From: Bacteroidales bacterium
GTDB lineage: Bacteria; Bacteroidota; Bacteroidia; Bacteroidales; UBA12077
Reading direction: 5' to 3'
Assembly: GCA_030637515.1 (NCBI GenBank)
Contig: DAOWGM010000062.1
Location: 1 to 64,000, forward strand
DNA length: 64,000 bases
The position numbers and the translations under genes are program-made. The notes beneath the pieces were generated by a model, which was not told the origin of the DNA, searched no databases, and saw nothing but the letters and a program-made list of their open reading frames with translations. Below are positions 1 through 64,000 of the stretch, one piece after another (the stretch's first letter is position 1; every line of letters starts with the position of its first letter).

Positions 1-1
1 A

Positions 2-2068
2 GTAGTAAAAATGGGGCGCACAATGCTTTTAGCAACTGTAGTATCAGCTAAAGATGCAAGAGAAGATGTGGATTTTATGCCTTTATCAGTAGAGTATAAA
101 GAAAAGTATGCATCATTTGGACGTTATCCGGGCGGATTTTTAAAACGCGAAGGTCGCGCAAATGATTATGAAATATTAGTGTCACGTTTAGTTGATAGAG
201 CTCTACGTCCATTATTCCCAGATGATTTTCATGCTGAAACATTTGTTAATGTTCAGTTAATTTCAGCAGATTCAGATGTTATGCCTGATGCATTAGCTGG
301 TTTAGCAGCTTCAGCCGCATTAAGTGTTTCTGATATTCCTTTTCATGGACCAATTTCAGAAGCTCGTGTTGCAAGAGTTGAGGGTAAATTTGTAATTAAT
401 CCTACGTTCACACAATTAGAAACAGCTGATATTGATATTATAGTTGCTGCAACTATCGACAATGTAATGATGGTTGAGGGTGAAATGGATGAGGTTTCTG
501 AACAAGAAATGTTAGAAGCAATTAAAGTTGCTCACGAAGCAATTAAGTTACAATGTATTGCTCAAACAGAATTAGCCGAGGAACTTAAAATTGTAAAACG
601 TGAATATTGTCACGAAACAAACGATGAAGAATTAAGGACACGAATTCAAGCTGACTTATACGATCAAGTATACGAAATAGCTAAATCACAAAAATCAAAG
701 CACGAAAGATCTGAAGCTTTTAAGGCAGCAGAAGCAGCATATGTTGAAAAGTTACAAGCTGAGAATGAAGAGGAAGAAGTTAATGTTAAGCTTGTAGCTA
801 AATATTTTCACGATGATGTAGAGAAAAAAGCAGTTCGTAATCTAATTTTAGATGAAGGAATGCGTTTAGATGGTCGTAAAACAGATCAAATTCGTCCAAT
901 ATGGAGTGAAGTTGATTATTTACCTGCTGCACATGGTTCAGCAATATTTACTCGTGGTGAAACACAATCTTTAACTACTGTAACTTTAGGAACTAAGTTA
1001 GATGAAAAAGTTATCGATCAAGTTTTAATACAAGGAAAAGAGAAATTTGTATTGCATTATAATTTCTTGCCTTTCTCAACTGGTGATGCTCGCCCATATA
1101 GAGGTGTAGGTCGTCGTGAAGTAGGACATGGAAATTTAGCGTATAGAGCTTTAAAAGGAATGATTCCTCAAGGTGAAGAGAATCCATATGCAATTCGTGT
1201 TGTTTCTGATATTCTTGAATCAAATGGTTCATCTTCAATGGCTACAGTTTGTGCGGGTACACTTGCATTAATGGATGCTGGTATTAAAATGAAGAAACCA
1301 GTTTCAGGTATCGCAATGGGTTTAATTACCGATGGAGATAAATTTGCAGTTCTTTCTGATATCTTAGGTGATGAAGATCATTTAGGTGATATGGACTTTA
1401 AAGTAACAGGCACAGTTGATGGTATTACTGCTTGTCAAATGGATATAAAAATCGAAGGTTTATCATACGAGATTATGAACAAAGCTTTAGATCAAGCAAA
1501 AGCAGGAAGAATGCATATTTTAGGCGAAATGCTTAAAACAATCTCTGAACCAAGAGCTGAGTTTAAACCACATACTCCTAGAATTGTACAAATAACAATT
1601 CCTAAAGAAATGATTGGTGCAGTTATTGGACCTGGAGGAAAAGTTATTCAAGATATTCAGGAAAAAACTGGAGCTACAATTACTATTACTCAAGAAGGTG
1701 ATATAGGTATAGTTGATATCTTTGCTGAAGATAAAGATGTTATTGATGCTGCTCTTGCACGTGTTAATGGTATAACTGAAGTTCCAGAAGTTAATAAAGT
1801 ATATCAAGGAAAAGTAAAATCTATTGTTGCATTTGGCGCATTTGTAGAAATACTACCTGGAAAAGAAGGTTTACTTCATATCTCAGAAATAGAATGGCGC
1901 AGACTTGATAAAGTTGAAGAAGTTCTTAAAGAAGGAGATGATATAGAGGTTAAAGTGATTGAAGTGGATAAGAGGAACGGTAAACTAAAGCTTTCAAGAA
2001 AAGCATTACTGCCAAGACCTGAAAAAAAGGATAAACCAAAACCTGAGGGTGGCGAAGAAAAAAAATAA
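2..2068 (+). CDS. pnp: Polyribonucleotide nucleotidyltransferase (PNPase), 5' end outside window
   Basis: Exoribonuclease that degrades mRNA 3'-5' by phosphorolysis in the cytoplasm. The reading frame is open to the left edge (visible start [12 protein letters not shown]), so the first few dozen codons are missing; the in-frame ATG at 11 is internal, because PNPases carry this stretch after an N-terminal strand. Two RNase PH-like cores are visible, the second with the typical [17 protein letters not shown] stretch. A KH domain follows at about residues 523-590 counted from position 11, with the GPGG loop. An S1 domain lies at about 597-668 ([20 protein letters not shown]). The lysine-rich tail ends in EEKK. 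An intrinsic terminator follows directly, so this gene ends its transcription unit. Identification is secure. Confidence 0.97.
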
Positions 2069-2092
2069 GGTGAAAAGAAAAATAAATGAGAA

Positions 2093-2119
2093 AGCAGAGT
2101 TTAAAACTCTGCTTTTTTT
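2093..2119 (+). terminator. Intrinsic terminator of pnp
   Basis: A perfect 10-bp stem (AGCAGAGTTT / AAACTCTGCT) around a single A is followed by a T run, 24 nt after the pnp stop codon. Confidence 0.9.
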
Positions 2120-2256
2120 ATGAATCTTTATTTCTTAAACGGCGTATAAATTTTGTTTAGCAATTCTGTATTGTTTTAATTGCTAATGATTAATCGTTAA
2201 AAGCTTGTTAGCCAGAAAGTATAGTCAATAGTTTTTTGATAGTGATTTAATGAACC

Positions 2257-2288
2257 TTTATCAGAAATGACTGTCATTATTAATTTTG
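2257..2288 (+). promoter_or_regulatory. Putative Bacteroidota-type promoter for the S9 peptidase gene
   Basis: TAATTTTG at 2281-2288 fits the TAnnTTTG -7 consensus. It is preceded after a 20-nt spacer by TTTA (2257-2260) in place of the usual -33 TTTG. This predicts a start of transcription about 55 nt before the ATG. It is a sequence match only. Confidence 0.5.
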
Positions 2289-2352
2289 AAAACACTTTTT
2301 TCTTTTATAAATTTACTGGATTGATATCAATTGAAATCTTAAACAAAAACTT

Positions 2353-4464
2353 ATGAAACAATTTAAATTCCTCATTCTTACAATAATTCCAATTTGGTTC
2401 TTGTCTTGTAGTGATATTAATACCAAATATCCTGATACAAAGAAAGTTGATCAGGTTGATGAGTATTTTGGAGTTGAAGTTGAAGATCCTTATAGATGGC
2501 TTGAAGATGATAGATCTGAAGAAACAGAAGCATGGGTTAAAGCTCAAAACGAGGTTACTTTTAATTATTTAGCTGAAATTCCATATAGAGAAAAAATTAA
2601 AAACAGATTACAGGAATTATGGAATTTTGAAACCATGAAATCACCAAAGAAGATAGGTGATAAATATTTCTTTTTTAAAAATGATGGTTTACAAAACCAA
2701 TCTGTTCTTTATTATCAAGAATCTTCTGATACGGAACCGAAAGTATTAATCGATCCGAATGTATTATCTGAAGATGGAACAGTTGCAATGGATGCTAATT
2801 TTGCAATTTCAAAAGATGGAAAGTATATAGCATATCAGGTATCGACTGGAGGTTCAGACTGGCATGAAATACATGTACGTAATATTGAAACAGGTCAGGA
2901 TCTTGAAGATATAGTCAAATGGGTTAAATTTTCAGAAATAGCTTGGTATAAAGATGGTTTCTTTTATAGTAGATATCCTGAAAGTAAAGAAGGTGAAGAA
3001 TTCTCAGCGAAGAACGAGTTTCATAAAATTTATTATCATAAAATAGGAACTTCTTCAACGGAAGATGAGATTATCTTTGGAAATAAAGATTTTCCGTTAA
3101 GAAATTATACTGCAGGTGTTTCAGGTGATGAGAAATACTTATTTATTTACGAATCGGAATCAACAAGTGGGAATAATTTATATGTAAAAAATTTACAGAA
3201 GAAAGATGGATTTACAAAATTAACAACTGGGTTCAATTATGATTATTCAGTTCTTGATCAGGTAGGAGATAATTTTTATGTAATGACAAATTTCCATGCG
3301 CCAAAATATAAACTTGTTCGTATTAATGTAAATTCTCTTGATATAGGTAATTGGATTGATGTTTTACCTGAAAAGAAGGATGTATTAAAAGAGTGCGTGC
3401 TGACCGGGGATAAAATTATTGCATCGTATATGCAAGATGCAAAATCAAAAATGGAAGTCTATACAGTTAAAGGGGATTACTTATACGATATTGATTTACC
3501 TACTTTAGGAAGTGTTAGTAATATAAAAAGTTCAACAAAAAATAAAGAAGTATTTTATACATTTAATTCTTTTACAATTGCTCCAATAATCTACAAGTAC
3601 GATACAGAAAATAATACAAATGAAGTATATTTTGAACCTAAGTTAGATTTTGATACTTCTGAATACGAAACAAAGCAGGTGTTTTTCAAAGGGAAAGATG
3701 GTATAAAAGTTCCTATGTTTATTGTGCATAAAAAAGGATTAAACCTGAATGGAAAGAATCCTACTTTACTTTATGCTTACGGAGGATTTAATGTTAGTAT
3801 GCTGCCTTATTTTAAAGCTGAAAGGCTTATTTGGCTTGAAAATAATGGTGTTTTTGCATTAGCAAATATACGCGGAGGCGGTGAGTACGGAGAAAATTGG
3901 CACAAAGCAGGACTTGGTTTAAATAAGCAAAATGTGTTTGATGATTTTATTACTGCATCTGAATATCTGATAAACGAGAAGTATACTTCTCCTGAAAAGT
4001 TAACCATTCGAGGAGGATCAAATGGTGGTTTATTAGTTGGTGCTGTTATTAATCAACGCCCTGATCTTTACAGGGTTGCATTTCCTGAGGTTGGAGTTAT
4101 GGATATGCTTCGTTTTCATAAATTCACGATAGGTTGGGCATGGGTAAATGAATATGGATCTAGTGAAGATTCAGTTCAATTTGAGAATCTATATAATTAT
4201 TCACCTTTACATAATATAGGAAAATTGGATTATCCGGCGGTAATGGTTGTAACTGCAGATCATGATGACAGAGTTGTGCCTGCGCATTCATTTAAATATA
4301 TTGCAACATTACAGGAGAAATATAAAGGCAACAATCCAGTATTAATAAGAATTCAGACTAAAGCCGGACATAGTGCAGGAAAACCTGTTAGTATGAAAAT
4401 TGATGAAGCAGCTGATAAATGGTCTTTTGCATTTTATAATATGAAAGTAACACCGATTTATTAA
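2353..4464 (+). CDS. Prolyl oligopeptidase family lipoprotein (S9A)
   Basis: Serine peptidase expected to cleave short peptides after proline, probably lipid-anchored and facing the periplasm. The N-terminus has a lipoprotein signal with lipobox LSCS (Cys at residue 20). The N-terminal half is the beta-propeller and the C-terminal half the alpha/beta hydrolase. The nucleophile elbow GGSNGG places the Ser at 556, the DHDDRVVP stretch gives Asp at about 638, and AGHSAGKP gives His 673, which is the complete triad of the POP family. The length (703 aa) is normal for S9A plus a signal. It is monocistronic, with its own promoter-like sequence and a terminator behind it. The exact substrate cannot be told from sequence. 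Confidence 0.93.
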   Translation: MKQFKFLILTIIPIWFLSCSDINTKYPDTKKVDQVDEYFGVEVEDPYRWLEDDRSEETEAWVKAQNEVTFNYLAEIPYREKIKNRLQELWNFETMKSPKKIGDKYFFFKNDGLQNQSVLYYQESSDTEPKVLIDPNVLSEDGTVAMDANFAISKDGKYIAYQVSTGGSDWHEIHVRNIETGQDLEDIVKWVKFSEIAWYKDGFFYSRYPESKEGEEFSAKNEFHKIYYHKIGTSSTEDEIIFGNKDFPLRNYTAGVSGDEKYLFIYESESTSGNNLYVKNLQKKDGFTKLTTGFNYDYSVLDQVGDNFYVMTNFHAPKYKLVRINVNSLDIGNWIDVLPEKKDVLKECVLTGDKIIASYMQDAKSKMEVYTVKGDYLYDIDLPTLGSVSNIKSSTKNKEVFYTFNSFTIAPIIYKYDTENNTNEVYFEPKLDFDTSEYETKQVFFKGKDGIKVPMFIVHKKGLNLNGKNPTLLYAYGGFNVSMLPYFKAERLIWLENNGVFALANIRGGGEYGENWHKAGLGLNKQNVFDDFITASEYLINEKYTSPEKLTIRGGSNGGLLVGAVINQRPDLYRVAFPEVGVMDMLRFHKFTIGWAWVNEYGSSEDSVQFENLYNYSPLHNIGKLDYPAVMVVTADHDDRVVPAHSFKYIATLQEKYKGNNPVLIRIQTKAGHSAGKPVSMKIDEAADKWSFAFYNMKVTPIY

Positions 4465-4504
4465 ATTTCGGATTGTTTATAAAAAATTATAAGAATATTT
4501 AATA

Positions 4505-4541
4505 AAAACTGCTTTGAAGCTTATCTTTAAGGCAGTTTTTT
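4505..4541 (+). terminator. Probable intrinsic terminator after the S9 peptidase gene
   Basis: AAAACTGC and GCAGTTTT form an 8-bp stem around a long loop that can pair further, followed by Ts. It lies just upstream of the GTG start of the next gene. Confidence 0.65.
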
Positions 4542-4555
4542 AATAATATATTTCG

Positions 4556-5191
4556 GTGGATTTAAATTATATTGTTATAGAGGGAAATATTGGTGCAGGA
4601 AAAACAACCCTGTCAAAAATGATTGCTAAAGAGTTTGATGCAAAACTAATTTTAGAACAATTTGCCGATAATCCATTCCTTCCTAAATTTTATAAAGAAC
4701 CGGAAAAGTATTCATTTCAACTAGAACTTTCTTTTCTTGCCGAACGTTATCAACAACTTAATCAAGAAGTAACTTCAAGAGATTTATTTAGACCTTTTAC
4801 TTTGGCAGATTACTATTTTATGAAATCGCTTATTTTCGCCCGTGCTACATTGAAAGAAGATGAGTATAACCTTTATCGTCAGATATTTAATATTATTTAT
4901 AAATCAATACCAAAACCGGATTTGTATGTGTATTTACACGTAGACGTTCAGAATCTTATGAATAGCATCTCCAGACGTGGACGTGATTATGAAAAAGGAA
5001 TCAGTAGTGAATATCTATTAAAAGTACAGGAAGGATATTATGACTTCTTTAGGCAGCAAAACGATATTCCATTTCTAATAATTGACTCAAATAATATGGA
5101 TTTTGTTGAGAATCAGGAAGATTATAAAAGAATGAAAGAGCTCATTTTTAACACCAAATATGAGAAAGGAATTACTCGTATTACGCTATAA
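4556..5191 (+). CDS. Deoxynucleoside kinase (dNK/dGK-dCK family)
   Basis: Cytoplasmic salvage enzyme that phosphorylates a deoxynucleoside with ATP. The P-loop GNIGAGKTT is at residues 10-18. The SRRGRDYEKGIS stretch in the C-terminal half fits the arginine-rich LID of the deoxynucleoside kinase family, and the 211-aa length is normal. The start is GTG: there is no in-frame ATG between the upstream terminator and the P-loop, and the strand-forming residues before the P-loop begin right after it. No Shine-Dalgarno sequence is visible. Which deoxynucleoside is used (A, G or C) cannot be decided here. Confidence 0.88.
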   Translation: MDLNYIVIEGNIGAGKTTLSKMIAKEFDAKLILEQFADNPFLPKFYKEPEKYSFQLELSFLAERYQQLNQEVTSRDLFRPFTLADYYFMKSLIFARATLKEDEYNLYRQIFNIIYKSIPKPDLYVYLHVDVQNLMNSISRRGRDYEKGISSEYLLKVQEGYYDFFRQQNDIPFLIIDSNNMDFVENQEDYKRMKELIFNTKYEKGITRITL

Positions 5192-5211
5192 GTCCTTATA
5201 TAATATATATT

Positions 5212-5232
5212 TTAAAAGCTTTTTTTTTTTTT
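5212..5232 (+). terminator. Weak T-rich terminator candidate
   Basis: AAAAGCTTTT runs into a long uninterrupted T tract shortly after the kinase stop codon. The stem is short, so termination efficiency is doubtful. The homopolymer is also a likely place for sequencing or slippage length variation. Confidence 0.35.
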
Positions 5233-5249
5233 ATTTGGCAAAACATTAT

Positions 5250-5257
5250 TAAGTTTG
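5250..5257 (+). promoter_or_regulatory. -7 promoter element candidate upstream of the TPR lipoprotein
   Basis: TAAGTTTG is a strict match to TAnnTTTG, 54 nt before the ATG. A TTTG lies only 12 nt upstream (5234-5237), closer than the 18-21 nt seen at better sites in this window, so the -33 box is uncertain. Confidence 0.4.
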
Positions 5258-5311
5258 TACTTTAACAGGCATAAGAACTAGCAATTTTAAAAACAAATAA
5301 TTAATCAAACT

Positions 5312-7030
5312 ATGAAAAGAATCAACTATTTAGCATCTTTCTTATTCGCTGCTCTAATATTAAGTAGCTGCGGTGGATTAGACAAAATGAAAGAAGAAGC
5401 TTCTAACCTTCAGTACAGTGTTAACCCTAAAGTACTTGAAATGCACGCTGGCAAAGTTAAGTACGAAATAAAAGGTGATATTCCAGCTGAATGGTTTAAT
5501 AAGAAAGCTATTGTTGAATTTACTCCTGCTTATGTATATGAAGGTGGTGAGGAAGTTCTAGAATCAAAAACATTTCAGGGAGAGAGCGTTGAAGCAAATA
5601 ATAAAGTGATTGGATTTGAAACTGGTGGAGCTATTGAATTCGCTGGTGAATTTGAATATCAAGAAGCTATGAGAGTAGGCGAACTTGAAATTAGAGGTTT
5701 AGCTAAAATTAAGGACAAAGAATTAGATTTAGTTTCTTATAAATTAGCTGATGGTATTATTTCTACTCCGTTATTAGTAATGGTTGATCCTATGCCTATA
5801 GCTGCAAAAGATAACTTCCAAAGAGTTATTTCAGAAACAAAAGAAGCAGATATTCATTATCTAATTCAAAGATCTGAAGTTCGTAGATCTGAATTAAAAT
5901 CAGAAGACATTGTAGAACTTGAAGCTTTTGTTAAAGAAGCTAATGAAATTGAAAACAAAGAATTCAAAGGAATTGAAGTTTCTGCTTATGCGTCTCCAGA
6001 CGGACCTGAGAAATTAAATGAAAGATTATCAGAGCAAAGAAAAAAGACTGCTGATAAATATTTAGCAAAAGTTATTGGTAAAGCAAAAGTAAGCAAAGAA
6101 GATGCTAAAACTTTATATAATTTAAAGTCAACTGCTGAAGACTGGGCCGGTTTTAAAGGTTTAGTTGAAGCTTCTACTATTGAAGACAAAGATTTAATCT
6201 TAAGAGTACTTTCTATGTATTCAGATCCTGTTGTTCGTGAAAAAGAAATAAAAAATATTGCTGCTACATACGAAGTTTTAGCTGATGATATTTTACCTCA
6301 ATTAAGAAGATCTGAACTTTTAGTTAAAGTTGATATGATTGGATATGCAGATTCTGTAATTCTTGATTTTGCAGCTAATAATCCTGATACATTAAATATT
6401 GAGGAATTATTATATGCTGGCAAATTAATCGAAGATTTAGAAGCTAAGGTTGCTGTATATACTGCTGCTACTGTTAAATATCCTACATGTTTCAGAGCAT
6501 TTAACAACTTAGGTTATGTTAATATTTTACAAGGAAACTTAGCTGATGCAAAAGTTGCTTTAGAAAAAGCTAACGAACTTAAAGAAGGTGATGCTATTAT
6601 TACTAATAACTTAGGAGTTATTGCTCTTAAGGAAGGTGATAAAGAAACTGCAAAAACTCATTTCTTAAATTCAACAGATGCTGGTAATGCAGTTGATTAT
6701 AACTTAGGTATTATTAATATCATGGATGGCGAATATGAAGCTGCTGTTAATTATTTCCAAAATCATAAAACTTTCAACACTGCATTAGCAATGTTATTAG
6801 CTGGTAAAAACGATACTGCTAATAAAACTATTGATGTTGTTGAAGAAGAATGTCCTATGAATTATTACCTAAAAGCTGTTATTAATGCAAGAATAGGTGA
6901 TGAAGGAGCAGTTATGAATAGTTTAAGAACAGCAATTGAGAAAAAAGCTGAACTTAAGGAAATGGTAAAAACTGATTTAGAATTTAGAAATTATTTTGAA
7001 AACGAGACTTTTAAAACTATCGTTGAATAA
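5312..7030 (+). CDS. TPR lipoprotein with OmpA-like segment
   Basis: Predicted lipoprotein (lipobox LSSC, Cys at about residue 20) of 572 aa. The N-terminal 170 residues look like repeated beta-rich segments. A segment around residues 215-255 (EVSAYASPDGPEKLNERLSEQ) resembles the peptidoglycan-binding OmpA-C fold. Tandem TPR helices follow from about residue 385 (NNLGYVNILQGNLADAKVAL, NNLGVIALKEGDKETAKTHF). This suggests a cell-envelope scaffold at the periplasmic side of the outer membrane. It has its own promoter-like element and a strong terminator. Codon use is visibly more uniform (GCT, GAA, TTA, GTT) than in neighbours, which hints at high expression. The exact role is unknown. Confidence 0.8.
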   Translation: MKRINYLASFLFAALILSSCGGLDKMKEEASNLQYSVNPKVLEMHAGKVKYEIKGDIPAEWFNKKAIVEFTPAYVYEGGEEVLESKTFQGESVEANNKVIGFETGGAIEFAGEFEYQEAMRVGELEIRGLAKIKDKELDLVSYKLADGIISTPLLVMVDPMPIAAKDNFQRVISETKEADIHYLIQRSEVRRSELKSEDIVELEAFVKEANEIENKEFKGIEVSAYASPDGPEKLNERLSEQRKKTADKYLAKVIGKAKVSKEDAKTLYNLKSTAEDWAGFKGLVEASTIEDKDLILRVLSMYSDPVVREKEIKNIAATYEVLADDILPQLRRSELLVKVDMIGYADSVILDFAANNPDTLNIEELLYAGKLIEDLEAKVAVYTAATVKYPTCFRAFNNLGYVNILQGNLADAKVALEKANELKEGDAIITNNLGVIALKEGDKETAKTHFLNSTDAGNAVDYNLGIINIMDGEYEAAVNYFQNHKTFNTALAMLLAGKNDTANKTIDVVEEECPMNYYLKAVINARIGDEGAVMNSLRTAIEKKAELKEMVKTDLEFRNYFENETFKTIVE

Positions 7031-7052
7031 TTAATTCGAAATAGATATTAAA

Positions 7053-7085
7053 TAAAAAGCGGATCAGAAATGATCCGCTTTTTTT
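7053..7085. terminator. Bidirectional intrinsic terminator
   Basis: A perfect 10-bp stem (AAGCGGATCA / TGATCCGCTT) with a GAAA tetraloop and A and T tracts on either side sits between two convergent genes, so it can serve both strands. Confidence 0.92.
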
Positions 7086-7087
7086 AT

Positions 7088-7621
7088 TTAGTTTGATTGT
7101 ATTTTCCTGAATAGTTCCCAAAGAACAATTCCTGCACTTACCGAAATATTTAAGGAATGCTTAGTACCAATTTGAGGAATTTCTATTGCGAAATCGCTCA
7201 TATTAACAACTTCCTGCTGAACGCCTTTTATTTCATTACCCAATATCACCGCATACTTTTTATTTTTATCGATATTAAAATCCTGAAGCATTATAGCTTC
7301 TTCAGCTTGCTCAATTGATACAATAACATATCCTTCTTCTCTTAGTATGTTAATTGCATCTGTAGTATTCTGTACATATTCCCAATTTACAGAATCTGTT
7401 GCACCTAAGGCCGTTTTATGGATGTCTTTGTGTGGAGGTTTGGCAGTTATCCCACACAGGATTATTTTTTCTATTAAAAATGCATCCGATGTTCTAAAAA
7501 CACTTCCAATATTATTTTGACTTCTAATATTATCTAATACTACTACGATAGGTGTTTTATCCGAATTTTTAAATTCTTCAATGCTTAATCGGTTTAATTC
7601 GCTATTCTTGAGTTTACGCAT
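7088..7621 (-). CDS. TrmH/SpoU family RNA 2'-O-methyltransferase
   Basis: SAM-dependent methyltransferase with the SPOUT trefoil knot, modifying a tRNA or rRNA ribose. All three SpoU motifs are present: DNIRSQNNIGSVFRTSD (motif 1), VILGNEIKGV (motif 2) and IPQIGTKHSLNISVSAG (motif 3). At 177 aa it is a minimal version without the N-terminal substrate-binding domain of RlmB-type enzymes, similar to short TrmH-like proteins of Bacteroidota. It is divergent from sucC with a 94-bp gap. The target RNA position cannot be inferred. Confidence 0.88.
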   Translation of the reverse strand: MRKLKNSELNRLSIEEFKNSDKTPIVVVLDNIRSQNNIGSVFRTSDAFLIEKIILCGITAKPPHKDIHKTALGATDSVNWEYVQNTTDAINILREEGYVIVSIEQAEEAIMLQDFNIDKNKKYAVILGNEIKGVQQEVVNMSDFAIEIPQIGTKHSLNISVSAGIVLWELFRKIQSN

Positions 7622-7651
7622 TTTGATTCAAGTTAATTTGTAATCGAAAAA

Positions 7652-7683
7652 TTGGTTAAATGTATAAAAAATCGATAATTTCG
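7652..7683 (+). promoter_or_regulatory. Putative promoter of sucC
   Basis: TTG (7652-7654), a 21-nt spacer, then TAATTTCG (7676-7683), one mismatch from TAnnTTTG. The predicted transcript starts about 25 nt before the sucC ATG. Confidence 0.5.
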
Positions 7684-7715
7684 TGCTATAAATTTATCAA
7701 GTAAAATATTTTCAA

Positions 7716-8903
7716 ATGAATATACACGAATATCAGGCAAAAAGCATACTAAAAGAATTCGGTGTTGCAGTTCCCGAAGGAGTAGTTATTGAAAATGCAG
7801 AAAATGCTATTGAAGCTGCGAAACAGATTCAGGAAAAAACAGGAATGGATACTTGGGCGGTTAAAGCACAGATTCATGCAGGTGGACGTGGAAAAGGAGG
7901 AGGTGTGAAAATAGCAAAATCATTAGATGATGTTAAAAATTTTGCTTCTAATATCATTGGAATGAATCTTATTACACACCAAACCGGACCTGAAGGGAAA
8001 AAGGTAAATAAGGTTCTTGTTGAACAGGGAATTTATTATCCTGGAGAGAGTGAAGTTGAGGAGTTTTATATGAGCGTTTTGCTGAATAGAGGTACTGGAC
8101 GAAATATTATAATGTATTCAACCGAAGGAGGTATGGATATTGAAACAGTAGCAGAAAAAACACCACATTTAATTTATAAAGAAGAGATAGATCCGAAAGT
8201 TGGAATACAGGCATATCAGGCAAGAAAAATTGCTTTTAATTTAGGATTAAGTGGTAATGCTTTTAAACAAATGGTAAAGTTTGTTATGTCCTTGTATTTA
8301 GCCTATGAAAAAAGCGATGCATCATTATTTGAAATAAATCCTGTTTTTAAAACTTCAGATAATTTGATTTTTGCTGCAGATGCGAAAGTAAATATTGATG
8401 ATAATGCATTATACCGTCATCCTGAATATGAAAAAATGAGGGATATTTCAGAAGAAGATCCTACTGAACTTGAAGCAGGAAAATTTAATCTGAATTTTGT
8501 AAAACTTGATGGTAATGTTGGTTGTATGGTAAATGGTGCAGGTTTAGCTATGGCTACAATGGATATTATCAAATTAGCTGGCGGTGATCCTGCTAACTTT
8601 TTAGATGTTGGAGGTACTGCTAATGCAGAAACTGTAGAAGCTGGATTTAGAATTATTCTTAAAGATCCTAATGTAAAAGCAATATTGATAAATATTTTTG
8701 GAGGTATTGTACGTTGCGATCGTGTTGCTCAAGGTGTTGTTGATGCTTATAAAACTATTGGAACTATAAGTATTCCAGTAATTGTTCGTTTGCAAGGCAC
8801 AAATGCTGAAGAAGGTAAGAAATTGATTGATGGATCAGGATTAAAAGTTTACTCTGCTATTACATTACAAGAAGCGGCAGATATAGTTAAGAAGCTTGTA
8901 TAA
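7716..8903 (+). CDS. sucC: Succinyl-CoA synthetase (ADP-forming) beta subunit
   Basis: TCA-cycle enzyme subunit that holds the nucleotide-binding ATP-grasp domain; with SucD it interconverts succinyl-CoA and succinate with ATP formation. The N-terminus [17 protein letters not shown] is diagnostic. [15 protein letters not shown] is the nucleotide-binding loop, [15 protein letters not shown] and [10 protein letters not shown] mark the C-terminal ligase domain, and 395 aa is full length. It stands alone: no sucD lies next to it, since the next gene is arcA on the other strand behind a shared terminator. Confidence 0.97.
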
Positions 8904-8925
8904 TAAAGTTCATATATTTTTTAAA

Positions 8926-8962
8926 ATAAAAAAAGGATGTTGTTTACAACATCCTTTTCTCT
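8926..8962. terminator. Bidirectional terminator between sucC and arcA
   Basis: A perfect 12-bp stem (AAAAGGATGTTG / CAACATCCTTTT) with TTTA loop, flanked by A-rich and T-rich tracts, between convergent stop codons. Confidence 0.92.
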
Positions 8963-8977
8963 TTTAAAATTATTTTA

Positions 8978-10243
8978 TTACCACTTTATTGGTTTCCTTT
9001 TTATTGGCATAGTCATACAGCGTGCGCCACCACCACCACGAGGCAATTCAGATCCTTCAAGAGCAATAACATACTTTTTGTAGTTATTAGGATCAACTTT
9101 TCCTTTTATTACATCGTTGGCTCTTAAAATCTCAAAACCGTTTTTATTCATTTCATCCATGGTGTAAGTATTGCGCTCGTATCCAATTACTTTTCCAGGT
9201 CCAATAGCAAAAAAGTTAGCACCACTATGCCACTGTTCGCGTTCTTGTACCCACGGATCTTTTGTGCCACCGCAAAATACTGGTTTCAAATCCATGCCTA
9301 AATTTTTCAAAGATTTTAATAGATTTTCTTCCTCTTTTATTGAAATAACTTTCCCATTTTCAATTTTCATATGAATAGTCTGGTAACGATTTGTTTGAAG
9401 AATTAAAGGATCATAAACCATACAAGTATCCATATCAAGAAATGTAAAAACCATATCAAGGTGAATAAACGATTCTGGTTTATATGGTAATTCCTGAATT
9501 AATATATGTCGGCTCTTTTCTTTTTGAGCTAATAAACGCTCCAAAATAAAGTCAATTCCTTGTGGAGTTGTTCTTGTTCCTGTTCCAATACATAAAACAT
9601 CATCACGCGCTATGAGTACATCACCACCTTCAATTGAAGTTTCTTTTGTATAATTTTGGCTGTTTAATGGATTAACAGTTTTTGTTACAAACATCTCATG
9701 ATAATCAAAAATAGCTTCCATTATTAACGATTCACGTTCTCTTACATTACTAGCCATACGCCCAATTAGAACCTCATCTAACACGGACATTGCTGAATCA
9801 CGTGTAAAAAAGAAATTATGTAATGGTCTTAATGAATATCTTTCTTTGCTAAGATATGCTGTTAATGTGTTCTTTTCTTCCACCACACCTTCAATAAGTT
9901 GTCGTGCAAGCTCTGTAGAATCAAGTGAAGTAAGATGCTTGCTTAGATTGCATTTTTCTTCGTGTAAACAGATTTTATTTAGTAGGTTTTCTTTTACTTT
10001 TTCGTTAGTTAGAATATCAGCCAATAAATCTTTAACCTGAAATGTTTTTGTTAATTTATTAAGAACTCCACTTAGTTGAGCATATTCCTTTTTTGCAACA
10101 GAAAGATTTAAAATATCACTATAAAGCGCCCTTTCTGCATTTTTTGGAGTCATGTTTTCGACTTCGCTTCCGGGAGTATGTAATATAACGCCTTCTAATT
10201 CACCTATCTCGGATCTCACATTTACATTAATTTTTCCTGCCAT
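8978..10243 (-). CDS. arcA: Arginine deiminase
   Basis: Hydrolyses L-arginine to citrulline and ammonia, usually the first step of the fermentative ADI pathway in the cytoplasm. The motifs of the family are in order: FFTRDSAMSV, EGGDVLI, HLDMVFTFLD, and the catalytic loop GGGGARCMTMP with Cys 409 near the C-terminus; 421 aa is the usual length. No arcB (ornithine carbamoyltransferase) or arcC (carbamate kinase) is next to it. The genes upstream on the same strand are a split LysO-type exporter. A basic amino acid or ornithine export link is possible but is only inference. Confidence 0.95.
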   Translation of the reverse strand: MAGKINVNVRSEIGELEGVILHTPGSEVENMTPKNAERALYSDILNLSVAKKEYAQLSGVLNKLTKTFQVKDLLADILTNEKVKENLLNKICLHEEKCNLSKHLTSLDSTELARQLIEGVVEEKNTLTAYLSKERYSLRPLHNFFFTRDSAMSVLDEVLIGRMASNVRERESLIMEAIFDYHEMFVTKTVNPLNSQNYTKETSIEGGDVLIARDDVLCIGTGTRTTPQGIDFILERLLAQKEKSRHILIQELPYKPESFIHLDMVFTFLDMDTCMVYDPLILQTNRYQTIHMKIENGKVISIKEEENLLKSLKNLGMDLKPVFCGGTKDPWVQEREQWHSGANFFAIGPGKVIGYERNTYTMDEMNKNGFEILRANDVIKGKVDPNNYKKYVIALEGSELPRGGGGARCMTMPIKRKPIKW

Positions 10244-10275
10244 CTTGTTCCTTTTAAAAAGTTTCTAAAGAGCTG

Positions 10276-10307
10276 TAAAATTATGAATTGTTATTCAAAT
10301 TATTCAA
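10276..10307 (-). promoter_or_regulatory. Putative promoter of arcA
   Basis: On the minus strand, TTG (complement of 10305-10307) is followed after 21 nt by TAATTTTA (complement of 10276-10283), one mismatch from TAnnTTTG. It lies 33 nt upstream of the arcA start, which suggests arcA can be transcribed separately from the exporter genes. Confidence 0.42.
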
Positions 10308-10346
10308 TAAAAGCAAGTTAATAATTACTTAAATGTTATTAAGCAG

Positions 10347-10943
10347 TTATAAAATGATAGCTATAATAAAGGGTATGAGGATAGTTAAGACGACTCCACT
10401 GAAAACTGAAATTATTGCATAGTCGGAACCAATATATTTCGTAATTATAGGTAATGTTGTGTCCATAGACGTAGCACCTCCTGATGAAATAGGAGCAAGC
10501 TTTCCGAAATATTTTGCAAAAACAGGAGTGAATAATAAGGTAATTATTTCTCGTGATATATTGGAAAGTAATGCAATTACACCAAGTGTTTCTCCAGAAA
10601 TTTCTGTAATTAAAATACTTGAAAGACTGTAGTACCCAAATCCAGATCCTATTGCAAGTGATTCTACGAGGCTCAAATTGTCTTGAATTAAAGAAAAAAC
10701 AGCTACTCCTATATAAGTTCCTGTTATTACTGAAATCGGAACAAGTATAATTTTAAGGTTAACTGATTTTATTACTTCTAATGATTTTTTGTTGCTTCCT
10801 ATACCAATTCCAACCAAAAACATAAGTATATAAAGCGCATACATACTATAATCATTATTTAGTAGCTGGTCGGGAAGGAGTTCGTACATACCAAGTAGCA
10901 AGCCTCCTGTAAAAAACGCTAATATGATTAAACTACCTTTCAT
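10347..10943 (-). CDS. LysO-type lysine exporter, C-terminal half-protein
   Basis: Integral membrane protein of 198 aa matching the C-terminal part of the LysO (DUF340, YbjE) family, which exports L-lysine and toxic analogues across the inner membrane. About six hydrophobic segments are seen, with the conserved GSGFGYYSLSSILITE and SGGATSMDTTLPII stretches; the latter keeps the acidic residue in the membrane. The start overlaps the end of the preceding gene by 11 nt, so the halves are probably translated together. In Bacteroidota LysO is known as two adjacent genes, so this is an arrangement and not a frameshift. Confidence 0.85.
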   Translation of the reverse strand: MKGSLIILAFFTGGLLLGMYELLPDQLLNNDYSMYALYILMFLVGIGIGSNKKSLEVIKSVNLKIILVPISVITGTYIGVAVFSLIQDNLSLVESLAIGSGFGYYSLSSILITEISGETLGVIALLSNISREIITLLFTPVFAKYFGKLAPISSGGATSMDTTLPIITKYIGSDYAIISVFSGVVLTILIPFIIAIIL

Positions 10944-11211
10944 CCTTTTTAAAAAATAGTATGTATGTTAACCATGAAACAAAAATGCTTCCAGCTACTG
11001 CAAAAACTGTTATTAATATTGCCAAAAATCCAATTTGATCAAAATTATTAAGAATTTTCTCATTGGTTCCAACTGACAATCCCAGCAAGAACAAAAGAAT
11101 ATAAATTGCCCAGTTTGTTAATTCTGATGATATTTTTAGAATCTTCTTTTTTTTATGAAGAAACCAGCCCATAATTATTCCGGAAGTCATAAGTATCAAT
11201 ACTGTTATCAT
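10933..11211 (-). CDS. LysO-type exporter, N-terminal half-protein
   Basis: A 92-aa membrane protein with three hydrophobic segments and the LLFLLGLSVGTNEKI stretch typical of the first LysO repeat; the second half-gene carries its counterpart LMFLVGIGIGSNKKS. The two likely form one transporter. The start codon overlaps the preceding DUF454 stop by one base (TAATG), which implies translational coupling. Confidence 0.83.
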   Translation of the reverse strand: MITVLILMTSGIIMGWFLHKKKKILKISSELTNWAIYILLFLLGLSVGTNEKILNNFDQIGFLAILITVFAVAGSIFVSWLTYILFFKKDER

Positions 11212-11609
11212 TATTCTTTATGTGATTTAAATGATAAAATATGAATAGTTACAGCAATAGCTATAGCCAAAAGTACAATTTTAATAACTGCTTTTTCAAT
11301 AATAAAAATTACAGAAGCCAAAATCGTAATCCATAATAAAGATATGGCAGATACTTTTGTTTTAGTTGATATTGTTTTATGATGGATATAATTTTGTAGA
11401 TACTTTCCTAAGTATTTATGGTTCATTAACCAATTGTATAGTCTTGTTGAACTTTTCATAAATAGAGCAGCCGATAACAATAGAAAAGGAGTCGTGGGTA
11501 ATAAAGGTAATATGATACCAAGTATCGCAAGAGCCAAAGAAATAAGCCCTAATGATGCAAGAATATATTTAACTAATATATTTGATGATTGCTTGATTTC
11601 TTTACTCAC
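11211..11609 (-). CDS. DUF454 (YbaN-like) inner-membrane protein
   Basis: A 132-aa membrane protein with the DUF454 hallmark GIILPLLPTTPFLLLSAALFMKSS followed by WLMNHKYLGKYLQNYI, and three to four hydrophobic segments. The family has no established function. The start is GTG two bases after the stop of the upstream Fe-S gene; no ATG is available before the conserved region. It sits in a tight run with the Fe-S fusion and the LysO halves, which suggests co-expression. Confidence 0.85.
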   Translation of the reverse strand: MSKEIKQSSNILVKYILASLGLISLALAILGIILPLLPTTPFLLLSAALFMKSSTRLYNWLMNHKYLGKYLQNYIHHKTISTKTKVSAISLLWITILASVIFIIEKAVIKIVLLAIAIAVTIHILSFKSHKE

Positions 11610-11611
11610 TA

Positions 11612-12079
11612 TTATCGGTTTTCTTTAAATCCTATTCGATTGTGAGTTCCATCACAAAATGGTAATGTTGAAGACTTTCCGCATCGGCAAAGTGCAATAT
11701 TATTTGCTTTTGCTAATTTTGTTCCATTAATATCTTTAATTTCAAACTCGCCGGATACTAGTGCAGGACCGTTTTCTATTATTTGAATCTTAGTTGGGGG
11801 CTCTATACTTTCTTTTTTTTCATTTATTGAGTCTGAAGGCTTTTCTTTTTCTTTCTCAGGACTATTAATTCTTGTATAAGTTAGAGCATCAGTTGGGCAT
11901 TGGTCAACAATATCAATTATCTTATCTGTTGTTCCTTTATCCATCCTAATCCAAGGACGCCTCGACGGATCAAAAACACTTCTCAATCGAGTATAACATA
12001 TTGTAGCGTGAACACATTTATCGGGGCGCCAGTGAACAGTTATATCATCATTGCTATAATCTCTATCGTTTTTATCCAT
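11612..12079 (-). CDS. Divergent 4Fe-4S mono-cluster / CDGSH iron-sulfur fusion protein
   Basis: A 155-aa soluble protein with two Fe-S modules. Residues about 13-75 form a Fer4_19-type ferredoxin (HWRPDKCVHATICYTR, then VDQCPTDALTYTR). The C-terminus is a CDGSH domain that matches C-x-C-x2-S-x3-P-x-C-D-G-T-H exactly (CRCGKSSTLPFCDGTH), which normally binds a [2Fe-2S] cluster. A charged linker of about 35 residues joins them. I chose the ATG at 12079 because it begins just before the ferredoxin module; a start at 12124 would add 15 unlike residues. The redox partner is unknown. It lies downstream of a sensor kinase and directly upstream of the DUF454 gene. Confidence 0.87.
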   Translation of the reverse strand: MDKNDRDYSNDDITVHWRPDKCVHATICYTRLRSVFDPSRRPWIRMDKGTTDKIIDIVDQCPTDALTYTRINSPEKEKEKPSDSINEKKESIEPPTKIQIIENGPALVSGEFEIKDINGTKLAKANNIALCRCGKSSTLPFCDGTHNRIGFKENR

Positions 12080-12145
12080 GGAATAATATTTTTTCGAAAA
12101 TAAATAACTATTTGTTATATACAATAAAAAGATAGGAATGTTTAG

Positions 12146-14539
12146 TTATTTAGACAGGAAATTGTCCAGTTTCCCGAGTAATAAATCCTTTTTAATAGGC
12201 TTTGCAATAAAATCCGTGCATCCAGCTTCTCTTGCATTTTGTTGGTCGGCAGGCATAGCATATGCTGTGAATGCTATTATTGGTAATTTTTTATTGAATT
12301 TTCGAATCTCGCGGGTTGCATCCAAACCATTCAATTTTGGCATTTTTATATCTAATAAAACGAGGTCAATTTCTTTAAGTTCTGTGCATTTGCGTAAAGC
12401 ACTTTCTCCATTTTGTACGTGAATGATATTTACATTTGTTTTTTGCAAAACAAGCTTAAGCATCTTAATGTTATTTTCTTCATCTTCAGCTATTAGAATG
12501 GTCTTGTTATGCCAATCATAATCTTTATTAACAGGTTCAGTAGATATGTATTTTTTATCTGTTTTTTCGTAAGGAAGAGTAAAATAAAAAGTTGAACCTG
12601 ACCCTATTTCGGATTCAGTCCATATTTCGCCTCCCAGTTCATTAATAAGATTTTTAGATATTGCCAAACCTAAGCCAGCTCCTCTATATAACTTATTATT
12701 TGCTTCTGAATCAATTTTTCTGAATTGTTCGAAGATTTCTTTTTGTTCCTTTTTACTTAAACCAATACCAGTATCTTGAACAGAGAACCGAATAAAATTT
12801 TCATAACCTTTAGGAGAAATCTGATACCCAAATTTTATAAATCCCTGATCGGTAAATTTTATTGCATTACCAATTAAATTATTCATAACCTGTTTGAATC
12901 GATAAGGATCAGTTAAAATGGATAAATTTTCATCGGTATTTTCAATTTCTGCAATTAGCTCTACATTTTTATTCTCTTTTAATTGTGTTTCGCTAAAAGC
13001 TTCGTATAGCTCAATAAAAGTCTGATTAATAAAACAATCTTGTTTAAAAATTCTTAATTGACCAGCTTCAATTCTGGCAATATCGATAATATCATCAATT
13101 AAATGAAGCAACGAATTACAATTGCTATTTAAATGAGTAACTAATTCTTTTCTTTGATCCGGATTTATATCGGTTTCAGAAATTAGCTCAGAAAAACCAA
13201 TGATTGCATTCATTGGAGTTCTGATTTCATGCGACATATTTGCAAGAAATGAAGATTTCAGCCTGTCAGATTCTTCAGCTCTTTCTTTAGCAAACTTAAG
13301 CTGAGCTGTTCTTTTTTCAACAATTTCTTCTAATTCAGTCTTATGCTCTTCAAGAGCTTTGTTTTGTTCTTGTATTTGCCTTTTTTGCTCGTTTGCCAAA
13401 TCACGCTGAGCCTCTATTTCTTCTTTTTGAATTAGAATTTCTTCTTCAGCTTCTTTTAATTTGGTAATATCAGAATCGACAGTTACAAGTTTATATATTT
13501 CTCCATGTTCATCAATAATTGGTGTTATTGTGGTACGCATCCAAATAACATTGTTTGATTTGTCGTTGCCGCGAGTATTATAACTTATTGATTTTTTGGT
13601 TTTTATAATCTTTTCTATCGTTTCTTCTATTAAAGGATAGGTACTTGCTGATACTAATGTTAGTCCTTTTAGTTCAATAAATTCCGGTAAGGAATATCCA
13701 TACATTCTTGTAAATCCATCGTTCACCCATTCTATTTCTCCACTTACATCAGCAATTACAATGGAATTGTCTGTTTTTTGAGCAGTAATATAAAGTTTTT
13801 CTAAGTCTTTGTTTTTATTCTCAAGTTGTCTCGCTTGTTCCTGAATTTCTTTTTTCTGTATGTTAATTTTAGCATTTTTTTCTTCCAAATCTCTGTTAAT
13901 CAGTTTCAGATGCTCTGTTTGTACTGTATTTTCTTCAATTTGTTGCTCATGCTCATAGATTTTCTGCGAAAGTTTATGATCTAATTCAGAAAAGACAGCA
14001 GATTTTTTTATAGAAATTGAAATTTGTGGAGAAAGGAGATTAATGATTTCAAGTTTTTCAGATGAAAAGGCGTTAGTGCTTTTTGAATCCTCAAAATACA
14101 GAAATCCTAATAATTTATTATGATATAATATAGGATAACATAACAAAGATTTTATTTGTAATTCGCCTGGATTGGTTGAGATATTGTATTTATTATTTTC
14201 CTGTATATTATTTAAGACAATCAGTTTTCCAGATTTCTCAACATCTTTTATTAGTTTGTGAGGTAGATCTTTAGAATTCTCAATCAACATGGAATCAACA
14301 ATAATTGCTTCCTGAAGAACTTCATTTTTGATTGCCTTGATGTATAATGAATTTTGCTCGTAAAGTAATAAGATTCCTTTTGATACTTCAAGAAAGTATA
14401 GAGTAGTGTTTAAGATCTTCTTATAAAGATTCTCATTAAAAACTTCATCAGTTATTTCTGTTAAAGCATTAAATACTGAATTTAGGCTTGTTTCTTTAGT
14501 TCTAAGTTCAGTAAATGAATCGTTTGTACTGTTTTCCAT
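12146..14539 (-). CDS. Hybrid sensor histidine kinase (GAF-PAS-HisKA-HATPase-REC)
   Basis: A 797-aa soluble hybrid two-component kinase with no membrane segment. Order: GAF-like domain (about residues 25-180), coiled coil (185-250), PAS (about 253-365), second coiled coil, HisKA with phospho-acceptor His 437 (NMSHEIRTPMNAIIGF), HATPase_c (GNAIKFTDQG, DTGIGLS, GAGLGLAISKNL), and a C-terminal receiver with acidic pocket EDEENN and phospho-acceptor Asp 730 (LLDIKMPKLNG). No DNA-binding output domain is present, so the signal probably passes on through phosphotransfer. The ATG at 14539 is preferred over a TTG at 14554. The Fe-S gene follows 66 nt downstream on the same strand, so a redox or cytosolic input is plausible but unproven. 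Confidence 0.92.
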   Translation of the reverse strand: MENSTNDSFTELRTKETSLNSVFNALTEITDEVFNENLYKKILNTTLYFLEVSKGILLLYEQNSLYIKAIKNEVLQEAIIVDSMLIENSKDLPHKLIKDVEKSGKLIVLNNIQENNKYNISTNPGELQIKSLLCYPILYHNKLLGFLYFEDSKSTNAFSSEKLEIINLLSPQISISIKKSAVFSELDHKLSQKIYEHEQQIEENTVQTEHLKLINRDLEEKNAKINIQKKEIQEQARQLENKNKDLEKLYITAQKTDNSIVIADVSGEIEWVNDGFTRMYGYSLPEFIELKGLTLVSASTYPLIEETIEKIIKTKKSISYNTRGNDKSNNVIWMRTTITPIIDEHGEIYKLVTVDSDITKLKEAEEEILIQKEEIEAQRDLANEQKRQIQEQNKALEEHKTELEEIVEKRTAQLKFAKERAEESDRLKSSFLANMSHEIRTPMNAIIGFSELISETDINPDQRKELVTHLNSNCNSLLHLIDDIIDIARIEAGQLRIFKQDCFINQTFIELYEAFSETQLKENKNVELIAEIENTDENLSILTDPYRFKQVMNNLIGNAIKFTDQGFIKFGYQISPKGYENFIRFSVQDTGIGLSKKEQKEIFEQFRKIDSEANNKLYRGAGLGLAISKNLINELGGEIWTESEIGSGSTFYFTLPYEKTDKKYISTEPVNKDYDWHNKTILIAEDEENNIKMLKLVLQKTNVNIIHVQNGESALRKCTELKEIDLVLLDIKMPKLNGLDATREIRKFNKKLPIIAFTAYAMPADQQNAREAGCTDFIAKPIKKDLLLGKLDNFLSK

Positions 14540-14715
14540 TAGGTTAATAAACAAAAATCTTAAAAACTTTACAATGTATAAATGCTAAATGAACATTGCT
14601 AAAAATAGGTTGATAACTTATTAACAATTGTTTAACAATATATAGGTCGAGTTTTATTAAAATTGATGACAACAAATTAAGTTTTCGTTCGTATTATTGT
14701 TGAAAATTTACTTGA

Positions 14716-15357
14716 ATGAAATTATCTGGAGTATATATTGTATTAATTCTTATTCTTTTTGCGAGAGTAAATTTTGCTCAGGAAAAAGAGAAAAAAGATA
14801 CTCTGATAGTTACCAGAACGGTAATTGTCGATGGTGATACAATTCCTAATGTTAGTATAGAAGAGGTAATTATTTTTCCGAGATTGGTTTTTAAAAATCG
14901 ATATCGTGAACGAAAATACAGAAAACTGGTTCGCGATGTTAAAAGAGCGTACCCATATGCTAAACTTGCAAAGGATAAACTTGCAGCTATGGAAAGCGAG
15001 TTTGTTAAGCTTGAAACTGAAAAGGAAAAGAATAAGTATATTAAAACTGTTGAAAAGCAATTAATGAATGAGTTTGGCACTGAATTAAAAAAACTTACTG
15101 TTACTCAAGGTCGTATTCTTTTAAAATTGATTGACAGAGAAACAGGAAATACTTCATATGAGTTAGTAAAAGAACTTCGAGGAACAATATCTGCAGTTTT
15201 CTGGCAAACTATTGCACGTTTATTTGGTTCAGACTTAAAAGCACAATATGATCCCAAAGGAGATGATCGATTAATTGAAAGAATAGTAAAGATGATTGAA
15301 TATGGGCAAATAAAAGTTGAAGACAGAAGTAAAATAGAACAAAGAATGTCACACTGA
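14716..15357 (+). CDS. DUF4294 family exported protein
   Basis: A 213-aa protein with a signal peptide (cleavage likely after NFA, before QEKE). The body matches the Bacteroidota-specific DUF4294 family: DTIPNVSIEEVIIFP, the basic RYRERKYRKLVRDVKRAYPYAKLA, and GRILLKLIDRETG. The function of the family is not known. The long basic and coiled-coil centre suggests a periplasmic structural or binding role. Monocistronic. Confidence 0.8.
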   Translation: MKLSGVYIVLILILFARVNFAQEKEKKDTLIVTRTVIVDGDTIPNVSIEEVIIFPRLVFKNRYRERKYRKLVRDVKRAYPYAKLAKDKLAAMESEFVKLETEKEKNKYIKTVEKQLMNEFGTELKKLTVTQGRILLKLIDRETGNTSYELVKELRGTISAVFWQTIARLFGSDLKAQYDPKGDDRLIERIVKMIEYGQIKVEDRSKIEQRMSH

Positions 15358-15391
15358 TTATATCAATATGACATTCTTAAGTTTTTATTGA

Positions 15392-16039
15392 TTAAATTAA
15401 TTTCAGAATAGCTTTAACAATATTAAAAGCACCTTCACCAATCTGATTTATATTAGCATCCAGCATATAGCATGGAGTTGTAACAATTTTATACTTTTTG
15501 TCAACAACAACCTCACCATGAGTAGTTTCAATATGACGAGACCCCATTTTTTTAATTGTTTCTACTGTTCCTTTGTCTTGCCCTATTGTTAGTTCAACAT
15601 CACCAAGGATTTTTGATAAAAGAACAGGAGCAATACATAATGCACCAATAGGTTTTTCTTGTTCAATCATGCTTCTAATGGCTTTTTCAACATCGTGGTT
15701 AATATGGCATTCATCACCATCAAAAGCAAAAGAACAAAGGTTTTTCGCAACACCAAATCCTCCCGGGAAAATAAGAGCATCAAAATTAGCTGCTTTAAAT
15801 TCTGCGAGGTTTTTTATTTTGCCACGTGCAATTCTTGAAGCTTCTACCAAAACATTTCTTGTCTCGGGCATTTCTTCACCTGTAATGTGGTTAATAACAT
15901 GGTGTTGTTTGATGTTGGGAGCAAAAATTTCGTAGGTAGCATTATTTTTAGATATTGCATAAAGAGTTAATGTGGCTTCATGAATTTCAGCTCCGTCGAA
16001 TACTCCATTTCCTGCTAAAACAACTGCTATTTTTTTCAT
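15392..16039 (-). CDS. elbB: Isoprenoid biosynthesis glyoxalase ElbB (DJ-1/PfpI superfamily)
   Basis: A 215-aa cytoplasmic protein of the ElbB group. The start KKIAVVLAGNGVFDGAEIHE, the FPGGFGVAKNLCSFA segment and GALCIAPVLLSKIL (Cys at the nucleophile elbow) are diagnostic. E. coli ElbB has weak glyoxalase activity; its link to isoprenoid synthesis is historical. Divergent from thpR across an 80-bp gap. Confidence 0.9.
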   Translation of the reverse strand: MKKIAVVLAGNGVFDGAEIHEATLTLYAISKNNATYEIFAPNIKQHHVINHITGEEMPETRNVLVEASRIARGKIKNLAEFKAANFDALIFPGGFGVAKNLCSFAFDGDECHINHDVEKAIRSMIEQEKPIGALCIAPVLLSKILGDVELTIGQDKGTVETIKKMGSRHIETTHGEVVVDKKYKIVTTPCYMLDANINQIGEGAFNIVKAILKLI

Positions 16040-16119
16040 AATAATATATTTTAGAAGTGTAAGCTATGATTAATTGTAAATATAATTTTAATTTGGCATG
16101 AATTCAAGACCTAATTCTT

Positions 16120-16677
16120 ATGAAAAGAACCTTTTTTGCAATAAAAATTCCATTAACTAAGAATATTTCTGAAATATATCAGCGTTTAAAAGTTGAATTA
16201 AAAGATGAAAAAGTGAAATGGGTTGAGGAATGGAATCTTCATATTACAATTTTATTCTTGGGAGATACAGACGAAAATGATATTGGAAAAATTTGTGATG
16301 AATTTTTATTAAGCCTTAAAGAATTTAATTCATTCTTATTGACGGTTGCTGGGATAGGTGTTTTTAAAAGTGTTTATAATCCTAAAGCAATATGGTTGGG
16401 AGTTAAAAAATCAAAGGATCTCAATGAACTATATGAGCTTATCAGTGACATGTTTATTTCAAGAAGTTCTGAGGTTCAAAAGAAGATTTTTAAGCCTCAT
16501 ATTACTATTGGAAGAACAAAGCTTATTAAAAATAAAAATAATTTAAAAAAGCTGATAGAGGATTTTAATGAAAAAGAAATAGATCAGATAAAAATTAATG
16601 AGATTTATTATTATGAAAGCATTTTGACTTCAAAAGGTCCGGTGTATAATGTAATTCGAAAATTTAATCTGGTTTAA
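16120..16677 (+). CDS. thpR: RNA 2',3'-cyclic phosphodiesterase (2H phosphoesterase)
   Basis: A 185-aa cytoplasmic enzyme of the 2H (LigT-like) family that opens 2',3'-cyclic phosphates on RNA ends. Both H-x-T-x motifs are present and spaced as in the family: LHITILFLG in the first half and KPHITIGRTK in the second. The N-terminus KRTFFAIKIP is typical. The stop overlaps the stop region of the convergent sugar transferase gene by 4 nt, so there is no terminator between them. Confidence 0.9.
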   Translation: MKRTFFAIKIPLTKNISEIYQRLKVELKDEKVKWVEEWNLHITILFLGDTDENDIGKICDEFLLSLKEFNSFLLTVAGIGVFKSVYNPKAIWLGVKKSKDLNELYELISDMFISRSSEVQKKIFKPHITIGRTKLIKNKNNLKKLIEDFNEKEIDQIKINEIYYYESILTSKGPVYNVIRKFNLV

Positions 16678-18089
16678 ATATGCCTTCCTTTAAGAATAAT
16701 CAAAACGGTGTAGATCATAATTTTGAAATCAACATAAACCGACATGTTTTCAATGTAAAGGATATCATATTTTAACCGATCAATCATTTGATCAACATTC
16801 TCAGCATATCCGTATTTTACCTGACCCCATGAAGTAATTCCTGGCTTTACTTTTTGTAAATGCAGGTAATGTGGAGCTTTTTCTACAATCTGATCTATAA
16901 AATGCTTTCTTTCGGGTCTCGGTCCAACAAGCGACATATCTCCTTTAAGAACATTGTAAAAGTTGGGCAGCTCATCAAGTTTTGCTTTTCGCATAAATTT
17001 GCCGAAAGGAGTTATTCTACTATCATTTTTTGATGATAAGGCTGGTCCGTTTCTTTCTGCATCAACATACATTGACCTGAACTTATATAAAGTAAATGGT
17101 TTGCCAAATTGTCCAATTCTTTCATGGCTATATAGGACAGGTCCTTTTGATGTTAATTTTATACCAATAGTAAGAAATAATATTACTGGCGAGAAAATAA
17201 TTAGCGCCACCAGCGAAATGCCAAAATCAATTAATTGCTTTGTTTGTTCTTGCCAGATGGGCATCAAACTGTGAGATATTTGAATTAAAGGAGTACTATA
17301 AATGTGTGCCATTTTTACTTTGCCTATTAAAATGTCATACATGCTGGCTATAACCTTTATAACTATATTTTTATCATCAAGATAATTAATGATTTTTTCA
17401 ATTTCTTTGTTCTCCGTTGATTCCAGGGCAATGATAACTTCTTCAATTTTATATTCTTCGATTACTTCCCTAACATTATCTAAACCACCAAGATTTTCTA
17501 AATTCTTTTCAAGTAAATATTTATCCTTTTTTAGTATGCTAATAAATCCTATAAACTTATTTCCAACAGATTTTTGCTGATTTTCAATTTTTTGGTAAAT
17601 ATCCATAGCTTTTCTGTCTCCACCAATTATAATAGTATTGAAGCCAATTTTCCTTCTATGAATTTTATTATTCGTAACAGATGTAATAAATACTCTTGGA
17701 ATATATGTTAACGTAAATTGAATTATTACTAGCGAAAGAAAAAGGTTGTAATAATGGGTGTAGATAAGAACCTGATCATCGAGTAAAGATGTAAAAAAGA
17801 TAATTGTTGAGCCTATAAGTATTGTAAAAAAAGTTTGCGCAAGTTCCTTTAAACGTGATTTTCGATAAATGTCTTTGTAATATCCGCTCAGATAATAAAG
17901 GAGAATCCAGAAAAGAGGAATAAATATAATACCGTAGTAATATTTTTCAGCTAATTCTAATGGAACTTTATAACCAAATTTTAAAGGTTCTATATAAGTT
18001 TTCCTGTAAATGTAAAAAATGCTCCATCCTAACACAGCTGTGAAGTAATCGAAAAAGAGATATTTTAAAGTATGTAATTTTTTATTCAT
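16674..18089 (-). CDS. Polyprenyl-phosphate hexose-1-phosphate transferase (WcaJ/PglC-type)
   Basis: Initiating phosphoglycosyl transferase that places a sugar phosphate on undecaprenyl phosphate to begin a surface polysaccharide. There are four to five N-terminal membrane segments, then a Rossmann-like CoA-binding-type domain (IIIGGDRKAMDI), a re-entrant membrane helix (FSPVILFLTIGIKLTSKGPVLYSHERIG), and the bacterial sugar transferase core (FRSMYVDAERNG, KLDELPNFYNVLKGDMSLVGPRPE). At 471 aa it is the full WcaJ layout. No polysaccharide gene cluster surrounds it, so it is an orphan initiator. The sugar is unknown. Confidence 0.92.
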   Translation of the reverse strand: MNKKLHTLKYLFFDYFTAVLGWSIFYIYRKTYIEPLKFGYKVPLELAEKYYYGIIFIPLFWILLYYLSGYYKDIYRKSRLKELAQTFFTILIGSTIIFFTSLLDDQVLIYTHYYNLFLSLVIIQFTLTYIPRVFITSVTNNKIHRRKIGFNTIIIGGDRKAMDIYQKIENQQKSVGNKFIGFISILKKDKYLLEKNLENLGGLDNVREVIEEYKIEEVIIALESTENKEIEKIINYLDDKNIVIKVIASMYDILIGKVKMAHIYSTPLIQISHSLMPIWQEQTKQLIDFGISLVALIIFSPVILFLTIGIKLTSKGPVLYSHERIGQFGKPFTLYKFRSMYVDAERNGPALSSKNDSRITPFGKFMRKAKLDELPNFYNVLKGDMSLVGPRPERKHFIDQIVEKAPHYLHLQKVKPGITSWGQVKYGYAENVDQMIDRLKYDILYIENMSVYVDFKIMIYTVLIILKGRHI

Positions 18090-18199
18090 CAGGAATTTTA
18101 ATTCGAAACCCAGATTAAATTATTCTTAAATATAAAAGAAATTAAATTGTTACGAAAATAAAGTATTTATGTGCAAATATTACAAAACAAGGTTCATTA

Positions 18200-19114
18200 C
18201 TATTGATTATTTATTTTAAACAGATTATCTATAATCTCCTGAGATGTTTGAATGACCTTTAAAATAGGTGGGTTTTCTGATATGTTTTGTAAATTAATAT
18301 TTTTACATGAATTAATAAATTCTGTTAATTCAGTTTTTAGCGGATTCTCATTTTTTTTGCTAAATTCTTGTCTTGTTATTTGACCTTTGATGAATTGTTG
18401 CATTATCGCAAAATTCTTTATGAAATCAATATCAAATGTGCGCTCAGCTTCATAAAATAGAGCATTATTTGATTCTTGTGTAGAAATATTATTAAATTTC
18501 ATATTAAGTATTGCGCCGTTGTCATAATCAACTCTAATCTGTACCAAACTAAAATGAATAATTTCAACAGGAACAGAAAGAACAGATACTTTTTTTATTC
18601 CTGAATGAAAATGATGATTTGCAATATTTAGATTGTTCAAGATTTCTACAAAATAATCTGAGCTCCTAATAAGCGATTTATAACACTTGCTTATTTCAAT
18701 TAGTTTTGGGTTAATAATAAGATCTTTTACATTAAAAAATATGGAAGAAAAATATTTTGATAATTTTAACTGAACGAATGTTCTTGCCTCAAGTGCAACC
18801 TTAAAAAGATGTTTTATTTCTTCTGTTGAAAGATTAGAAGTATCTTCAATAAATAAATTACAGGATTTCTTTATTGCGTTTAATGCAAAATCAAAGTTTG
18901 GTTTTAAATTGCCTGCAAAATATACAGCATCAACTTTATCAAATAGCTCATTTGTAGAAGAATAATACTTTATTTTATAATTTCTGCAAATTGGCATAAT
19001 CTCTTCCGAATGTGGTGAAAATAATCCATGCAGATCTTTTTTTAAAGCATCGTTTATTAAAGTAAAACAATCATTATCTTTAACTGAGTTGATACCAATA
19101 ATTCCTATCTTCAT
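18200..19114 (-). CDS. Gfo/Idh/MocA-like oxidoreductase-fold protein
   Basis: A 304-aa protein with the start of an NAD(P)-binding Rossmann fold (KIGIIGINSVKD) and a middle part arranged like Gfo/Idh/MocA enzymes (VDAVYFAGNLKPNFDFALNAI, then LFIEDTSNLSTEEIKHL). The usual EKP motif that positions the catalytic lysine is replaced by IED, so dehydrogenase activity is doubtful. It may be a binding or regulatory relative. It lies upstream of the sugar transferase on the same strand (110-bp gap), so a role in surface-sugar metabolism is possible but not shown. Confidence 0.6.
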   Translation of the reverse strand: MKIGIIGINSVKDNDCFTLINDALKKDLHGLFSPHSEEIMPICRNYKIKYYSSTNELFDKVDAVYFAGNLKPNFDFALNAIKKSCNLFIEDTSNLSTEEIKHLFKVALEARTFVQLKLSKYFSSIFFNVKDLIINPKLIEISKCYKSLIRSSDYFVEILNNLNIANHHFHSGIKKVSVLSVPVEIIHFSLVQIRVDYDNGAILNMKFNNISTQESNNALFYEAERTFDIDFIKNFAIMQQFIKGQITRQEFSKKNENPLKTELTEFINSCKNINLQNISENPPILKVIQTSQEIIDNLFKINNQ

Positions 19115-19135
19115 AATTGTAATTTAATGGTTATA

Positions 19136-19143
19136 CAAACTTA
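19136..19143 (-). promoter_or_regulatory. -7 element of the MocA-like gene
   Basis: TAAGTTTG on the minus strand is a strict TAnnTTTG match 21 nt upstream of the ATG. No clear -33 TTG is seen at 18-21 nt. Confidence 0.4.
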
Positions 19144-19242
19144 ATTTATTTAAGAATGTAGATTAATCTTATAAGTGCTTATTTATTAACTAATTTTTGT
19201 TGATAACAAGGTAAAAAAGGTTTTGTAATTAAAGTATCTTCT

Positions 19243-19274
19243 TTTGATTATTGAGATTTGTTCTGTTATATTTG
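19243..19274 (+). promoter_or_regulatory. Promoter of pcm
   Basis: TTTG (19243-19246), a 20-nt spacer, then TATATTTG (19267-19274): both boxes match the Bacteroidota sigma consensus exactly. It lies 33 nt before the pcm ATG. Confidence 0.7.
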
Positions 19275-19307
19275 CGATTAACATTTTGATAAATAGAGTT
19301 TTTGTAA

Positions 19308-19949
19308 ATGATTGATTCTTACCAGCATAAGGGTTTGAGAAAGAAGTTGGTTGAAGTTATACAAGAAAAAGGAATTAAAGATAAACGTATACTTGAAGCC
19401 ATTGGTAAGCTTCCGCGCCATAATTTTATGGATAGTGGTTTTATCGGATTTGCATATCGTGATCAGGCTTTTCCAATTGGTTCCGGACAAACAATTTCTC
19501 AACCTTACACGGTTGCTTTTCAGACTGAATTACTACAAGTTGAAAAACATAATAAAATTCTTGAAGTAGGAACTGGATCAGGGTATCAGTGCGCTATTCT
19601 TCTTGAGTTAGGAGCAAAAGTGTATACTATTGAAAGGCAAAGGCAATTATATTTAAAATCAAGAGCATTATTAACAGAAATGGCATATAAACCATATTTC
19701 TTTTATGGCGATGGATATGCTGGTTTACCAAATCACGGTCCATTTGATAAAATATTAGTAACAGCCGGAGCTCCTGAAATTCCTGAGAAGCTATTAAGCC
19801 AATTAAAAATAGGAGGGCGTATGGTTGTTCCTATTGGTGGCTCAGGCGGACAAGTTATGAAAGCGATTGACCGAATTGGTGAAGATGAATATAAAGAATC
19901 GGAACATGGATATTTTGCATTTGTTCCCATGTTAAAAGGAAAGCAATAA
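19308..19949 (+). CDS. pcm: Protein-L-isoaspartate O-methyltransferase
   Basis: SAM-dependent repair enzyme that methylates isoaspartyl residues in damaged proteins. The diagnostic GSGQTISQPYTVAFQTELL and motif I LEVGTGSGYQCAILLELG are present, followed by GPFDKILVTAGAPEIPEKLL and GGRMVVPIG. At 213 aa it is full length and cytosolic. The next gene begins 15 nt downstream, so the two probably form an operon. Confidence 0.96.
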   Translation: MIDSYQHKGLRKKLVEVIQEKGIKDKRILEAIGKLPRHNFMDSGFIGFAYRDQAFPIGSGQTISQPYTVAFQTELLQVEKHNKILEVGTGSGYQCAILLELGAKVYTIERQRQLYLKSRALLTEMAYKPYFFYGDGYAGLPNHGPFDKILVTAGAPEIPEKLLSQLKIGGRMVVPIGGSGGQVMKAIDRIGEDEYKESEHGYFAFVPMLKGKQ

Positions 19950-19964
19950 TTAAATCAAACAACA

Positions 19965-20600
19965 ATGACAGAAATTAAAATATTTGTTTTTAATCCTTTT
20001 CAGGAGAATACATTCTTATTACACGATGAAACTAAAGAATGCGTTATTATTGATGCAGGATGTAATGAAGCACATGAATTTGAAAAAATTGATGCATATA
20101 TTGAAGAAAATGAATTGAAATTAAAAGCAATAATTAATACGCATTGCCATATTGATCATATTATGGGAAATTCTTATTTAGTAAATAAATATAAAGTTCC
20201 TTCAATTGCACATAAAGATGATATGCCATTATTAGAAAGATCAAATGATATGGCGTTAGCATTTGGATTTGATGTTCAAGAGCCACCGGTTCCAAATAAG
20301 TTTGTAGAAGAAGGAGATGAAATAAAATTCGGGAAAACAACATTGCAAATCTTGCACGTTCCTGGTCATTCTCCTGGAAGCATAGTTTTGTATAATGAGC
20401 ATGAAAAGTTTATAATTGTTGGTGATGTTTTATTTGCAGGTAGCATTGGAAGAACTGATTTGCCGGGAGGAGATCATGATGCACTTCTTACAGGAATTAA
20501 AGAAAAGATTTTTTCTTTAAATGATGATATTGTGGTATATCCCGGACATGGTGAACGTACTACTATTGGGCATGAAAAGAGTACTAATCCGTATTTTTAA
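19965..20600 (+). CDS. MBL-fold metallohydrolase (glyoxalase II-like)
   Basis: A 211-aa cytoplasmic metallo-beta-lactamase-fold hydrolase. The metal site THCHIDHIMGN (H-x-H-x-D-H), HVPGHSPGSIVLY, GDVLFAGSIGRTDLPGG and YPGHGERTTIGHE give the full set of ligands for two metals. It is close to the YcbL/glyoxalase II-like group, which hydrolyse thioesters. It lacks the C-terminal glutathione-binding helices of classical GloB, so another thiol ester is likely. Co-transcribed with pcm. Confidence 0.88.
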   Translation: MTEIKIFVFNPFQENTFLLHDETKECVIIDAGCNEAHEFEKIDAYIEENELKLKAIINTHCHIDHIMGNSYLVNKYKVPSIAHKDDMPLLERSNDMALAFGFDVQEPPVPNKFVEEGDEIKFGKTTLQILHVPGHSPGSIVLYNEHEKFIIVGDVLFAGSIGRTDLPGGDHDALLTGIKEKIFSLNDDIVVYPGHGERTTIGHEKSTNPYF

Positions 20601-20706
20601 TTATCTGAATTACAAGTATGAACAATGATAAATGAATGTTGTTTTATAACATGCTGAGATAATCAAGAATATGATATTTTTAATATTAATTGATTATTCT
20701 TATTTT

Positions 20707-20714
20707 TAATTTTG
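20707..20714 (+). promoter_or_regulatory. -7 promoter element candidate of gcvP
   Basis: TAATTTTG is a strict TAnnTTTG match 53 nt upstream of the ATG. A TTG at 20690-20692 gives only a 14-nt spacer. No glycine riboswitch is recognisable between 20601 and 20766. Confidence 0.4.
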
Positions 20715-20766
20715 AACTTGAGAAATTTTAACAAATAAATATTTACACTTTTAATAACAATATAAA

Positions 20767-23661
20767 ATGGCACTAGATAATTTTACTCAACGTCATATTG
20801 GTCCAAGAGATCATGAATTAGGCAAAATGCTTGAGAAAGTTGGCGTTTCCAGTTTAGATGAATTAATTGATAAAACAGTTCCTAAATCGGTTCATTTTAG
20901 TGAAGAATTGAATTTAGCAAACGGTATAAGTGAGTATGAATATACTCAGAAATTAAGAAAAATTGCTGCAAAGAATAAATTGTATAAATCATTTATAGGT
21001 TTAGGATATTATGATACTATTTTACCTGCAGTAGTTCAGCGTAATATTCTTGAAAACCCAAGCTGGTACACATCTTACACTCCATATCAAGCAGAAATTT
21101 CACAGGGTCGTTTAGAAGCTTTGTTAAATTTCCAAACTGTAATAATGGATTTAACAGGTATGGAATTAGCTAATGCATCATTATTAGATGAGGCTACTGC
21201 TGCTTCTGAAGCAATGATCATGCTTTTTAATGGACGCCCAAGAGCACAAGCTAAAGCTGGAGTTAATGTGTTTTTTATCGATGAAAATATTTTTCCACAA
21301 ACGAGTGATGTTATTGAAGCACGAGCTATTCCATTAGGAATTGAAATCGTAAAAGGTAATTTCAAGGATTATGAATTAAACGATAAAGTATTTGGTGCAA
21401 TTGTTCAGTATCCTGCAGCCGATGGAAAAATTATAGATTATAAAGAGTTTGTAGAAAAAGCTCACGAAAACGGAACAGCTGTTGCTGTTGCTGCTGATTT
21501 AATGAGTCTCGTTCTATTAACTCCTCCTGGAGAATGGGGTGCTGATGTTGTTGTTGGTACTACTCAGCGTTTTGGTATTCCAATGGGATATGGTGGACCA
21601 CACGCTGGATATTTTGCAACTTCAGAGAAATATAAACGAAATATTCCTGGACGAATAATTGGAATTTCTAAAGATGCAGATAACAAGCTCGCTTTACGTA
21701 TGGCGCTTCAAACTCGTGAGCAACATATTAAACGTGAACGTGCTACTTCTAATATTTGTACAGCTCAAGCACTATTGGCAACAATGGCTGGTATGTATGC
21801 AGTATATCATGGTGCTGATGGATTAAAACGTATTGCGACTCACATTCATAGCATGGCTGTTACTTTAAATGAAAAGTTACAAGCCTTAGGTTATAAACAA
21901 GAAAATAAAGATTTATTCGACACATTAAAAATCAATTTAGGTAATGTAAAATCTGCTGATATTCAGAAACTTGCTTTAGAGAAAGAAATCAACTTTAATT
22001 ATATTAATGATAATACAATTGGAATTAGTACAGACGAAACTACTTTAATTCAAGATATCAATAATGTAGTTGAAATATTTTCTCAAGCAGCAGGTAAAAA
22101 AGCTGATGCCATTGGCAATTTAAATGAAGAAATTGGTTTTGATAAAAAATACCAACGTTCATCAGGATTCTTAACAACCGATGTATTTAATCGTTACCGT
22201 TCAGAAACTGAAATGATGCGTTATATCAAGAAGTTAGAAAGAAAAGATTTTTCTTTAACACATTCAATGATTTCATTAGGATCATGTACAATGAAACTGA
22301 ATGCTGCTACTGAAATGTTTGCATTAAGCTGGCCGGAGTTTGGTGGATTACATCCATTTGTTCCTGCTGATCAGGCTGAAGGATATCATCAATTATTTCA
22401 GGAGCTTGAACAAGACTTGAAAGTTATTACAGGTTTTGATGCAATTTCATTCCAGCCTAACTCAGGTGCTGCTGGTGAATATACAGGATTAATGGTTATT
22501 CGTCAATATCATATAGAGAATGGTCAAGGACACAGAAATGTAGCTCTTATTCCATCTTCTGCTCATGGAACAAATCCAGCAAGTGCAGTAATGGCTGGTA
22601 TGAAAGTAGTAGTTATTGATTGCGACGAAAAAGGAAATATCGATGTTGATGATTTAAAGAAAAAAGCAGAAGAACATAAAGATGATTTATCTGCATTTTT
22701 AGTTACGTATCCATCTACTCATGGAGTATTCGAAAGTAGAATAAAAGAAATGATGGATATTATTCACCAATATGGTGGACAAGTATATATGGATGGTGCC
22801 AACATGAACGCTCAGTTAGGATTAACAAGTCCTGGTTTTATTGGAGCTGATGTATGCCATTTAAATCTACATAAAACATTTGCTATTCCACATGGTGGTG
22901 GTGGTCCAGGTGTAGGACCAATTGGAGTTGCAAAACATTTAACTCCATACTTACCTTCAAACCCAATCGTAAAAACAGGTGGAGAAAAAGCAATTAAAGC
23001 AGTTTCTGCAGCTCCTTGGGGAAGTGCCAGTGTTTTAACAATATCTCATGCATATATTAAAATGACAGGTAAAGATGGAATTACTAATTCAGGTAAAATA
23101 GCTATTCTAAATGCAAATTATATTGCCGTATCATTAAAGGGTAGTTTTGATATTCTTTATACAGGAGAAACTGGATTTGTAGGTCACGAAATGATTGTTG
23201 AGTGTCGTAATTTTAAACCAATGGCAAATATTACTGAAGCTGATATTGCTAAGCGTTTAATGGATTATGGATTCCATGCTCCAACTTTATCATTCCCTGT
23301 TCATGGAACATTAATGGTTGAACCAACAGAAAGTGAATCATTACAGGAATTAGATCGTTTTATCGAAGCCTTGCTTTCAATTTATAACGAAATTATTGAG
23401 ATAAAAGATGGTAAAGCTGATGCAGAAAATAATGTATTAAGAAATGCTCCACATACTCAGGAAATAACTGTTGCAGATGATTGGAACAGACCATATGCAA
23501 GAGAAAAAGCAGCATTCCCATTAGCTTGGGTACGCGAAAATAAATTCTGGCCAATGGTTAGTCGTATTGATGACGGATATGGCGACAGAAACCTAATGTG
23601 TACTTGTGCTCCAATTGATGAGTATCGTGAAGGTAAATTTACTTTTGAGACAGTGAAGTAG
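20767..23661 (+). CDS. gcvP: Glycine dehydrogenase (aminomethyl-transferring), P protein
   Basis: PLP enzyme of the glycine cleavage system: it decarboxylates glycine and passes the aminomethyl group to lipoylated GcvH. This is the single-chain form (964 aa), with both the N-terminal (GvcPA-like) and C-terminal (GcvPB-like) halves. The N-terminus FTQRHIGPRDHE is typical. The PLP lysine is K703 in HLNLHKTFAIPHGGGGPG, and SLGSCTMKLNAATEM is conserved. gcvT and gcvH are not adjacent. A terminator follows directly. Confidence 0.97.
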   Translation: MALDNFTQRHIGPRDHELGKMLEKVGVSSLDELIDKTVPKSVHFSEELNLANGISEYEYTQKLRKIAAKNKLYKSFIGLGYYDTILPAVVQRNILENPSWYTSYTPYQAEISQGRLEALLNFQTVIMDLTGMELANASLLDEATAASEAMIMLFNGRPRAQAKAGVNVFFIDENIFPQTSDVIEARAIPLGIEIVKGNFKDYELNDKVFGAIVQYPAADGKIIDYKEFVEKAHENGTAVAVAADLMSLVLLTPPGEWGADVVVGTTQRFGIPMGYGGPHAGYFATSEKYKRNIPGRIIGISKDADNKLALRMALQTREQHIKRERATSNICTAQALLATMAGMYAVYHGADGLKRIATHIHSMAVTLNEKLQALGYKQENKDLFDTLKINLGNVKSADIQKLALEKEINFNYINDNTIGISTDETTLIQDINNVVEIFSQAAGKKADAIGNLNEEIGFDKKYQRSSGFLTTDVFNRYRSETEMMRYIKKLERKDFSLTHSMISLGSCTMKLNAATEMFALSWPEFGGLHPFVPADQAEGYHQLFQELEQDLKVITGFDAISFQPNSGAAGEYTGLMVIRQYHIENGQGHRNVALIPSSAHGTNPASAVMAGMKVVVIDCDEKGNIDVDDLKKKAEEHKDDLSAFLVTYPSTHGVFESRIKEMMDIIHQYGGQVYMDGANMNAQLGLTSPGFIGADVCHLNLHKTFAIPHGGGGPGVGPIGVAKHLTPYLPSNPIVKTGGEKAIKAVSAAPWGSASVLTISHAYIKMTGKDGITNSGKIAILNANYIAVSLKGSFDILYTGETGFVGHEMIVECRNFKPMANITEADIAKRLMDYGFHAPTLSFPVHGTLMVEPTESESLQELDRFIEALLSIYNEIIEIKDGKADAENNVLRNAPHTQEITVADDWNRPYAREKAAFPLAWVRENKFWPMVSRIDDGYGDRNLMCTCAPIDEYREGKFTFETVK

Positions 23662-23679
23662 GAGAAATGGATAAATAGA

Positions 23680-23718
23680 AATGCCGGCATGGAAGAATTT
23701 CATGTCGGTATTTTTTTA
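23680..23718 (+). terminator. Intrinsic terminator of gcvP
   Basis: A 12-bp stem AATGCCGGCATG / CATGTCGGTATT, with two G-U pairs that form only in the plus-strand RNA, followed by seven Ts. Confidence 0.85.
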
Positions 23719-23752
23719 TACTTTTCATTTTTGAATAATAATATAAGAAAGC

Positions 23753-24709
23753 ATGTCTGATAAGATTTTAATGGCACCAATTCAAGGAGTAACAGATTAT
23801 CATTTTAGAAATACATATCAAAAGTTCTTCGAAGGAGTTGATGTATTGTATTCGCCTTTCCTAAGACTTGATAAGGATATGCAACTTAAGAAATCAAAAC
23901 TCAAAGATGTATTACCTGAAAATAATGTGAATATTAATCTTGTTCCCCAGATATTGACAAATAACTCTGCTGAATTTATTTATCTTTCAAAGCAGATGTT
24001 CGATTTGGGATATAAACACTTGAATTGGAATTTAGGTTGCCCTTTTGCAATGGTAATAAACAGGGAGCTCGGTTCTGGGCTTTTACCGCATTTTGACAAA
24101 ATAAAAGGTCTTTTGGAGAAGGTTATTCCTGTTATTCCATTGAAGTTATCTATTAAAATGCGAATAGGATTGGAAAGCGAAGATGATATTTTCAAAATAT
24201 TACCAATTTTAGATAATTATCCAATTTCTGAAATTATTATACATCCACGAACAGGGAAACAAATGTATAAAGGTGAAGTTAATACCGATGTTTTTGAAAA
24301 ATGCTTGAGTTTAACCAAGCATAAGGTTTGTTATAATGGAGATATTAATACGCTTGAGGATTTTCAAAATCTAAAGAACCGTTTTGAGAATGTTAGTTCA
24401 TGGATGATAGGTCGTGGTTTAGTAACAAATCCTTTTTTAGCAGAACAGATTAAACAAACTGTTAAGAATACTCATGAGAATAAAATGTCAAGATTTAAGG
24501 AATTTCATGATGCTCTTGCCAAAGAATATTTAGATAGATTGGAAGGCTCATCACATTTTTTAAATAAGATGAGAATCTTTTGGGAGTATTTCTCTTTGTC
24601 TTTTTCGAATAGTCATAAAGTCTACAAGCGTATAAAAAAAGCAACTTCAGTTGATAAGTATAATATAGCGGTTGAGCAGAACTGTACAAATGAAAATTGG
24701 ATTGTCTAA
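23753..24709 (+). CDS. tRNA-dihydrouridine synthase (Dus family)
   Basis: FMN-dependent enzyme that reduces uridine to dihydrouridine in the D-loop of tRNA. The N-terminus ILMAPIQGVTDYHFR is the Dus FMN-binding start. The catalytic Cys lies in NLGCPFAMV. KMRIGLES, IIIHPRTGKQMYKG and CYNGDINTLEDF follow, then MIGRGLVTNPFL for the phosphate. At 318 aa it is closest in appearance to the DusC-like group; the exact position modified is not decidable. Convergent with the molybdoenzyme operon. Confidence 0.9.
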   Translation: MSDKILMAPIQGVTDYHFRNTYQKFFEGVDVLYSPFLRLDKDMQLKKSKLKDVLPENNVNINLVPQILTNNSAEFIYLSKQMFDLGYKHLNWNLGCPFAMVINRELGSGLLPHFDKIKGLLEKVIPVIPLKLSIKMRIGLESEDDIFKILPILDNYPISEIIIHPRTGKQMYKGEVNTDVFEKCLSLTKHKVCYNGDINTLEDFQNLKNRFENVSSWMIGRGLVTNPFLAEQIKQTVKNTHENKMSRFKEFHDALAKEYLDRLEGSSHFLNKMRIFWEYFSLSFSNSHKVYKRIKKATSVDKYNIAVEQNCTNENWIV

Positions 24710-24753
24710 TTGATTTTAGAAAATTCAAACCAAGGATATGTTCAGGACCTTTT

Positions 24754-25005
24754 TTATTGTTTAAGTAATTTATTTCTATACAAGTTTATTAATGCCCCTA
24801 ATGAAACGAGAGTCCAGGTTCCTTCAAGAATAATAAAGGGAACGTACTTTAATAGAACTGAAGCATAACAAGCCATTCCTGCTCCAACAAAATTTAACAG
24901 AATATAATATTGACTTTTATATGTAATAACGTTTGTTAGATTTAGTAAAAATCCTGTAAGAATTAAAAAAACTCCGATAAATCCAATTATGTCAGGTAGT
25001 TGCAT
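24754..25005 (-). CDS. Small CBU_0592-like membrane protein
   Basis: An 83-aa protein with three hydrophobic segments (DIIGFIGVFLILTGFLLNL, YILLNFVGAGMACYASV, VPFIILEGTWTLVSLGAL). It resembles the CBU_0592 domain found in Bacteroidota permease-like proteins, whose function is unknown. I chose the ATG at 25005 (MQLPDIIGF) because a longer reading to 25104 only adds residues inside the upstream gene. The start overlaps the end of the Fe-S/anchor gene by 14 nt, which indicates coupling with the molybdoenzyme operon. Confidence 0.72.
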   Translation of the reverse strand: MQLPDIIGFIGVFLILTGFLLNLTNVITYKSQYYILLNFVGAGMACYASVLLKYVPFIILEGTWTLVSLGALINLYRNKLLKQ

Positions 25006-26317
25006 AGTTTCTTTGTTTGTTAGAAGGTTTGTTTTGAATCTCTTCTTCAGGATCAGAAACTTTAAGCTCGTTATAAAACTCAATGCGATCAATAATTTCT
25101 GCAATTGCGATCAATCCAATTATGAATAAAAAATTCTGATTGATAAAAAGTAGAATTGTTGCAGCTAAAGCTAATGTTATTCTGAAAACTGAAACAAAGT
25201 GGTTCTTGTGATTTATTGTAAACTTTCTATAAATGTAAATTGTCAATCTGAAAGACATTATAAAAACAAATAAGTAATTCCATCCGGTAAATACAGCAAA
25301 AAGTGTTAATCCCGATAAAACTGTTTGTGCTGAGTGAATTTTTAATGACCATTTCCATGTTGCAATATAGTAAAGCATATCAATTGAAAATAATAGAAGT
25401 AGACTAATGGCAGAAACAAATAAATTGGGTAAATCAAATAAATAAAATTCACAAAAAACTCCTGTAAGAAATAGTGCAAAAAACAAGATTTCTCTACTTA
25501 ACCACGAGTTTTTAAAATTTAACAATGAACGCCAGAATCTGTTTTTCTTACCCAAATGTAGCATACTTAAAATTGTAGCAAAAGCACCAAATCCAATGTA
25601 TGTATGTTTGTGTATTGAGTTAAAAGGCTCAGTTATTCCTGAAGCATATAAACTAACCAATGTGGCAGAAAGCAATGTGAAAATTATGAGCGGCCATTCA
25701 TCACGTGCTGATATTTTTTTGTATTGTTTTTCTTTAGTTGACTCAATAGGCTGATCTTCAAAAAGCTTAAGGTCAATCTCAGGACCACTTTCTTTTCTTA
25801 TAGTTTTGATTTTAATTTTTGAACCAACATTAACATCAACTGGACTTGATTCTGCGGATTCTTCTCGGCTAAACTCTGTATTAATAAAATCCAAAGCACC
25901 AACTGGACACAAGTGTGCACAGGCAGGTTTCAATTCTTCTTCAATTCGAGGATTGCAAAAGGTGCATTTTTCAATAATACCTTCTTTCGGATTGTATTTT
26001 GGCGCATCGTAAGGGCATGCCCAAGTGCAATACTTACAACCAATACATTTTTCAGGATGATGGATTACAGCACTCGTTACTTCATCACGTGAATAGGCAA
26101 GGGAAGGGCAGTTTTTTAAACAAGGAGCATCGTCACAATGATTACAAGCCAATGATAAATAGAATAATGGAAGTGTGGGTAAATGTAAATTATCTGATTT
26201 GTAAATATTTCTCCAAAGACCAGTAGATTGAAAACCATTCTCATTCATGCATGCAATAACACAGGCGTGACATCCAACGCATTTATTCTGGTCAAATATG
26301 AAAATATTCTTTTCCAT
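24992..26317 (-). CDS. Fused 4x[4Fe-4S] ferredoxin (DmsB-like) and membrane anchor (DmsC-like)
   Basis: A 441-aa electron-transfer subunit. Residues about 1-165 carry four Fe-S motifs: C13-x2-C16-x2-C19-x3-C23, then CNHCDDAPCLKNCP, CIGCKYCTWACPYDAP and CTFCNP...CAHLCP. From about residue 215 on there are eight or so hydrophobic segments matching the DmsC anchor family. Such subunits carry electrons between menaquinol and the molybdenum catalytic subunit. In E. coli these are two genes; here they are one polypeptide. The start overlaps the catalytic-subunit stop by one base (TAATG). Confidence 0.88.
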   Translation of the reverse strand: MEKNIFIFDQNKCVGCHACVIACMNENGFQSTGLWRNIYKSDNLHLPTLPLFYLSLACNHCDDAPCLKNCPSLAYSRDEVTSAVIHHPEKCIGCKYCTWACPYDAPKYNPKEGIIEKCTFCNPRIEEELKPACAHLCPVGALDFINTEFSREESAESSPVDVNVGSKIKIKTIRKESGPEIDLKLFEDQPIESTKEKQYKKISARDEWPLIIFTLLSATLVSLYASGITEPFNSIHKHTYIGFGAFATILSMLHLGKKNRFWRSLLNFKNSWLSREILFFALFLTGVFCEFYLFDLPNLFVSAISLLLLFSIDMLYYIATWKWSLKIHSAQTVLSGLTLFAVFTGWNYLFVFIMSFRLTIYIYRKFTINHKNHFVSVFRITLALAATILLFINQNFLFIIGLIAIAEIIDRIEFYNELKVSDPEEEIQNKPSNKQRNYATT

Positions 26318-28365
26318 TAATAATTAAGTTTCTCGTAATCAACCATATTGTCGTGAAATGCTGTTCCGTGTCCCATATCTGTTTCTCTTCCTTTTGAAAG
26401 AACATTCGGACACGATCCTTCTTGATGCCAGTAACCATTTACAATTACAATATTACCTGGTCGCAAAGAAGCATCAATTTTTGCTTTTATTTTTAATTTC
26501 CCTCGATCGTTAAAAACTCTTATGAAATCATTTTCATTAATGTTTTTAATAATTGCATCACCTGAATTTATGGTTGCTATAGGTTCAGGATCTATGGCCT
26601 TTATACTTTCAAGATTCCCGAACTGAGAATGTATTCGGTTTTTTGTATTTGGCGACATCAGGTTGTAAGGGTATTTATCTTCTTTATTCCGTTTACCTTC
26701 TTTTGTTTTAACATATGTTGGTAAAGAATCTACGCCCCATTTTTGCTCAGCACTTTCTGATAATAATTCTATTTTACCTGAAGGAGTGTTAAAAATGAAA
26801 TCTGAAAATGCAATTTCCTGTAAAACAGGCGTTAATACTGGACCTTCTTTCAGTTTTTCCAATGTAATGCTTGGGAAAGGTTTTAATAGATTATTTAACC
26901 ATTTTTCAATTGCTTCATCTGATGGAAAAGGAATGTTCTTTTCAATTTCAGCATTATCGAATCCCATTCTTTTTGCCAGATGATAATAAATTTCTGTTTC
27001 AGGTTTTACCTCACCAATGGGTTCAATAACTTTTCTCCGTAACTGCACATATTGATTCCAGTATGATGAGATTATATCCGATTGCTCAAACATGCTTTTT
27101 GCTGGAAGAACTATATCGGCTTCTTGTGCTGTATCTGTCATGAATTGTTCTACGACCACTACATAATCAAGCTTGCGGAAAGCTTCCTTAACCTTATTGC
27201 TATCCGGATTTTGAGTAACTGGGTTTCCGCGTTCTACCCAAGCCATTTTTAATTCAGGATTTGATAATTTCAGCATATCTTCTCCCAGTTTGGCTGTTGC
27301 AATTTCTCTTCTGAAAATACCATCCGGTTTTTCAGGAGGGAAATAGCTTAATGGTTCTTTTATCTCACTAAAAATATCGCCTTGTAAATCGGCATAATGC
27401 CAACATGCTCCTAGTTTTCCAATATTACCAGTTATAATGGATAATGCAAGCAAGCAGCGTGTAGTTTGTCCACCATTAGAATATCTTTGCATTCCATAAC
27501 CGGGAATAAGAGTCATTGGTTTTATAGTGCCAATATAATTTGCCAGTTTATAAATAAACTCTTCAGATACACCACATTCTTCAGATGCATCATTAATATT
27601 AATTTTTAAAACAGAATCCTTAAATGCATTGTAACCTTTTACGTATTTATCAATAAATTCTTGATCTACTTGATTATTCTCAATAAGAATTTTAGCAACT
27701 GCCAAAGCCAGAATTCCATCTGTTCCGGGAATTGGCTGAACCAATAAATCTGCTTTTTCGGAAGAGTCTGTACGTCGTGGATCAATAAATACAAGTTTTG
27801 CGCCTTTTTCTTGAGCTTTTTTAATCGGAATCATTTGCTGAATATTCGATTCTGCCGGATTCTTTCCCCAAACAACAATCAGTTTTGCATTTTCAAGATC
27901 CCATGGTACATTGTGCTTAATTTCACCAAGAGTAAGACGATTTGCTTCTAATCCCGCAGGCCAGCATAAGTTCCCATACACGGTTGTTGCACCTTCATAC
28001 ATTTTCCAGAAATTTGTACTTACCGAATTTAGCAAGCCGGACATACCACTGGCATAATAAAAAAGTACGCTTTGCGGACTATAATTTTCTTTGTAGAATT
28101 TAAGTTTTTCTGAAATTTCGTTTAATGCATCTTTCCATGATATTTGAATAAATTCACCCTTAACTTTTTTCAGTGGATGCAATATTCGTTTTGAAGAATT
28201 TACACGTTCAATATAGCTTAATCCTTTTAAACAAATACCTTCTGAAGTAGCCTTATTTAATGGTTCAGGATCAATTTTTACCACTTTCCCATCATCAGTC
28301 CATACTTTAAAAGAGCATGTGCTGTAGCAATTTCTTGGACAAGCAGTAGTGTGTATTTTTTTCAT
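26317..28365 (-). CDS. DmsA-like molybdopterin oxidoreductase, catalytic subunit
   Basis: A 682-aa Mo-bisPGD enzyme of the DMSO reductase family. The N-terminal Fe-S motif is C9-x3-C13-x3-C17-x27-C45, the spacing typical of DmsA-type enzymes. WGKNPAESNIQ and GYGMQRYSNGGQTTR mark the cofactor domains, and the C-terminal molybdopterin-binding domain includes FNDRGKLKIKAKI and GYWHQEGS. Alignment by eye puts a Cys (YGNLCWPAG) where DMSO reductases have the Ser molybdenum ligand, so the substrate may not be an S- or N-oxide. There is no twin-arginine signal, which argues for a cytoplasmic location. It begins 5 nt after ddl. Confidence 0.88.
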   Translation of the reverse strand: MKKIHTTACPRNCYSTCSFKVWTDDGKVVKIDPEPLNKATSEGICLKGLSYIERVNSSKRILHPLKKVKGEFIQISWKDALNEISEKLKFYKENYSPQSVLFYYASGMSGLLNSVSTNFWKMYEGATTVYGNLCWPAGLEANRLTLGEIKHNVPWDLENAKLIVVWGKNPAESNIQQMIPIKKAQEKGAKLVFIDPRRTDSSEKADLLVQPIPGTDGILALAVAKILIENNQVDQEFIDKYVKGYNAFKDSVLKININDASEECGVSEEFIYKLANYIGTIKPMTLIPGYGMQRYSNGGQTTRCLLALSIITGNIGKLGACWHYADLQGDIFSEIKEPLSYFPPEKPDGIFRREIATAKLGEDMLKLSNPELKMAWVERGNPVTQNPDSNKVKEAFRKLDYVVVVEQFMTDTAQEADIVLPAKSMFEQSDIISSYWNQYVQLRRKVIEPIGEVKPETEIYYHLAKRMGFDNAEIEKNIPFPSDEAIEKWLNNLLKPFPSITLEKLKEGPVLTPVLQEIAFSDFIFNTPSGKIELLSESAEQKWGVDSLPTYVKTKEGKRNKEDKYPYNLMSPNTKNRIHSQFGNLESIKAIDPEPIATINSGDAIIKNINENDFIRVFNDRGKLKIKAKIDASLRPGNIVIVNGYWHQEGSCPNVLSKGRETDMGHGTAFHDNMVDYEKLNY

Positions 28366-28370
28366 TAAAG

Positions 28371-29363
28371 TTATTCTGTATTATTTCTTTGAATGGAATC
28401 TTCAATAACCATAGTGAAAATATCTTTAGGATTTAATCCGGCAGCTTCAATTTGCTGTGGTACAAGGCTCGCAGCACTCATTCCTGGAACTGTATTTACT
28501 TCGATAAAAAAGAGTTTGTTTTTGGAATAAATATAATCGACACGAACTATTCCGTTTAACTGAAAAATATCATAAATCTGAGAAGAAAGATTTTGAATTT
28601 CTTTAGTAAGTTCATCTGAGATTTGTGCCGGAGTGATTTCTTCCGCCATCCCTTCAGTATATTTTGCTTCGTAATCGAAAAATTCGTTTTTACTTATAAT
28701 TTCAGTAGGAGGGAAAATTAATGTTTTATCTTTTGTCTTTAGCAATCCGCAAGTAAGTTCTTGTCCGTCAAGGAATTCTTCTATAATTACCTCAGTATCT
28801 TCTTTATAAGCTTCTTCAATGGCTTCAAATAGTTTTTCCTTTTCCTTAACTTTTGTAATTCCAAAACTTGATCCTCCACAGTTAGGTTTTACAAAGCATG
28901 GTAATCCTGTGGTATTAATTATTTTATCAGCATCAATAATATCTCCTTTTTTTATTGTTACGAATTTTGCCAAAGGAATATCAAAAGATTTTATGTAGTT
29001 TTTACTGAAAATCTTATTAAAAGTAAGAGAAGATGATAGTGTATTAGCTGTTGTGTAAGGAATCTTAAGAGTGTCGAAGTAACCTTGCAATTTGCCATCT
29101 TCGCCAGGTGTTCCATGAATAATAATCAAAGCACAATCAAAATTTGTTATTTGATTATTTAGCGAAAAACTAAAATCATCTTTATTGACAATTACATCAC
29201 AAAAGTTTTCGCTTTTAACAACCCATTCTGTTCCTTTTATGATAACAGTAAATACGTTGTATTTTTCTTTGTCAAGGATTTTAGCGATTTGTTCAGCACT
29301 ATTAATTGAAATTACATATTCAGATGAATTTCCTCCGGCTACAATAGCAATATCTTTTTTCAT
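28371..29363 (-). CDS. ddl: D-alanine--D-alanine ligase
   Basis: ATP-grasp ligase that makes the D-Ala-D-Ala dipeptide of peptidoglycan in the cytoplasm. The N-terminal AIVAGGNSSEYVISINSA, IIHGTPGEDGKLQGYFD, VKPNCGGSSFGITKVKE, EEFLDGQELTCG and FFIEVNTVPGMSAASLVPQQ are in order; 330 aa is normal. It is the first gene of a tight minus-strand run that continues into the molybdoenzyme genes, an unusual pairing. A strict -7 box lies 26 nt upstream. Confidence 0.94.
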   Translation of the reverse strand: MKKDIAIVAGGNSSEYVISINSAEQIAKILDKEKYNVFTVIIKGTEWVVKSENFCDVIVNKDDFSFSLNNQITNFDCALIIIHGTPGEDGKLQGYFDTLKIPYTTANTLSSSLTFNKIFSKNYIKSFDIPLAKFVTIKKGDIIDADKIINTTGLPCFVKPNCGGSSFGITKVKEKEKLFEAIEEAYKEDTEVIIEEFLDGQELTCGLLKTKDKTLIFPPTEIISKNEFFDYEAKYTEGMAEEITPAQISDELTKEIQNLSSQIYDIFQLNGIVRVDYIYSKNKLFFIEVNTVPGMSAASLVPQQIEAAGLNPKDIFTMVIEDSIQRNNTE

Positions 29364-29388
29364 TTCTTTTTAAGGATGTTATTTTTAT

Positions 29389-29396
29389 CAAAAATA
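29389..29396 (-). promoter_or_regulatory. -7 element upstream of ddl
   Basis: TATTTTTG on the minus strand is a strict TAnnTTTG match, 26 nt upstream of the ddl ATG; the -33 box is unclear. It probably drives the whole ddl-molybdoenzyme run. Confidence 0.42.
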
Positions 29397-29436
29397 AGAT
29401 TAATAGTGTAATAGTTGAAAGAAGAATTCATTTTAA

Positions 29437-29466
29437 ATAAAAAAAGGAGCATAAAAGCTCCTTTTA
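29437..29466 (-). terminator. Intrinsic terminator of the beta-barrel protein gene
   Basis: A 9-bp stem AAAAGGAGC / GCTCCTTTT (six-base loop) followed on the minus strand by a T-rich tract, 40 nt after the stop codon. Confidence 0.85.
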
Positions 29467-29505
29467 AAATTCAGTTCAATATGAATTTTGTACTGCAAAA
29501 TAAAT

Positions 29506-30108
29506 TTATCTGAACCAACCGAACTTTAAGTTTACAAAAGCTCCAAGGTCAGAAAAATCATTGTTATTATAATTATCAAACTTATCTACATCAAGAGCAA
29601 ATCTATAATTAGCACCTATTCCAACACGAAGAAATTTTGTTACATTGAATTCAATTTCTACATTTGGAGTTAGTACAAACATTACATCATCTTCAAGCCA
29701 TGTATCAATAATATCATCATAGATATCTATCTCACCTTTTCCTATAAGAAGATTGGTATTAAAATGAATTTTACTTTTAGGCATAAATATATATCCGAAC
29801 AATAAGCCCCTGTGCTCAAAATCCATTTCGTATCCGATGTAATTGTCATTATTTGAAAAGATATTATTTTCAAGATTAATATTGTAAAAACCAAATACTA
29901 CTTGATCGTTAAAGATAGCTGCTGCATTAAATCCATTCATGTATGCAGATTCTCCATCTAATGATGTAATATTTGTTATCGGACCAAAATAACCACGAAT
30001 TTTAGAAGGCTTCGAGAAGAATGTTTGAATATTATCAGTTTCTTCTTCTTGTGCATGTGCAAATGCTACTGTGCTTATTAATAAAATTAGTAAAAGTATC
30101 TTTTTCAT
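29506..30108 (-). CDS. Outer-membrane beta-barrel-like exported protein
   Basis: A 200-aa protein with a clear signal peptide (cleavage likely after AFAHA). The rest is made of alternating amphipathic beta-strands (YFGPITNITSLDG, FGFYNINLENNI, KFLRVGIGANYRF) and ends FVNLKFGWFR with a terminal aromatic-Arg, as outer-membrane barrels do. It looks like a small porin-like or OmpW/OprF-like barrel, but no specific family is recognised. It has its own terminator. Confidence 0.65.
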   Translation of the reverse strand: MKKILLLILLISTVAFAHAQEEETDNIQTFFSKPSKIRGYFGPITNITSLDGESAYMNGFNAAAIFNDQVVFGFYNINLENNIFSNNDNYIGYEMDFEHRGLLFGYIFMPKSKIHFNTNLLIGKGEIDIYDDIIDTWLEDDVMFVLTPNVEIEFNVTKFLRVGIGANYRFALDVDKFDNYNNNDFSDLGAFVNLKFGWFR

Positions 30109-30206
30109 ATCTGGTTATTATTAATTGTGTATTTCCTGAATAAGGGTACAAATATTTTGCCAAACTTATTCAATTTGTATTAAACAGAGTTAAATATTTC
30201 AATTAA

Positions 30207-30242
30207 ATAAAAAACGCCATACCGGGCGGTATAGCGTTTTTT
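30207..30242 (-). terminator. Intrinsic terminator of the NUMOD4 gene
   Basis: AAAACGCCATACC / GGTATAGCGTTTT is a 13-position stem. Its one mismatch is C-A in plus-strand RNA but a G-U wobble in minus-strand RNA, which supports minus-strand use; a T-run follows. Confidence 0.88.
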
Positions 30243-30257
30243 TCTTTAGTTGTGTTC

Positions 30258-30824
30258 CTATTCAATAGCAGCTACTTTTATTTTGCTCCAGTTTTCTCCC
30301 CTTTTTATTCTCGTAACTTGCATTTCACTTATTGAAAATAATTTTGCAATTACATTTTGTTTAATCCCTTTTTGAAGCATGGTTTTTAAAACCTTTACAT
30401 CATCAGGTTTTAATTTTGAGTTTCGGATTATTCCTTTGTTTTTTATTTTATTAATTTCTTGCAATCTGGGCATTATCCTGGCATAAGCATCTGTTTTTGT
30501 AAGCCATTTAAGATTTTTGTAATAGTTATTGCGCTTATTCCAGTCGATATGAATGGCAATGGTTTGCTCGTCATTGTCTTTTTTAACAAAAACAATTGCT
30601 ACTAGTTTATGTACAAGAAATGTTTTCTTTTTATCGTTTGTTTTAAAGGTTACAGTATGAAATCCTTTGGTTAAACCAGGTCTAAGTATTTTCCCGTTAA
30701 TTTTATCGTAACAATAACTTTTTACACGTCCATAATTGCTTACTTCGTATTTTCTATCAGCAAAAGGAATTATCTTCCATTCCTCGTTGTCAATTTTCCT
30801 TAATTTTCTCTCAGCCGTTTTCAT
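30258..30824 (-). CDS. Free-standing NUMOD4/HNH-like protein with C-terminal HTH
   Basis: A 188-aa protein. Residues about 12-40 match NUMOD4 (EEWKIIPFADRKYEVSNYGRVKSY), the DNA-contact module of homing endonucleases. Residues about 75-115 resemble a decayed HNH nuclease (HKLVAIVFV, HIDWNKRNNYYKNLKWLTK); the usual N-x-x-N core is kept but the DH pair is altered to IHID. The C-terminus (KLKPDDVKVLKTMLQKG, VIAKLFSISEMQVTRIKRG) is a helix-turn-helix. There is no intron or intein nearby. It may be a domesticated homing enzyme acting as a DNA-binding regulator; activity is unknown. Confidence 0.75.
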   Translation of the reverse strand: MKTAERKLRKIDNEEWKIIPFADRKYEVSNYGRVKSYCYDKINGKILRPGLTKGFHTVTFKTNDKKKTFLVHKLVAIVFVKKDNDEQTIAIHIDWNKRNNYYKNLKWLTKTDAYARIMPRLQEINKIKNKGIIRNSKLKPDDVKVLKTMLQKGIKQNVIAKLFSISEMQVTRIKRGENWSKIKVAAIE

Positions 30825-31116
30825 CTTTATAATTATAGAACTTATTTATATTGCGTTTCTATGTTTGAATACGGCGATGTTTTTTTTTTGTTTAAACGTT
30901 ATGACGAACGCTGTGATTTTTATGATTAATGGACATTTAATTCATATTAATTTAGGATGTGTGCTTAAGAACTTAATATAGAATATGAGAAATACGAATT
31001 AAATAATTCTTGAATTATTCGATGTGTAATTGAAAAGCTTAAGAATTGTATAAAGATTTTTTAATTAAATGTTTTTAAGGAAAATGCCATCTTCTCACAG
31101 TGGGACCTAAATAGAT
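30825..31116. other. Intergenic region, no gene seen
   Basis: The 292-bp gap between the NUMOD4 gene and the end of rluD is AT-rich and contains no convincing gene, tRNA or strong hairpin. A TATGTTTG at 30860-30867 on the plus strand has no gene behind it. Confidence 0.6.
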
Positions 31117-32157
31117 TTACTCATTTGTTTCTCTTCCTGAAAGATATCGTCTCCATTTTTCAATAACTGTTTGCATATCTTCTGGCAATTCAGAGTTAAA
31201 TTGAACGAATTCTTTTGTTTCAGGATGTGTAACTCCAAGGGTTTTTGCATGCAATGCCTGTCTTGGTAAAATCCGAAAGCAATTCTGTACAAATTGTTTG
31301 TATTTGGTAAAAGTTGTACCCTTTAATATCTTATCTCCACCATATTCAAAATCATTGAATAAAGGATGACCAATGTGTTGAAAATGCACTCTTATCTGGT
31401 GTGTCCTCCCTGTTTCAAGACGACATTCAACCAGTGTAACATAACCTAACTCTTCTAGCACTTTATAATGGGTAACAGCATGTTTCCCTTGTGAACCATC
31501 AGGAAAAACTTGCATTACTTTCCTGTTTTTAATATTTCTTCCTACATGTCCGGTAATTGTTCCTTCTTTTTCCTCAAAAGTTCCCCAAACAAGAGCATAA
31601 TATCTTCGTTCACTGGTTTTGTCGAAAAATTGTTTTGCCAGTCTGTTTAACGCAGTTTCTGTTTTCGCAATTACAAGTAAGCCTGAAGTGTTTTTATCAA
31701 TTCTGTGAACCAATCCAGGTCTCATTTCTCCGGAACTAAATAAAGGGAGATCTTTTAAATGATGCATTAAGGCATTTACCAATGTACCTGAATAATGACC
31801 GTAAGAGGGATGAACAACCATTCCAGGGTTCTTATTCACTATTATAAGTTGATCGTCTTCGTAAACAATATTTAATGGAATATCTTCAGGAATAAGTTCA
31901 ATTTCTCTTGGCGGATACGCCATAACAATTGAAATTACATCATTGGGTTTAACCTTATAATTTGATTTAACCGGAATGTTGTTAACTAATATATTCTCAG
32001 CATCAGCAGCACTTTGAATTTTACTACGTGAGGCATTTTCTATTCTGTTTACAAGAAATTTATCAATGCGTAAAGGCTTCTGACCTTTATCAACTTCAAT
32101 TCTGAAATGTTCAAATAATTCCTGATCTTCGGTGCCGTTTATCTCTTCTTCTTTCAT
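31117..32157 (-). CDS. rluD: 23S rRNA pseudouridine synthase RluD-type
   Basis: Converts uridines to pseudouridine in large-subunit rRNA helix 69. An S4 RNA-binding domain occupies residues about 18-80 (LRIDKFLVNRIENASRSKIQ). The catalytic domain has the Asp motif HRIDKNTSGLLVIAKTE and GRTHQIRVHFQHIGHPLFND. At 346 aa it fits RluA/RluD enzymes. It is the last gene of a run with the PASTA protein and the T9SS cargo. The RluD assignment over RluA/RluC is by general resemblance and by the usual PASTA-rluD neighbourhood in Bacteroidales. Confidence 0.88.
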   Translation of the reverse strand: MKEEEINGTEDQELFEHFRIEVDKGQKPLRIDKFLVNRIENASRSKIQSAADAENILVNNIPVKSNYKVKPNDVISIVMAYPPREIELIPEDIPLNIVYEDDQLIIVNKNPGMVVHPSYGHYSGTLVNALMHHLKDLPLFSSGEMRPGLVHRIDKNTSGLLVIAKTETALNRLAKQFFDKTSERRYYALVWGTFEEKEGTITGHVGRNIKNRKVMQVFPDGSQGKHAVTHYKVLEELGYVTLVECRLETGRTHQIRVHFQHIGHPLFNDFEYGGDKILKGTTFTKYKQFVQNCFRILPRQALHAKTLGVTHPETKEFVQFNSELPEDMQTVIEKWRRYLSGRETNE

Positions 32158-32173
32158 ATTCTTAAGGAACTAT

Positions 32174-34129
32174 TTAACGGATAACTATAAATTTCTTTGT
32201 AGAACTGTTTCCCGAATTATCTGTTATTCTGATGAAATAAATACCTGGATTTAATCCAGAAGTATTTACTGTTGTTTCAGTATTCGTATTATCAATATAC
32301 AACTTGCCATAAATATCAAATACCGAAACTCTGAAATAATTATTGGTTTCATTATTCGTTTTAATATTTAAATAATTACTTGCTGGATTTGGGTAAATAT
32401 CAAAGTCAAGCGAAACACTTTTAGGTTTATCTTTAATTCCCATTGGAATTTCATGACCAAGCATTGGTCTGATCATAAGTGTGCCTTCATACTGAGATTG
32501 TATCCATTGTCCAGCAAAATTGTAATATAACTTATCGTTATTTACTGTATTGGCATCAAATCCAACATTCAACATTTCAGGAGTATCAATTTTTTGCCAG
32601 CCGATATAAAATTTATCTTTTACCGTAAGAATTTCGTCAAAAGCGTAAAACGAAAACTGATTTAGTTTGTCTTCGTATTCAGGTTTTGACACAATCATTG
32701 TGTATATTATATCACCAGGTTTGCCACTATTATCGTTCCAGATATGAATTTTAAAAGGGATCTCGCTAGCATTATCAAAAGATTGATTTAAATACATTTG
32801 TAATCCTCTTATGGTGTCTTCCATGTAGGTATTAAATTGCATCGCAACCATGGCTCTTTCTGTACCTTCACCAATAATTCCATAACCATTTTCAGCAGTA
32901 CCATCATCGAAAGCATAGTAGTTGTAGAATTTCTGATAAAAACGACTTGTATCGTTCCAGTAATAGGGTGTGAATCCTGTCAATATAGCAGAAGTTAAAT
33001 AGCTTCTTACCTCAAACAGAGCAGAATCAAGAGAAGGATTATAAGGGAAAACATAATCAATAAATCTTGAATACCTTCTGGTTTCAAATGGTTGCAATTC
33101 ATATGTCGTACCACCTGTAAATATATATGTTCCGTTAGGACCTGTTAAATCTTCTACTGCATATTCAAGGTTGTAGCCTGGTTTTGTATTGCTGAGATTT
33201 GTGAATGTTGTTGATATTGAATCAGCCATTTCGTGTGCTTGTGCTCTAATGAAATGGGACCAAGGAATTGACTGGTAATTTTTTAAAAGCGAAGGAGTAT
33301 TCTCGGATATTGCGATATCTTGAATAATCGTGTCGTTTATTGTTCTATTTGTATCCAGCCTTACAAAATCTACATTCCATTGGTCGGAGTTTCCTTTCCT
33401 GCTTTCTAAGTCTGTGTTAGCCGATAATGTTGCATAATTTCTGAAACGAAACTGAAAAGTATCTTTTAAATATTGATCTTCATCAACCGGTAGAATAACT
33501 TGCTGAAACTTATGTTTGAGCTTTGTGATTGTATCACCTTTTATGATTTTTGATGATCCATTATAAGTATACTCCTCGTTAAGTAAAGAATCCTTCTCGT
33601 TAAAAACCACATGCCACATTTTATACCATCTCGTTGAATCTTTCGAATAAAATTCCAAAAGAAGCGTATCGCGAGTGTCTGGTGTGTCGCCATAACCACC
33701 TGGTTGATAGTAAAAACTTAAGAAAATGCTTGTGTTTCCAGGGTAATTCAGATTAATGGTTTTTGATGTTAATGTGTCGGCACTAAAAGGTGCGCTTGAA
33801 GCATTCGTATGCAAAGAACCTGTTTCATTAATTGCATCTAAAGTTGCCACTCCAATTCCGGGAGGATTATATGGATAATTTAGATTAATAAATGCATAAT
33901 TGTCTAACCAAAGTGAATCATCTGGATAGCCTGTCGATCTGGCAAAATCATCAATAAAAGGTAATTCTACAGTCAATTCAGCTTTTGAGGCTTTTGCTTT
34001 AGATTGTTTTGCAAACAATTCTTTTACTTTTGGATTTGTTTGCAAATTAGTAAGGGTTTCCTGTGCATTTACGGCAACCTGACCACAAATAACAAGAAAT
34101 AATACTATATATAGCTGCTTGATTTTCAA
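32174..34129 (-). CDS. T9SS type A sorting domain exported protein
   Basis: A 651-aa secreted protein with a signal peptide ending VNAQ. The C-terminal domain of about 75 residues (FDIYPNPASNYLNIKTN ... GLNPGIYFIRITDNSG ... KKFIVIR) is a type A sorting signal for the type IX system, which moves cargo over the outer membrane. The central part is beta-rich (jelly-roll-like segments with FLSFYYQPGGYGDTPD), with no enzyme motif recognised. The start is TTG, since an in-frame stop lies just upstream and no ATG is available before the signal peptide. It lies 10 nt after the PASTA gene and 16 nt before rluD. Confidence 0.88.
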   Translation of the reverse strand: MKIKQLYIVLFLVICGQVAVNAQETLTNLQTNPKVKELFAKQSKAKASKAELTVELPFIDDFARSTGYPDDSLWLDNYAFINLNYPYNPPGIGVATLDAINETGSLHTNASSAPFSADTLTSKTINLNYPGNTSIFLSFYYQPGGYGDTPDTRDTLLLEFYSKDSTRWYKMWHVVFNEKDSLLNEEYTYNGSSKIIKGDTITKLKHKFQQVILPVDEDQYLKDTFQFRFRNYATLSANTDLESRKGNSDQWNVDFVRLDTNRTINDTIIQDIAISENTPSLLKNYQSIPWSHFIRAQAHEMADSISTTFTNLSNTKPGYNLEYAVEDLTGPNGTYIFTGGTTYELQPFETRRYSRFIDYVFPYNPSLDSALFEVRSYLTSAILTGFTPYYWNDTSRFYQKFYNYYAFDDGTAENGYGIIGEGTERAMVAMQFNTYMEDTIRGLQMYLNQSFDNASEIPFKIHIWNDNSGKPGDIIYTMIVSKPEYEDKLNQFSFYAFDEILTVKDKFYIGWQKIDTPEMLNVGFDANTVNNDKLYYNFAGQWIQSQYEGTLMIRPMLGHEIPMGIKDKPKSVSLDFDIYPNPASNYLNIKTNNETNNYFRVSVFDIYGKLYIDNTNTETTVNTSGLNPGIYFIRITDNSGNSSTKKFIVIR

Positions 34130-34139
34130 TATTTATTAT

Positions 34140-34979
34140 TTATTCGGTTATTAATACAGAATCTTCAACTAAATCTTCAACAATCATCATTTCGGGATAT
34201 AAAACAGCTGAATCTACACTTAGCCATACATCAACAGTAGTTCCTAAACGAATTAATTTATTTTCTTTAAATGAAGGATATTGTCTCCAAATTTTTGCTT
34301 CAATAGAATCAGTTTCGGTAAGAATTGATTCATCATAAATAATTGCACCTAAATTAAGTGCAGACCTTAATATTCTTCTTTTAGCATCGCTAAGGGTGTA
34401 GTGGTCTAAGTCAGGAACTTGAGTTTTTTGTTTGCTTAAGCCCATTCCTAATACTAAATTAATTTTAGAACCTTTAGGAACAAGAGTTCCTTTTTTAATT
34501 TCTTCACCTTTATATTTTTGTTTCAGAACATTATTTATTGCAATATCAGGAACATGAATTAATCTTCCTATTTCAAGTCCTGCATTTTTAAGAACAGCTT
34601 CTGCCTGACGATGAGATACACCAACAATATCCGGCATTTTTACTTTTTCAGGATTTAAAGCATTCATAATAAGAAAAATTCTACGATTCTTTTTTACTTG
34701 AAATCCTGAAACTGGATTTTGTTCAATAACAGTCCCTCGTGGCTTATTATTGTTAAATATCGAATCGGTTACTTCTATTCGAAGCTTGCTCTTTTTGGCT
34801 TTTGTTTGCACTTCTTCCATTGTCAAGCCAGTAAAATCAGGTACTGACAAATATTTCCCATGGTGTGTATATACTTTTAGGATAAGAAAGGTTAAGACTA
34901 ATAATACTATTATTCCACTAAATGCGAAAGCAAAATGTTTTAAGAAAGCCTTGCTGGTTAAAAACTTAAATAGAGTCAT
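34140..34979 (-). CDS. PASTA-domain membrane protein
   Basis: A 279-aa protein with one N-terminal membrane helix (FAFSGIIVLLVLTFLILKV) followed by three PASTA repeats (SVPDFTGLTMEEVQTKAKK, KMPDIVGVSHRQAEAVLKN, QVPDLDHYTLSDAKRRIL), facing the periplasm. PASTA domains recognise peptidoglycan stem peptides or beta-lactams. There is no kinase or transpeptidase domain attached, which is the usual form in Bacteroidales, where the gene is commonly close to ddl and rluD. It is the first gene of its run. Confidence 0.9.
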   Translation of the reverse strand: MTLFKFLTSKAFLKHFAFAFSGIIVLLVLTFLILKVYTHHGKYLSVPDFTGLTMEEVQTKAKKSKLRIEVTDSIFNNNKPRGTVIEQNPVSGFQVKKNRRIFLIMNALNPEKVKMPDIVGVSHRQAEAVLKNAGLEIGRLIHVPDIAINNVLKQKYKGEEIKKGTLVPKGSKINLVLGMGLSKQKTQVPDLDHYTLSDAKRRILRSALNLGAIIYDESILTETDSIEAKIWRQYPSFKENKLIRLGTTVDVWLSVDSAVLYPEMMIVEDLVEDSVLITE

Positions 34980-35021
34980 TATCTTTTATACTATAAAATA
35001 ATCAATAATTTAACGGTGAAA

Positions 35022-35029
35022 CAAATATA
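35022..35029 (-). promoter_or_regulatory. -7 element upstream of the PASTA gene
   Basis: TATATTTG on the minus strand is a strict match 42 nt upstream of the ATG; TTTG occurs 14 nt further upstream (complement of 35044-35047), closer than at the best sites. Confidence 0.4.
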
Positions 35030-35074
35030 AAATTATGTAAGCACAAACTAAAATTAATTTTGCAAAAATGATTT

Positions 35075-36187
35075 TTAATATTCTTTTACAACATTATAAA
35101 CAGTATCTCTCTCGACGGGTTTTTTACCTGCCGTTTTTATTAATTCAACAAGTTCCGATGTTGTCATGGTTGGTTTTTGTTCGTTTGCTCCAGCCATTGA
35201 ATATATTTTTGTAGAATCATCAATTGTTCCATCTATATCATCTACCCCAAATGATAAAGAAATTTGTGTAGTATCTTTACCAAGCATTGGCCAGTAAGCT
35301 TTAATATGATCAAAATTATCAAGATAAATTCTTGAAACGGCAAACATCTTTAAATCTTCAATTGTATTTACCTCACCAATATATGAAAGCGAATTATTAG
35401 CCTTTTTAAATTTTAAAGGAATGAAAGTGTTAAAGCCATTCGTTTTATCTTGTAAATTTCTAAGTTTTTCAAGATGATCAATTCTGTGAGTTTTATTCTC
35501 CAAATGTCCGTATAGAATTGTAGCATTGCTTGGTAAACCAACTTTGTGAGCAGTTTCATGAATGCTCAACCATTGTTCTGAAGTAGATTTTTCATGACAT
35601 ACTTCCTTTCTAACTTTAGGATCGAATATTTCTGCTCCTCCACCAGGAATGCTATCAAGACCATATTCTTTTAGCTTTAAAAGACCTTCTTCAAGACTTA
35701 CATGCGCTTTTTTTATCATAAAGTCGAGTTCTACTGCTGTAAAAGCTTTAACATGAATTCCAGGAAGATTTTTTTTAATACTCAAAATCATTTCACCGTA
35801 ATAGTGTAAGTCTCTGTTTGGATGAACCCCACCTACAATATGAACTTCAGTCACTCCAGTATTTTTATAGCTTGATGCTTTCTCGAGAATGTCATCCATT
35901 GAAAATTCCCAGCTTCCACTCTGATTTATTTTACGATGATAAGAGCAGAATTTGCAATCGTAGATACAAATATTCGTAGGTTCAATATGAAAGTTCTTAT
36001 TAAAGAAAACTTTATTCTGATTTTTGTTTTGGTTAACATGAGTTGCTAAAACACCTAGCAAACCTAAATCAAAATTAAAAAGTTCAATTCCTTCATTTTG
36101 ATCAATACGTTCGTAACGAACTATCTTGTCAATGATTCTTCTCTGAAAATTGGAAAGCTGTTTTGTGAAAAATATATCCTGTATCAA
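35075..36187 (-). CDS. mqnE: Aminofutalosine synthase (radical SAM)
   Basis: Radical SAM enzyme of the futalosine menaquinone pathway that joins SAM to 3-enolpyruvyl-benzoate. The cluster motif C74-x3-C78-x2-C81 lies in NICIYDCKFCSYHR. HIVGGVHPNRDLHYY and GLDSIPGGGAEIFDPKVR are typical of the CofH/MqnC/MqnE group. The ending KKPVERDTVYNVV favours MqnE. At 370 aa it is full length. The start is TTG: an in-frame stop sits two codons upstream and no internal Met precedes the conserved core. Menaquinone would be the electron carrier for the molybdoenzyme in this window. Confidence 0.85.
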   Translation of the reverse strand: MIQDIFFTKQLSNFQRRIIDKIVRYERIDQNEGIELFNFDLGLLGVLATHVNQNKNQNKVFFNKNFHIEPTNICIYDCKFCSYHRKINQSGSWEFSMDDILEKASSYKNTGVTEVHIVGGVHPNRDLHYYGEMILSIKKNLPGIHVKAFTAVELDFMIKKAHVSLEEGLLKLKEYGLDSIPGGGAEIFDPKVRKEVCHEKSTSEQWLSIHETAHKVGLPSNATILYGHLENKTHRIDHLEKLRNLQDKTNGFNTFIPLKFKKANNSLSYIGEVNTIEDLKMFAVSRIYLDNFDHIKAYWPMLGKDTTQISLSFGVDDIDGTIDDSTKIYSMAGANEQKPTMTTSELVELIKTAGKKPVERDTVYNVVKEY

Positions 36188-36207
36188 AACTTATAGATTT
36201 ATAAACG

Positions 36208-36215
36208 CAAAAGTA
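36208..36215 (-). promoter_or_regulatory. -7 element of mqnE
   Basis: TACTTTTG on the minus strand is a strict match 21 nt upstream of the TTG start; the same GCAAAAGTAATA context appears upstream of rpmH. Confidence 0.45.
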
Positions 36216-36302
36216 ATAGAATTTTGGGCAATTAATGTATATAATACAAGTAAACAGTAGGTAAGTTTAAGATAAGTGGATGTTAGCTCAGACTTTATAA
36301 AA

Positions 36303-36339
36303 TAAAAAAGTAAGGAACAAAAGATATTGTTCCTTACTT
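36303..36339 (-). terminator. Intrinsic terminator of rpmH
   Basis: A perfect 13-bp stem AAGTAAGGAACAA / TTGTTCCTTACTT with a six-base loop, followed on the minus strand by a T-rich tract, 24 nt after the rpmH stop. Confidence 0.9.
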
Positions 36340-36362
36340 AAATATATAAAAAAGTTATTAAA

Positions 36363-36521
36363 TTATTTCCTTGAATTAAATTCGTCAGAAACAGTTAATT
36401 TTTTTCTTCCTTTAGCTCTACGGGAAGCAAGTACTTTTCGTCCGTTAACAGACGCCATTCTTTCTCTGAATCCGTGCTTGTTTTTTCTCTTCCTGTTCGA
36501 TGGCTGAAATGTTCTTTTCAT
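36363..36521 (-). CDS. rpmH: 50S ribosomal protein L34
   Basis: A 52-aa basic ribosomal protein. The translation starts [18 protein letters not shown] and continues with [19 protein letters not shown], which is unmistakable for L34, then a short tail DEFNSRK. It has its own consensus promoter and a strong terminator, so it is probably transcribed alone. dnaA and rnpA, the classic rpmH neighbours, are not here; separation from the origin region is common in Bacteroidota. Confidence 0.97.
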
Positions 36522-36565
36522 CTCAAAATATTTTTATAATGTTTTTACTTTTTCTTTTGGAACTG

Positions 36566-36594
36566 CAAAAGTAATATTTTTTTCTTTCCTGCAA
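36566..36594 (-). promoter_or_regulatory. Promoter of rpmH
   Basis: On the minus strand, TTG (complement of 36592-36594), an 18-nt spacer, then TACTTTTG (complement of 36566-36573), a strict TAnnTTTG match 45 nt before the ATG. Confidence 0.65.
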
Positions 36595-36618
36595 AACGAT
36601 TTCTATAATATTATCAAT

Positions 36619-37239
36619 TTAAAATGGCAGATAAATCACTTTTTTAGTCTCAAAAAACGGTTCTATAAAGAATTCCGAAATTTCAAATGTTTTTATTTCT
36701 CGTTTAAAATCTTTTAATTCTTCATTAAGATCTCCACCTTTCAGATACAAAATGCCATTCTTAAGCTCGTTTTTTGAATCCTTTTTTATTTTTGTACGCA
36801 CCCAATTGTAAAATAAAGGGAACGCCGTTACCGCTCTACTCACAACAAAATCATACTGATGTTTTATTTTTTCAGCTCTTTCCTGTTCAGCTCTAATATT
36901 TGTAATTTGTAAAGATGATGCTACTTCCTGAACAACTTTTATTTTTTTGGCGATTGAATCAACCAGATGAAAATTACAGTCTGGAAAAAGTATTGCCAGC
37001 GGAATCCCTGGGAATCCGCCACCTGTACCAACATCAAGAATCTCCGAATCTTTCTTGAAATGAATTACTTTTGCTATTGCCAGAGAATGAAGTACATGTC
37101 TTTCGTAAAGTTGTTCAATGTCTTTTCTTGAAATAACATTGATTTTATCATTCCAGTCAGTATATAAACTTTTTAATAATTCAAATTGAGATTTTTGCTT
37201 TTCCGTTAAGTCGGGAAAGTATCTTAAAATAATATCCAT
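36619..37239 (-). CDS. rsmG: 16S rRNA (guanine527-N7)-methyltransferase
   Basis: A 206-aa SAM-dependent methyltransferase acting on 16S rRNA G527. The motif I stretch SEILDVGTGGGFPGIPLAILFPD, the following HLVDSIAKKIKVVQEV and the VVSRAVTAFPLFYNW segment are typical of RsmG (GidB). It lies 10 nt downstream of the ECF sigma gene on the same strand, so the two are likely co-transcribed. Confidence 0.95.
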   Translation of the reverse strand: MDIILRYFPDLTEKQKSQFELLKSLYTDWNDKINVISRKDIEQLYERHVLHSLAIAKVIHFKKDSEILDVGTGGGFPGIPLAILFPDCNFHLVDSIAKKIKVVQEVASSLQITNIRAEQERAEKIKHQYDFVVSRAVTAFPLFYNWVRTKIKKDSKNELKNGILYLKGGDLNEELKDFKREIKTFEISEFFIEPFFETKKVIYLPF

Positions 37240-37249
37240 AACAACAAGA

Positions 37250-37852
37250 CTATTTTAAACTTGGGTTGCTATTTTTTAAAATATTGTAAAGCAGTTCTCT
37301 TGCTCTGAAAAGTTGAGCTTTAACCGTTCCAATAGGAAGACTGAGTTCGTTAGCAATTTCTTCGTATGAATATTCTTTAAAGTACCTCAGTTCAACCAAG
37401 GTTCTGTATCGTGGTTTTAATTTCTCTACAATGCTTCTTGTAAGCGCAACACGCTGACTTTTAATCATGTCTTCTTCAGGATCAGGTGTGTTTGACTGAA
37501 GTGGAGTTCCAGCAGAATCATGATCTTCTGAGGTTTGATCAAGAGAAATTACGTTTGCTTTCTTTTTTCTGATAAAATCAATACAGTTATTCGTTGCTAT
37601 TTTAAATAACCAGGTACTAAAAGCGTAGTTTGGTGTGTATTGATTAATATTTTTAAATGCTTTACCAAATGCTTCAATGGTAAGGTCTTCGGCGTCACTT
37701 TTATTATTAACCATTTTAAGAAGCATGTAATAAATGGCATCTTTATATCTTCCAAGCAATTCTGCATAAGCTTTTTCATCACCGGCTGCAGCATGTTTAA
37801 CAAGATTATAATCGTGTTTTGCCTTTTCGGATAGATTTGGATTTACTTCCAT
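37250..37852 (-). CDS. ECF-type RNA polymerase sigma factor
   Basis: A 200-aa sigma-70 family factor with region 2 (AYAELLGRYKDAIYYMLLKM, then DAEDLTIEAFGKAFKNI and FSTWLFKIATNNCIDFIRKK) and region 4 (LKPRYRTLVELRYFKEYSYEEIANELSLPIGTVK). Between them is an acidic linker. No anti-sigma factor gene lies next to it, which is uncommon for ECF factors. Instead the start overlaps the end of a glycosyltransferase gene by 10 nt, and rsmG follows. The regulon is unknown. Confidence 0.93.
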   Translation of the reverse strand: MEVNPNLSEKAKHDYNLVKHAAAGDEKAYAELLGRYKDAIYYMLLKMVNNKSDAEDLTIEAFGKAFKNINQYTPNYAFSTWLFKIATNNCIDFIRKKKANVISLDQTSEDHDSAGTPLQSNTPDPEEDMIKSQRVALTRSIVEKLKPRYRTLVELRYFKEYSYEEIANELSLPIGTVKAQLFRARELLYNILKNSNPSLK

Positions 37853-39015
37853 TTATTTTTTGGTGTAAAGTAATTTGCTAAAATTAAGCTAAAATTTAAA
37901 AAAGGCATCACAATATCGTAAAGAATCGAAGGTATTAATAAATATTTTTCATTTAAACGCTTCATTGCAACCTTATATATTATCAATTGTAATAGTAATC
38001 TAAACGCAAAAGCTCCAGAAATATATATGTAATATTCTTTAAACCAAATTAAGGATAAAACAAATAAAGCATAAAATGAGATTCTGCTCGTATTTTCACA
38101 AAATAAACGCCATTTTGTTCTGAATTTATATAATTTACCAGTTGATATATGTCTTTTTTTCTGCTTAAACCAACCGGAAAAGGATGTTTCTGCAAGAGAT
38201 TGGGTTATGGATTCTTTTGATATTTCAATTTTTGTATTTTTTCTTTTTGCTACTTCATTTATAAATAAATCATCATCGCCAGAAATGATATGGCTGTGTC
38301 TGGCAAAACCTTTATTTTTAAAAAATAATGATTTACGATAGGCTAAGTTTCTGCCTACTCCCATATAAGGTTTTCCGGCAAGAGCAAAGCTTAAATACTG
38401 TATTGCAATAAATAAAGTGTCAAAACGAATCAGATTATTAATTAATCTTTTTTCAGATATATATCCTCCGTATCCTAAAATAATTTCGGTTTTATCAGAA
38501 AAGTTATTCTGCATTTTTTCTATCCATCTTTCACTATTAGCAATACAATCTGCATCAGTTAAAAGTAATAAATCATTTTTTGCTGCTTTAATTCCAATTG
38601 TTAGTGCAAGTTTTTTATTGTGATAAAATTTCTCGTCCTGCTTTAAAGTAGTTGTTTTTAGGTGTTTGTATTTTTTCTGAAAACGTTCTAGTACAAATTC
38701 TGTTTCATCTTCAGAACAATCATTAACAACAATTACTTCATAATCAGGATAATTCTGAGTTAAAATTGACGGTAGATTTCTTTCAAGATTCTCTTGTTCA
38801 TTTCTTGCACAAATAATTACAGAAACTGGTTCCTTTTTACTTTTATTATTAATCTTTTGTTTGTAAAAAAGGATTCTGGAATAATAAAATAAATAATAGA
38901 ATAACTGAATTAAGAAAGTAATCCCAAATGCTACCAATATTGAATAGATTGGGTTTTCTTTAATAAAATAAAAATAATCCACGGTATTTTTTGAGTTAAA
39001 AGTGTTAAAAGGCAA
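37843..39015 (-). CDS. Membrane glycosyltransferase family 2
   Basis: A 390-aa GT2 enzyme with an N-terminal membrane helix (IYSILVAFGITFLIQLFYYL), a GT-A domain (VSVIICARNEQENLERNL, VIVVNDCSEDETEFVL, LLLTDADCIANSERWI with the DAD metal motif), a QKKRH segment in the position of the Q/RxxRW motif, and several C-terminal membrane helices. It resembles processive or lipid-modifying GT2 proteins. The start is TTG, with no nearby ATG; the frame is closed by a stop six codons upstream. Acceptor and sugar are unknown. Confidence 0.87.
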   Translation of the reverse strand: MPFNTFNSKNTVDYFYFIKENPIYSILVAFGITFLIQLFYYLFYYSRILFYKQKINNKSKKEPVSVIICARNEQENLERNLPSILTQNYPDYEVIVVNDCSEDETEFVLERFQKKYKHLKTTTLKQDEKFYHNKKLALTIGIKAAKNDLLLLTDADCIANSERWIEKMQNNFSDKTEIILGYGGYISEKRLINNLIRFDTLFIAIQYLSFALAGKPYMGVGRNLAYRKSLFFKNKGFARHSHIISGDDDLFINEVAKRKNTKIEISKESITQSLAETSFSGWFKQKKRHISTGKLYKFRTKWRLFCENTSRISFYALFVLSLIWFKEYYIYISGAFAFRLLLQLIIYKVAMKRLNEKYLLIPSILYDIVMPFLNFSLILANYFTPKNKWK

Positions 39016-39085
39016 TTTTATTAAACATTTTCATGTTAAACAAGAATTGTATTCTGAAGTAATGAAATATTTATTCACATTTGGT

Positions 39086-39093
39086 TATCTTTG
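39086..39093 (+). promoter_or_regulatory. -7 promoter element of tgt
   Basis: TATCTTTG is a strict TAnnTTTG match 18 nt before the ATG at 39112. It implies a very short leader and rules out the upstream TTG at 39091 as a start codon, because that TTG is part of the promoter box. Confidence 0.6.
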
Positions 39094-39111
39094 CCTCGAA
39101 ATTGGACATAT

Positions 39112-40242
39112 ATGAAATTTGAATTATTAGTAAAAGATTCTAAGACTAAGGCGAGGGCAGGTGAGGTAACTACAGATCATGGTAAGATTAAGACTCCTAT
39201 TTTTATGCCGGTTGGGACTGTTGGAAGTGTTAAAGGAGTTAACCAAAAGGATCTTGAAGAAGATGTAAAAGCACAGATCATTTTAGGAAATACATACCAT
39301 TTATATTTACGTCCGGGCATGGACACTATGAAAATGGCTGGAGGATTACATAAATTTATAAATTGGAACAGACCAATGTTAACCGATAGTGGTGGTTATC
39401 AGGTTTTTTCTTTAGCCGAAAATCGTAAGTTAAAAGAAGATGGAGCTCATTTTCGTTCACATATCGATGGGTCAAAACATGTATTTACTCCTGAAAATAT
39501 TGTGGATATTCAAAGAATAATTGGTGCAGATATAATAATGGCATTTGATGAATGCACGCCGTATCCATGTGATTACGATTATGCAAAAAAATCAATGCAG
39601 TTAACACATCGCTGGCTTGAGAGAGGCTTAAAAAGATTTGATGAAACGCAGCCACTTTATGGACATAAGCAAACTTTCTTTCCTATTGTTCAAGGAAGTG
39701 TTTTTAAAGATTTAAGAATTGAATCTGCTAAAACAATTGCTTCTCATGAAAGGGATGGATATGCGATAGGAGGACTTTCAGTAGGAGAACCTGTTGAGGA
39801 TATGTATGATATGATCGATGTTGTTAATGAAATTTTACCAGAAGATAAACCTCGTTACTTGATGGGAGTGGGAACTCCGGCAAATATTTTGGAAGGTATA
39901 TCAAGAGGTATTGATATGTTCGATTGTGTTATGCCTACCCGTAATGGAAGAAATGGAATGTTGTTTACCCGTGAGGGAACAATTAATATTAAGAATGTAA
40001 AGTGGAAAAACGATTTTTCACCTATAGAAGAAAATGGCGCGTCATTTGTTGATACTAAATTTTCAAAAGCATATTTACGTCATTTAATAGTTTCAAAGGA
40101 ATTATTAGGTGCACAAATTGCAAGTTTACACAATTTAAGTTTCTATCTTTGGTTAGTAACGGAAGCAAGAGAGAAAATAATTGACGGTTCATTTCACACA
40201 TGGAAAAACGAAATGGTAAATAAGTTATCAAACAAATTATGA
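39112..40242 (+). CDS. tgt: tRNA-guanine transglycosylase
   Basis: Exchanges guanine-34 of certain tRNAs for preQ1 on the way to queuosine. MPVGTVGSVKGVNQKDLEE, LTDSGGYQVFSLAENRKL (nucleophile region), GGLSVGEP and FDCVMPTRNGRNGMLFT are conserved. I chose the ATG at 39112 (MKFELLVKDSK), giving 376 aa, as the promoter box overlaps the alternative TTG at 39091. The typical zinc-binding CxC motif near the C-terminus is not evident: the region reads DFSPIEENGASFVDTKFSKAY, with Cys residues replaced, which is a noticeable deviation. It overlaps lptF by 4 nt (ATGA). Confidence 0.93.
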   Translation: MKFELLVKDSKTKARAGEVTTDHGKIKTPIFMPVGTVGSVKGVNQKDLEEDVKAQIILGNTYHLYLRPGMDTMKMAGGLHKFINWNRPMLTDSGGYQVFSLAENRKLKEDGAHFRSHIDGSKHVFTPENIVDIQRIIGADIIMAFDECTPYPCDYDYAKKSMQLTHRWLERGLKRFDETQPLYGHKQTFFPIVQGSVFKDLRIESAKTIASHERDGYAIGGLSVGEPVEDMYDMIDVVNEILPEDKPRYLMGVGTPANILEGISRGIDMFDCVMPTRNGRNGMLFTREGTINIKNVKWKNDFSPIEENGASFVDTKFSKAYLRHLIVSKELLGAQIASLHNLSFYLWLVTEAREKIIDGSFHTWKNEMVNKLSNKL

Positions 40243-41330
40243 GTTTTTCAGGATTTAAAAAGATTGATTTATACATAATTAAGAAGTTTCTTGGAACTTA
40301 TTTCTTTGCAATAGTTATAATTATAAGTATAGCAGTAGTTTTTGACCTTTCCGAAAAAGTTGAGGATTTTATCGAGAAATCTGCTCCTGTTAATGAAATC
40401 ATCTTTAATTATTACCTGAATTTCATACCATATTTCACTAATTTATTTAGTTCACTTTTTACTTTTATCGCTGTTATTTTCTTTACATCAAAAATGGCAT
40501 ATAATACAGAAATTATTGCTATTCTGAGTAGTGGCGTTAGTTTCAGAAGAATGATGTATCCGTATTTTGTTTCAGCTCTTATAATTGCGCTTTTTTCCTT
40601 TATGCTAATGGCATATATTATACCACCGGCAAATGCAGTAAGAAAGGATTTTGAGTATAAATACATAAAAAAGCCCATTCGTAATACCGACAAAAATATA
40701 CATAGACAAATTGAACCCGGTGTGTTTATTTATATGAAAAGTTATAACGTTACGAACGATATTGGTTATAAATTTTCGATGGAAAAAATTGAAGACGGAA
40801 TTTTAAAATCAAAACTTATTTCGGATTATGCAAAGTGGGATTCTACTACAACAAAGTGGGAAATAAAAAACTATTATATAAGAGAAATTAATGGGAACGA
40901 TGAAATAATTACTAAGGGATCAAGTATTGATTCATCACTGAATATGCTTCCTGGAGAGTTTAAAAGGATGCAGAATTTTACGGAAACAATGAACCTTACC
41001 CAGCTAAATAAATATATTGAAAAGCAATATATGCAAGGGGCCGATAATGTTGTTGAGTTATTGATTGATAAATATCAAAGATTTGCATACCCATTTTCAA
41101 CTTTTATCCTTACACTAATTGGAGTAGCACTTTCATCAAGAAAGGTTCGTGGAGGAATTGGTATGCATATTGGTTTTGGTTTAATGTTAAGCTTTTCATA
41201 TATTTTATTCATGAGATTTACTACAATGTTTGCAATAAGCGGAAGCATGAACCCTTTATTTGCAGTATGGATACCTAATATCTTATATACTATTATTGGT
41301 GTATTTCTTTACAGATTAGCTCCAAAATAA
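40239..41330 (+). CDS. LptF/LptG family lipopolysaccharide export permease
   Basis: A 363-aa inner-membrane permease of the YjgP/YjgQ family, which extracts LPS and passes it to the periplasmic bridge. Three N-terminal membrane helices (IIKKFLGTYFFAIVIIISIAVVFDLSE, TNLFSSLFTFIAVIFFTSKM, FVSALIIALFSFMLMAYIIPPANAVRK), a periplasmic beta-jellyroll, and three C-terminal helices are seen. In Bacteroidota the two permeases are usually encoded apart. The start overlaps the tgt stop by 4 nt, so it is translationally coupled. Confidence 0.9.
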   Translation: MSFSGFKKIDLYIIKKFLGTYFFAIVIIISIAVVFDLSEKVEDFIEKSAPVNEIIFNYYLNFIPYFTNLFSSLFTFIAVIFFTSKMAYNTEIIAILSSGVSFRRMMYPYFVSALIIALFSFMLMAYIIPPANAVRKDFEYKYIKKPIRNTDKNIHRQIEPGVFIYMKSYNVTNDIGYKFSMEKIEDGILKSKLISDYAKWDSTTTKWEIKNYYIREINGNDEIITKGSSIDSSLNMLPGEFKRMQNFTETMNLTQLNKYIEKQYMQGADNVVELLIDKYQRFAYPFSTFILTLIGVALSSRKVRGGIGMHIGFGLMLSFSYILFMRFTTMFAISGSMNPLFAVWIPNILYTIIGVFLYRLAPK

Positions 41331-41331
41331 A

Positions 41332-41363
41332 TTGGATGTTATATGTTTATTTTTCTACCTTTG
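41332..41363 (+). promoter_or_regulatory. Promoter of the carboxyltransferase operon
   Basis: TTG (41332-41334), a 21-nt spacer, TACCTTTG (41356-41363): a strict match directly after the lptF stop. It implies a 5' leader of about 185 nt before the ATG at 41554. A CTTATGA/TCATAAG hairpin lies at 41504-41528 near the start codon. Confidence 0.6.
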
Positions 41364-41553
41364 TCAAACAATTTCAAAATTACCCTTATAAATTATTATA
41401 GCTGAATATTAGAAACTTTTTTTTAAAAGCATTATAAGTTTTAAATTAATTTTTATTAGTAAGATTGATTTTGTATTGTTGCACTTATTTTTTTAAAAAA
41501 CTGCTTATGATTAACAAACTCTCATAAGTAAATATTAACTAAATGAACACAAA

Positions 41554-43101
41554 ATGTCTTTGAAAAGAAAAATTCTTGAACTTCAAAAGAAACGTGAAAA
41601 AGTTCTTCAGGGTGGAGGCGAAAAAGCAATCGAAAAGCAGGTTGCTATGGGTAAAATGACCGCCCGTGAAAGAATTATTACACTTTTGGATGAAAATTCA
41701 TTTCATGAGTATGATTTGTTTGTTGAGCACGAAGCACGTGATTTCAACATGGACAAGAAAACTCTACATGGTGATGGAGTTATTATTGGAACAGGTACCA
41801 TTTTTGGTGCTCCAATTTGTATTTATGCTCAGGATTTCACCGTTGCTGGTGGATCTTTAGGATTAATGCACGCAAGAAAAATTACCAAAATCATGGATCA
41901 TGCCATGAAGATGCGAGTACCAATTATCGGTATTAACGATTCAGGTGGTGCACGTATTCAGGAAGGTGTTAATTCATTGGCTGGTTATGGTGAAATTTTT
42001 TATCGTAACACAATAGCTTCTGGTGTTATACCTCAAATTTCAGTTATTCTTGGTCCATGTGCCGGAGGTGCAGTTTATTCACCAGCATTAACTGATTTTG
42101 TTTTTGTAGTAGATAAAATTTCTAAAATGTTTATTACAGGTCCTGAGGTTATTAAAACTGTTCTTGGTGAAGAGATTTCTATGGAAGACCTTGGAGGAGC
42201 TCGTGTACACAGTGAAATAACTGGTAATTCTCATTTCTATGCAGAGAGTGAAATAGAATGTTTCGATCAGATTAAGAAACTGATAACATATATTCCTTGG
42301 AATAATAGCAAAAAAGCACAACCATTTGAAGCAAAAGAGCCAAAGATTAGTCAATATAAAATTGATGAAATTGTACCTGGAAACCCAAAAGAACCATATG
42401 ATGTTCGAGATGTTGTAAGAGCTATAACGGATGATTCTGATTTCTTTGAAATTCAGGAATTATGGGCATCTAACATGGTAATTGGATTTGGACGATTAAA
42501 CGGACAAACTATTGGGTTTGTTTGTAATCAACCATTAGTACTGGCTGGTGTACTTGATGTTGATTCATCATGTAAGGCAGCTCGTTTTATTCGCTATTGT
42601 GATGCATTTAATATTCCGATTGTAACATTAGTTGACCTTCCTGGATATTTGCCGGGAGTTGATCAGGAGCATGCCGGAGTTATTCGTCATGGAGCAAAAG
42701 TACTTTACGCATATTCAGAAGCAAGCGTACCAAAAATTACTGTGATACTCCGTAAAGCATATGGTGGTGGTTATATTGCAATGAATTCTCGTCACTTAAA
42801 TGCTGACTTTGTATTCGCATGGCCAGGAGCAGAAATTGCAGTTATGGGACCTGAAGGAGCAGCTAATATTATTTTCAGAAAGGAAATAATGGAAGCAAAA
42901 GATCCTGAAAAAGTGAGAAAACAAAAAGTGAAGGAATACAAGGAGAAATTTGCAAATCCTTATGTTGCTGCTGCTAAAGGTTATGTTGATTCTGTAATTG
43001 AACCAGAAGAAACACGTAAGCTTTTATTACATGCTATTGAAGTTTCTCAAAATAAAGTTGACAGAAAGCCAATTAAAAAACATGGAATTCCTCCATTTTA
43101 A
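41554..43101 (+). CDS. mmdA: Acyl-CoA carboxyltransferase (methylmalonyl-CoA decarboxylase alpha / propionyl-CoA carboxylase beta)
   Basis: A 515-aa crotonase-fold carboxyltransferase that moves CO2 between biotin and an acyl-CoA, here most likely propionyl/methylmalonyl-CoA. [61 protein letters not shown], and in the C-terminal half [23 protein letters not shown] and [14 protein letters not shown] are all family landmarks. The biotin carrier gene follows 11 nt later. No biotin carboxylase and no membrane decarboxylase (MmdB/OadB) subunit is adjacent, so carboxylase and Na+-pump roles cannot be told apart. Confidence 0.92.
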
Positions 43102-43112
43102 ACTTTAAGCTT

Positions 43113-43490
43113 ATGACAAAAAAGAAAGTAGAAACAGAAAAGGCTAATGATCCTTTGGAAGATAACGATGTTTCAAAGATTCGTTTTAGTAGTTTAATGC
43201 TTCAAGTTCAAGGTGCAAAATATAAAACTCTTTTAACAAAAAAATATAAGAACAGAAAAAAATGGAAAAATCCTGATATAAACCAAATGTTTTCAGATAT
43301 TCCTGGTACTGTTGTTAAAATTTATGTTGAAGAAGGACAGAAAGTTAAAGAGGGAGATTTAATGATGGTTCTTGAAGCAATGAAAATGAAAAATAAAATT
43401 TATTTTCCTATTGATGGCACTGTTAAGAAAATCTACGTTAAAGAAGAAGAAAGAGTCCCAAAGGGATTTTTAATGATAGAATTGAAGTAA
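43113..43490 (+). CDS. Biotin carboxyl carrier protein
   Basis: A 125-aa biotinyl carrier. The C-terminal biotinyl/lipoyl domain (residues about 55-125) holds EAMKMKN with biotinylated lysine K91, and two glycine-turn repeats ([35 protein letters not shown]). The first 55 residues include [19 protein letters not shown], a basic linker common in Bacteroidota carriers. It is the partner of the carboxyltransferase just upstream. A terminator follows. Confidence 0.93.
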
Positions 43491-43500
43491 AATTTATTAG

Positions 43501-43533
43501 CATCCGGAGCATTTTTGTTCCGGATGTTTTTTT
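43501..43533 (+). terminator. Intrinsic terminator of the carboxyltransferase operon
   Basis: An 11-bp stem CATCCGGAGCA / TGTTCCGGATG with one G-U pair, then seven Ts. The T run reaches the stop codon of the convergent ispE. Confidence 0.9.
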
Positions 43534-44344
43534 ATAACAAATCTGTATAAATAAAATGATTTTTAAACTCAGATTTTAGATCAATTTTATTTCTGAAAAT
43601 TCCATATACTGCAGAGCCGCTTCCTGACATTGAGGCATAAATAGCTCCTGAATTATATAATTTGTTTTTTATATTTTCAATCTCAGGGTATTCTTTAAAA
43701 ATACCAGACTCAAAATCATTTTTTATTAGTTCTTTCCAATTTTCTATTGGTTGAGAAATAAGTTTTGAAAGAGATTCTGATGGTTTATTAGGTTTGATTT
43801 TTGAATAAGCCTTGGCTGTATTTACATGAATGCCCGGATGAATCAATACTAAGAAATATCCTTTTAAACTAAGTTCAATAGGAGTTAATTTATTTCCTTT
43901 TTCTGTGGCAAAAGCAGGTTTGTTTAGTATGAAAAACGGACAATCGCTTCCAATTTTTTCAGCATAATTCATTAAGGTCTCATTATCGAGGCTTAGCTTC
44001 AAAATCAAGTTTAATGCCTTTAATGTAAAAGAAGCATCGGCAGAACCACCACCTAATCCTGCTCCAAAAGGTATAATCTTATGTAAATGAATTTCAACAG
44101 GATTTATCTTGGAGTTATTATTTAAAGCTTCATAAGCTTTGTAACAGAGATTATTCTCTAATTTTTTATTTTCAACTGTTAATCCGGTATTTTCAAATTT
44201 GATTTTACTATCCGAAATATTAATTTCTAATATATCAGATAAGCTAATAGGATAAAAAATTGTTTCAATATTATGAAACCCATCAGAACGTTTTTCTGTA
44301 ATATTTAAGCCAATGTTTATCTTAGCATTAGGGAAAACAATCAT
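43532..44344 (-). CDS. ispE: 4-diphosphocytidyl-2-C-methyl-D-erythritol kinase
   Basis: GHMP kinase of the MEP isoprenoid pathway. The N-terminal VFPNAKINIGLNITEKRSDGFHNIET, the ATP-binding IPFGAGLGGGSADASF and the C-terminal ASMSGSGSAVYGIF are diagnostic. I chose the ATG at 44344 (MIVFPNAK), giving 270 aa; the longer reading to 44419 only adds residues that overlap the promoter box. Confidence 0.95.
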   Translation of the reverse strand: MIVFPNAKINIGLNITEKRSDGFHNIETIFYPISLSDILEINISDSKIKFENTGLTVENKKLENNLCYKAYEALNNNSKINPVEIHLHKIIPFGAGLGGGSADASFTLKALNLILKLSLDNETLMNYAEKIGSDCPFFILNKPAFATEKGNKLTPIELSLKGYFLVLIHPGIHVNTAKAYSKIKPNKPSESLSKLISQPIENWKELIKNDFESGIFKEYPEIENIKNKLYNSGAIYASMSGSGSAVYGIFRNKIDLKSEFKNHFIYTDLL

Positions 44345-44369
44345 TATGAAATTTTTATAAATATTAGTG

Positions 44370-44377
44370 CAAAAGTA
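44370..44377 (-). promoter_or_regulatory. -7 element of ispE
   Basis: TACTTTTG on the minus strand is a strict TAnnTTTG match 26 nt upstream of the chosen ATG. It supports 44344 as the true start. Confidence 0.5.
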
Positions 44378-44491
44378 CAATTTTACAATCAATTCTAATG
44401 CAGGAAAAATAATTAACAATTGTTAATAACTAAAGTTAAAAAAAGAAATAAAAGAAATCTCATATAATGATTAAAATGAGATTCGTATTCT

Positions 44492-44499
44492 TACCTTTG
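44492..44499 (+). promoter_or_regulatory. -7 element of dnaB
   Basis: TACCTTTG is a strict match 25 nt before the ATG at 44524. The upstream in-frame ATG at 44467 would lie before the predicted transcript start. Confidence 0.5.
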
Positions 44500-44523
44500 A
44501 TTCCCCAAAATAAATTGAAAAAA

Positions 44524-46071
44524 ATGGCTGGCAGTTCAAAAAACTATCCGAAAAAAATAAATATTGATCAAGCGCTTGATTATGGTAAATTACCTCCTCA
44601 GGCATTAGATCTTGAAGAAGCAGTGTTAGGAGCTATAATGCTTGAAAAAGATGCTATTATTGCCGTAATGGATATAATTCGTCCGGAGAGTTTTTATAAA
44701 GATGGTCACCAAAAGATTTTTAAAGCAGTGCTTGATTTGTCACAGGATCTTCAGCCAATAGATATTTTGACAGTTACTGAGGAGTTGCGAAAAAGAGAAG
44801 AACTTGACCTTGTTGGGGGAGCATTTTACATTACACAATTAGCAAGTAAAGTTTCGTCTGCTGCACACATCGAATATCATGCAAGAATAGTTGCTCAAAA
44901 ATATATACAAAGAGAATTAATAAGGGTTTCAACCGATATTCAGGGAAGAGCTTACGATGATAGTATTGATATTAATGATTTGATAGATTTTTCGGAATCA
45001 GAACTATTCAAAGTTGCTGAAGGAAATATTAAGAAGGAAACAACAAAAATTGATCTGATTATTCAAGAATCTTTAAGTCTAATTGAAGAGGCTTCAAAAC
45101 GTGAAGATGGCTTAAGTGGGGTTCCTTCTGGATATACAAAATTAGACAGAGTTACTTCTGGTTGGCAACGTTCCGATTTAGTCATTATTGCAGCTCGTCC
45201 ATCAATGGGTAAAACAGCCTTTGTTTTATCTATGACGCGAAATATGGCTATTGAGCACAATCAGAGTGTTGCATTGTTTTCTCTTGAGATGGCATCAGTT
45301 CAGTTGGTTAATCGATTAATTGTAGGTGAAACAGAGCTTTCGTCTGATAAAATACGTAATGGAAAGCTGGAACCATTTGAGTGGGAACAGTTAGAGTATA
45401 AAATAAAAAAATTAGTTGAAGCTGATATTTATATTGACGATACTCCTGGCATTTCTGTTTTTGAATTAAGAGCAAAATGCCGTCGTTTAATGAGTCAGAA
45501 AAAAATTGACATTATTATAATTGACTACCTGCAGCTGATGACAGGTCCTCCTGAAACAAAAGGAAATCGTGAACAGGAAGTAAGTATGATTTCGAGATCA
45601 TTAAAAGGAATTGCAAAAGAATTAAATGTTCCAATTATTGCGTTGTCTCAGTTGAATCGTTCAGTTGAAATGCGTTCTGGAACTAAACGGCCCCAATTAT
45701 CCGATTTACGTGAATCTGGTGCCATTGAGCAGGATGCTGATATGGTGTTATTTATTCACCGTCCTGAAAAATATGGATTTATTGAAGATGAAGAAGGAAA
45801 TTCCTTAATAGGAATGGCAGAAATTATAATGGCAAAACACAGAAATGGTGCACTCGTCGATATCAAACTTCGATTTAGACAAGAATTGGCTAAATTTGAA
45901 GATTTGGAAGATGATTTTAGTGGAGATTTTCCAATGGAGAATAATGCAGATGGAGGAGCTCAAACTTTTGGCTCAAAAATGAACGAAGAAGAAAGAGCAG
46001 CTAATAAAAAGAATGACGACATTTTTGATTTAGGCAGTAATAAAAATTTTGATAATGAAGCTCCTTTTTAA
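44524..46071 (+). CDS. dnaB: Replicative DNA helicase
   Basis: Hexameric helicase that opens the replication fork. The N-terminal primase-binding domain begins PPQALDLEEAVLGAIMLEKDA. A RecA-like core follows, with Walker A ARPSMGKTAF, Walker B IIIIDYLQLM, DLRESGAIEQDADMVLFIHR and HRNGALVDIKLRF. Starting at 44524 gives 515 aa. No intein is present. The C-terminal tail is acidic and ends FDNEAPF. The stop codon sits in the loop of its own terminator. Confidence 0.95.
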   Translation: MAGSSKNYPKKINIDQALDYGKLPPQALDLEEAVLGAIMLEKDAIIAVMDIIRPESFYKDGHQKIFKAVLDLSQDLQPIDILTVTEELRKREELDLVGGAFYITQLASKVSSAAHIEYHARIVAQKYIQRELIRVSTDIQGRAYDDSIDINDLIDFSESELFKVAEGNIKKETTKIDLIIQESLSLIEEASKREDGLSGVPSGYTKLDRVTSGWQRSDLVIIAARPSMGKTAFVLSMTRNMAIEHNQSVALFSLEMASVQLVNRLIVGETELSSDKIRNGKLEPFEWEQLEYKIKKLVEADIYIDDTPGISVFELRAKCRRLMSQKKIDIIIIDYLQLMTGPPETKGNREQEVSMISRSLKGIAKELNVPIIALSQLNRSVEMRSGTKRPQLSDLRESGAIEQDADMVLFIHRPEKYGFIEDEEGNSLIGMAEIIMAKHRNGALVDIKLRFRQELAKFEDLEDDFSGDFPMENNADGGAQTFGSKMNEEERAANKKNDDIFDLGSNKNFDNEAPF

Positions 46072-46084
46072 AGGAGCTTTTTTT
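46058..46084. terminator. Terminator overlapping the dnaB stop codon
   Basis: AAGCTCCTTT / AAAGGAGCTT with a T tract. The TAA of dnaB (46069-46071) lies in the loop and stem. It sits between convergent genes and may work in both directions. Confidence 0.88.
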
Positions 46085-46787
46085 ATAGGATTTCCTGTAG
46101 TTCTTTAAGTGAACATATCTCATGAGTAATGTCTTCAGAATGTTGCTTCTTTTCAGGATTAAAATAGATCTGATCTAATCCAAATTTTTTAGCTCCAAGT
46201 ATATCTACATTTAAATCATCACCAATCATAAGGCTGTCTTTTTTATTTGCATTTACATTTTCTAATGCATGCTGAAAAATTATTGGATCAGGTTTTTGTG
46301 CACCGGCATTTTCAGAAGTAAATACTTTTATAAAGTATTTGGCTAAATTACTGTTTTCCAGCTTTGTAAATTGAACCTCGTTAAATCCATTGGTAATTAT
46401 ATATAACTTATATTTTTTATATAAATAGTCTAATGTTTCATATGCAAACGGAAATAATTGTTTTTTTGTAGGACTAATAGTAATGTAATCGTGTGCAATT
46501 TTCTTAGCTAAATCTTCATCGTTAACGCCAAATTCTTCGAGAGTTAACGAAAATCGTTTATAGCTTAAAATTGATTTCTCAATTTTGCCTTCGCGATAAT
46601 CAGCCCATAATATGTCATTGTGCTTTACGTATGAATTATAAAATGTATCAAATGTTTTAAATATTTTTTCTAAATCATATTTTTTAAAAATATCTCGAAA
46701 CGTAGCAATTGCATTGTTATCAAAATCCCAGATAGTTCGGTCCAGATCAAAATATATATGTTTGTATTCAGTCGTTGATGAAAACAT
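46083..46787 (-). CDS. HAD-superfamily hydrolase, YjjG-type pyrimidine nucleotidase
   Basis: A 234-aa HAD phosphatase. Motif I is FDLDRTIWDFD, motif II LYIITNG, motif III K (QKPDP context) and motif IV MIGDDLNVDILGAKKFGLD. The wording DLDRTIWDFDNNA and the QKPDPIIFQHALE segment match the YjjG/YfnB noncanonical pyrimidine nucleotidase group, which dephosphorylates damaged or analogue nucleotides. Cytoplasmic. A strict -7 box (46823-46830, minus strand) lies 36 nt upstream of the ATG. Confidence 0.85.
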   Translation of the reverse strand: MFSSTTEYKHIYFDLDRTIWDFDNNAIATFRDIFKKYDLEKIFKTFDTFYNSYVKHNDILWADYREGKIEKSILSYKRFSLTLEEFGVNDEDLAKKIAHDYITISPTKKQLFPFAYETLDYLYKKYKLYIITNGFNEVQFTKLENSNLAKYFIKVFTSENAGAQKPDPIIFQHALENVNANKKDSLMIGDDLNVDILGAKKFGLDQIYFNPEKKQHSEDITHEICSLKELQEIL

Positions 46788-46822
46788 TATTTTATTTTTT
46801 TTGAATGTATTTTTTAGACGGA

Positions 46823-46830
46823 CAAAGTTA
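46823..46830 (-). promoter_or_regulatory. -7 element of the HAD hydrolase gene
   Basis: TAACTTTG on the minus strand is a strict TAnnTTTG match 36 nt upstream of the ATG; the -33 box is not clear. Confidence 0.42.
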
Positions 46831-46930
46831 AAATTTTTGTTAAGACCTTTCTCGTTATTTTTATGTTTTAAAATATCAGAAATTAATTTGATATGATTAT
46901 ATTGTAAAAGTTTAACTGAAACAATTTGCT

Positions 46931-47419
46931 ATGAAAAATATTTGTGGATTTATACTTGTTTTATTCATTTTGAGCTCATGTAATTCAGGAAAGAAAAGAG
47001 TGGATTGGGATGATGAGTTAATGATTGTAAATACCTTTATGGATAATTGGCATCAATCAGCCGCTATTGCCGATGAGGATTTCTTTTTTGGAAGTTTAGA
47101 TGCAAATGCGGTGTATTTGGGAACCGATCCTTCAGAGCGATGGTTAAAACATGAATTTGTGGATTGGGGTTTGAAATATTTTGAACGTGATACTGCATGG
47201 GCATTTACTCCTTACGATCGCAGATGGGAGTTTTCTGACGATTTGCAGTATGCATGGTTCGATGAGCTTTTAGAAACACATATGGGAATATGCAGAGGTT
47301 CAGGAGTTTTAAAAAGACATGATGAAGGATGGAAAATAAAGCAGTATAATCTTGCTTTAACCTTGCCTAACGATCAAATGGATGATTTCCGTGCATTGGT
47401 TGGAGTAGAAAATAAATAA
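46931..47419 (+). CDS. NTF2-like (SnoaL-type) lipoprotein
   Basis: A 162-aa protein with a lipoprotein signal (FILSSC, Cys at about 17). The rest has the NTF2-like fold pattern: helix DELMIVNTFMDNWHQSA, then FFFGSLDANAVYLGTDPSERW, and a beta-rich end (AWFDELLETHMGICRGSGVLKRHDEGWKIKQYNLAL). This matches the SnoaL_3-type group of ketosteroid-isomerase-like proteins. The ligand is unknown. It is probably anchored in the envelope. Confidence 0.78.
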   Translation: MKNICGFILVLFILSSCNSGKKRVDWDDELMIVNTFMDNWHQSAAIADEDFFFGSLDANAVYLGTDPSERWLKHEFVDWGLKYFERDTAWAFTPYDRRWEFSDDLQYAWFDELLETHMGICRGSGVLKRHDEGWKIKQYNLALTLPNDQMDDFRALVGVENK

Positions 47420-47543
47420 ATTTGTTCGAACTATTTTTATTATAATAAGATTCAATCTTCATAATCTAAGATTAAATTCATAAATTTAATAGCTATTTAA
47501 ATTTGTAATAGCATACGTATTTTAAATATTTAAATTTCTTCCT

Positions 47544-48677
47544 ATGAAAAAGATAGTCAGAGTTTTAATGCCCTTTACAATGTTGCTTCTTTTAGCAGTT
47601 TCATGTGTTAATAATGATAAGGGAAAGGATTATATAAAAAAGGTAGTATTAAATCAGGAAACAATTGCAGTGGGAATATATAAAGCAACTTCTGTAAATT
47701 CTGTAAATACAAAATATATTGCAGAAGCATTAAATATTGATGGAGGAATTGTGTACGTTACTTTAACCGATACTGATGTTTTAAAAACGAAGCTTGAAAA
47801 TATTGATGTAATTATATTTCCTGAAATAGAAAAAGGACAAACAATTGACAAACTGGATGATAAGGTAGTTGAAATTTTAAAGAATTTTATTTCAAAAAAA
47901 GGAGCTATTGGACTTTGTAACGGATGTTCCTTATTACTAAAGAATACCAAAAGTCAAACACTTGATTTGGTTGATTTAAGTATAAATAACGAAACCCCAA
48001 CAGAAACGATTAAAAGCCGAGTCAGATTTAATTTAACCGAAGATGGTGAAAAAATATTTCCGGATCTTATCGGTTTTGATAATCTCTACGTAAATTATTG
48101 TTCCGATTTTAATATTACAAAGTTAGATACAACGAATGGAAATAAAATAATAGGATTTACTTCTGATTTGAATGTAAAAGAACCTCTTTTTATAACTAAG
48201 AAATATAAATCTGGCAAAATTTTTATTACAAATACACATCCAGAAACAACACCAGGTATGAGATGGATGTTGCCTCGCATTGTACGTTGGGTTTACAACA
48301 AAAAATTTATTGCATATAATAAAAAAGTTTATCGCCCTGATCATTATTCTAATGAATTGCTTTTAGATCAGGAAAACCAAAAAGAAATTGAAGCCTTATT
48401 GGTGCAGCTTGAGAATGGAAAGAAAGATGAAATTTTGAAAGCTATGGATGAATTACAAATTATTTATCCTTATGGTGCTGCCGAAAAGGTAAGAGCTCTA
48501 TTAATTGAAAAAAATAGTAATATAAAGCTACGTGCTGCTAAATATTTGGTTGATATGGAATATACTTTTGCTATTGAAGATATGCGAAAGCTCGTTAAAA
48601 GTGAAAAAAGCAGGAAAGTAAAAGAACAATTGTATGTTTATTTGCTTGAATTGGAAAATATGACAGAACAAAACTAA
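47544..48677 (+). CDS. Lipoprotein with BPL_N/GATase1-like domain and helical C-terminus
   Basis: A 377-aa lipoprotein (LLAVSC, Cys about residue 21). Residues about 38-260 look like the glutamine-amidotransferase-like domain of the BPL_N family: IAVGIYKATSVNS at the N-terminus, a nucleophile elbow GLCNG with Cys 125, and a THPE segment that supplies His 232 and Glu 234, so a full Cys-His-Glu triad can be seen. The C-terminal 100 residues are helical with a HEAT-like pattern (GAAEKVRALLIEKNSNIKLRAAKYLVD). An extracytoplasmic amidotransferase-fold protein is unusual and its substrate is unknown. rmuC starts 9 nt downstream. Confidence 0.7.
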   Translation: MKKIVRVLMPFTMLLLLAVSCVNNDKGKDYIKKVVLNQETIAVGIYKATSVNSVNTKYIAEALNIDGGIVYVTLTDTDVLKTKLENIDVIIFPEIEKGQTIDKLDDKVVEILKNFISKKGAIGLCNGCSLLLKNTKSQTLDLVDLSINNETPTETIKSRVRFNLTEDGEKIFPDLIGFDNLYVNYCSDFNITKLDTTNGNKIIGFTSDLNVKEPLFITKKYKSGKIFITNTHPETTPGMRWMLPRIVRWVYNKKFIAYNKKVYRPDHYSNELLLDQENQKEIEALLVQLENGKKDEILKAMDELQIIYPYGAAEKVRALLIEKNSNIKLRAAKYLVDMEYTFAIEDMRKLVKSEKSRKVKEQLYVYLLELENMTEQN

Positions 48678-48686
48678 GTTAAAGAA

Positions 48687-50033
48687 ATGATTGAAATTTT
48701 ATTATTAGTACTGATTCTTCTTGCAATAATTAATATTGTAATTGGATTAAAAAAGAAAGCCTCAATTGATATAAGACCACAATTAAAAGAAATAGAGAAT
48801 ACTATTTTAAAGTTTGATAATGCTTTAGAAAGAACAGAAAAATCTATAAAAGATGAGTTTCAAAGGAACAGAAAAGAGACAAATGATGTTTCTGTAGCAA
48901 ACAGGGAAGAATTAACAAAATCTCTTAATTCCTTTGGAGAACAGTTTTCGCAAAACGTAAAAGATTTAAATGAATTGCTGCGACAAAAGTTTGGTGATTT
49001 TAGTAAACAACAAAATGATATTAATAAACAGGTAACAGATAATATAAAAGGTGTTGAAACCACAATTGAAAAGCACTTAAAGTCAATTCGAGAAGATAAT
49101 ACGCAACAGCTTAATGAAATGAGAAAAACTGTTGACGAGAAACTTCAAACAACTCTTGAAAAGCGATTGGGAGAATCTTTCAAACAAGTCAGTGATAGAT
49201 TAGAACAAGTACATAAAGGTCTGGGAGAAATGCAAAATATTGCTACTGGTGTTGGAGATCTGAAAAAAGTTTTAACGAATGTTAAAACTAGAGGTATTCT
49301 TGGAGAATATCAGCTTGAAAATATATTAGAACAAATATTAACTCCTGATCAGTATTCAAAAAATGTTGCTACAAAAAAGGGGAGTCAAGCGAATGTAGAG
49401 TTTGCACTAAAACTTCCCGGAAAAGATTCTGGAGAAGAAGTTTGGATTCCAATTGATTCAAAATTTCCAATTGAAGATTATCATTTACTTCTTGATGCAT
49501 TTGAGGCGGGAGATAAAAATGTGATAGAAAATGCTCAAAGAGTGTTAATAAGAAAGATTGAAAGTTTCGCAAAAAGTATAAGTGAGAAGTACATAGATCC
49601 TCCGCATACAACTGATTTTGGAATAATGTTTTTGCCAATTGAAAGTTTATATGCTGAAGTTTTAAGGCATCCTGGATTATTTGAAACACTACAAACAAAA
49701 TATAAAATAACAGTAACCGGACCAACAACTTTATCAGCCTTGTTAAATAGCCTGCAAATGGGGTTTAGAACTTTAGCTGTACAAAAAAGGAGTAGTGAGG
49801 TTTGGGATGTATTAAAGGCAGTAAAACTCGAATTTAATACATTCTCTGAAGTTTTAGCAAAGGCACACAGTCAAATAAATACAGCATCCGGAACTCTTGA
49901 TAAATTGAGAACAACAAGAACAAATGTTATTAATAGAAAATTAAAAGATGTAGAAACAATTACTGCAATTGAATCAAAAGAAATAATTGAATTGCCAGAA
50001 AATGAAGTAATTGAAGACTCAACTGATGAGTAA
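48687..50033 (+). CDS. rmuC: DNA recombination protein RmuC
   Basis: A 448-aa protein with an N-terminal membrane helix, a long coiled coil (residues about 25-190), and the nuclease-like RmuC domain (TRGILGEYQLENILEQIL, VWIPIDSKFPIEDYHLLLDA, PPHTTDFGIMFLPIESLYAEVL, TTLSALLNSLQMGF). It limits inversions at short repeats in E. coli. The start lies 9 nt after the preceding lipoprotein gene, so they are probably co-transcribed. Confidence 0.93.
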   Translation: MIEILLLVLILLAIINIVIGLKKKASIDIRPQLKEIENTILKFDNALERTEKSIKDEFQRNRKETNDVSVANREELTKSLNSFGEQFSQNVKDLNELLRQKFGDFSKQQNDINKQVTDNIKGVETTIEKHLKSIREDNTQQLNEMRKTVDEKLQTTLEKRLGESFKQVSDRLEQVHKGLGEMQNIATGVGDLKKVLTNVKTRGILGEYQLENILEQILTPDQYSKNVATKKGSQANVEFALKLPGKDSGEEVWIPIDSKFPIEDYHLLLDAFEAGDKNVIENAQRVLIRKIESFAKSISEKYIDPPHTTDFGIMFLPIESLYAEVLRHPGLFETLQTKYKITVTGPTTLSALLNSLQMGFRTLAVQKRSSEVWDVLKAVKLEFNTFSEVLAKAHSQINTASGTLDKLRTTRTNVINRKLKDVETITAIESKEIIELPENEVIEDSTDE

Positions 50034-50099
50034 AAGAATGTATTTATTTTTACTATAATGGTAAATTAAACTTCGAATTAAGAGAGAAGAGAATAAGAT

Positions 50100-50564
50100 A
50101 TGATAATTAATAAAATCTATATTTTTCTAATTACTGGACTTTTATTTAGTTTAAATTCATTGGGGCAAAGTCGTTGTGACACCGTTTCTGAAGATATAAT
50201 ATTGTGGTTGGAAAAAATGCCAGAACGTGGTATCTCAATAGATGAACTTGAAATCAAAATTAATGAGGTTTTGACTCCTCACGATTTTCGTATAGAAAAT
50301 GATGTTGTTTTCTATGTTTTTTTTATAATTAATTGCAAGGGGGAAGACTTTGATTATCAGGTCTATAATTTGGATAATAAAATATTTAATGAGAAATTAA
50401 TTGAGTATTTGAAAGAATTCACAAATTGGGCACCTCCAATGCTACATGATAGAAGTGCAGATATGCAAGCTTCATATTCTATAAAAGTACATGACAATTC
50501 ATTTAATATACTTGATGAAAAAGAAAGAAGAAGGGAAAGTAGAAAAAAAAGAAGAAAAAAATAG
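50100..50564 (+). CDS. Small exported protein with TonB-C-like domain
   Basis: A 154-aa protein with a signal peptide ending NSLGQ. Residues about 60-135 fit the pattern of a TonB C-terminal domain (FFIINCKGEDFDYQVYNLD, LKEFTNWAPPMLHDRSADMQASYSIKV; compare the W-x-P and final beta-strand of TonB). No TonB N-terminal helix or proline spacer is present, so it is not a canonical energy transducer. The tail is extremely basic (EKERRRESRKKRRKK). An unusual noncoding stretch follows. Confidence 0.6.
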   Translation: MIINKIYIFLITGLLFSLNSLGQSRCDTVSEDIILWLEKMPERGISIDELEIKINEVLTPHDFRIENDVVFYVFFIINCKGEDFDYQVYNLDNKIFNEKLIEYLKEFTNWAPPMLHDRSADMQASYSIKVHDNSFNILDEKERRRESRKKRRKK

Positions 50565-50758
50565 AAATACGCCTCATAACATTGGGGCATAAAGCATGTG
50601 GGTATTTGTAGTAGTTTGATAAGTGTATATTGTATTTGTTTTAGCGTCAACGGGAGATACTGAAACTCGACAGCTTCATACAAGGACTGCTATACGTCAA
50701 AAAAGTTCGTCCATATTTTGATTTGTTCTAAATATTTTATAATCTCGCGGCTGAAATA
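50565..50758. other. Noncoding patch with atypical composition
   Basis: The 194 bp between the TonB-C-like gene and the L,D-transpeptidase gene are richer in G+C than the surrounding intergenic DNA (GCGTCAACGGGAGATAC, CTCGACAGCTTCATACAAGG). No frame is open over the stretch, and no hairpin or gene is apparent. It looks like the remains of a dispersed element or a lost gene end. Confidence 0.4.
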
Positions 50759-51472
50759 ATGCCAAAAATGAATCGATACTTATTATTTTTTATCCTAATT
50801 GTTATTTCCGGTATTTATCTGCAAGGCAAACAATTATCTGGAAATTTATATCAGGAAAAAATTAGTTTTAACGATAGTATTCCTGTTTCTTTTCAGGAAA
50901 AATTAACTGATTCATGCGGAATCCCTTTACCCGCAATAAATATAGCATTAAACGGATTTAGCGATTTTAAAAGCCAAAACCTATTAAGGAACGATTCATT
51001 ACTTACAATTATCGACTTTAGTGCTTCATCAATTGAAAAAAGATTTTTTATTTTGGACTTAAAAAATCAAAAAATTCTTAAACAAACTTTGGTGGCGCAC
51101 GGGAAAAATTCAGGGCTTGATATAGCTGATTCATTTTCAAATAAGAAACATTCAAAAAAGAGTAGCTTGGGTTTTTATGTAACGGGCGAAATTTACGAAG
51201 GGAAACACGGATTTTCATTAAGGTTGGATGGAATGAGTAAAGACCTAAATGATAATGCCCGTAAAAGAGCCATTGTTATTCACGGTGCAGCTTATGTTAA
51301 CCAGAAGTTTATAAAAGAGAATGGCAGAATTGGTCGAAGCTTTGGTTGTCCCGCTTTATCTTACGATGAGGCTGATGAAATAATTGATTTAATAAAAGAA
51401 GGTTCCTGCTTATTTATTTATCATCCAACATTAATTCCTATATCTCAAGAAGATTTGGGAAAACTGCCTTAA
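50759..51472 (+). CDS. Murein L,D-transpeptidase catalytic domain protein (YkuD_2 type)
   Basis: A 237-aa exported protein with an N-terminal hydrophobic signal or anchor (YLLFFILIVISGIYLQG). The catalytic domain shows IVIHGAAYV with His 175 and RSFGCPALS with Cys 197, the H...S-x-GCP arrangement of the YkuD_2 family. Such enzymes are thought to act on 3-3 cross-links or lipoprotein attachment in peptidoglycan. The ATG at 50768 is an equally possible start. The 3' end overlaps the next, convergent L,D-transpeptidase gene by 35 nt. Confidence 0.87.
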   Translation: MPKMNRYLLFFILIVISGIYLQGKQLSGNLYQEKISFNDSIPVSFQEKLTDSCGIPLPAINIALNGFSDFKSQNLLRNDSLLTIIDFSASSIEKRFFILDLKNQKILKQTLVAHGKNSGLDIADSFSNKKHSKKSSLGFYVTGEIYEGKHGFSLRLDGMSKDLNDNARKRAIVIHGAAYVNQKFIKENGRIGRSFGCPALSYDEADEIIDLIKEGSCLFIYHPTLIPISQEDLGKLP

Positions 51473-53105
51473 TTTCTTTTTCATCAAGATTGTAGATATC
51501 GTTAAAAAATACCATGTCTGAGTTTTCTGTACCAGAACAAGTAATATATTGAATGTGTATTTTCACCTTTTCAGAAAGATCAATTACTTGACGTTTTTTC
51601 TCAGATATAAGTTTTTTGATATTCTTTTTGTCATCATTATAATTGTTTGTTAGGTACTGAGCAAGTTTGTCAGGATTTTCAAGACGGATGCAGCCGTGCG
51701 AATAAGTTCTTTTTTCGTTCTTAAACAAACGTTTTGATGGAGTGTCGTGAAGATAAACACTAAAATTGTTAGGGAAGATAAATTTTACTTGTCCCAGAGC
51801 ATTAGATCTGCTGTTAATCTGTCTTAGCCAGTATTTATTTCCTAATGGATCTCTATCATTCCAATTAATAGTTGAGTCATCGACAACTTCTTCGTAATTG
51901 TTTATAACGAAAAAACCGTTTCTCTTAAGATAAGTAGAGTCTCTTCGAATTTTGTAAATCATTTCATTTTTAACAATACTTCGTGGTACTGTCCAGTATG
52001 GATTTGCAATTACTTTTTCAATATTGCTTGAAAGAACTGGAGTTGGAGTACCTTTTTTACCTACAATAACATTAAAAGATTCTTTATTCTCATTTGATTC
52101 TACTACATGTAACTTATATTCAGGAATATTTACGAACAGATAGTTTTCTCCGGAATTTTGCAGATTTCTAAGTCTGTTTATATTTAAACATGCCTGAAAG
52201 TATTTGAATTTTAACAGCGAAACTATTACTTCATGTGTTGGAGTATTAAGAATAGAATCTTTAGGTAAATTATAATCGGATTCTAATTTAGAAAGAACCT
52301 CTGATTTTAGGTTTGTTGAATCGAAAACTGGTGATTTGCTAATTCCAGAATAGTAAAGGCTTTTTGCAAGCAACTTATCATCAATAAAAGCTGGAGTTGT
52401 ATATTTAACCGAGTAGTGCAAATCAATAAAATAAGGGAGCGAATTCAATAAATTTTGATGATGAACAAGTTTAGGCTGAATCGATAAAATATCTTCTCGT
52501 AAATTATCTTGATTGATAGCCTTGTTAAGAATCTCTGGTAAAGCTTCTAAATCTGATGTAAAAGCTAATGAAGAATCTTTATCAATTATTCCATGCTTTA
52601 AATAAAGCATAAACTTTAAAGTTGCATATGTTGTACTTAATTCAAGATCAACTTTTTGATTTGAATTTTCTAAATCCATATTTAAAACATGAATTCTTTC
52701 AGAATTGAAATAATCATATGGGAATCCAAAATAGGCTGCGCTGTCTATAAGATTTATAAGAGTTGAGAATTGAGGATTAGTTGAATAATTATTAATCCAA
52801 ACAGGCTTGTATTCTCTGGCTTCGTAAAACTTAACTAAAAGTTCATTTAACTGAGAATGAATACTGAACAATGTGTCAGTAGTGCTATTTTCTATTGATT
52901 TTACCTGATTTTCAACTAAATAATTGAATTGAAATGAATCTGCAAGAACAAGTTTAGTATTAATTCGGGTAGTAGGATTTTTATAACTACTTAATAAAAT
53001 AAAAAACACAAATAAAGAAAGATACTTTACAATTGAAATAAAAAACCTTCTTTTTTTGCTCTCAGAAGGATAATCTAATTCAAATATGGCGTCGTCGTTT
53101 AACAT
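51438..53105 (-). CDS. L,D-transpeptidase, YcbB/LdtD-like
   Basis: A 555-aa envelope enzyme with an N-terminal membrane helix (FISIVKYLSLFVFFILLSSY), a long helical scaffold region, and a YkuD catalytic domain in the C-terminal third: SVYLHDTPSKRLF, then TYSHGCIRLENP with His 470 and Cys 472. The layout matches the YcbB (LdtD) group that forms 3-3 cross-links, though no clear peptidoglycan-binding PG_binding_1 repeat was recognised. It starts in a long divergent intergenic region that carries a perfect palindrome. Its end overlaps the other L,D-transpeptidase gene. Confidence 0.9.
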   Translation of the reverse strand: MLNDDAIFELDYPSESKKRRFFISIVKYLSLFVFFILLSSYKNPTTRINTKLVLADSFQFNYLVENQVKSIENSTTDTLFSIHSQLNELLVKFYEAREYKPVWINNYSTNPQFSTLINLIDSAAYFGFPYDYFNSERIHVLNMDLENSNQKVDLELSTTYATLKFMLYLKHGIIDKDSSLAFTSDLEALPEILNKAINQDNLREDILSIQPKLVHHQNLLNSLPYFIDLHYSVKYTTPAFIDDKLLAKSLYYSGISKSPVFDSTNLKSEVLSKLESDYNLPKDSILNTPTHEVIVSLLKFKYFQACLNINRLRNLQNSGENYLFVNIPEYKLHVVESNENKESFNVIVGKKGTPTPVLSSNIEKVIANPYWTVPRSIVKNEMIYKIRRDSTYLKRNGFFVINNYEEVVDDSTINWNDRDPLGNKYWLRQINSRSNALGQVKFIFPNNFSVYLHDTPSKRLFKNEKRTYSHGCIRLENPDKLAQYLTNNYNDDKKNIKKLISEKKRQVIDLSEKVKIHIQYITCSGTENSDMVFFNDIYNLDEKEIKAVFPNLLEI

Positions 53106-53221
53106 TTTTTGTTCGATTATTTATTTGCATATACGCACGAATTATTCAAAAAATATTTTTATTAGATGAACACACTGGATATTTTGATAAACAATTCAAA
53201 ACTGTAAACAAGATTTTTTAA

Positions 53222-53237
53222 ATCACCTAATCACCTA
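53222..53237 (+). repeat. Tandem ATCACCTA repeat
   Basis: Two exact head-to-tail copies of ATCACCTA, followed by a further A. The ATCACC core occurs again in the palindrome 30 nt downstream, as would be expected of repeated half-sites for one regulator. Confidence 0.75.
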
Positions 53238-53249
53238 ATGATCAGGGTA

Positions 53250-53281
53250 TTAAAAAAGGTGATCTACATCACCTTTTTTAA
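53250..53281. promoter_or_regulatory. Perfect palindrome, operator-like (CRP/FNR-type) or hairpin
   Basis: Two perfect 14-bp arms (TTAAAAAAGGTGAT / ATCACCTTTTTTAA) around CTAC. The core GGTGAT-N4-ATCACC resembles the FNR-type spacing TTGAT-N4-ATCAA. Because it lies between divergent genes, 154 nt from one start and 145 nt from the other, it cannot be an end-of-gene terminator for either. It could alternatively end a small RNA. Confidence 0.6.
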
Positions 53282-53401
53282 ATAAATCAAGCGTATTTAT
53301 TTTTGATTGGTTATTTCAATTTGAATCAGCTGCACAACTGAAATAAAAGAAAAATGGAGATTTTTTTATAGTTTGATACTCAAATTATCTTTTAACTTTT
53401 T

Positions 53402-53409
53402 TATATTTG
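53402..53409 (+). promoter_or_regulatory. -7 element of the serine hydrolase gene
   Basis: TATATTTG is a strict TAnnTTTG match 26 nt before the ATG. The nearest TTTG upstream is 26 nt away, slightly far for a -33 box. Confidence 0.45.
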
Positions 53410-53434
53410 ATTGAATCCATTTTAATTATAAGTA

Positions 53435-54721
53435 ATGAATAAAAATATTCTGAAGTTAATTTTAATTGCAGTTCTTATAATATTCATTTTTAATCAATGT
53501 TCAACCTCATATAAAGCTAAAAAGCATCCTGAAGAAATTGTTCATGGTTATGTAGCTCCCGGATTCGAAGAGGTAAAAGAAGAATTCATTCGAAACTTTG
53601 TAAAAAGAAAAGAAAATGGATCAGCAATTTCAATTTATTATAAAGGCGAAAAGGTTGTTGATCTATGGGGCGGATACAGAGATGTTTTAACAAAATCGAA
53701 ATGGGAAGAGGATACAAAAGTAATCGTATTCTCAACAACAAAAGGTCTTGCTGCATTATGTTTGGCAATGGCGCATTCAAATGGTTGGCTGGATTATAAC
53801 GAAAAGGTTTCGACATATTGGTCTGAGTTTGCTCAGAATGGTAAAGAAAATATTACTGTTCGTCAATTGTTAGCACATGAAGCTGGTTTATGTCTTGTCG
53901 ATGAGGTTTTTGAAATTGATGATTTGGCAGATTTTGATTTTATTTCCACACTCATGGCACGTCAGAAACCTTTATGGGAGCCAGGAGAACAGCATGGTTA
54001 CCATTTATCAACCATGGGAATGTATATGAATGAACTTATGCGTAGAGTTGATCCAAAAGGAAGAAGTATCGGAGTGTTTTTTGATGAGGAATTGGCGAAA
54101 CCTTTTGATTTAGATTTTTATATAGGTTTGCCAGATTCGATTTCAGATGAAGAATTGTCAAAAGTATATTACCCTTCAATAGGACAGTTTATTTTTAATA
54201 TGAATAAAATGCCCGAAAAAATGAGAAAAGATTTCAGGAACAAAAAATCAATTTTATATCAGTCATTTAAAATCCCTGAAAAATTTAGTCCAAATAGTCG
54301 AGCAACCCAAAGGATTGAAATGCCTTCAGGCAACGGAATTGGTGATGCCAGATCAATAGCTAAGATTTATAGCATTTTTGCAGAAGGAGGAACAGAACTT
54401 GGTTTTAAGAAGGAGACTTACGAACTGTTGAAACAACCTGCGCAAATTCCTCCGGCTGGAGCATTTGATATTATTATGGGTTTAAATACTTATTTCGCTT
54501 ATGGATTTTTAAAACCCGGACCAGATTTACTATACGGAAATAATCAAAGTGTATTTGGCACTCCCGGTGCTGGAGGTTCATTTGGTTTTGCCGATCCTAA
54601 AAACGAAATAGGTTATGCATATGTAATGTCCAAAATGGGACTTTATTTAGTTAATGATCCACGTGAGGTAGCATTGCGAGAAGCAATGTATCGATGTGTA
54701 GAACGAATTGAAAATGAATAA
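53435..54721 (+). CDS. Beta-lactamase-fold serine hydrolase lipoprotein (EstB-like)
   Basis: A 428-aa class C beta-lactamase-family (PF00144) protein with a lipoprotein signal (FIFNQC, Cys about 22). The S-x-x-K catalytic motif is in VFSTTKGLAALCLAMAH, the second region GYHLSTMGMYMNEL fits the Y-x-S/N position, and the C-terminal GTPGAGGSFGFADPK is the usual H/KTG-like strand replacement of EstB-type esterases. It is likely a periplasmic esterase or peptidase, not a true beta-lactamase. It overlaps the next gene, so both proteins probably work together. Confidence 0.85.
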   Translation: MNKNILKLILIAVLIIFIFNQCSTSYKAKKHPEEIVHGYVAPGFEEVKEEFIRNFVKRKENGSAISIYYKGEKVVDLWGGYRDVLTKSKWEEDTKVIVFSTTKGLAALCLAMAHSNGWLDYNEKVSTYWSEFAQNGKENITVRQLLAHEAGLCLVDEVFEIDDLADFDFISTLMARQKPLWEPGEQHGYHLSTMGMYMNELMRRVDPKGRSIGVFFDEELAKPFDLDFYIGLPDSISDEELSKVYYPSIGQFIFNMNKMPEKMRKDFRNKKSILYQSFKIPEKFSPNSRATQRIEMPSGNGIGDARSIAKIYSIFAEGGTELGFKKETYELLKQPAQIPPAGAFDIIMGLNTYFAYGFLKPGPDLLYGNNQSVFGTPGAGGSFGFADPKNEIGYAYVMSKMGLYLVNDPREVALREAMYRCVERIENE

Positions 54722-55643
54722 TAAAGAAATAATAAGTTGGTTACTTAAAGGAGATGTCTCAATACAATATCAGGTTTACAGAGACTTGTTGGGAGAAGAA
54801 CGCAAAGATCTTAAAAGCAGGATTGAATTCGAGGGTTGGGGAAAACAATTTCTTTTGCTTCGTAATGAAGACGGTCATTGGGGTAAAAGTTTTTATCAAC
54901 CTAAATGGACATCAACGCATTACACTTTACTTGATTTAAAAAATCTTGAAATTTCAAATCAATGCAAATCCATTAAGGAAACAATCCAGATTATTCTCAC
55001 GCAAAATAAGGTGGAAGATGGAGGAATTCATCCGATTGGTTCCACTAAAAATAGTGATTTGTGTATTAATGGTATGGCTTTGAACTATTGTTCTTATTTT
55101 AAGGCAAATGAAAAAGATATAGAATCAATTATTGATTTTATAATATCCCACCAAATGAAAGATGGTGGCTTTAATTGCCGCATTAACAGAACAGGAGCAA
55201 AACACAGCTCATTACATACCACTATTTCTGTATTGGAAGGTATCCATGAATATAAAATTAATGGTTACACTTATCGGATTGAAGAATTAACAAAAGCAGA
55301 ACAAGAATCACAGGAATTTGTATTACAACATTGCTTATTTAAATCCGATAAAACCGGGAATATCATTGATAATAGGTTTTTGAGAATTCCATATCCTACA
55401 CGTTGGCGATACGATATTTTAAGAGCATTGGACTATTTTCAGTTTGCAAGTGTTAATTATGATAAAAGAATGCAGGATGCAATTGATGTTCTATTAAAAA
55501 AGAGAAATAAAGAGGATACTTGGAATTTGAATGCAAATTATCCTGGGAATGTTCATTTTCAAATGGAAAAGGTAGGTAAACCAAGTAGATGGAATACATT
55601 ACGTGCATTAAGAGTGCTGAAGCATTTTCAGGTAAGAAATTAA
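54714..55643 (+). CDS. Alpha/alpha-toroid (prenyltransferase/squalene-cyclase-like repeat) protein, function unknown
   Basis: A 309-aa soluble protein, no signal peptide. It has QW/GG-type repeats as seen in terpenoid-cyclase and protein prenyltransferase toroids: NEDGHWGKSFYQPKWTSTHYTLLDL, VEDGGIHPIGS...CINGMALNYCSYF, MKDGGFNCRINRTGAKHSSLHTT and DTWNLNANYPGNVHFQME. No DxDD cyclase motif is seen, so synthase activity is doubtful. I chose the ATG at 54714 over a TTG at 54708. It overlaps the serine hydrolase stop by 8 nt. The function is not known. Confidence 0.65.
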   Translation: MNNKEIISWLLKGDVSIQYQVYRDLLGEERKDLKSRIEFEGWGKQFLLLRNEDGHWGKSFYQPKWTSTHYTLLDLKNLEISNQCKSIKETIQIILTQNKVEDGGIHPIGSTKNSDLCINGMALNYCSYFKANEKDIESIIDFIISHQMKDGGFNCRINRTGAKHSSLHTTISVLEGIHEYKINGYTYRIEELTKAEQESQEFVLQHCLFKSDKTGNIIDNRFLRIPYPTRWRYDILRALDYFQFASVNYDKRMQDAIDVLLKKRNKEDTWNLNANYPGNVHFQMEKVGKPSRWNTLRALRVLKHFQVRN

Positions 55644-55687
55644 ATTGATATATTTATTCCTTCTTAATATTTTATTGGTGTTCTTTT

Positions 55688-58006
55688 ATGAAAAACAGAA
55701 CAAAATACATCATCATCTTTATATTAACATTTATTCTTTATGGGAATACTCTTTTTCATGAATATGCATTGGATGATGCACTTGTAATATCAGAAAACGA
55801 ATATACTTTAAGCGGATTTGAAGGAATTGATGACTTGTTGACCCATGAGTTTTTTAGTGGTTTTTTTGATGAAAAGAATAAAAGTTTAGTAGCAGGCGGA
55901 CGTTATCGTCCTTTATCAATGGTTACATTTGCTATTGAGTGGCAAATAATTATGGGGTCTCCTTACAAAGGGATTGATAAAGTGAGTTTAGAGAAAAGGA
56001 TGAATCGTAATGCAAATCCTGATTTTATTCTGCCTTCTCAAAAACTTCTGAAGGATTTATTAAAAACATTGCAAACGGATGATAGAAATCTTAGAAAAAA
56101 GCTGCAAGAAAGTATTTTAGAAGATGCAAATATTTTACAAGATTATGAGAAAAGGATTGTTCTTTCAAATTTGCGAAAAATGCATTCAAAAAGAAAACTA
56201 CTGCTCTTTATTAGTCATTTTCTGAATGTGTTATTATTTGCCATAACAGCTTTTATCTTGTTAATTTTACTGGAGTTTTTACTGCCAGCTTATAATTCAG
56301 ATAAATGGTATTTATCTATACCGTTTGTCGCTGTACTAATTTTTCTTGTTCATCCTATACATACAGAAGTAGTTGCAAACATTAAAGGTCGTGATGAAAT
56401 ATTATCCTTATTGGGAGCTTTATCAGCTGCTTTATTTTCTTTAAAATATATCCAAAGTAAAAAGAGTTCATATTTAATATTAAGTTTTATATTCTTTTTA
56501 ATTGCCTTGTTTTCAAAAGAAGTTGCAATAACTTTTCTTGCAATTATTCCTCTATCTATTTATTTTTTTAGAGAAAAGCTTGGAGCAAAAAATGTAATTA
56601 TTTCAATTATTCCGATAGTTGTAGCATCTGCATTTTATTTTTATGTTCGTGGTCAGGTCATCGGAGGACTATCTTTTGAAACAGGAACAGAGTTAATGAA
56701 TAATTCATTTTTGGGAATGTCTGTTTCTGAAAAATTTGCTACTGTTTTTTACACCTTATTGATGTATTTAAAGTTGCTGATAATCCCACATCCCTTAACG
56801 TACGATTATTATCCTTATCATATTTCGATTATGACATGGAGTAATATTTGGTCGTTGATTTCTTTAGTGGTTTATATATTTCTTGGGGTTTATGCACTTT
56901 TAGGTCTAAAGAAAAAGAGAATTGTATCATTCGGGATTTTCTTTTTTTTGATAGCATTATCGCCCATGTCTAATATTTTATTTCCTATTGGAGTATTTAT
57001 GAACGAACGATTTGTTTTTATTGCTTCAATTGGAATAATAATAATTCTGGCATATTTTATTTCCAATAAATTACCGACCAGAATAAAAAATCCTATTGTA
57101 ATACAATATGTTTTATTTGCCGTTCTGGTTATTTATTCCGTAAAAACTATTCATAGAAATCAGGTTTGGAAAAATGATTTTACCTTATTTACAAATGATG
57201 TGAAAATATCTGTAAATAGTGCAAAAAGTAACACTGCAGCGGGTGGTATTCTTATTGAAGAAGCCACAAAGCCAGGGAATCAAAATGTTAAAAAGGAATA
57301 TCTTGAAAAAGCGATAACATATTTGCAAAAGGCAATTGATATTCATCCAACATATAACGATGCGCTTTTACTTATGGGTAATGCTCAATGGGAATACTAC
57401 GAAAGTCTTGATAGTACATTTAAATACTACGATAGAATTCTGGAACGTGTACCCTTATATGATATAGTTTATAGGAATATTTTTGAAACCAGAATAAATG
57501 AAGTCTTTGAAGAGGAAAATAGAGCCGAAGAAAACTTAAGAATTTTACATAAGCTTAAGAAATATAATCCAAATCACTTTAGCATTAACTATTTGCTTGG
57601 TCGTATATATGGACGTTATGCAAATGATTTAGAAAAATCAAAAGAATATTTGGAAAAAGCAGCAAAAATAGATCCAAAAAATATTACGGTTTTTAAAGAT
57701 CTAGGTGTAGTATACGGTATAACAAAAGATTATAAAAAGTCGGCAGCAGCTTTGTTAAAAGCTACTGAACTTGATCCTGACGATCCAGTACTAAAAATAA
57801 ACCTAATTATGACTTATGCTAATTTAAATGATTTGCAAAATGCATTAGTTATAATGGATGAGGTTTATGAGATGGAAATTAAACCTGCAGATGCAAATAT
57901 TCTTATTAATCTTGGAACATTATTTCGGAATATGGGGAATGAAGAAAAATATCAACAATGTATAAATAAAGCTCAACAACTAAATCCTGAATTATTTAAG
58001 AAATGA
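55688..58006 (+). CDS. TMTC-like GT-C glycosyltransferase with C-terminal TPR repeats
   Basis: A 772-aa membrane protein. About ten to eleven membrane segments fill residues 5-500. The first periplasmic loop holds HEYALDDAL, an acidic pair at the position of the GT-C catalytic motif, and GGRYRPLSMVTFAIEW, which is the hallmark of TMTC-type O-mannosyltransferases. HPIHTEVVANIKGRDEILS and FSKEVAITFLAI are further TMTC-like motifs. From about residue 525 to the end there are TPR repeats. GT-C enzymes use polyprenyl-phosphate sugars as donors. The next gene, overlapping by 4 nt, encodes a DPM-like GT2 that could make this donor. The acceptor is unknown; secreted proteins are the best guess. Confidence 0.82.
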   Translation: MKNRTKYIIIFILTFILYGNTLFHEYALDDALVISENEYTLSGFEGIDDLLTHEFFSGFFDEKNKSLVAGGRYRPLSMVTFAIEWQIIMGSPYKGIDKVSLEKRMNRNANPDFILPSQKLLKDLLKTLQTDDRNLRKKLQESILEDANILQDYEKRIVLSNLRKMHSKRKLLLFISHFLNVLLFAITAFILLILLEFLLPAYNSDKWYLSIPFVAVLIFLVHPIHTEVVANIKGRDEILSLLGALSAALFSLKYIQSKKSSYLILSFIFFLIALFSKEVAITFLAIIPLSIYFFREKLGAKNVIISIIPIVVASAFYFYVRGQVIGGLSFETGTELMNNSFLGMSVSEKFATVFYTLLMYLKLLIIPHPLTYDYYPYHISIMTWSNIWSLISLVVYIFLGVYALLGLKKKRIVSFGIFFFLIALSPMSNILFPIGVFMNERFVFIASIGIIIILAYFISNKLPTRIKNPIVIQYVLFAVLVIYSVKTIHRNQVWKNDFTLFTNDVKISVNSAKSNTAAGGILIEEATKPGNQNVKKEYLEKAITYLQKAIDIHPTYNDALLLMGNAQWEYYESLDSTFKYYDRILERVPLYDIVYRNIFETRINEVFEEENRAEENLRILHKLKKYNPNHFSINYLLGRIYGRYANDLEKSKEYLEKAAKIDPKNITVFKDLGVVYGITKDYKKSAAALLKATELDPDDPVLKINLIMTYANLNDLQNALVIMDEVYEMEIKPADANILINLGTLFRNMGNEEKYQQCINKAQQLNPELFKK

Positions 58007-58755
58007 TTAACAATAAAAAAATAGTGGTTGTACTTCCTGCCTTTAATGCAGAAAAAACACTGGAGAAAACGTATTCAGAGATTCCTTTTGATATTGTTGA
58101 TGATGTAATTTTAGTCGATGATAAAAGTAATGATAAGACAGTTCAAAAGGCTAAAGATTTAGGCATTACAAAGATCTTCCTTCATGAAGAAAATCAAGGA
58201 TATGGGGCAAATCAAAAAACGTGTTACAACGAAGCACTAAATTTAGATGCCGATATTGTTGTCATGCTTCATCCTGATTATCAATATACTCCAAAGCTAA
58301 TTCCTTCGATGGCTTCACTTATTGCAGATGATGTTTATCCTGTTGTTCTTGGTTCTCGAATTTTAGGAAAAGGCGCTTTAAAAGGTGGTATGCCTTTATA
58401 TAAATATGTTTTTAATAGGATATTGACTTTTATTCAGAATATACTTATAGGAGCTAAGCTTTCAGAATATCATACCGGTTTTAGAGCATATAGTCGCGAA
58501 GTTTTGATGAAAATAAATTACAAAGCAAATTCAGACAACTTTCTTTTCGACAATCAGGTTTTAGCTCAAATCCATTATGCCGGATTTGAAATAGCAGAAA
58601 TTAATTGTCCAACAAAATATACCAATGATTCATCTTCAATTAACTTGAATAATAGTATTGTATACGGCTTAGGAGTTTTAAAAACTTCATTTCAATACTT
58701 CCTTCAAAAAATAGGTTTGGCAAAATTCCCATTTTTAGAAACTTTAGAAAATTAA
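58003..58755 (+). CDS. GT2, polyprenyl/dolichyl-phosphate sugar synthase-like
   Basis: A 250-aa GT-A glycosyltransferase. VVVLPAFNAEKTLEKTY, DDVILVDDKSNDKTVQKA, HEENQGYGANQKTCYNEAL and IVVMLHPDYQYTPKLI (metal motif altered to HPD, as in DPM/DPG synthases) match the dolichyl-phosphate sugar synthase class. GSRILGKGALKGGMPLYKY and YHTGFRAYSREVL follow. It has no strong C-terminal membrane helices, so it is probably peripheral. The start overlaps the GT-C gene stop by 4 nt (ATGA), which is strong evidence that the two are made together. Confidence 0.88.
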   Translation: MINNKKIVVVLPAFNAEKTLEKTYSEIPFDIVDDVILVDDKSNDKTVQKAKDLGITKIFLHEENQGYGANQKTCYNEALNLDADIVVMLHPDYQYTPKLIPSMASLIADDVYPVVLGSRILGKGALKGGMPLYKYVFNRILTFIQNILIGAKLSEYHTGFRAYSREVLMKINYKANSDNFLFDNQVLAQIHYAGFEIAEINCPTKYTNDSSSINLNNSIVYGLGVLKTSFQYFLQKIGLAKFPFLETLEN

Positions 58756-58799
58756 TCTAAACATATTTTATTATCATTGCGAATATAGATTCTTAGATT

Positions 58800-59561
58800 A
58801 TGAAGTACATTATTTTATGTTTTTTAGTTGGATTAATTTCTTTGACAGGCTTTTCACAGAAGCTAAACAAATTAGGGCAAATTGTGATTGATGAATTACC
58901 TAAAATGCCTGATCATAGGATTGAAAAAGTTAAAGGTGAATACAAAGTTGTAACAGATTTATTTGTTTTTGAAGGAAACACTTATTATAGCTTGCCTGAA
59001 GGTTTTATTACAAGCCTTGAAGTAGTTGACGATAAAAAGGATTATATAAAACATTATAATTCTAAAGGTAAACTGTTAGCAACTATTCTTTCAGATAGAA
59101 TAATTAATTTAAAAATTTCTAAGAGTGGTAATAAGTTGGCTTTTTTTAATACTGAAAATATTATTTTACTAAATCTACAGAATTATAAAATTGATACACT
59201 TAAAGGATCATTTATATATTCATTTACCAACGTGGGTGATTTTATTTATTATAACTCAGAAAATAAGTACATATATTATAAGGGAAACAGGATTTTAAGT
59301 GAAACTTACCCGAATCAATTCATTGAATATAAAGGAAATATTTTCATTGTTACTAAAACAGCAATTTATGAATTAGATGGACTCAATCTATTTCCTAAAT
59401 ATGTGTTTAAAGGTAAATTCTTCGATGCTAAAATTATTAATGGTGAATTTTATTTCGTAGATAAAATTGAAAAAAGAAAATCGGAAGGATTTACATTGTA
59501 TAAAACTTCCGATTTTAATAAAATAGTAATAGTCGATAAGTTGGATGATCTAAACAGATAG
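58800..59561 (+). CDS. Exported beta-rich protein of unknown function
   Basis: A 253-aa protein with a signal peptide (cleavage likely at GFSQ). The remainder alternates short strands in a way that suggests a beta-propeller-like fold (KISKSGNKLAFFNTENIILLNL, FTNVGDFIYYNSENKYIYYKG, YELDGLNLFPKYVFKG). No family is recognised. It follows the GT pair on the same strand after 44 nt and may be in the same unit. It ends one base before the convergent DDAH gene. Confidence 0.55.
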   Translation: MKYIILCFLVGLISLTGFSQKLNKLGQIVIDELPKMPDHRIEKVKGEYKVVTDLFVFEGNTYYSLPEGFITSLEVVDDKKDYIKHYNSKGKLLATILSDRIINLKISKSGNKLAFFNTENIILLNLQNYKIDTLKGSFIYSFTNVGDFIYYNSENKYIYYKGNRILSETYPNQFIEYKGNIFIVTKTAIYELDGLNLFPKYVFKGKFFDAKIINGEFYFVDKIEKRKSEGFTLYKTSDFNKIVIVDKLDDLNR

Positions 59562-59562
59562 T

Positions 59563-60321
59563 TTAAAACCTCAAAGACAAACAACTTAATCCACCATCCA
59601 TTTTTTGGAACTCTGATAATTCCAATTCAATTACTTTATATCCCAGTTTTTCAATACTTTTTTTCGTTTCAGGAAATCCTTTAGGAGTAATAACATAGTC
59701 ATTAACTCGTAATGAATTTGCTGCATATTCTTCCTCATCACTTATAATAATTTTATTATAAGAATTAAAGTCGTCTTTAGAGCAGAATTCCTTGTGCAAT
59801 AGAAGATTGTTATCTCCTAAATAATTTACACCGGTTTTAAAATGCAATAAGTTACAAACCGGAACAGAAAAAACATCATAATTATAACTTGATAATATTT
59901 TTTTTAATTGTTTTGAGCCGGGAAGATTAGTTCGATTCGATAAACCAATATAAAATTTATTATCAGCTTGCATAATATCACCGCCATCAAGGGTGCCGGG
60001 TTCTTCAATATAATGAAGCTTAAGTAAAGGTTCCAGAACTTTTTTTATTTCAACTTCTTCACCTAAACGGCGAGGATCACCAGGACGAGCAATAATTCCA
60101 AAGTCTTTTGTTACTATCGCTGTATCTTCAACAAAACATGAGTCAGGGAAGTTAGGATCAGGTTCAAGAACTACTACTTCAATACCACATTTTATTAATG
60201 CTTCGCAATAAGCATCATGTTGTTTTTGTACTAAATCAAAATCAGGTTTTCCAAGATTTGATGTAGTAATCCCATTTGCGTAAGTATGGGCAGGTTTTCT
60301 TACAATTGCTCTAGTAAACAT
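59563..60321 (-). CDS. Dimethylarginine dimethylaminohydrolase (DDAH)-type amidinohydrolase
   Basis: A 252-aa member of the guanidino-group-modifying superfamily. Conserved parts are PNFPDSCFVEDTAIV, TLDGGDIMQ, LHFKTGVNYLG with His 160, and the C-terminal KMDGGLSCLSLRF with nucleophile Cys 247. This is the size and motif set of DDAH, which turns methylated arginines into citrulline and methylamines; some bacterial relatives act on plain arginine or other guanidines. Cytoplasmic. The stop lies one base from the stop of the convergent gene. Confidence 0.9.
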   Translation of the reverse strand: MFTRAIVRKPAHTYANGITTSNLGKPDFDLVQKQHDAYCEALIKCGIEVVVLEPDPNFPDSCFVEDTAIVTKDFGIIARPGDPRRLGEEVEIKKVLEPLLKLHYIEEPGTLDGGDIMQADNKFYIGLSNRTNLPGSKQLKKILSSYNYDVFSVPVCNLLHFKTGVNYLGDNNLLLHKEFCSKDDFNSYNKIIISDEEEYAANSLRVNDYVITPKGFPETKKSIEKLGYKVIELELSEFQKMDGGLSCLSLRF

Positions 60322-60415
60322 AGAAATTACTTTTAGTATAAATCTTAAATTAATAATTAGATATTGCCCGAAATTAAACCATTTTTCTTGAAATCATTCT
60401 AAACAAAATAACAAA

Positions 60416-60448
60416 TTGAAATTATTAACTAAAAAGAATCTAATTTTA
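60416..60448 (+). promoter_or_regulatory. Putative promoter of pepF
   Basis: TTG (60416-60418), a 22-nt spacer, TAATTTTA (60441-60448), one mismatch from TAnnTTTG, 33 nt before the ATG. Confidence 0.4.
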
Positions 60449-60481
60449 ACATCTATTTATTAACAATTAACTAAGAAAAAA

Positions 60482-62365
60482 ATGAAAAAACTATCAATTT
60501 TATTATTGGCAATATTCGCATTGAATATTTTCTCCTTTGCACAAGAAGAAGCAAAGGATAAGGATTATTATAAATACAACTGGAAACTAACAGATATATA
60601 TGCTGGTTGGGATGAGTGGCAGAAGGATCTTGATTATGTACAATCGCAGATTCCTAAGTTTTTAGAATATAAAGGGAAATTAGGAACAAGTGCTGATGTT
60701 ATGTTAGAGTTTAATAAGTTTTCTGAGAAAATTTCTCAGATGGGATCAAAATTATATACCTATACTTCATTAAATCAGGATATTGATGGTAAAAATCCTA
60801 TTTATGTAACTAAAATGCAACAGTTACAAACAATGTGGATTGAAATGGGGAGAAATACAACTTGGATTCAAACAGAGTTGGCTGAAATTCCAAAAGAAAT
60901 AATTGAAAAATGGATAGCAGAAAACGAAGAGTTAGCTGTTTACGGGCACGATTATGATAGCTTTTACCGTCAGTTGGAGCATATTTTAGATGAAGAAACT
61001 CAAAAAATATCACTCTATTATAGCAAAGCTTTAGGTGCTGCATCAAATATCTATGGATCTATATCAACTGCTGATATGGAATTTCATAAAGTAACACTTA
61101 CTAATGGAGAAGAAATTATTGCCAGCCCATCTAATGTTTCAAAAATATTTGCTACCAACGAAAACCAAGAAGATAGAAAAATTGTTGCTGAGGCTAAGGC
61201 TGAAGCTTATGCAAAAAATAAAAATACCTATGCAGATATTCTTATTGGCATATATCAGAACCGATGGGCAAGTGCTCAGTTGCAAGGTTATGAAAGTTGC
61301 TTAGATGCTGTGTTAGAATCTAATAATATACATAAAGATGTGTATATGAATTTAATAGATGTGGCAGGTAATAATACTGCCGCTTTATTAAAGTATAGAG
61401 AACTTAGGAAAAAGGCATTGGGATTGGAACATTATTATATTTCTGATGATATGTTGGGATTAGGTGAATCTGAAAAGACGTATACATATGACGAAGCAGC
61501 AGAATTAGTTAAGGAGTGTTTAGAACCAATGGGAAAAGAATATAATGAGCTTTTAGGAAGTGCACTTCAAGCAGGTTGGGTTGATGTAAATGAAAAGCCA
61601 GGTAAGCGTGGAGGAGCTTATAGTTCATCTATTTATGGTGTTCACCCTTATATTCTTATGAACTGGAATGGGACACGTGATCATGTATTTACTTTAGCTC
61701 ATGAGTTTGGTCATTCAATTCACACAATGTTGTCAGGAAAATATCAACCATATACATATGCTTATTATTCAAGTATGGTTGCTGAAACTGCTTCTACTTT
61801 TAACGAGAAAATGTTACTTGATTATTTGATCAAAAACAGCAAAGATGCAAATGAAAGAATTGGGTTGTTAGTTCAGGCTATAGATAATATATCAGGTACT
61901 TTCTATCGCCAGTCACAATTTGCTGAATTTGAATATAGCCTATATTCTAAAATTGAAAACAATGAACCTCTGAATGCTGATATTATAGCTAATCTTTATG
62001 CAGAAATTGATAAAAAATATAATGGAGGGATTCATGAAGAATTAGAAAATTATTGGAATAGCTGGTCACGAGTTCATCATTTCTTTAATTATAATTATTA
62101 TGTTTATAATTATGCAGTTTCTTTTTCTTGTTCAAGTAGTTTATTTAATAAGATAAAGCAGGCTGAAACTCCTGAAGCTGCTCAAAAAGCACAAGAGAAA
62201 TATTTAGACTTATTAAAATCAGGTGGAAGCGATTATCCGGTTGAATTATTAAAAGAAGCGGGTGTTGATTTAACAACAAAAGAACCTTATTTAGCTGTTG
62301 TTAAAAGACTAGAAGAATTAGTTGATCAATTGGAGGTTGCATTAAAAGAAGCAGGGAAAATTTAA
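60482..62365 (+). CDS. pepF: Oligoendopeptidase F (M3B) with signal peptide
   Basis: Zinc metallopeptidase of 627 aa that cuts oligopeptides. The HEFGH zinc motif is at residues 407-411 in FTLAHEFGHSIHTML, with the distal Glu in VAETASTFNEKML. ISTADMEFHKVTLTNGEEI and KPGKRGGAYSSSIYG are typical of PepF. An N-terminal signal peptide (LLLAIFALNIFSFAQ) is present, whereas classical PepF is cytosolic, so this one is probably periplasmic and takes part in peptide use. It is followed by a terminator. Confidence 0.92.
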   Translation: MKKLSILLLAIFALNIFSFAQEEAKDKDYYKYNWKLTDIYAGWDEWQKDLDYVQSQIPKFLEYKGKLGTSADVMLEFNKFSEKISQMGSKLYTYTSLNQDIDGKNPIYVTKMQQLQTMWIEMGRNTTWIQTELAEIPKEIIEKWIAENEELAVYGHDYDSFYRQLEHILDEETQKISLYYSKALGAASNIYGSISTADMEFHKVTLTNGEEIIASPSNVSKIFATNENQEDRKIVAEAKAEAYAKNKNTYADILIGIYQNRWASAQLQGYESCLDAVLESNNIHKDVYMNLIDVAGNNTAALLKYRELRKKALGLEHYYISDDMLGLGESEKTYTYDEAAELVKECLEPMGKEYNELLGSALQAGWVDVNEKPGKRGGAYSSSIYGVHPYILMNWNGTRDHVFTLAHEFGHSIHTMLSGKYQPYTYAYYSSMVAETASTFNEKMLLDYLIKNSKDANERIGLLVQAIDNISGTFYRQSQFAEFEYSLYSKIENNEPLNADIIANLYAEIDKKYNGGIHEELENYWNSWSRVHHFFNYNYYVYNYAVSFSCSSSLFNKIKQAETPEAAQKAQEKYLDLLKSGGSDYPVELLKEAGVDLTTKEPYLAVVKRLEELVDQLEVALKEAGKI

Positions 62366-62382
62366 GACATTATATTAGACAA

Positions 62383-62413
62383 AAAAGGGATTGCAATAAT
62401 GTAATCCCTTTTT
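62383..62413. terminator. Terminator copy 1 beside the zinc-ribbon/ssb pair
   Basis: AAAAGGGATT / AATCCCTTTT with loop GCAATAATGT, between the convergent ends of pepF and the zinc-ribbon gene. It is nearly identical to the hairpin after ssb. Confidence 0.88.
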
Positions 62414-62425
62414 ATTTGAAAATAT

Positions 62426-62800
62426 TTACTCGCTATCTTTATTTTTCACTAATAAATACAAACTTTTATCTTCAAGAAAAAGATAACCTTGCTCATAACA
62501 AAAATGATAGTTATCTCCCTTTTTCGTTGTATAGGTATGAGTATGGTAGTTGAAATTAAATCCATTAGTAAGCAAAGTGTCTTTGTTTACCATTGTTTTA
62601 CCTGATTGTTTGTTAAGATCTTGTAATATTCGTCGATTCTTTCTTAAAATATTATTAATATTTCGCACCGTATTACTTGTATCGCTGTTTAAACGATTAT
62701 TATATGAATTGCGACATTGATCGGAGCAAAACTTCTTATCGGCACGACCAATTATTTTCTCACCACATTCAGGACATTTTTGTGATAATTTTTCTTCCAT
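62426..62800 (-). CDS. DUF2116-type zinc-ribbon protein
   Basis: A 124-aa protein whose N-terminus has a four-Cys zinc ribbon (CPEC at residues 9-12 and CSDQC at 25-29) of the DUF2116 type. A helical middle (VRNINNILRKNRRILQDLNKQ) and a short beta-rich C-terminal part (NYHTHTYTTKKGDNYHFCYEQGYLFLED) follow. Its function is unknown; the basic helix suggests nucleic-acid or ribosome contact. It is divergent from ssb and has a well-formed promoter. Confidence 0.8.
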   Translation of the reverse strand: MEEKLSQKCPECGEKIIGRADKKFCSDQCRNSYNNRLNSDTSNTVRNINNILRKNRRILQDLNKQSGKTMVNKDTLLTNGFNFNYHTHTYTTKKGDNYHFCYEQGYLFLEDKSLYLLVKNKDSE

Positions 62801-62827
62801 CTTAACTTTTATTTAATTATTGAAAAT

Positions 62828-62858
62828 CAAATATAAAACAATTTGTAAGTAATTACAA
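62828..62858 (-). promoter_or_regulatory. Promoter of the zinc-ribbon gene
   Basis: On the minus strand: TTG (complement of 62856-62858), 20-nt spacer, TATATTTG (complement of 62828-62835), an exact consensus match 28 nt before the ATG. Confidence 0.7.
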
Positions 62859-62971
62859 ACGACAACAAATGGATGCTAATCGACTATACCCATTTAATAA
62901 CCGAATCGTATGTAAATCAAGTCATTTCTTTGTATCAACAAATTTTTATTAATCGTTTAAAACACAAAAAC

Positions 62972-63310
62972 ATGGAAAAGACAATTAACAAAGTAGAGAT
63001 TCAAGGATTTTTAGGACGCGATGCAGAAGAAAAAACATTTGATAGCGGGCGTACATTAATAAATATGAATATTGCGACAAGTGAAGGTTATAAAAATAAA
63101 GAAGGAGAATGGATTAATACAACAACTTGGCATAACGTAACTTATTGGAAAAACAAAAAAGATGAAGATTTAAGTTTTTTGAAAAAAGGAGAGTTGATAT
63201 CCATTCAGGGAAAATTAAATAATAGAAAATATACAGACAAAAATGGTCAAGATCAATATATTACTGAGGTAGTTGCATATAAAATTGAGCAGATTACAGT
63301 AGAGGCATAA
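62972..63310 (+). CDS. ssb: Short single-stranded DNA-binding protein
   Basis: A 112-aa OB-fold protein of the SSB family: KVEIQGFLGRDAEEKTFDSGRTLINMNIATSEGYKNKEGEW, TTTWHNVTYW and GELISIQGKLNNRKYTDKNGQ. I chose the ATG at 62972, where the OB fold begins; the open frame to 62873 adds 33 unlike residues. The protein stops at the end of the OB fold (KIEQITVEA) and lacks the acidic tip (DDDIPF-like) that normally recruits repair enzymes. It may therefore be an accessory SSB, with the main one elsewhere. Confidence 0.9.
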   Translation: MEKTINKVEIQGFLGRDAEEKTFDSGRTLINMNIATSEGYKNKEGEWINTTTWHNVTYWKNKKDEDLSFLKKGELISIQGKLNNRKYTDKNGQDQYITEVVAYKIEQITVEA

Positions 63311-63328
63311 TGAAAAATACTGAAAGTT

Positions 63329-63361
63329 AAAAGGGATTGCAATAATGCAATCCCTTTTTTT
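63329..63361 (+). terminator. Terminator copy 2, after ssb
   Basis: AAAAGGGATTGCA / TGCAATCCCTTTT with loop ATAA, then Ts: a perfect 13-bp stem. It differs from the hairpin at 62383-62413 by essentially one base in the stem. Confidence 0.92.
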
Positions 63362-63383
63362 GTATAGCTCTAAATTTTTATTC

Positions 63384-63553
63384 GTATCGCAACTAAAAGA
63401 ACCAATTACGGAATATCGAAATAAATTACAGGATTTAAGCGGTGTTGGTCCGTTACAGAAAAAATAATCTTAGAAATTTTGGATACCGGAACTTTATAGT
63501 ATTACGAAAAATTGTTATTTGATTAGAAAATATACAAAGAAGTCTTTAAATAG
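63384..63553 (+). pseudogene. Decayed helix-hairpin-helix gene fragment (PolX-like)
   Basis: One frame reads EPITEYRNKLQDLSGVGPLQ and then stops at 63465; two bases over, another frame continues IILEILDTGTL-stop-YYEKLLFD-stop-KIYKEVFK. Joined, these read as a helix-hairpin-helix segment with LSGVGP, followed by a helix and YYEKL, much like the N-terminal HhH part of PolX-type DNA polymerases. There is one frameshift and at least two in-frame stops, and no start or downstream polymerase domain, so this is a relic. The family call is by eye. Confidence 0.5.
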
Positions 63554-63569
63554 TTAAATGACTAAATAA

Positions 63570-63600
63570 TTGACATTTAGTTAATTATGATGTATATTTG
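63570..63600 (+). promoter_or_regulatory. Strong consensus promoter with long leader
   Basis: TTG (63570-63572), 20-nt spacer, TATATTTG (63593-63600): the best-spaced match in the window. The next real gene begins only at 63788, so it makes a leader of about 180 nt. That leader has a six-codon frame (MALDKK, 63607-63627) and a hairpin. Confidence 0.65.
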
Positions 63601-63687
63601 TAGTAAATGGCATTAGATAAAAAGTAGTTTTATCGGGGTGTTCTTTATGATACTTATTATTGACTCTCATTAATCTGTGGATTGCAG

Positions 63688-63720
63688 CCAGCCTGAGGCT
63701 GGAATAATGCCTTCCTTTTT
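63688..63720 (+). other. Leader hairpin, possible attenuator or sRNA end
   Basis: CCAGCC-TGA-GGCTGG (63688-63702) is a perfect 6-bp stem with a three-base loop; it is followed by GGAA...TTCC and a T tract. This could be an inefficient terminator in the leader or the 3' end of a small RNA. No known riboswitch is recognised. Confidence 0.4.
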
Positions 63721-63787
63721 TACTAAGATCACGCAGATTTTCATAGATCGGATAGCTTATATTTTTAGAATTAAAGAAATAAGCAAA

Positions 63788-64000
63788 ATGAAAGGAATCA
63801 TAATTCTAAGGAATATATTCATATTATCTCTATTAATAATATGTTTTCCAAAAATCTGTGTTTCCCAAAACTTTCAGGAAGTACTTGTCATTAGTAGTAA
63901 AGTTGGTCCAGTAATTGACTCACTCGAAAAAAAGCAATACAATCTTTTTCCTGAACATCAATCTAATTTATCAACTCTTGATTTATTGTTTGGGTTAAGA
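63788..64000 (+). CDS. Exported protein, 3' end outside window
   Basis: Only 71 codons are visible. The N-terminus (KGIIILRNIFILSLLIICFPKICVSQ) is a signal peptide with likely cleavage before QNFQEV. The following NFQEVLVISSKVGPVIDSLEK and NLSTLDLLFGL are not recognised. The frame is open to the window end. It lies behind the long leader from the promoter at 63570. Confidence 0.7.
   Translation, partial: MKGIIILRNIFILSLLIICFPKICVSQNFQEVLVISSKVGPVIDSLEKKQYNLFPEHQSNLSTLDLLFGLR

Follow-up and report, generated by a model that had tools for sequence, protein, structure and literature searches.

The window (the whole stretch of 64,000 nucleotides analysed, from a Bacteroidales contig) carries two overlapping genes whose products resemble a TMTC-type GT-C glycosyltransferase with a TPR tail and a dolichol-phosphate-mannose (DPM) synthase-like GT2, respectively (Table 1). 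Both open reading frames, their strand and their 4-nt stop/start overlap are as the first-pass annotation had given them, and the same ATGA overlap recurs in loci L084, L085, L086, L095 and L096 and in genomes G448 and G450.

Table 1. Features of the gene pair and the adjoining gene (positions in the window).
Feature	Position	Strand	Basis
TMTC-like GT-C glycosyltransferase with C-terminal TPR domain, 772 aa	55688..58006	+	ORF, Pfam, structure model, alignment
D29-D30 codons, TMTC motif M1 (acidic pair, first external loop)	55772..55777	+	Invariant in 40/40; motif per PMC7801869 Table 4
G70-P75 codons (GGRYRP), counterpart of TMTC motif M2 SHKSYRP	55895..55912	+	Y73, R74, P75 as in TMTC, invariant in 40/40
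81-residue insert, residues 93-173, loop after motif M2, four predicted helices	55964..56206	+	Missing in most of the relatives compared
TPR domain, about residues 512-772	57221..58003	+	Pfam, structure model and structural matches
ATGA overlap joining both genes	58003..58006	+	Read from sequence
GT2, DPM-synthase-like probable polyprenyl-phosphate-sugar synthase, 250 aa	58003..58755	+	Pfam, profile and fold matches
Exported protein, 253 aa, signal peptide by eye	58800..59561	+	Third gene of block, close relatives only

The gene for the exported protein also adjoins the GT2 gene in loci L085 and L086 and in genomes G447, G448, G449, G450 and G452; at E <= 0.1 the protein matched nothing in Pfam or NCBIfam. 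The first-pass annotation had put it forward as a possible substrate or accessory, a role that stays conjectural given its conservation beside the pair in close relatives only. An alpha-toroid gene further upstream (54708) was rejected as a member of the unit because in locus L086 a beta-lactamase-like gene directly precedes the TMTC-like gene. A conserved partner downstream of the GT2 was likewise discarded, since three such neighbours, each roughly 320 aa long, proved on testing to belong to two families, nitronate-monooxygenase-like (L095, L097) and methyltransferase (L083). At one locus, L087, the pair has a mannose-6-phosphate isomerase gene just upstream of it. A search of the window's own genome (91% complete) for a GtrA-type flippase found none at E <= 0.001.

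Within the genus, five of ten congeners have both genes and five have neither close homologue; the latter five hold only GT2 matches of 20-29% identity, and three of them are just 70-78% complete. In three of the lacking genomes (G446, G097, G444), 15-20 kb of sequence surrounding the M3 peptidase gene was searched for the window's other genes, and none turned up; this is therefore no cleanly emptied site, and it weighs little as evidence. The idea that the genus had cleanly gained or lost the pair was dropped.

Fold and motifs of the two proteins

The AlphaFold model of the first protein (pLDDT 88.3) aligns over residues 1-524 with yeast STT3 (8age_A; Z 19.1, rmsd 4.9, 342 residues) and over residues 1-510 with Pmt4 (9i5k_A; Z 16.7, rmsd 5.1, 356 residues), which supports a GT-C fold for the N-terminal domain; the residues after it match TPR domains. 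These matches came from a second structural comparison, the best 50 Foldseek matches being TPR or other repeat proteins; ArnT is missing from the list of the second comparison, and this was not counted against the GT-C reading. Sequence profiles did not tie this part to any solved GT-C structure: a GT-C-only profile had no match among PDB sequences at E <= 10, and the link was dropped. About ten membrane segments had been proposed, and Kyte-Doolittle hydropathy picks out 10 hydrophobic segments; the predicted structure, read by eye, has about 11-12 membrane-length helices. The C-terminal TPR region is confirmed by Pfam repeats from about residue 530 (TPR_8, E 9.1e-18) and by the structural match to the TPR of OGT (Z 19.8). 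The model makes the 772-aa product a GT-C enzyme followed by a TPR tail.

Both motifs singled out in the first-pass annotation, HEYALDDAL (containing D29 and D30) and GGRYRPLS (residues 70-77), are present. Across 40 aligned proteins, the window's included, D29, D30, G70, R72, Y73, R74 and P75 are invariant, as are K277, E278, D373 and R441, and R235 and E440 are kept in 36 and 39 of the 40, respectively; invariance across this set is more than chance. In a by-eye alignment to the motifs of PMC7801869 Table 4, 11 of the 20 residues listed for motifs M2-M7 are identical (M2 3/7, M3 1/2, M4 3/4, M5 1/2, M6 1/2, M7 2/3). Profile searches against the TMTC and PMT families matched the relatives, with Pfam TMTC_DUF1736 (PF08409) found in 29/40 aligned proteins at E <= 0.05 (best 1.7e-8) and PMT_2 in 22/40, but not the window protein itself, which matched neither at E <= 0.1. 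The GT-C fold, the TMTC motifs (the acidic pair in full, M2-M7 in part) and the TPR tail support the TMTC-like architecture assigned to it.

Overlooked at first pass was an insert missing from most relatives examined. By the structure model this is a helical element in the first loop that marks the window's subfamily; searched alone against the PDB, its best match had E 0.22.

The second protein contains a Glycos_transf_2 domain (Pfam, E 1.2e-19), and its proposed likeness to DPM synthases was borne out twice over. Dolichol-phosphate mannose synthase is its closest solved relative by profile (E 1.1e-11) and the best match by fold, sharing the GT2 catalytic domain (5mlz, from Pyrococcus; Z 22.5, rmsd 2.6, 221 residues). 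The fold list also includes ArnC at Z 21.5 and the soluble-acceptor enzyme GPGS at Z 21.4, within about 1 Z of DPM synthase. H90-P91-D92 stands where DPM synthase has DAD, the second D being invariant in 15/15. Of the 69 GT2-bearing genomes of the order sample (below), 68 carry just one copy. We read the GT2 as probably a shared polyprenyl-phosphate-sugar synthase.

Distribution and linkage of the two genes

In the order sample (149 genomes; strong TMTC-like match, E <= 1e-60), the GT2 was found in 32/37 genomes with a strong TMTC-like match, five lacking it, vs 37/112 others. In the phylum sample (247 genomes; TMTC-like E <= 1e-20, GT2 E <= 1e-40) it was present in 8/10 TMTC-like genomes and absent from two, vs 37/237 others (Fisher p 2e-5, the co-occurrence statistics ignoring shared ancestry). 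Where the stretch fetched around the TMTC-like gene had no GT2 next to it (50 genomes), 44 genomes have one elsewhere and six lack it.

Adjacency, which the first-pass annotation had proposed to follow across Bacteroidota, is patchy: the GT2 adjoins the TMTC-like gene in 16/80 fetched loci, and in 12 of the 60 loci that extend 900 bp or more to either side. On a quick tree that leaves out ORFs shorter than 550 aa, the adjacency lies on the same strand in several branches and requires at least nine changes, a count that omits L105, L111, L136, L155 and L158, which are cut by or near a contig end, and L098 (on the same contig as L069), and labels the opposite-strand genes of L115 and L123 non-adjacent and L083 adjacent. 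Large polytopic neighbours on the same strand accompany GT2 genes in 30/69 loci and control genes in 3/387, the control set leaving aside the neighbours of the GT2 and any gene shorter than 150 aa. In 11/69 loci an ArnT-like GT-C adjoins the same GT2, often accompanied by a PAP2 phosphatase gene; the one ArnT-like example tested matched the NCBIfam ArnT model at E 3.1e-24, below the model's cut-off. TMTC-like matches occupy at least seven separate places in each of three genomes (G069, G085, G145), with paralogues counted as separate places and an insert-less protein yielding two matching pieces. A homologue is also carried by a named isolate, Flavilitoribacter nigricans (L149).

Of the suggestion that enzyme and donor synthase are encoded as one coupled unit, the linkage survives, through co-occurrence and repeated adjacency. 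A fixed two-gene unit is ruled out by the low share of adjacent loci and by the GT2 genes that lie beside other GT-C-like proteins; one donor synthase with exchangeable users describes the system better.

A proposed pathway, its alternatives and known systems

With a little more confidence than doubt, we favour a pathway in which the GT2 and the TMTC-like GT-C together glycosylate periplasmic or secreted proteins. It builds on the computed GT-C fold, TMTC motifs, TPR tail, DPM-synthase-like GT2 and genomic linkage. The GT2, on the cytoplasmic face, would charge polyprenyl phosphate, assumed to be undecaprenyl phosphate, with a single sugar taken from a nucleotide sugar, and the sugar-lipid would flip across the membrane before the GT-C step. 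The TMTC-like enzyme would take the sugar in its external cavity, D29/D30 being the probable catalytic site, and transfer it onto periplasmic or secreted proteins recruited by the TPR tail. Mannose is the favoured guess for the sugar, and the isomerase gene at L087 counts in its favour. In other genomes the GT2 would also supply other GT-C enzymes. Counting against the pathway are the missing Pfam and PDB-profile matches of the window protein, the GGR and HPD replacements, the nearness of GPGS in the fold list, the missing GtrA-type flippase and the TMTC-like genomes that lack the GT2.

The GT2 genes beside ArnT-like GT-Cs, often with a PAP2 phosphatase gene, indicate that the GT2 product can feed non-TMTC users, and would also suit a TMTC-like protein that, like ArnT, glycosylates a lipid or glycan such as lipid A or a polysaccharide while its TPR part only scaffolds an assembly complex. 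The PMT_2 gene following the GT2 in L074 has beside it a PagL-like gene of the lipid A deacylase family (E 2.1e-12), and at one pair locus, L112, a PGA_cap capsule-synthesis-type gene comes after the GT2. However, the L112 gene is the only one of capsule or lipid A type among ten Pfam-tested neighbours (nine of them from loci with a close TMTC-like gene), and TMTC motifs with a long TPR domain are the arrangement of enzymes placed in a protein O-mannosylation pathway (PMC7801869); we rate such a lipid or glycan acceptor as possible but less likely. Alternatively, the two genes may be mere neighbours with no common pathway, the GT2 serving other GT-C enzymes only. The 64/80 fetched TMTC-like loci with no adjacent GT2 (some cut by a contig end), the 16/69 GT2-bearing genomes of the order sample with no TMTC-like match at E <= 1e-3 and another PMT_2 protein in the window's own genome (contig C87) are in keeping with this, but the strong co-occurrence in two samples, the 44/50 in the third, the same-strand adjacency in several tree branches and the ATGA overlaps make it decidedly unlikely.

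The pair might also be the form that the missing core transferase takes in this lineage, within the Bacteroidota general O-glycosylation system (lfg locus). According to a 2025 review (PMC12871550), the OTase, core flippase and ligase of that system are still undiscovered, and the common reducing-end and first sugar is a hexose, given as mannose. That system is described as widespread in the phylum, whereas the phylum sample has the GT2 in 45/247 genomes and a TMTC-like gene in 10/247 at the thresholds used, so the pair is too rare to be the phylum's general O-glycosylation enzyme. In addition, the GT2 would charge a single sugar, while what is transferred, as the review proposes, is a core glycan assembled beforehand (PMC12871550). 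We consider this identity highly improbable.

The favoured protein-glycosylation pathway bears on the missing transferases of Bacteroidota protein O-glycosylation, with a distribution that speaks against a general one. In its most far-reaching form, which we consider speculative and on the whole unlikely, TPR-bearing GT-Cs, at least seven in some Bacteroidota genomes, would each choose their own secreted proteins via the TPR tail (with the first-loop insert in the window's subfamily) and all draw on one single-copy polyprenyl-phosphate-mannose synthase. This would be the bacterial equivalent, and perhaps the ancestor, of the TMTC pathway in animals and, in these lineages, the first step of protein O-glycosylation. 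TMTC enzymes have so far been studied in animals. A pair encoding a probable donor synthase and transferase, with related genomes lacking both, offers a small system for study and opens up the questions of which sugar is used, which acceptor receives it and how TPR repeats choose substrates.

Among known systems, ArnC and ArnT likewise pair a GT2 that makes a polyprenyl-phosphate sugar with a GT-C transferase; ArnT acts on lipid A and is not known to carry a TPR tail. Unlike 5mlz, the window's GT2 is a 250-aa protein in which no segment passes the hydrophobicity cut-off (the highest mean over 19 residues is 1.32). TMTC1-4, the animal O-mannosyltransferases (CAZy GT105, PF08409), share with the first protein a GT-C domain followed by TPR repeats and the DD, YRP, KE..T, D(W/Y) and ER motifs in the same order. 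In motif M2, however, HKS is replaced by GGR, only YRP being kept, and DW is DY. The HKS of human TMTCs is modelled to contact mannose, so with GGR in its place the sugar may differ from mannose. The window protein is further set apart from TMTC1-4 by being bacterial, by the coupling of its gene to a GT2 and by its insert. Prokaryotic TMTC homologues, e.g. AMJ42_05695, are already in print in PMC7801869, which places TMTC enzymes in the protein O-mannosylation pathway and calls the bacterial relatives not yet well characterised. In the parts of that paper cited here neither a GT2 partner nor the insert is mentioned.

The gene pair and its setting

The first-pass annotation had proposed that two overlapping genes form a compact O-glycosylation system: one for a GT-C/TPR protein named after the animal O-mannosyltransferases TMTC1-4 (TMTC-like) and one for a DPM-synthase-like glycosyltransferase (GT2). 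Both open reading frames and their ATGA overlap proved real, and the overlap was also found in five fetched loci (L084, L085, L086, L095 and L096) and the congeners G448 and G450. The assembly is 4.1 Mb in 185 contigs, 91% complete and 7.7% contaminated; the window's contig, C32, is not regarded as a contaminant because the block persists together with its flanking genes in two congeners, G449 and G450, each gene being 48-94% identical.

Features of the pair and neighbouring genes (window positions unless stated)
Feature	Position	Strand	Basis or remark
Two adjacent, tail-overlapping genes, presumably for L,D-transpeptidase/YkuD-like proteins	50759-51472; 51438-53105		Sequence motif
Alpha-toroid protein	54708-55643		TTG start, overlaps preceding beta-lactamase-like gene; weak match to Prenyltrans, 26.2 bits against a cut-off of 26.5
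TMTC-like GT-C/TPR protein, 772 aa	55688-58006	+	ORF check
Insert in TMTC-like protein	residues 93-173		Between motif M2 and second membrane helix; four helices in AlphaFold model
ATGA overlap	58003-58006	+	Window sequence
GT2, 250 aa	58003-58755	+	ORF check

The exported protein at 58800, for which no family match was found, is kept beside GT2 in L085, L086 and five congeners and was not detected in the remaining 78 of 80 fetched loci (blastp, E <= 1e-8); the L084 contig stops within GT2. In L086 the alpha-toroid gene is absent between the beta-lactamase-like and TMTC-like genes.

Fold and family of the two proteins

In Pfam, the matches of the window's TMTC-like protein were to TPR-type models plus a few others and all fell outside its GT-C part, and a profile of the GT-C part alone found nothing among PDB sequences at E <= 10; the GT-C link therefore rests on fold, motifs and the Pfam matches of relatives. 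An AlphaFold model (mean pLDDT 88.3) was built from an alignment of the window protein with 39 proteins from named genomes (n=40). In a structure search, residues 1-524 resembled the GT-C enzyme STT3 (8age_A, Z=19.1, rmsd 4.9, 342 residues; 8pn9_A, Z=18.4), residues 1-510 resembled Pmt4 (9i5k_A, Z=16.7, rmsd 5.1, 356 residues), and the C-terminal tail resembled TPR domains, e.g. OGT (Z=19.8). Since helical models with no clear match typically reach a best Z of 14, the STT3 and Pmt4 values lie above background, Pmt4 by a small margin. PF08409 (TMTC_DUF1736) was matched by 29 of the 40 aligned proteins (best E 1.7e-8) and PMT_2 by 22 (Pfam, E <= 0.05). The proposed TMTC/PMT affiliation is supported by fold, tail, a part of the motif residues and the Pfam matches of relatives; the window protein's class, a bacterial TMTC-like GT-C enzyme with a TPR tail, is well supported.

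GT2 is DPM-like, as first annotated: among solved proteins the closest in sequence is dolichol-phosphate mannose synthase (DPMS; E 4.3e-9 with the single sequence, 1.1e-11 with a profile), and its model (pLDDT 87.3) matches DPMS, ArnC and GPGS with Z values of 22.5, 21.5 and 21.4, respectively, too close for the fold by itself to tell a lipid acceptor from a soluble one. HPD occupies the DxD site (invariant, 15/15), and no hydrophobic segment exceeded the cut-off of 1.5 (highest value 1.32).

Coupling of GT2 to TMTC-like and other partners

Among 149 order-sample genomes, a TMTC-like protein was matched in 74 (E <= 1e-3) and GT2 in 69 (E <= 1e-20; single copy in all except G096), with both in 53. 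At E <= 1e-60 for the TMTC-like protein, 32 genomes have GT2 and 5 lack it, vs 37 and 75 of the remainder; order-sample co-occurrence gave a Fisher p of about 1e-8, not corrected for ancestry. The suggestion that the genes form one coupled unit was borne out in part: a same-strand GT2 adjoins the TMTC-like gene in 16 of 80 loci (13 downstream, 3 upstream), including 12 of the 60 with at least 900 bp visible on both sides, and adjacency needs at least nine changes on a quick tree (93 proteins; 87 rows scored, 24 adjacent), but the other 64 loci, some cut by contig ends, show no adjacent GT2. Fifty of these 64 led to 50 genomes, of which 44 hold GT2.

Other arrangements were also seen. G069, G085 and G145 each have seven or more separate TMTC-like places, L092 (1795-7833) carries a tandem of three TMTC-like genes, and in L115 and L123 TMTC-like genes lie beside GT2 in convergent orientation. 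The TMTC-like proteins immediately before GT2 in L083, L164 and L199 are very divergent (21-24% identity) and form a separate tree group. Those of L112 and L159 sit in records titled Delongbacteria and Proteobacteria; L112 is read as transfer or misbinning because on the tree its protein clusters with one of Bacteroidales whose isolate series has a similar name.

GT2 has further partners. Of the 69 GT2 loci in the order sample (the window's among them), 30 show a large polytopic immediate same-strand neighbour (at least 400 aa and seven hydrophobic segments), vs 3 of 387 control genes. With Pfam and NCBIfam run on examples, these comprise 9 TMTC-like proteins (2 at only 21-24% identity), 11 of one PMT_2 ArnT-like group and 10 others, among which the tested L074 and L078 gave PMT_2 matches (L078 below cut-off); the L082 neighbour had no PMT_2 match in Pfam. 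L067 and L083 fall outside the 30, their TMTC-like neighbours having scored six and five segments. A PagL-like gene near GT2 in L074 speaks for a connection of this non-TMTC partner with lipid A, and the gene after GT2 in L075 looks GtrA-like from its sequence. GT2 is probably a polyprenyl-phosphate-sugar synthase common to other GT-C enzymes and coupled to the TMTC-like gene in the window's lineage. Remoter GT2 relatives (38-42% identity) in G234, G292, G363, G415 and G378 lie within 488-538-aa open frames, possibly fusions, and the window's own genome (G000) has two more PMT_2-like frames near each other (C87:49246-53354), one above cut-off.

We infer that the TMTC-like enzyme would transfer a sugar from a polyprenyl-phosphate donor to a protein acceptor; the sole pointer to mannose comes from L087, where the gene immediately upstream of the pair encodes a mannose-6-phosphate isomerase (PF20511, E 1e-13).

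Comparison with known O-glycosylation systems

Among the papers listed by searches on TMTC, GT-C/TPR and polyprenyl-phosphate-mannose enzymes in Bacteroidota, none on TMTC-like/GT2 pairing was seen. PMC12871550 describes three components of O-glycosylation in Bacteroidota, the OTase, the core flippase and the ligase, as still undiscovered. The pair is unlikely to be such a general system because both genes are rare in the phylum sample (n=247, own genome included): 10 genomes have the TMTC-like gene (E <= 1e-20), 45 have GT2 (E <= 1e-40) and 8 have both (p=2e-5).

According to PMC7801869, many prokaryotes, typically not well characterised, have essentially full-length TMTC homologues including TPR segments. 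The first-loop insert is full length in 5 of the 40 aligned proteins (window and L084-L087) and, in an earlier set (n=32), also in L064, L065 and L066, with partial letters in L022 and L030; L065 and L087 represent one contig, judging from its length and the match. It needs two changes on the tree and would lie near the active side if the first loop is external as in TMTCs. Aligned by eye with the listed motifs (PMC7801869 Table 4), the window protein is identical at 13 of 22 residues: D29, D30, Y73, R74, P75, R235, K277, E278, T282, D373, P426, E440 and R441. Across the 40 rows D29, D30, Y73, R74, P75, K277, E278, D373 and R441 are invariant, and P426 is kept in only 14. In motif M2, the human TMTC residues H-K-S are modelled mannose contacts in that source, whereas the window protein has G-G-R.
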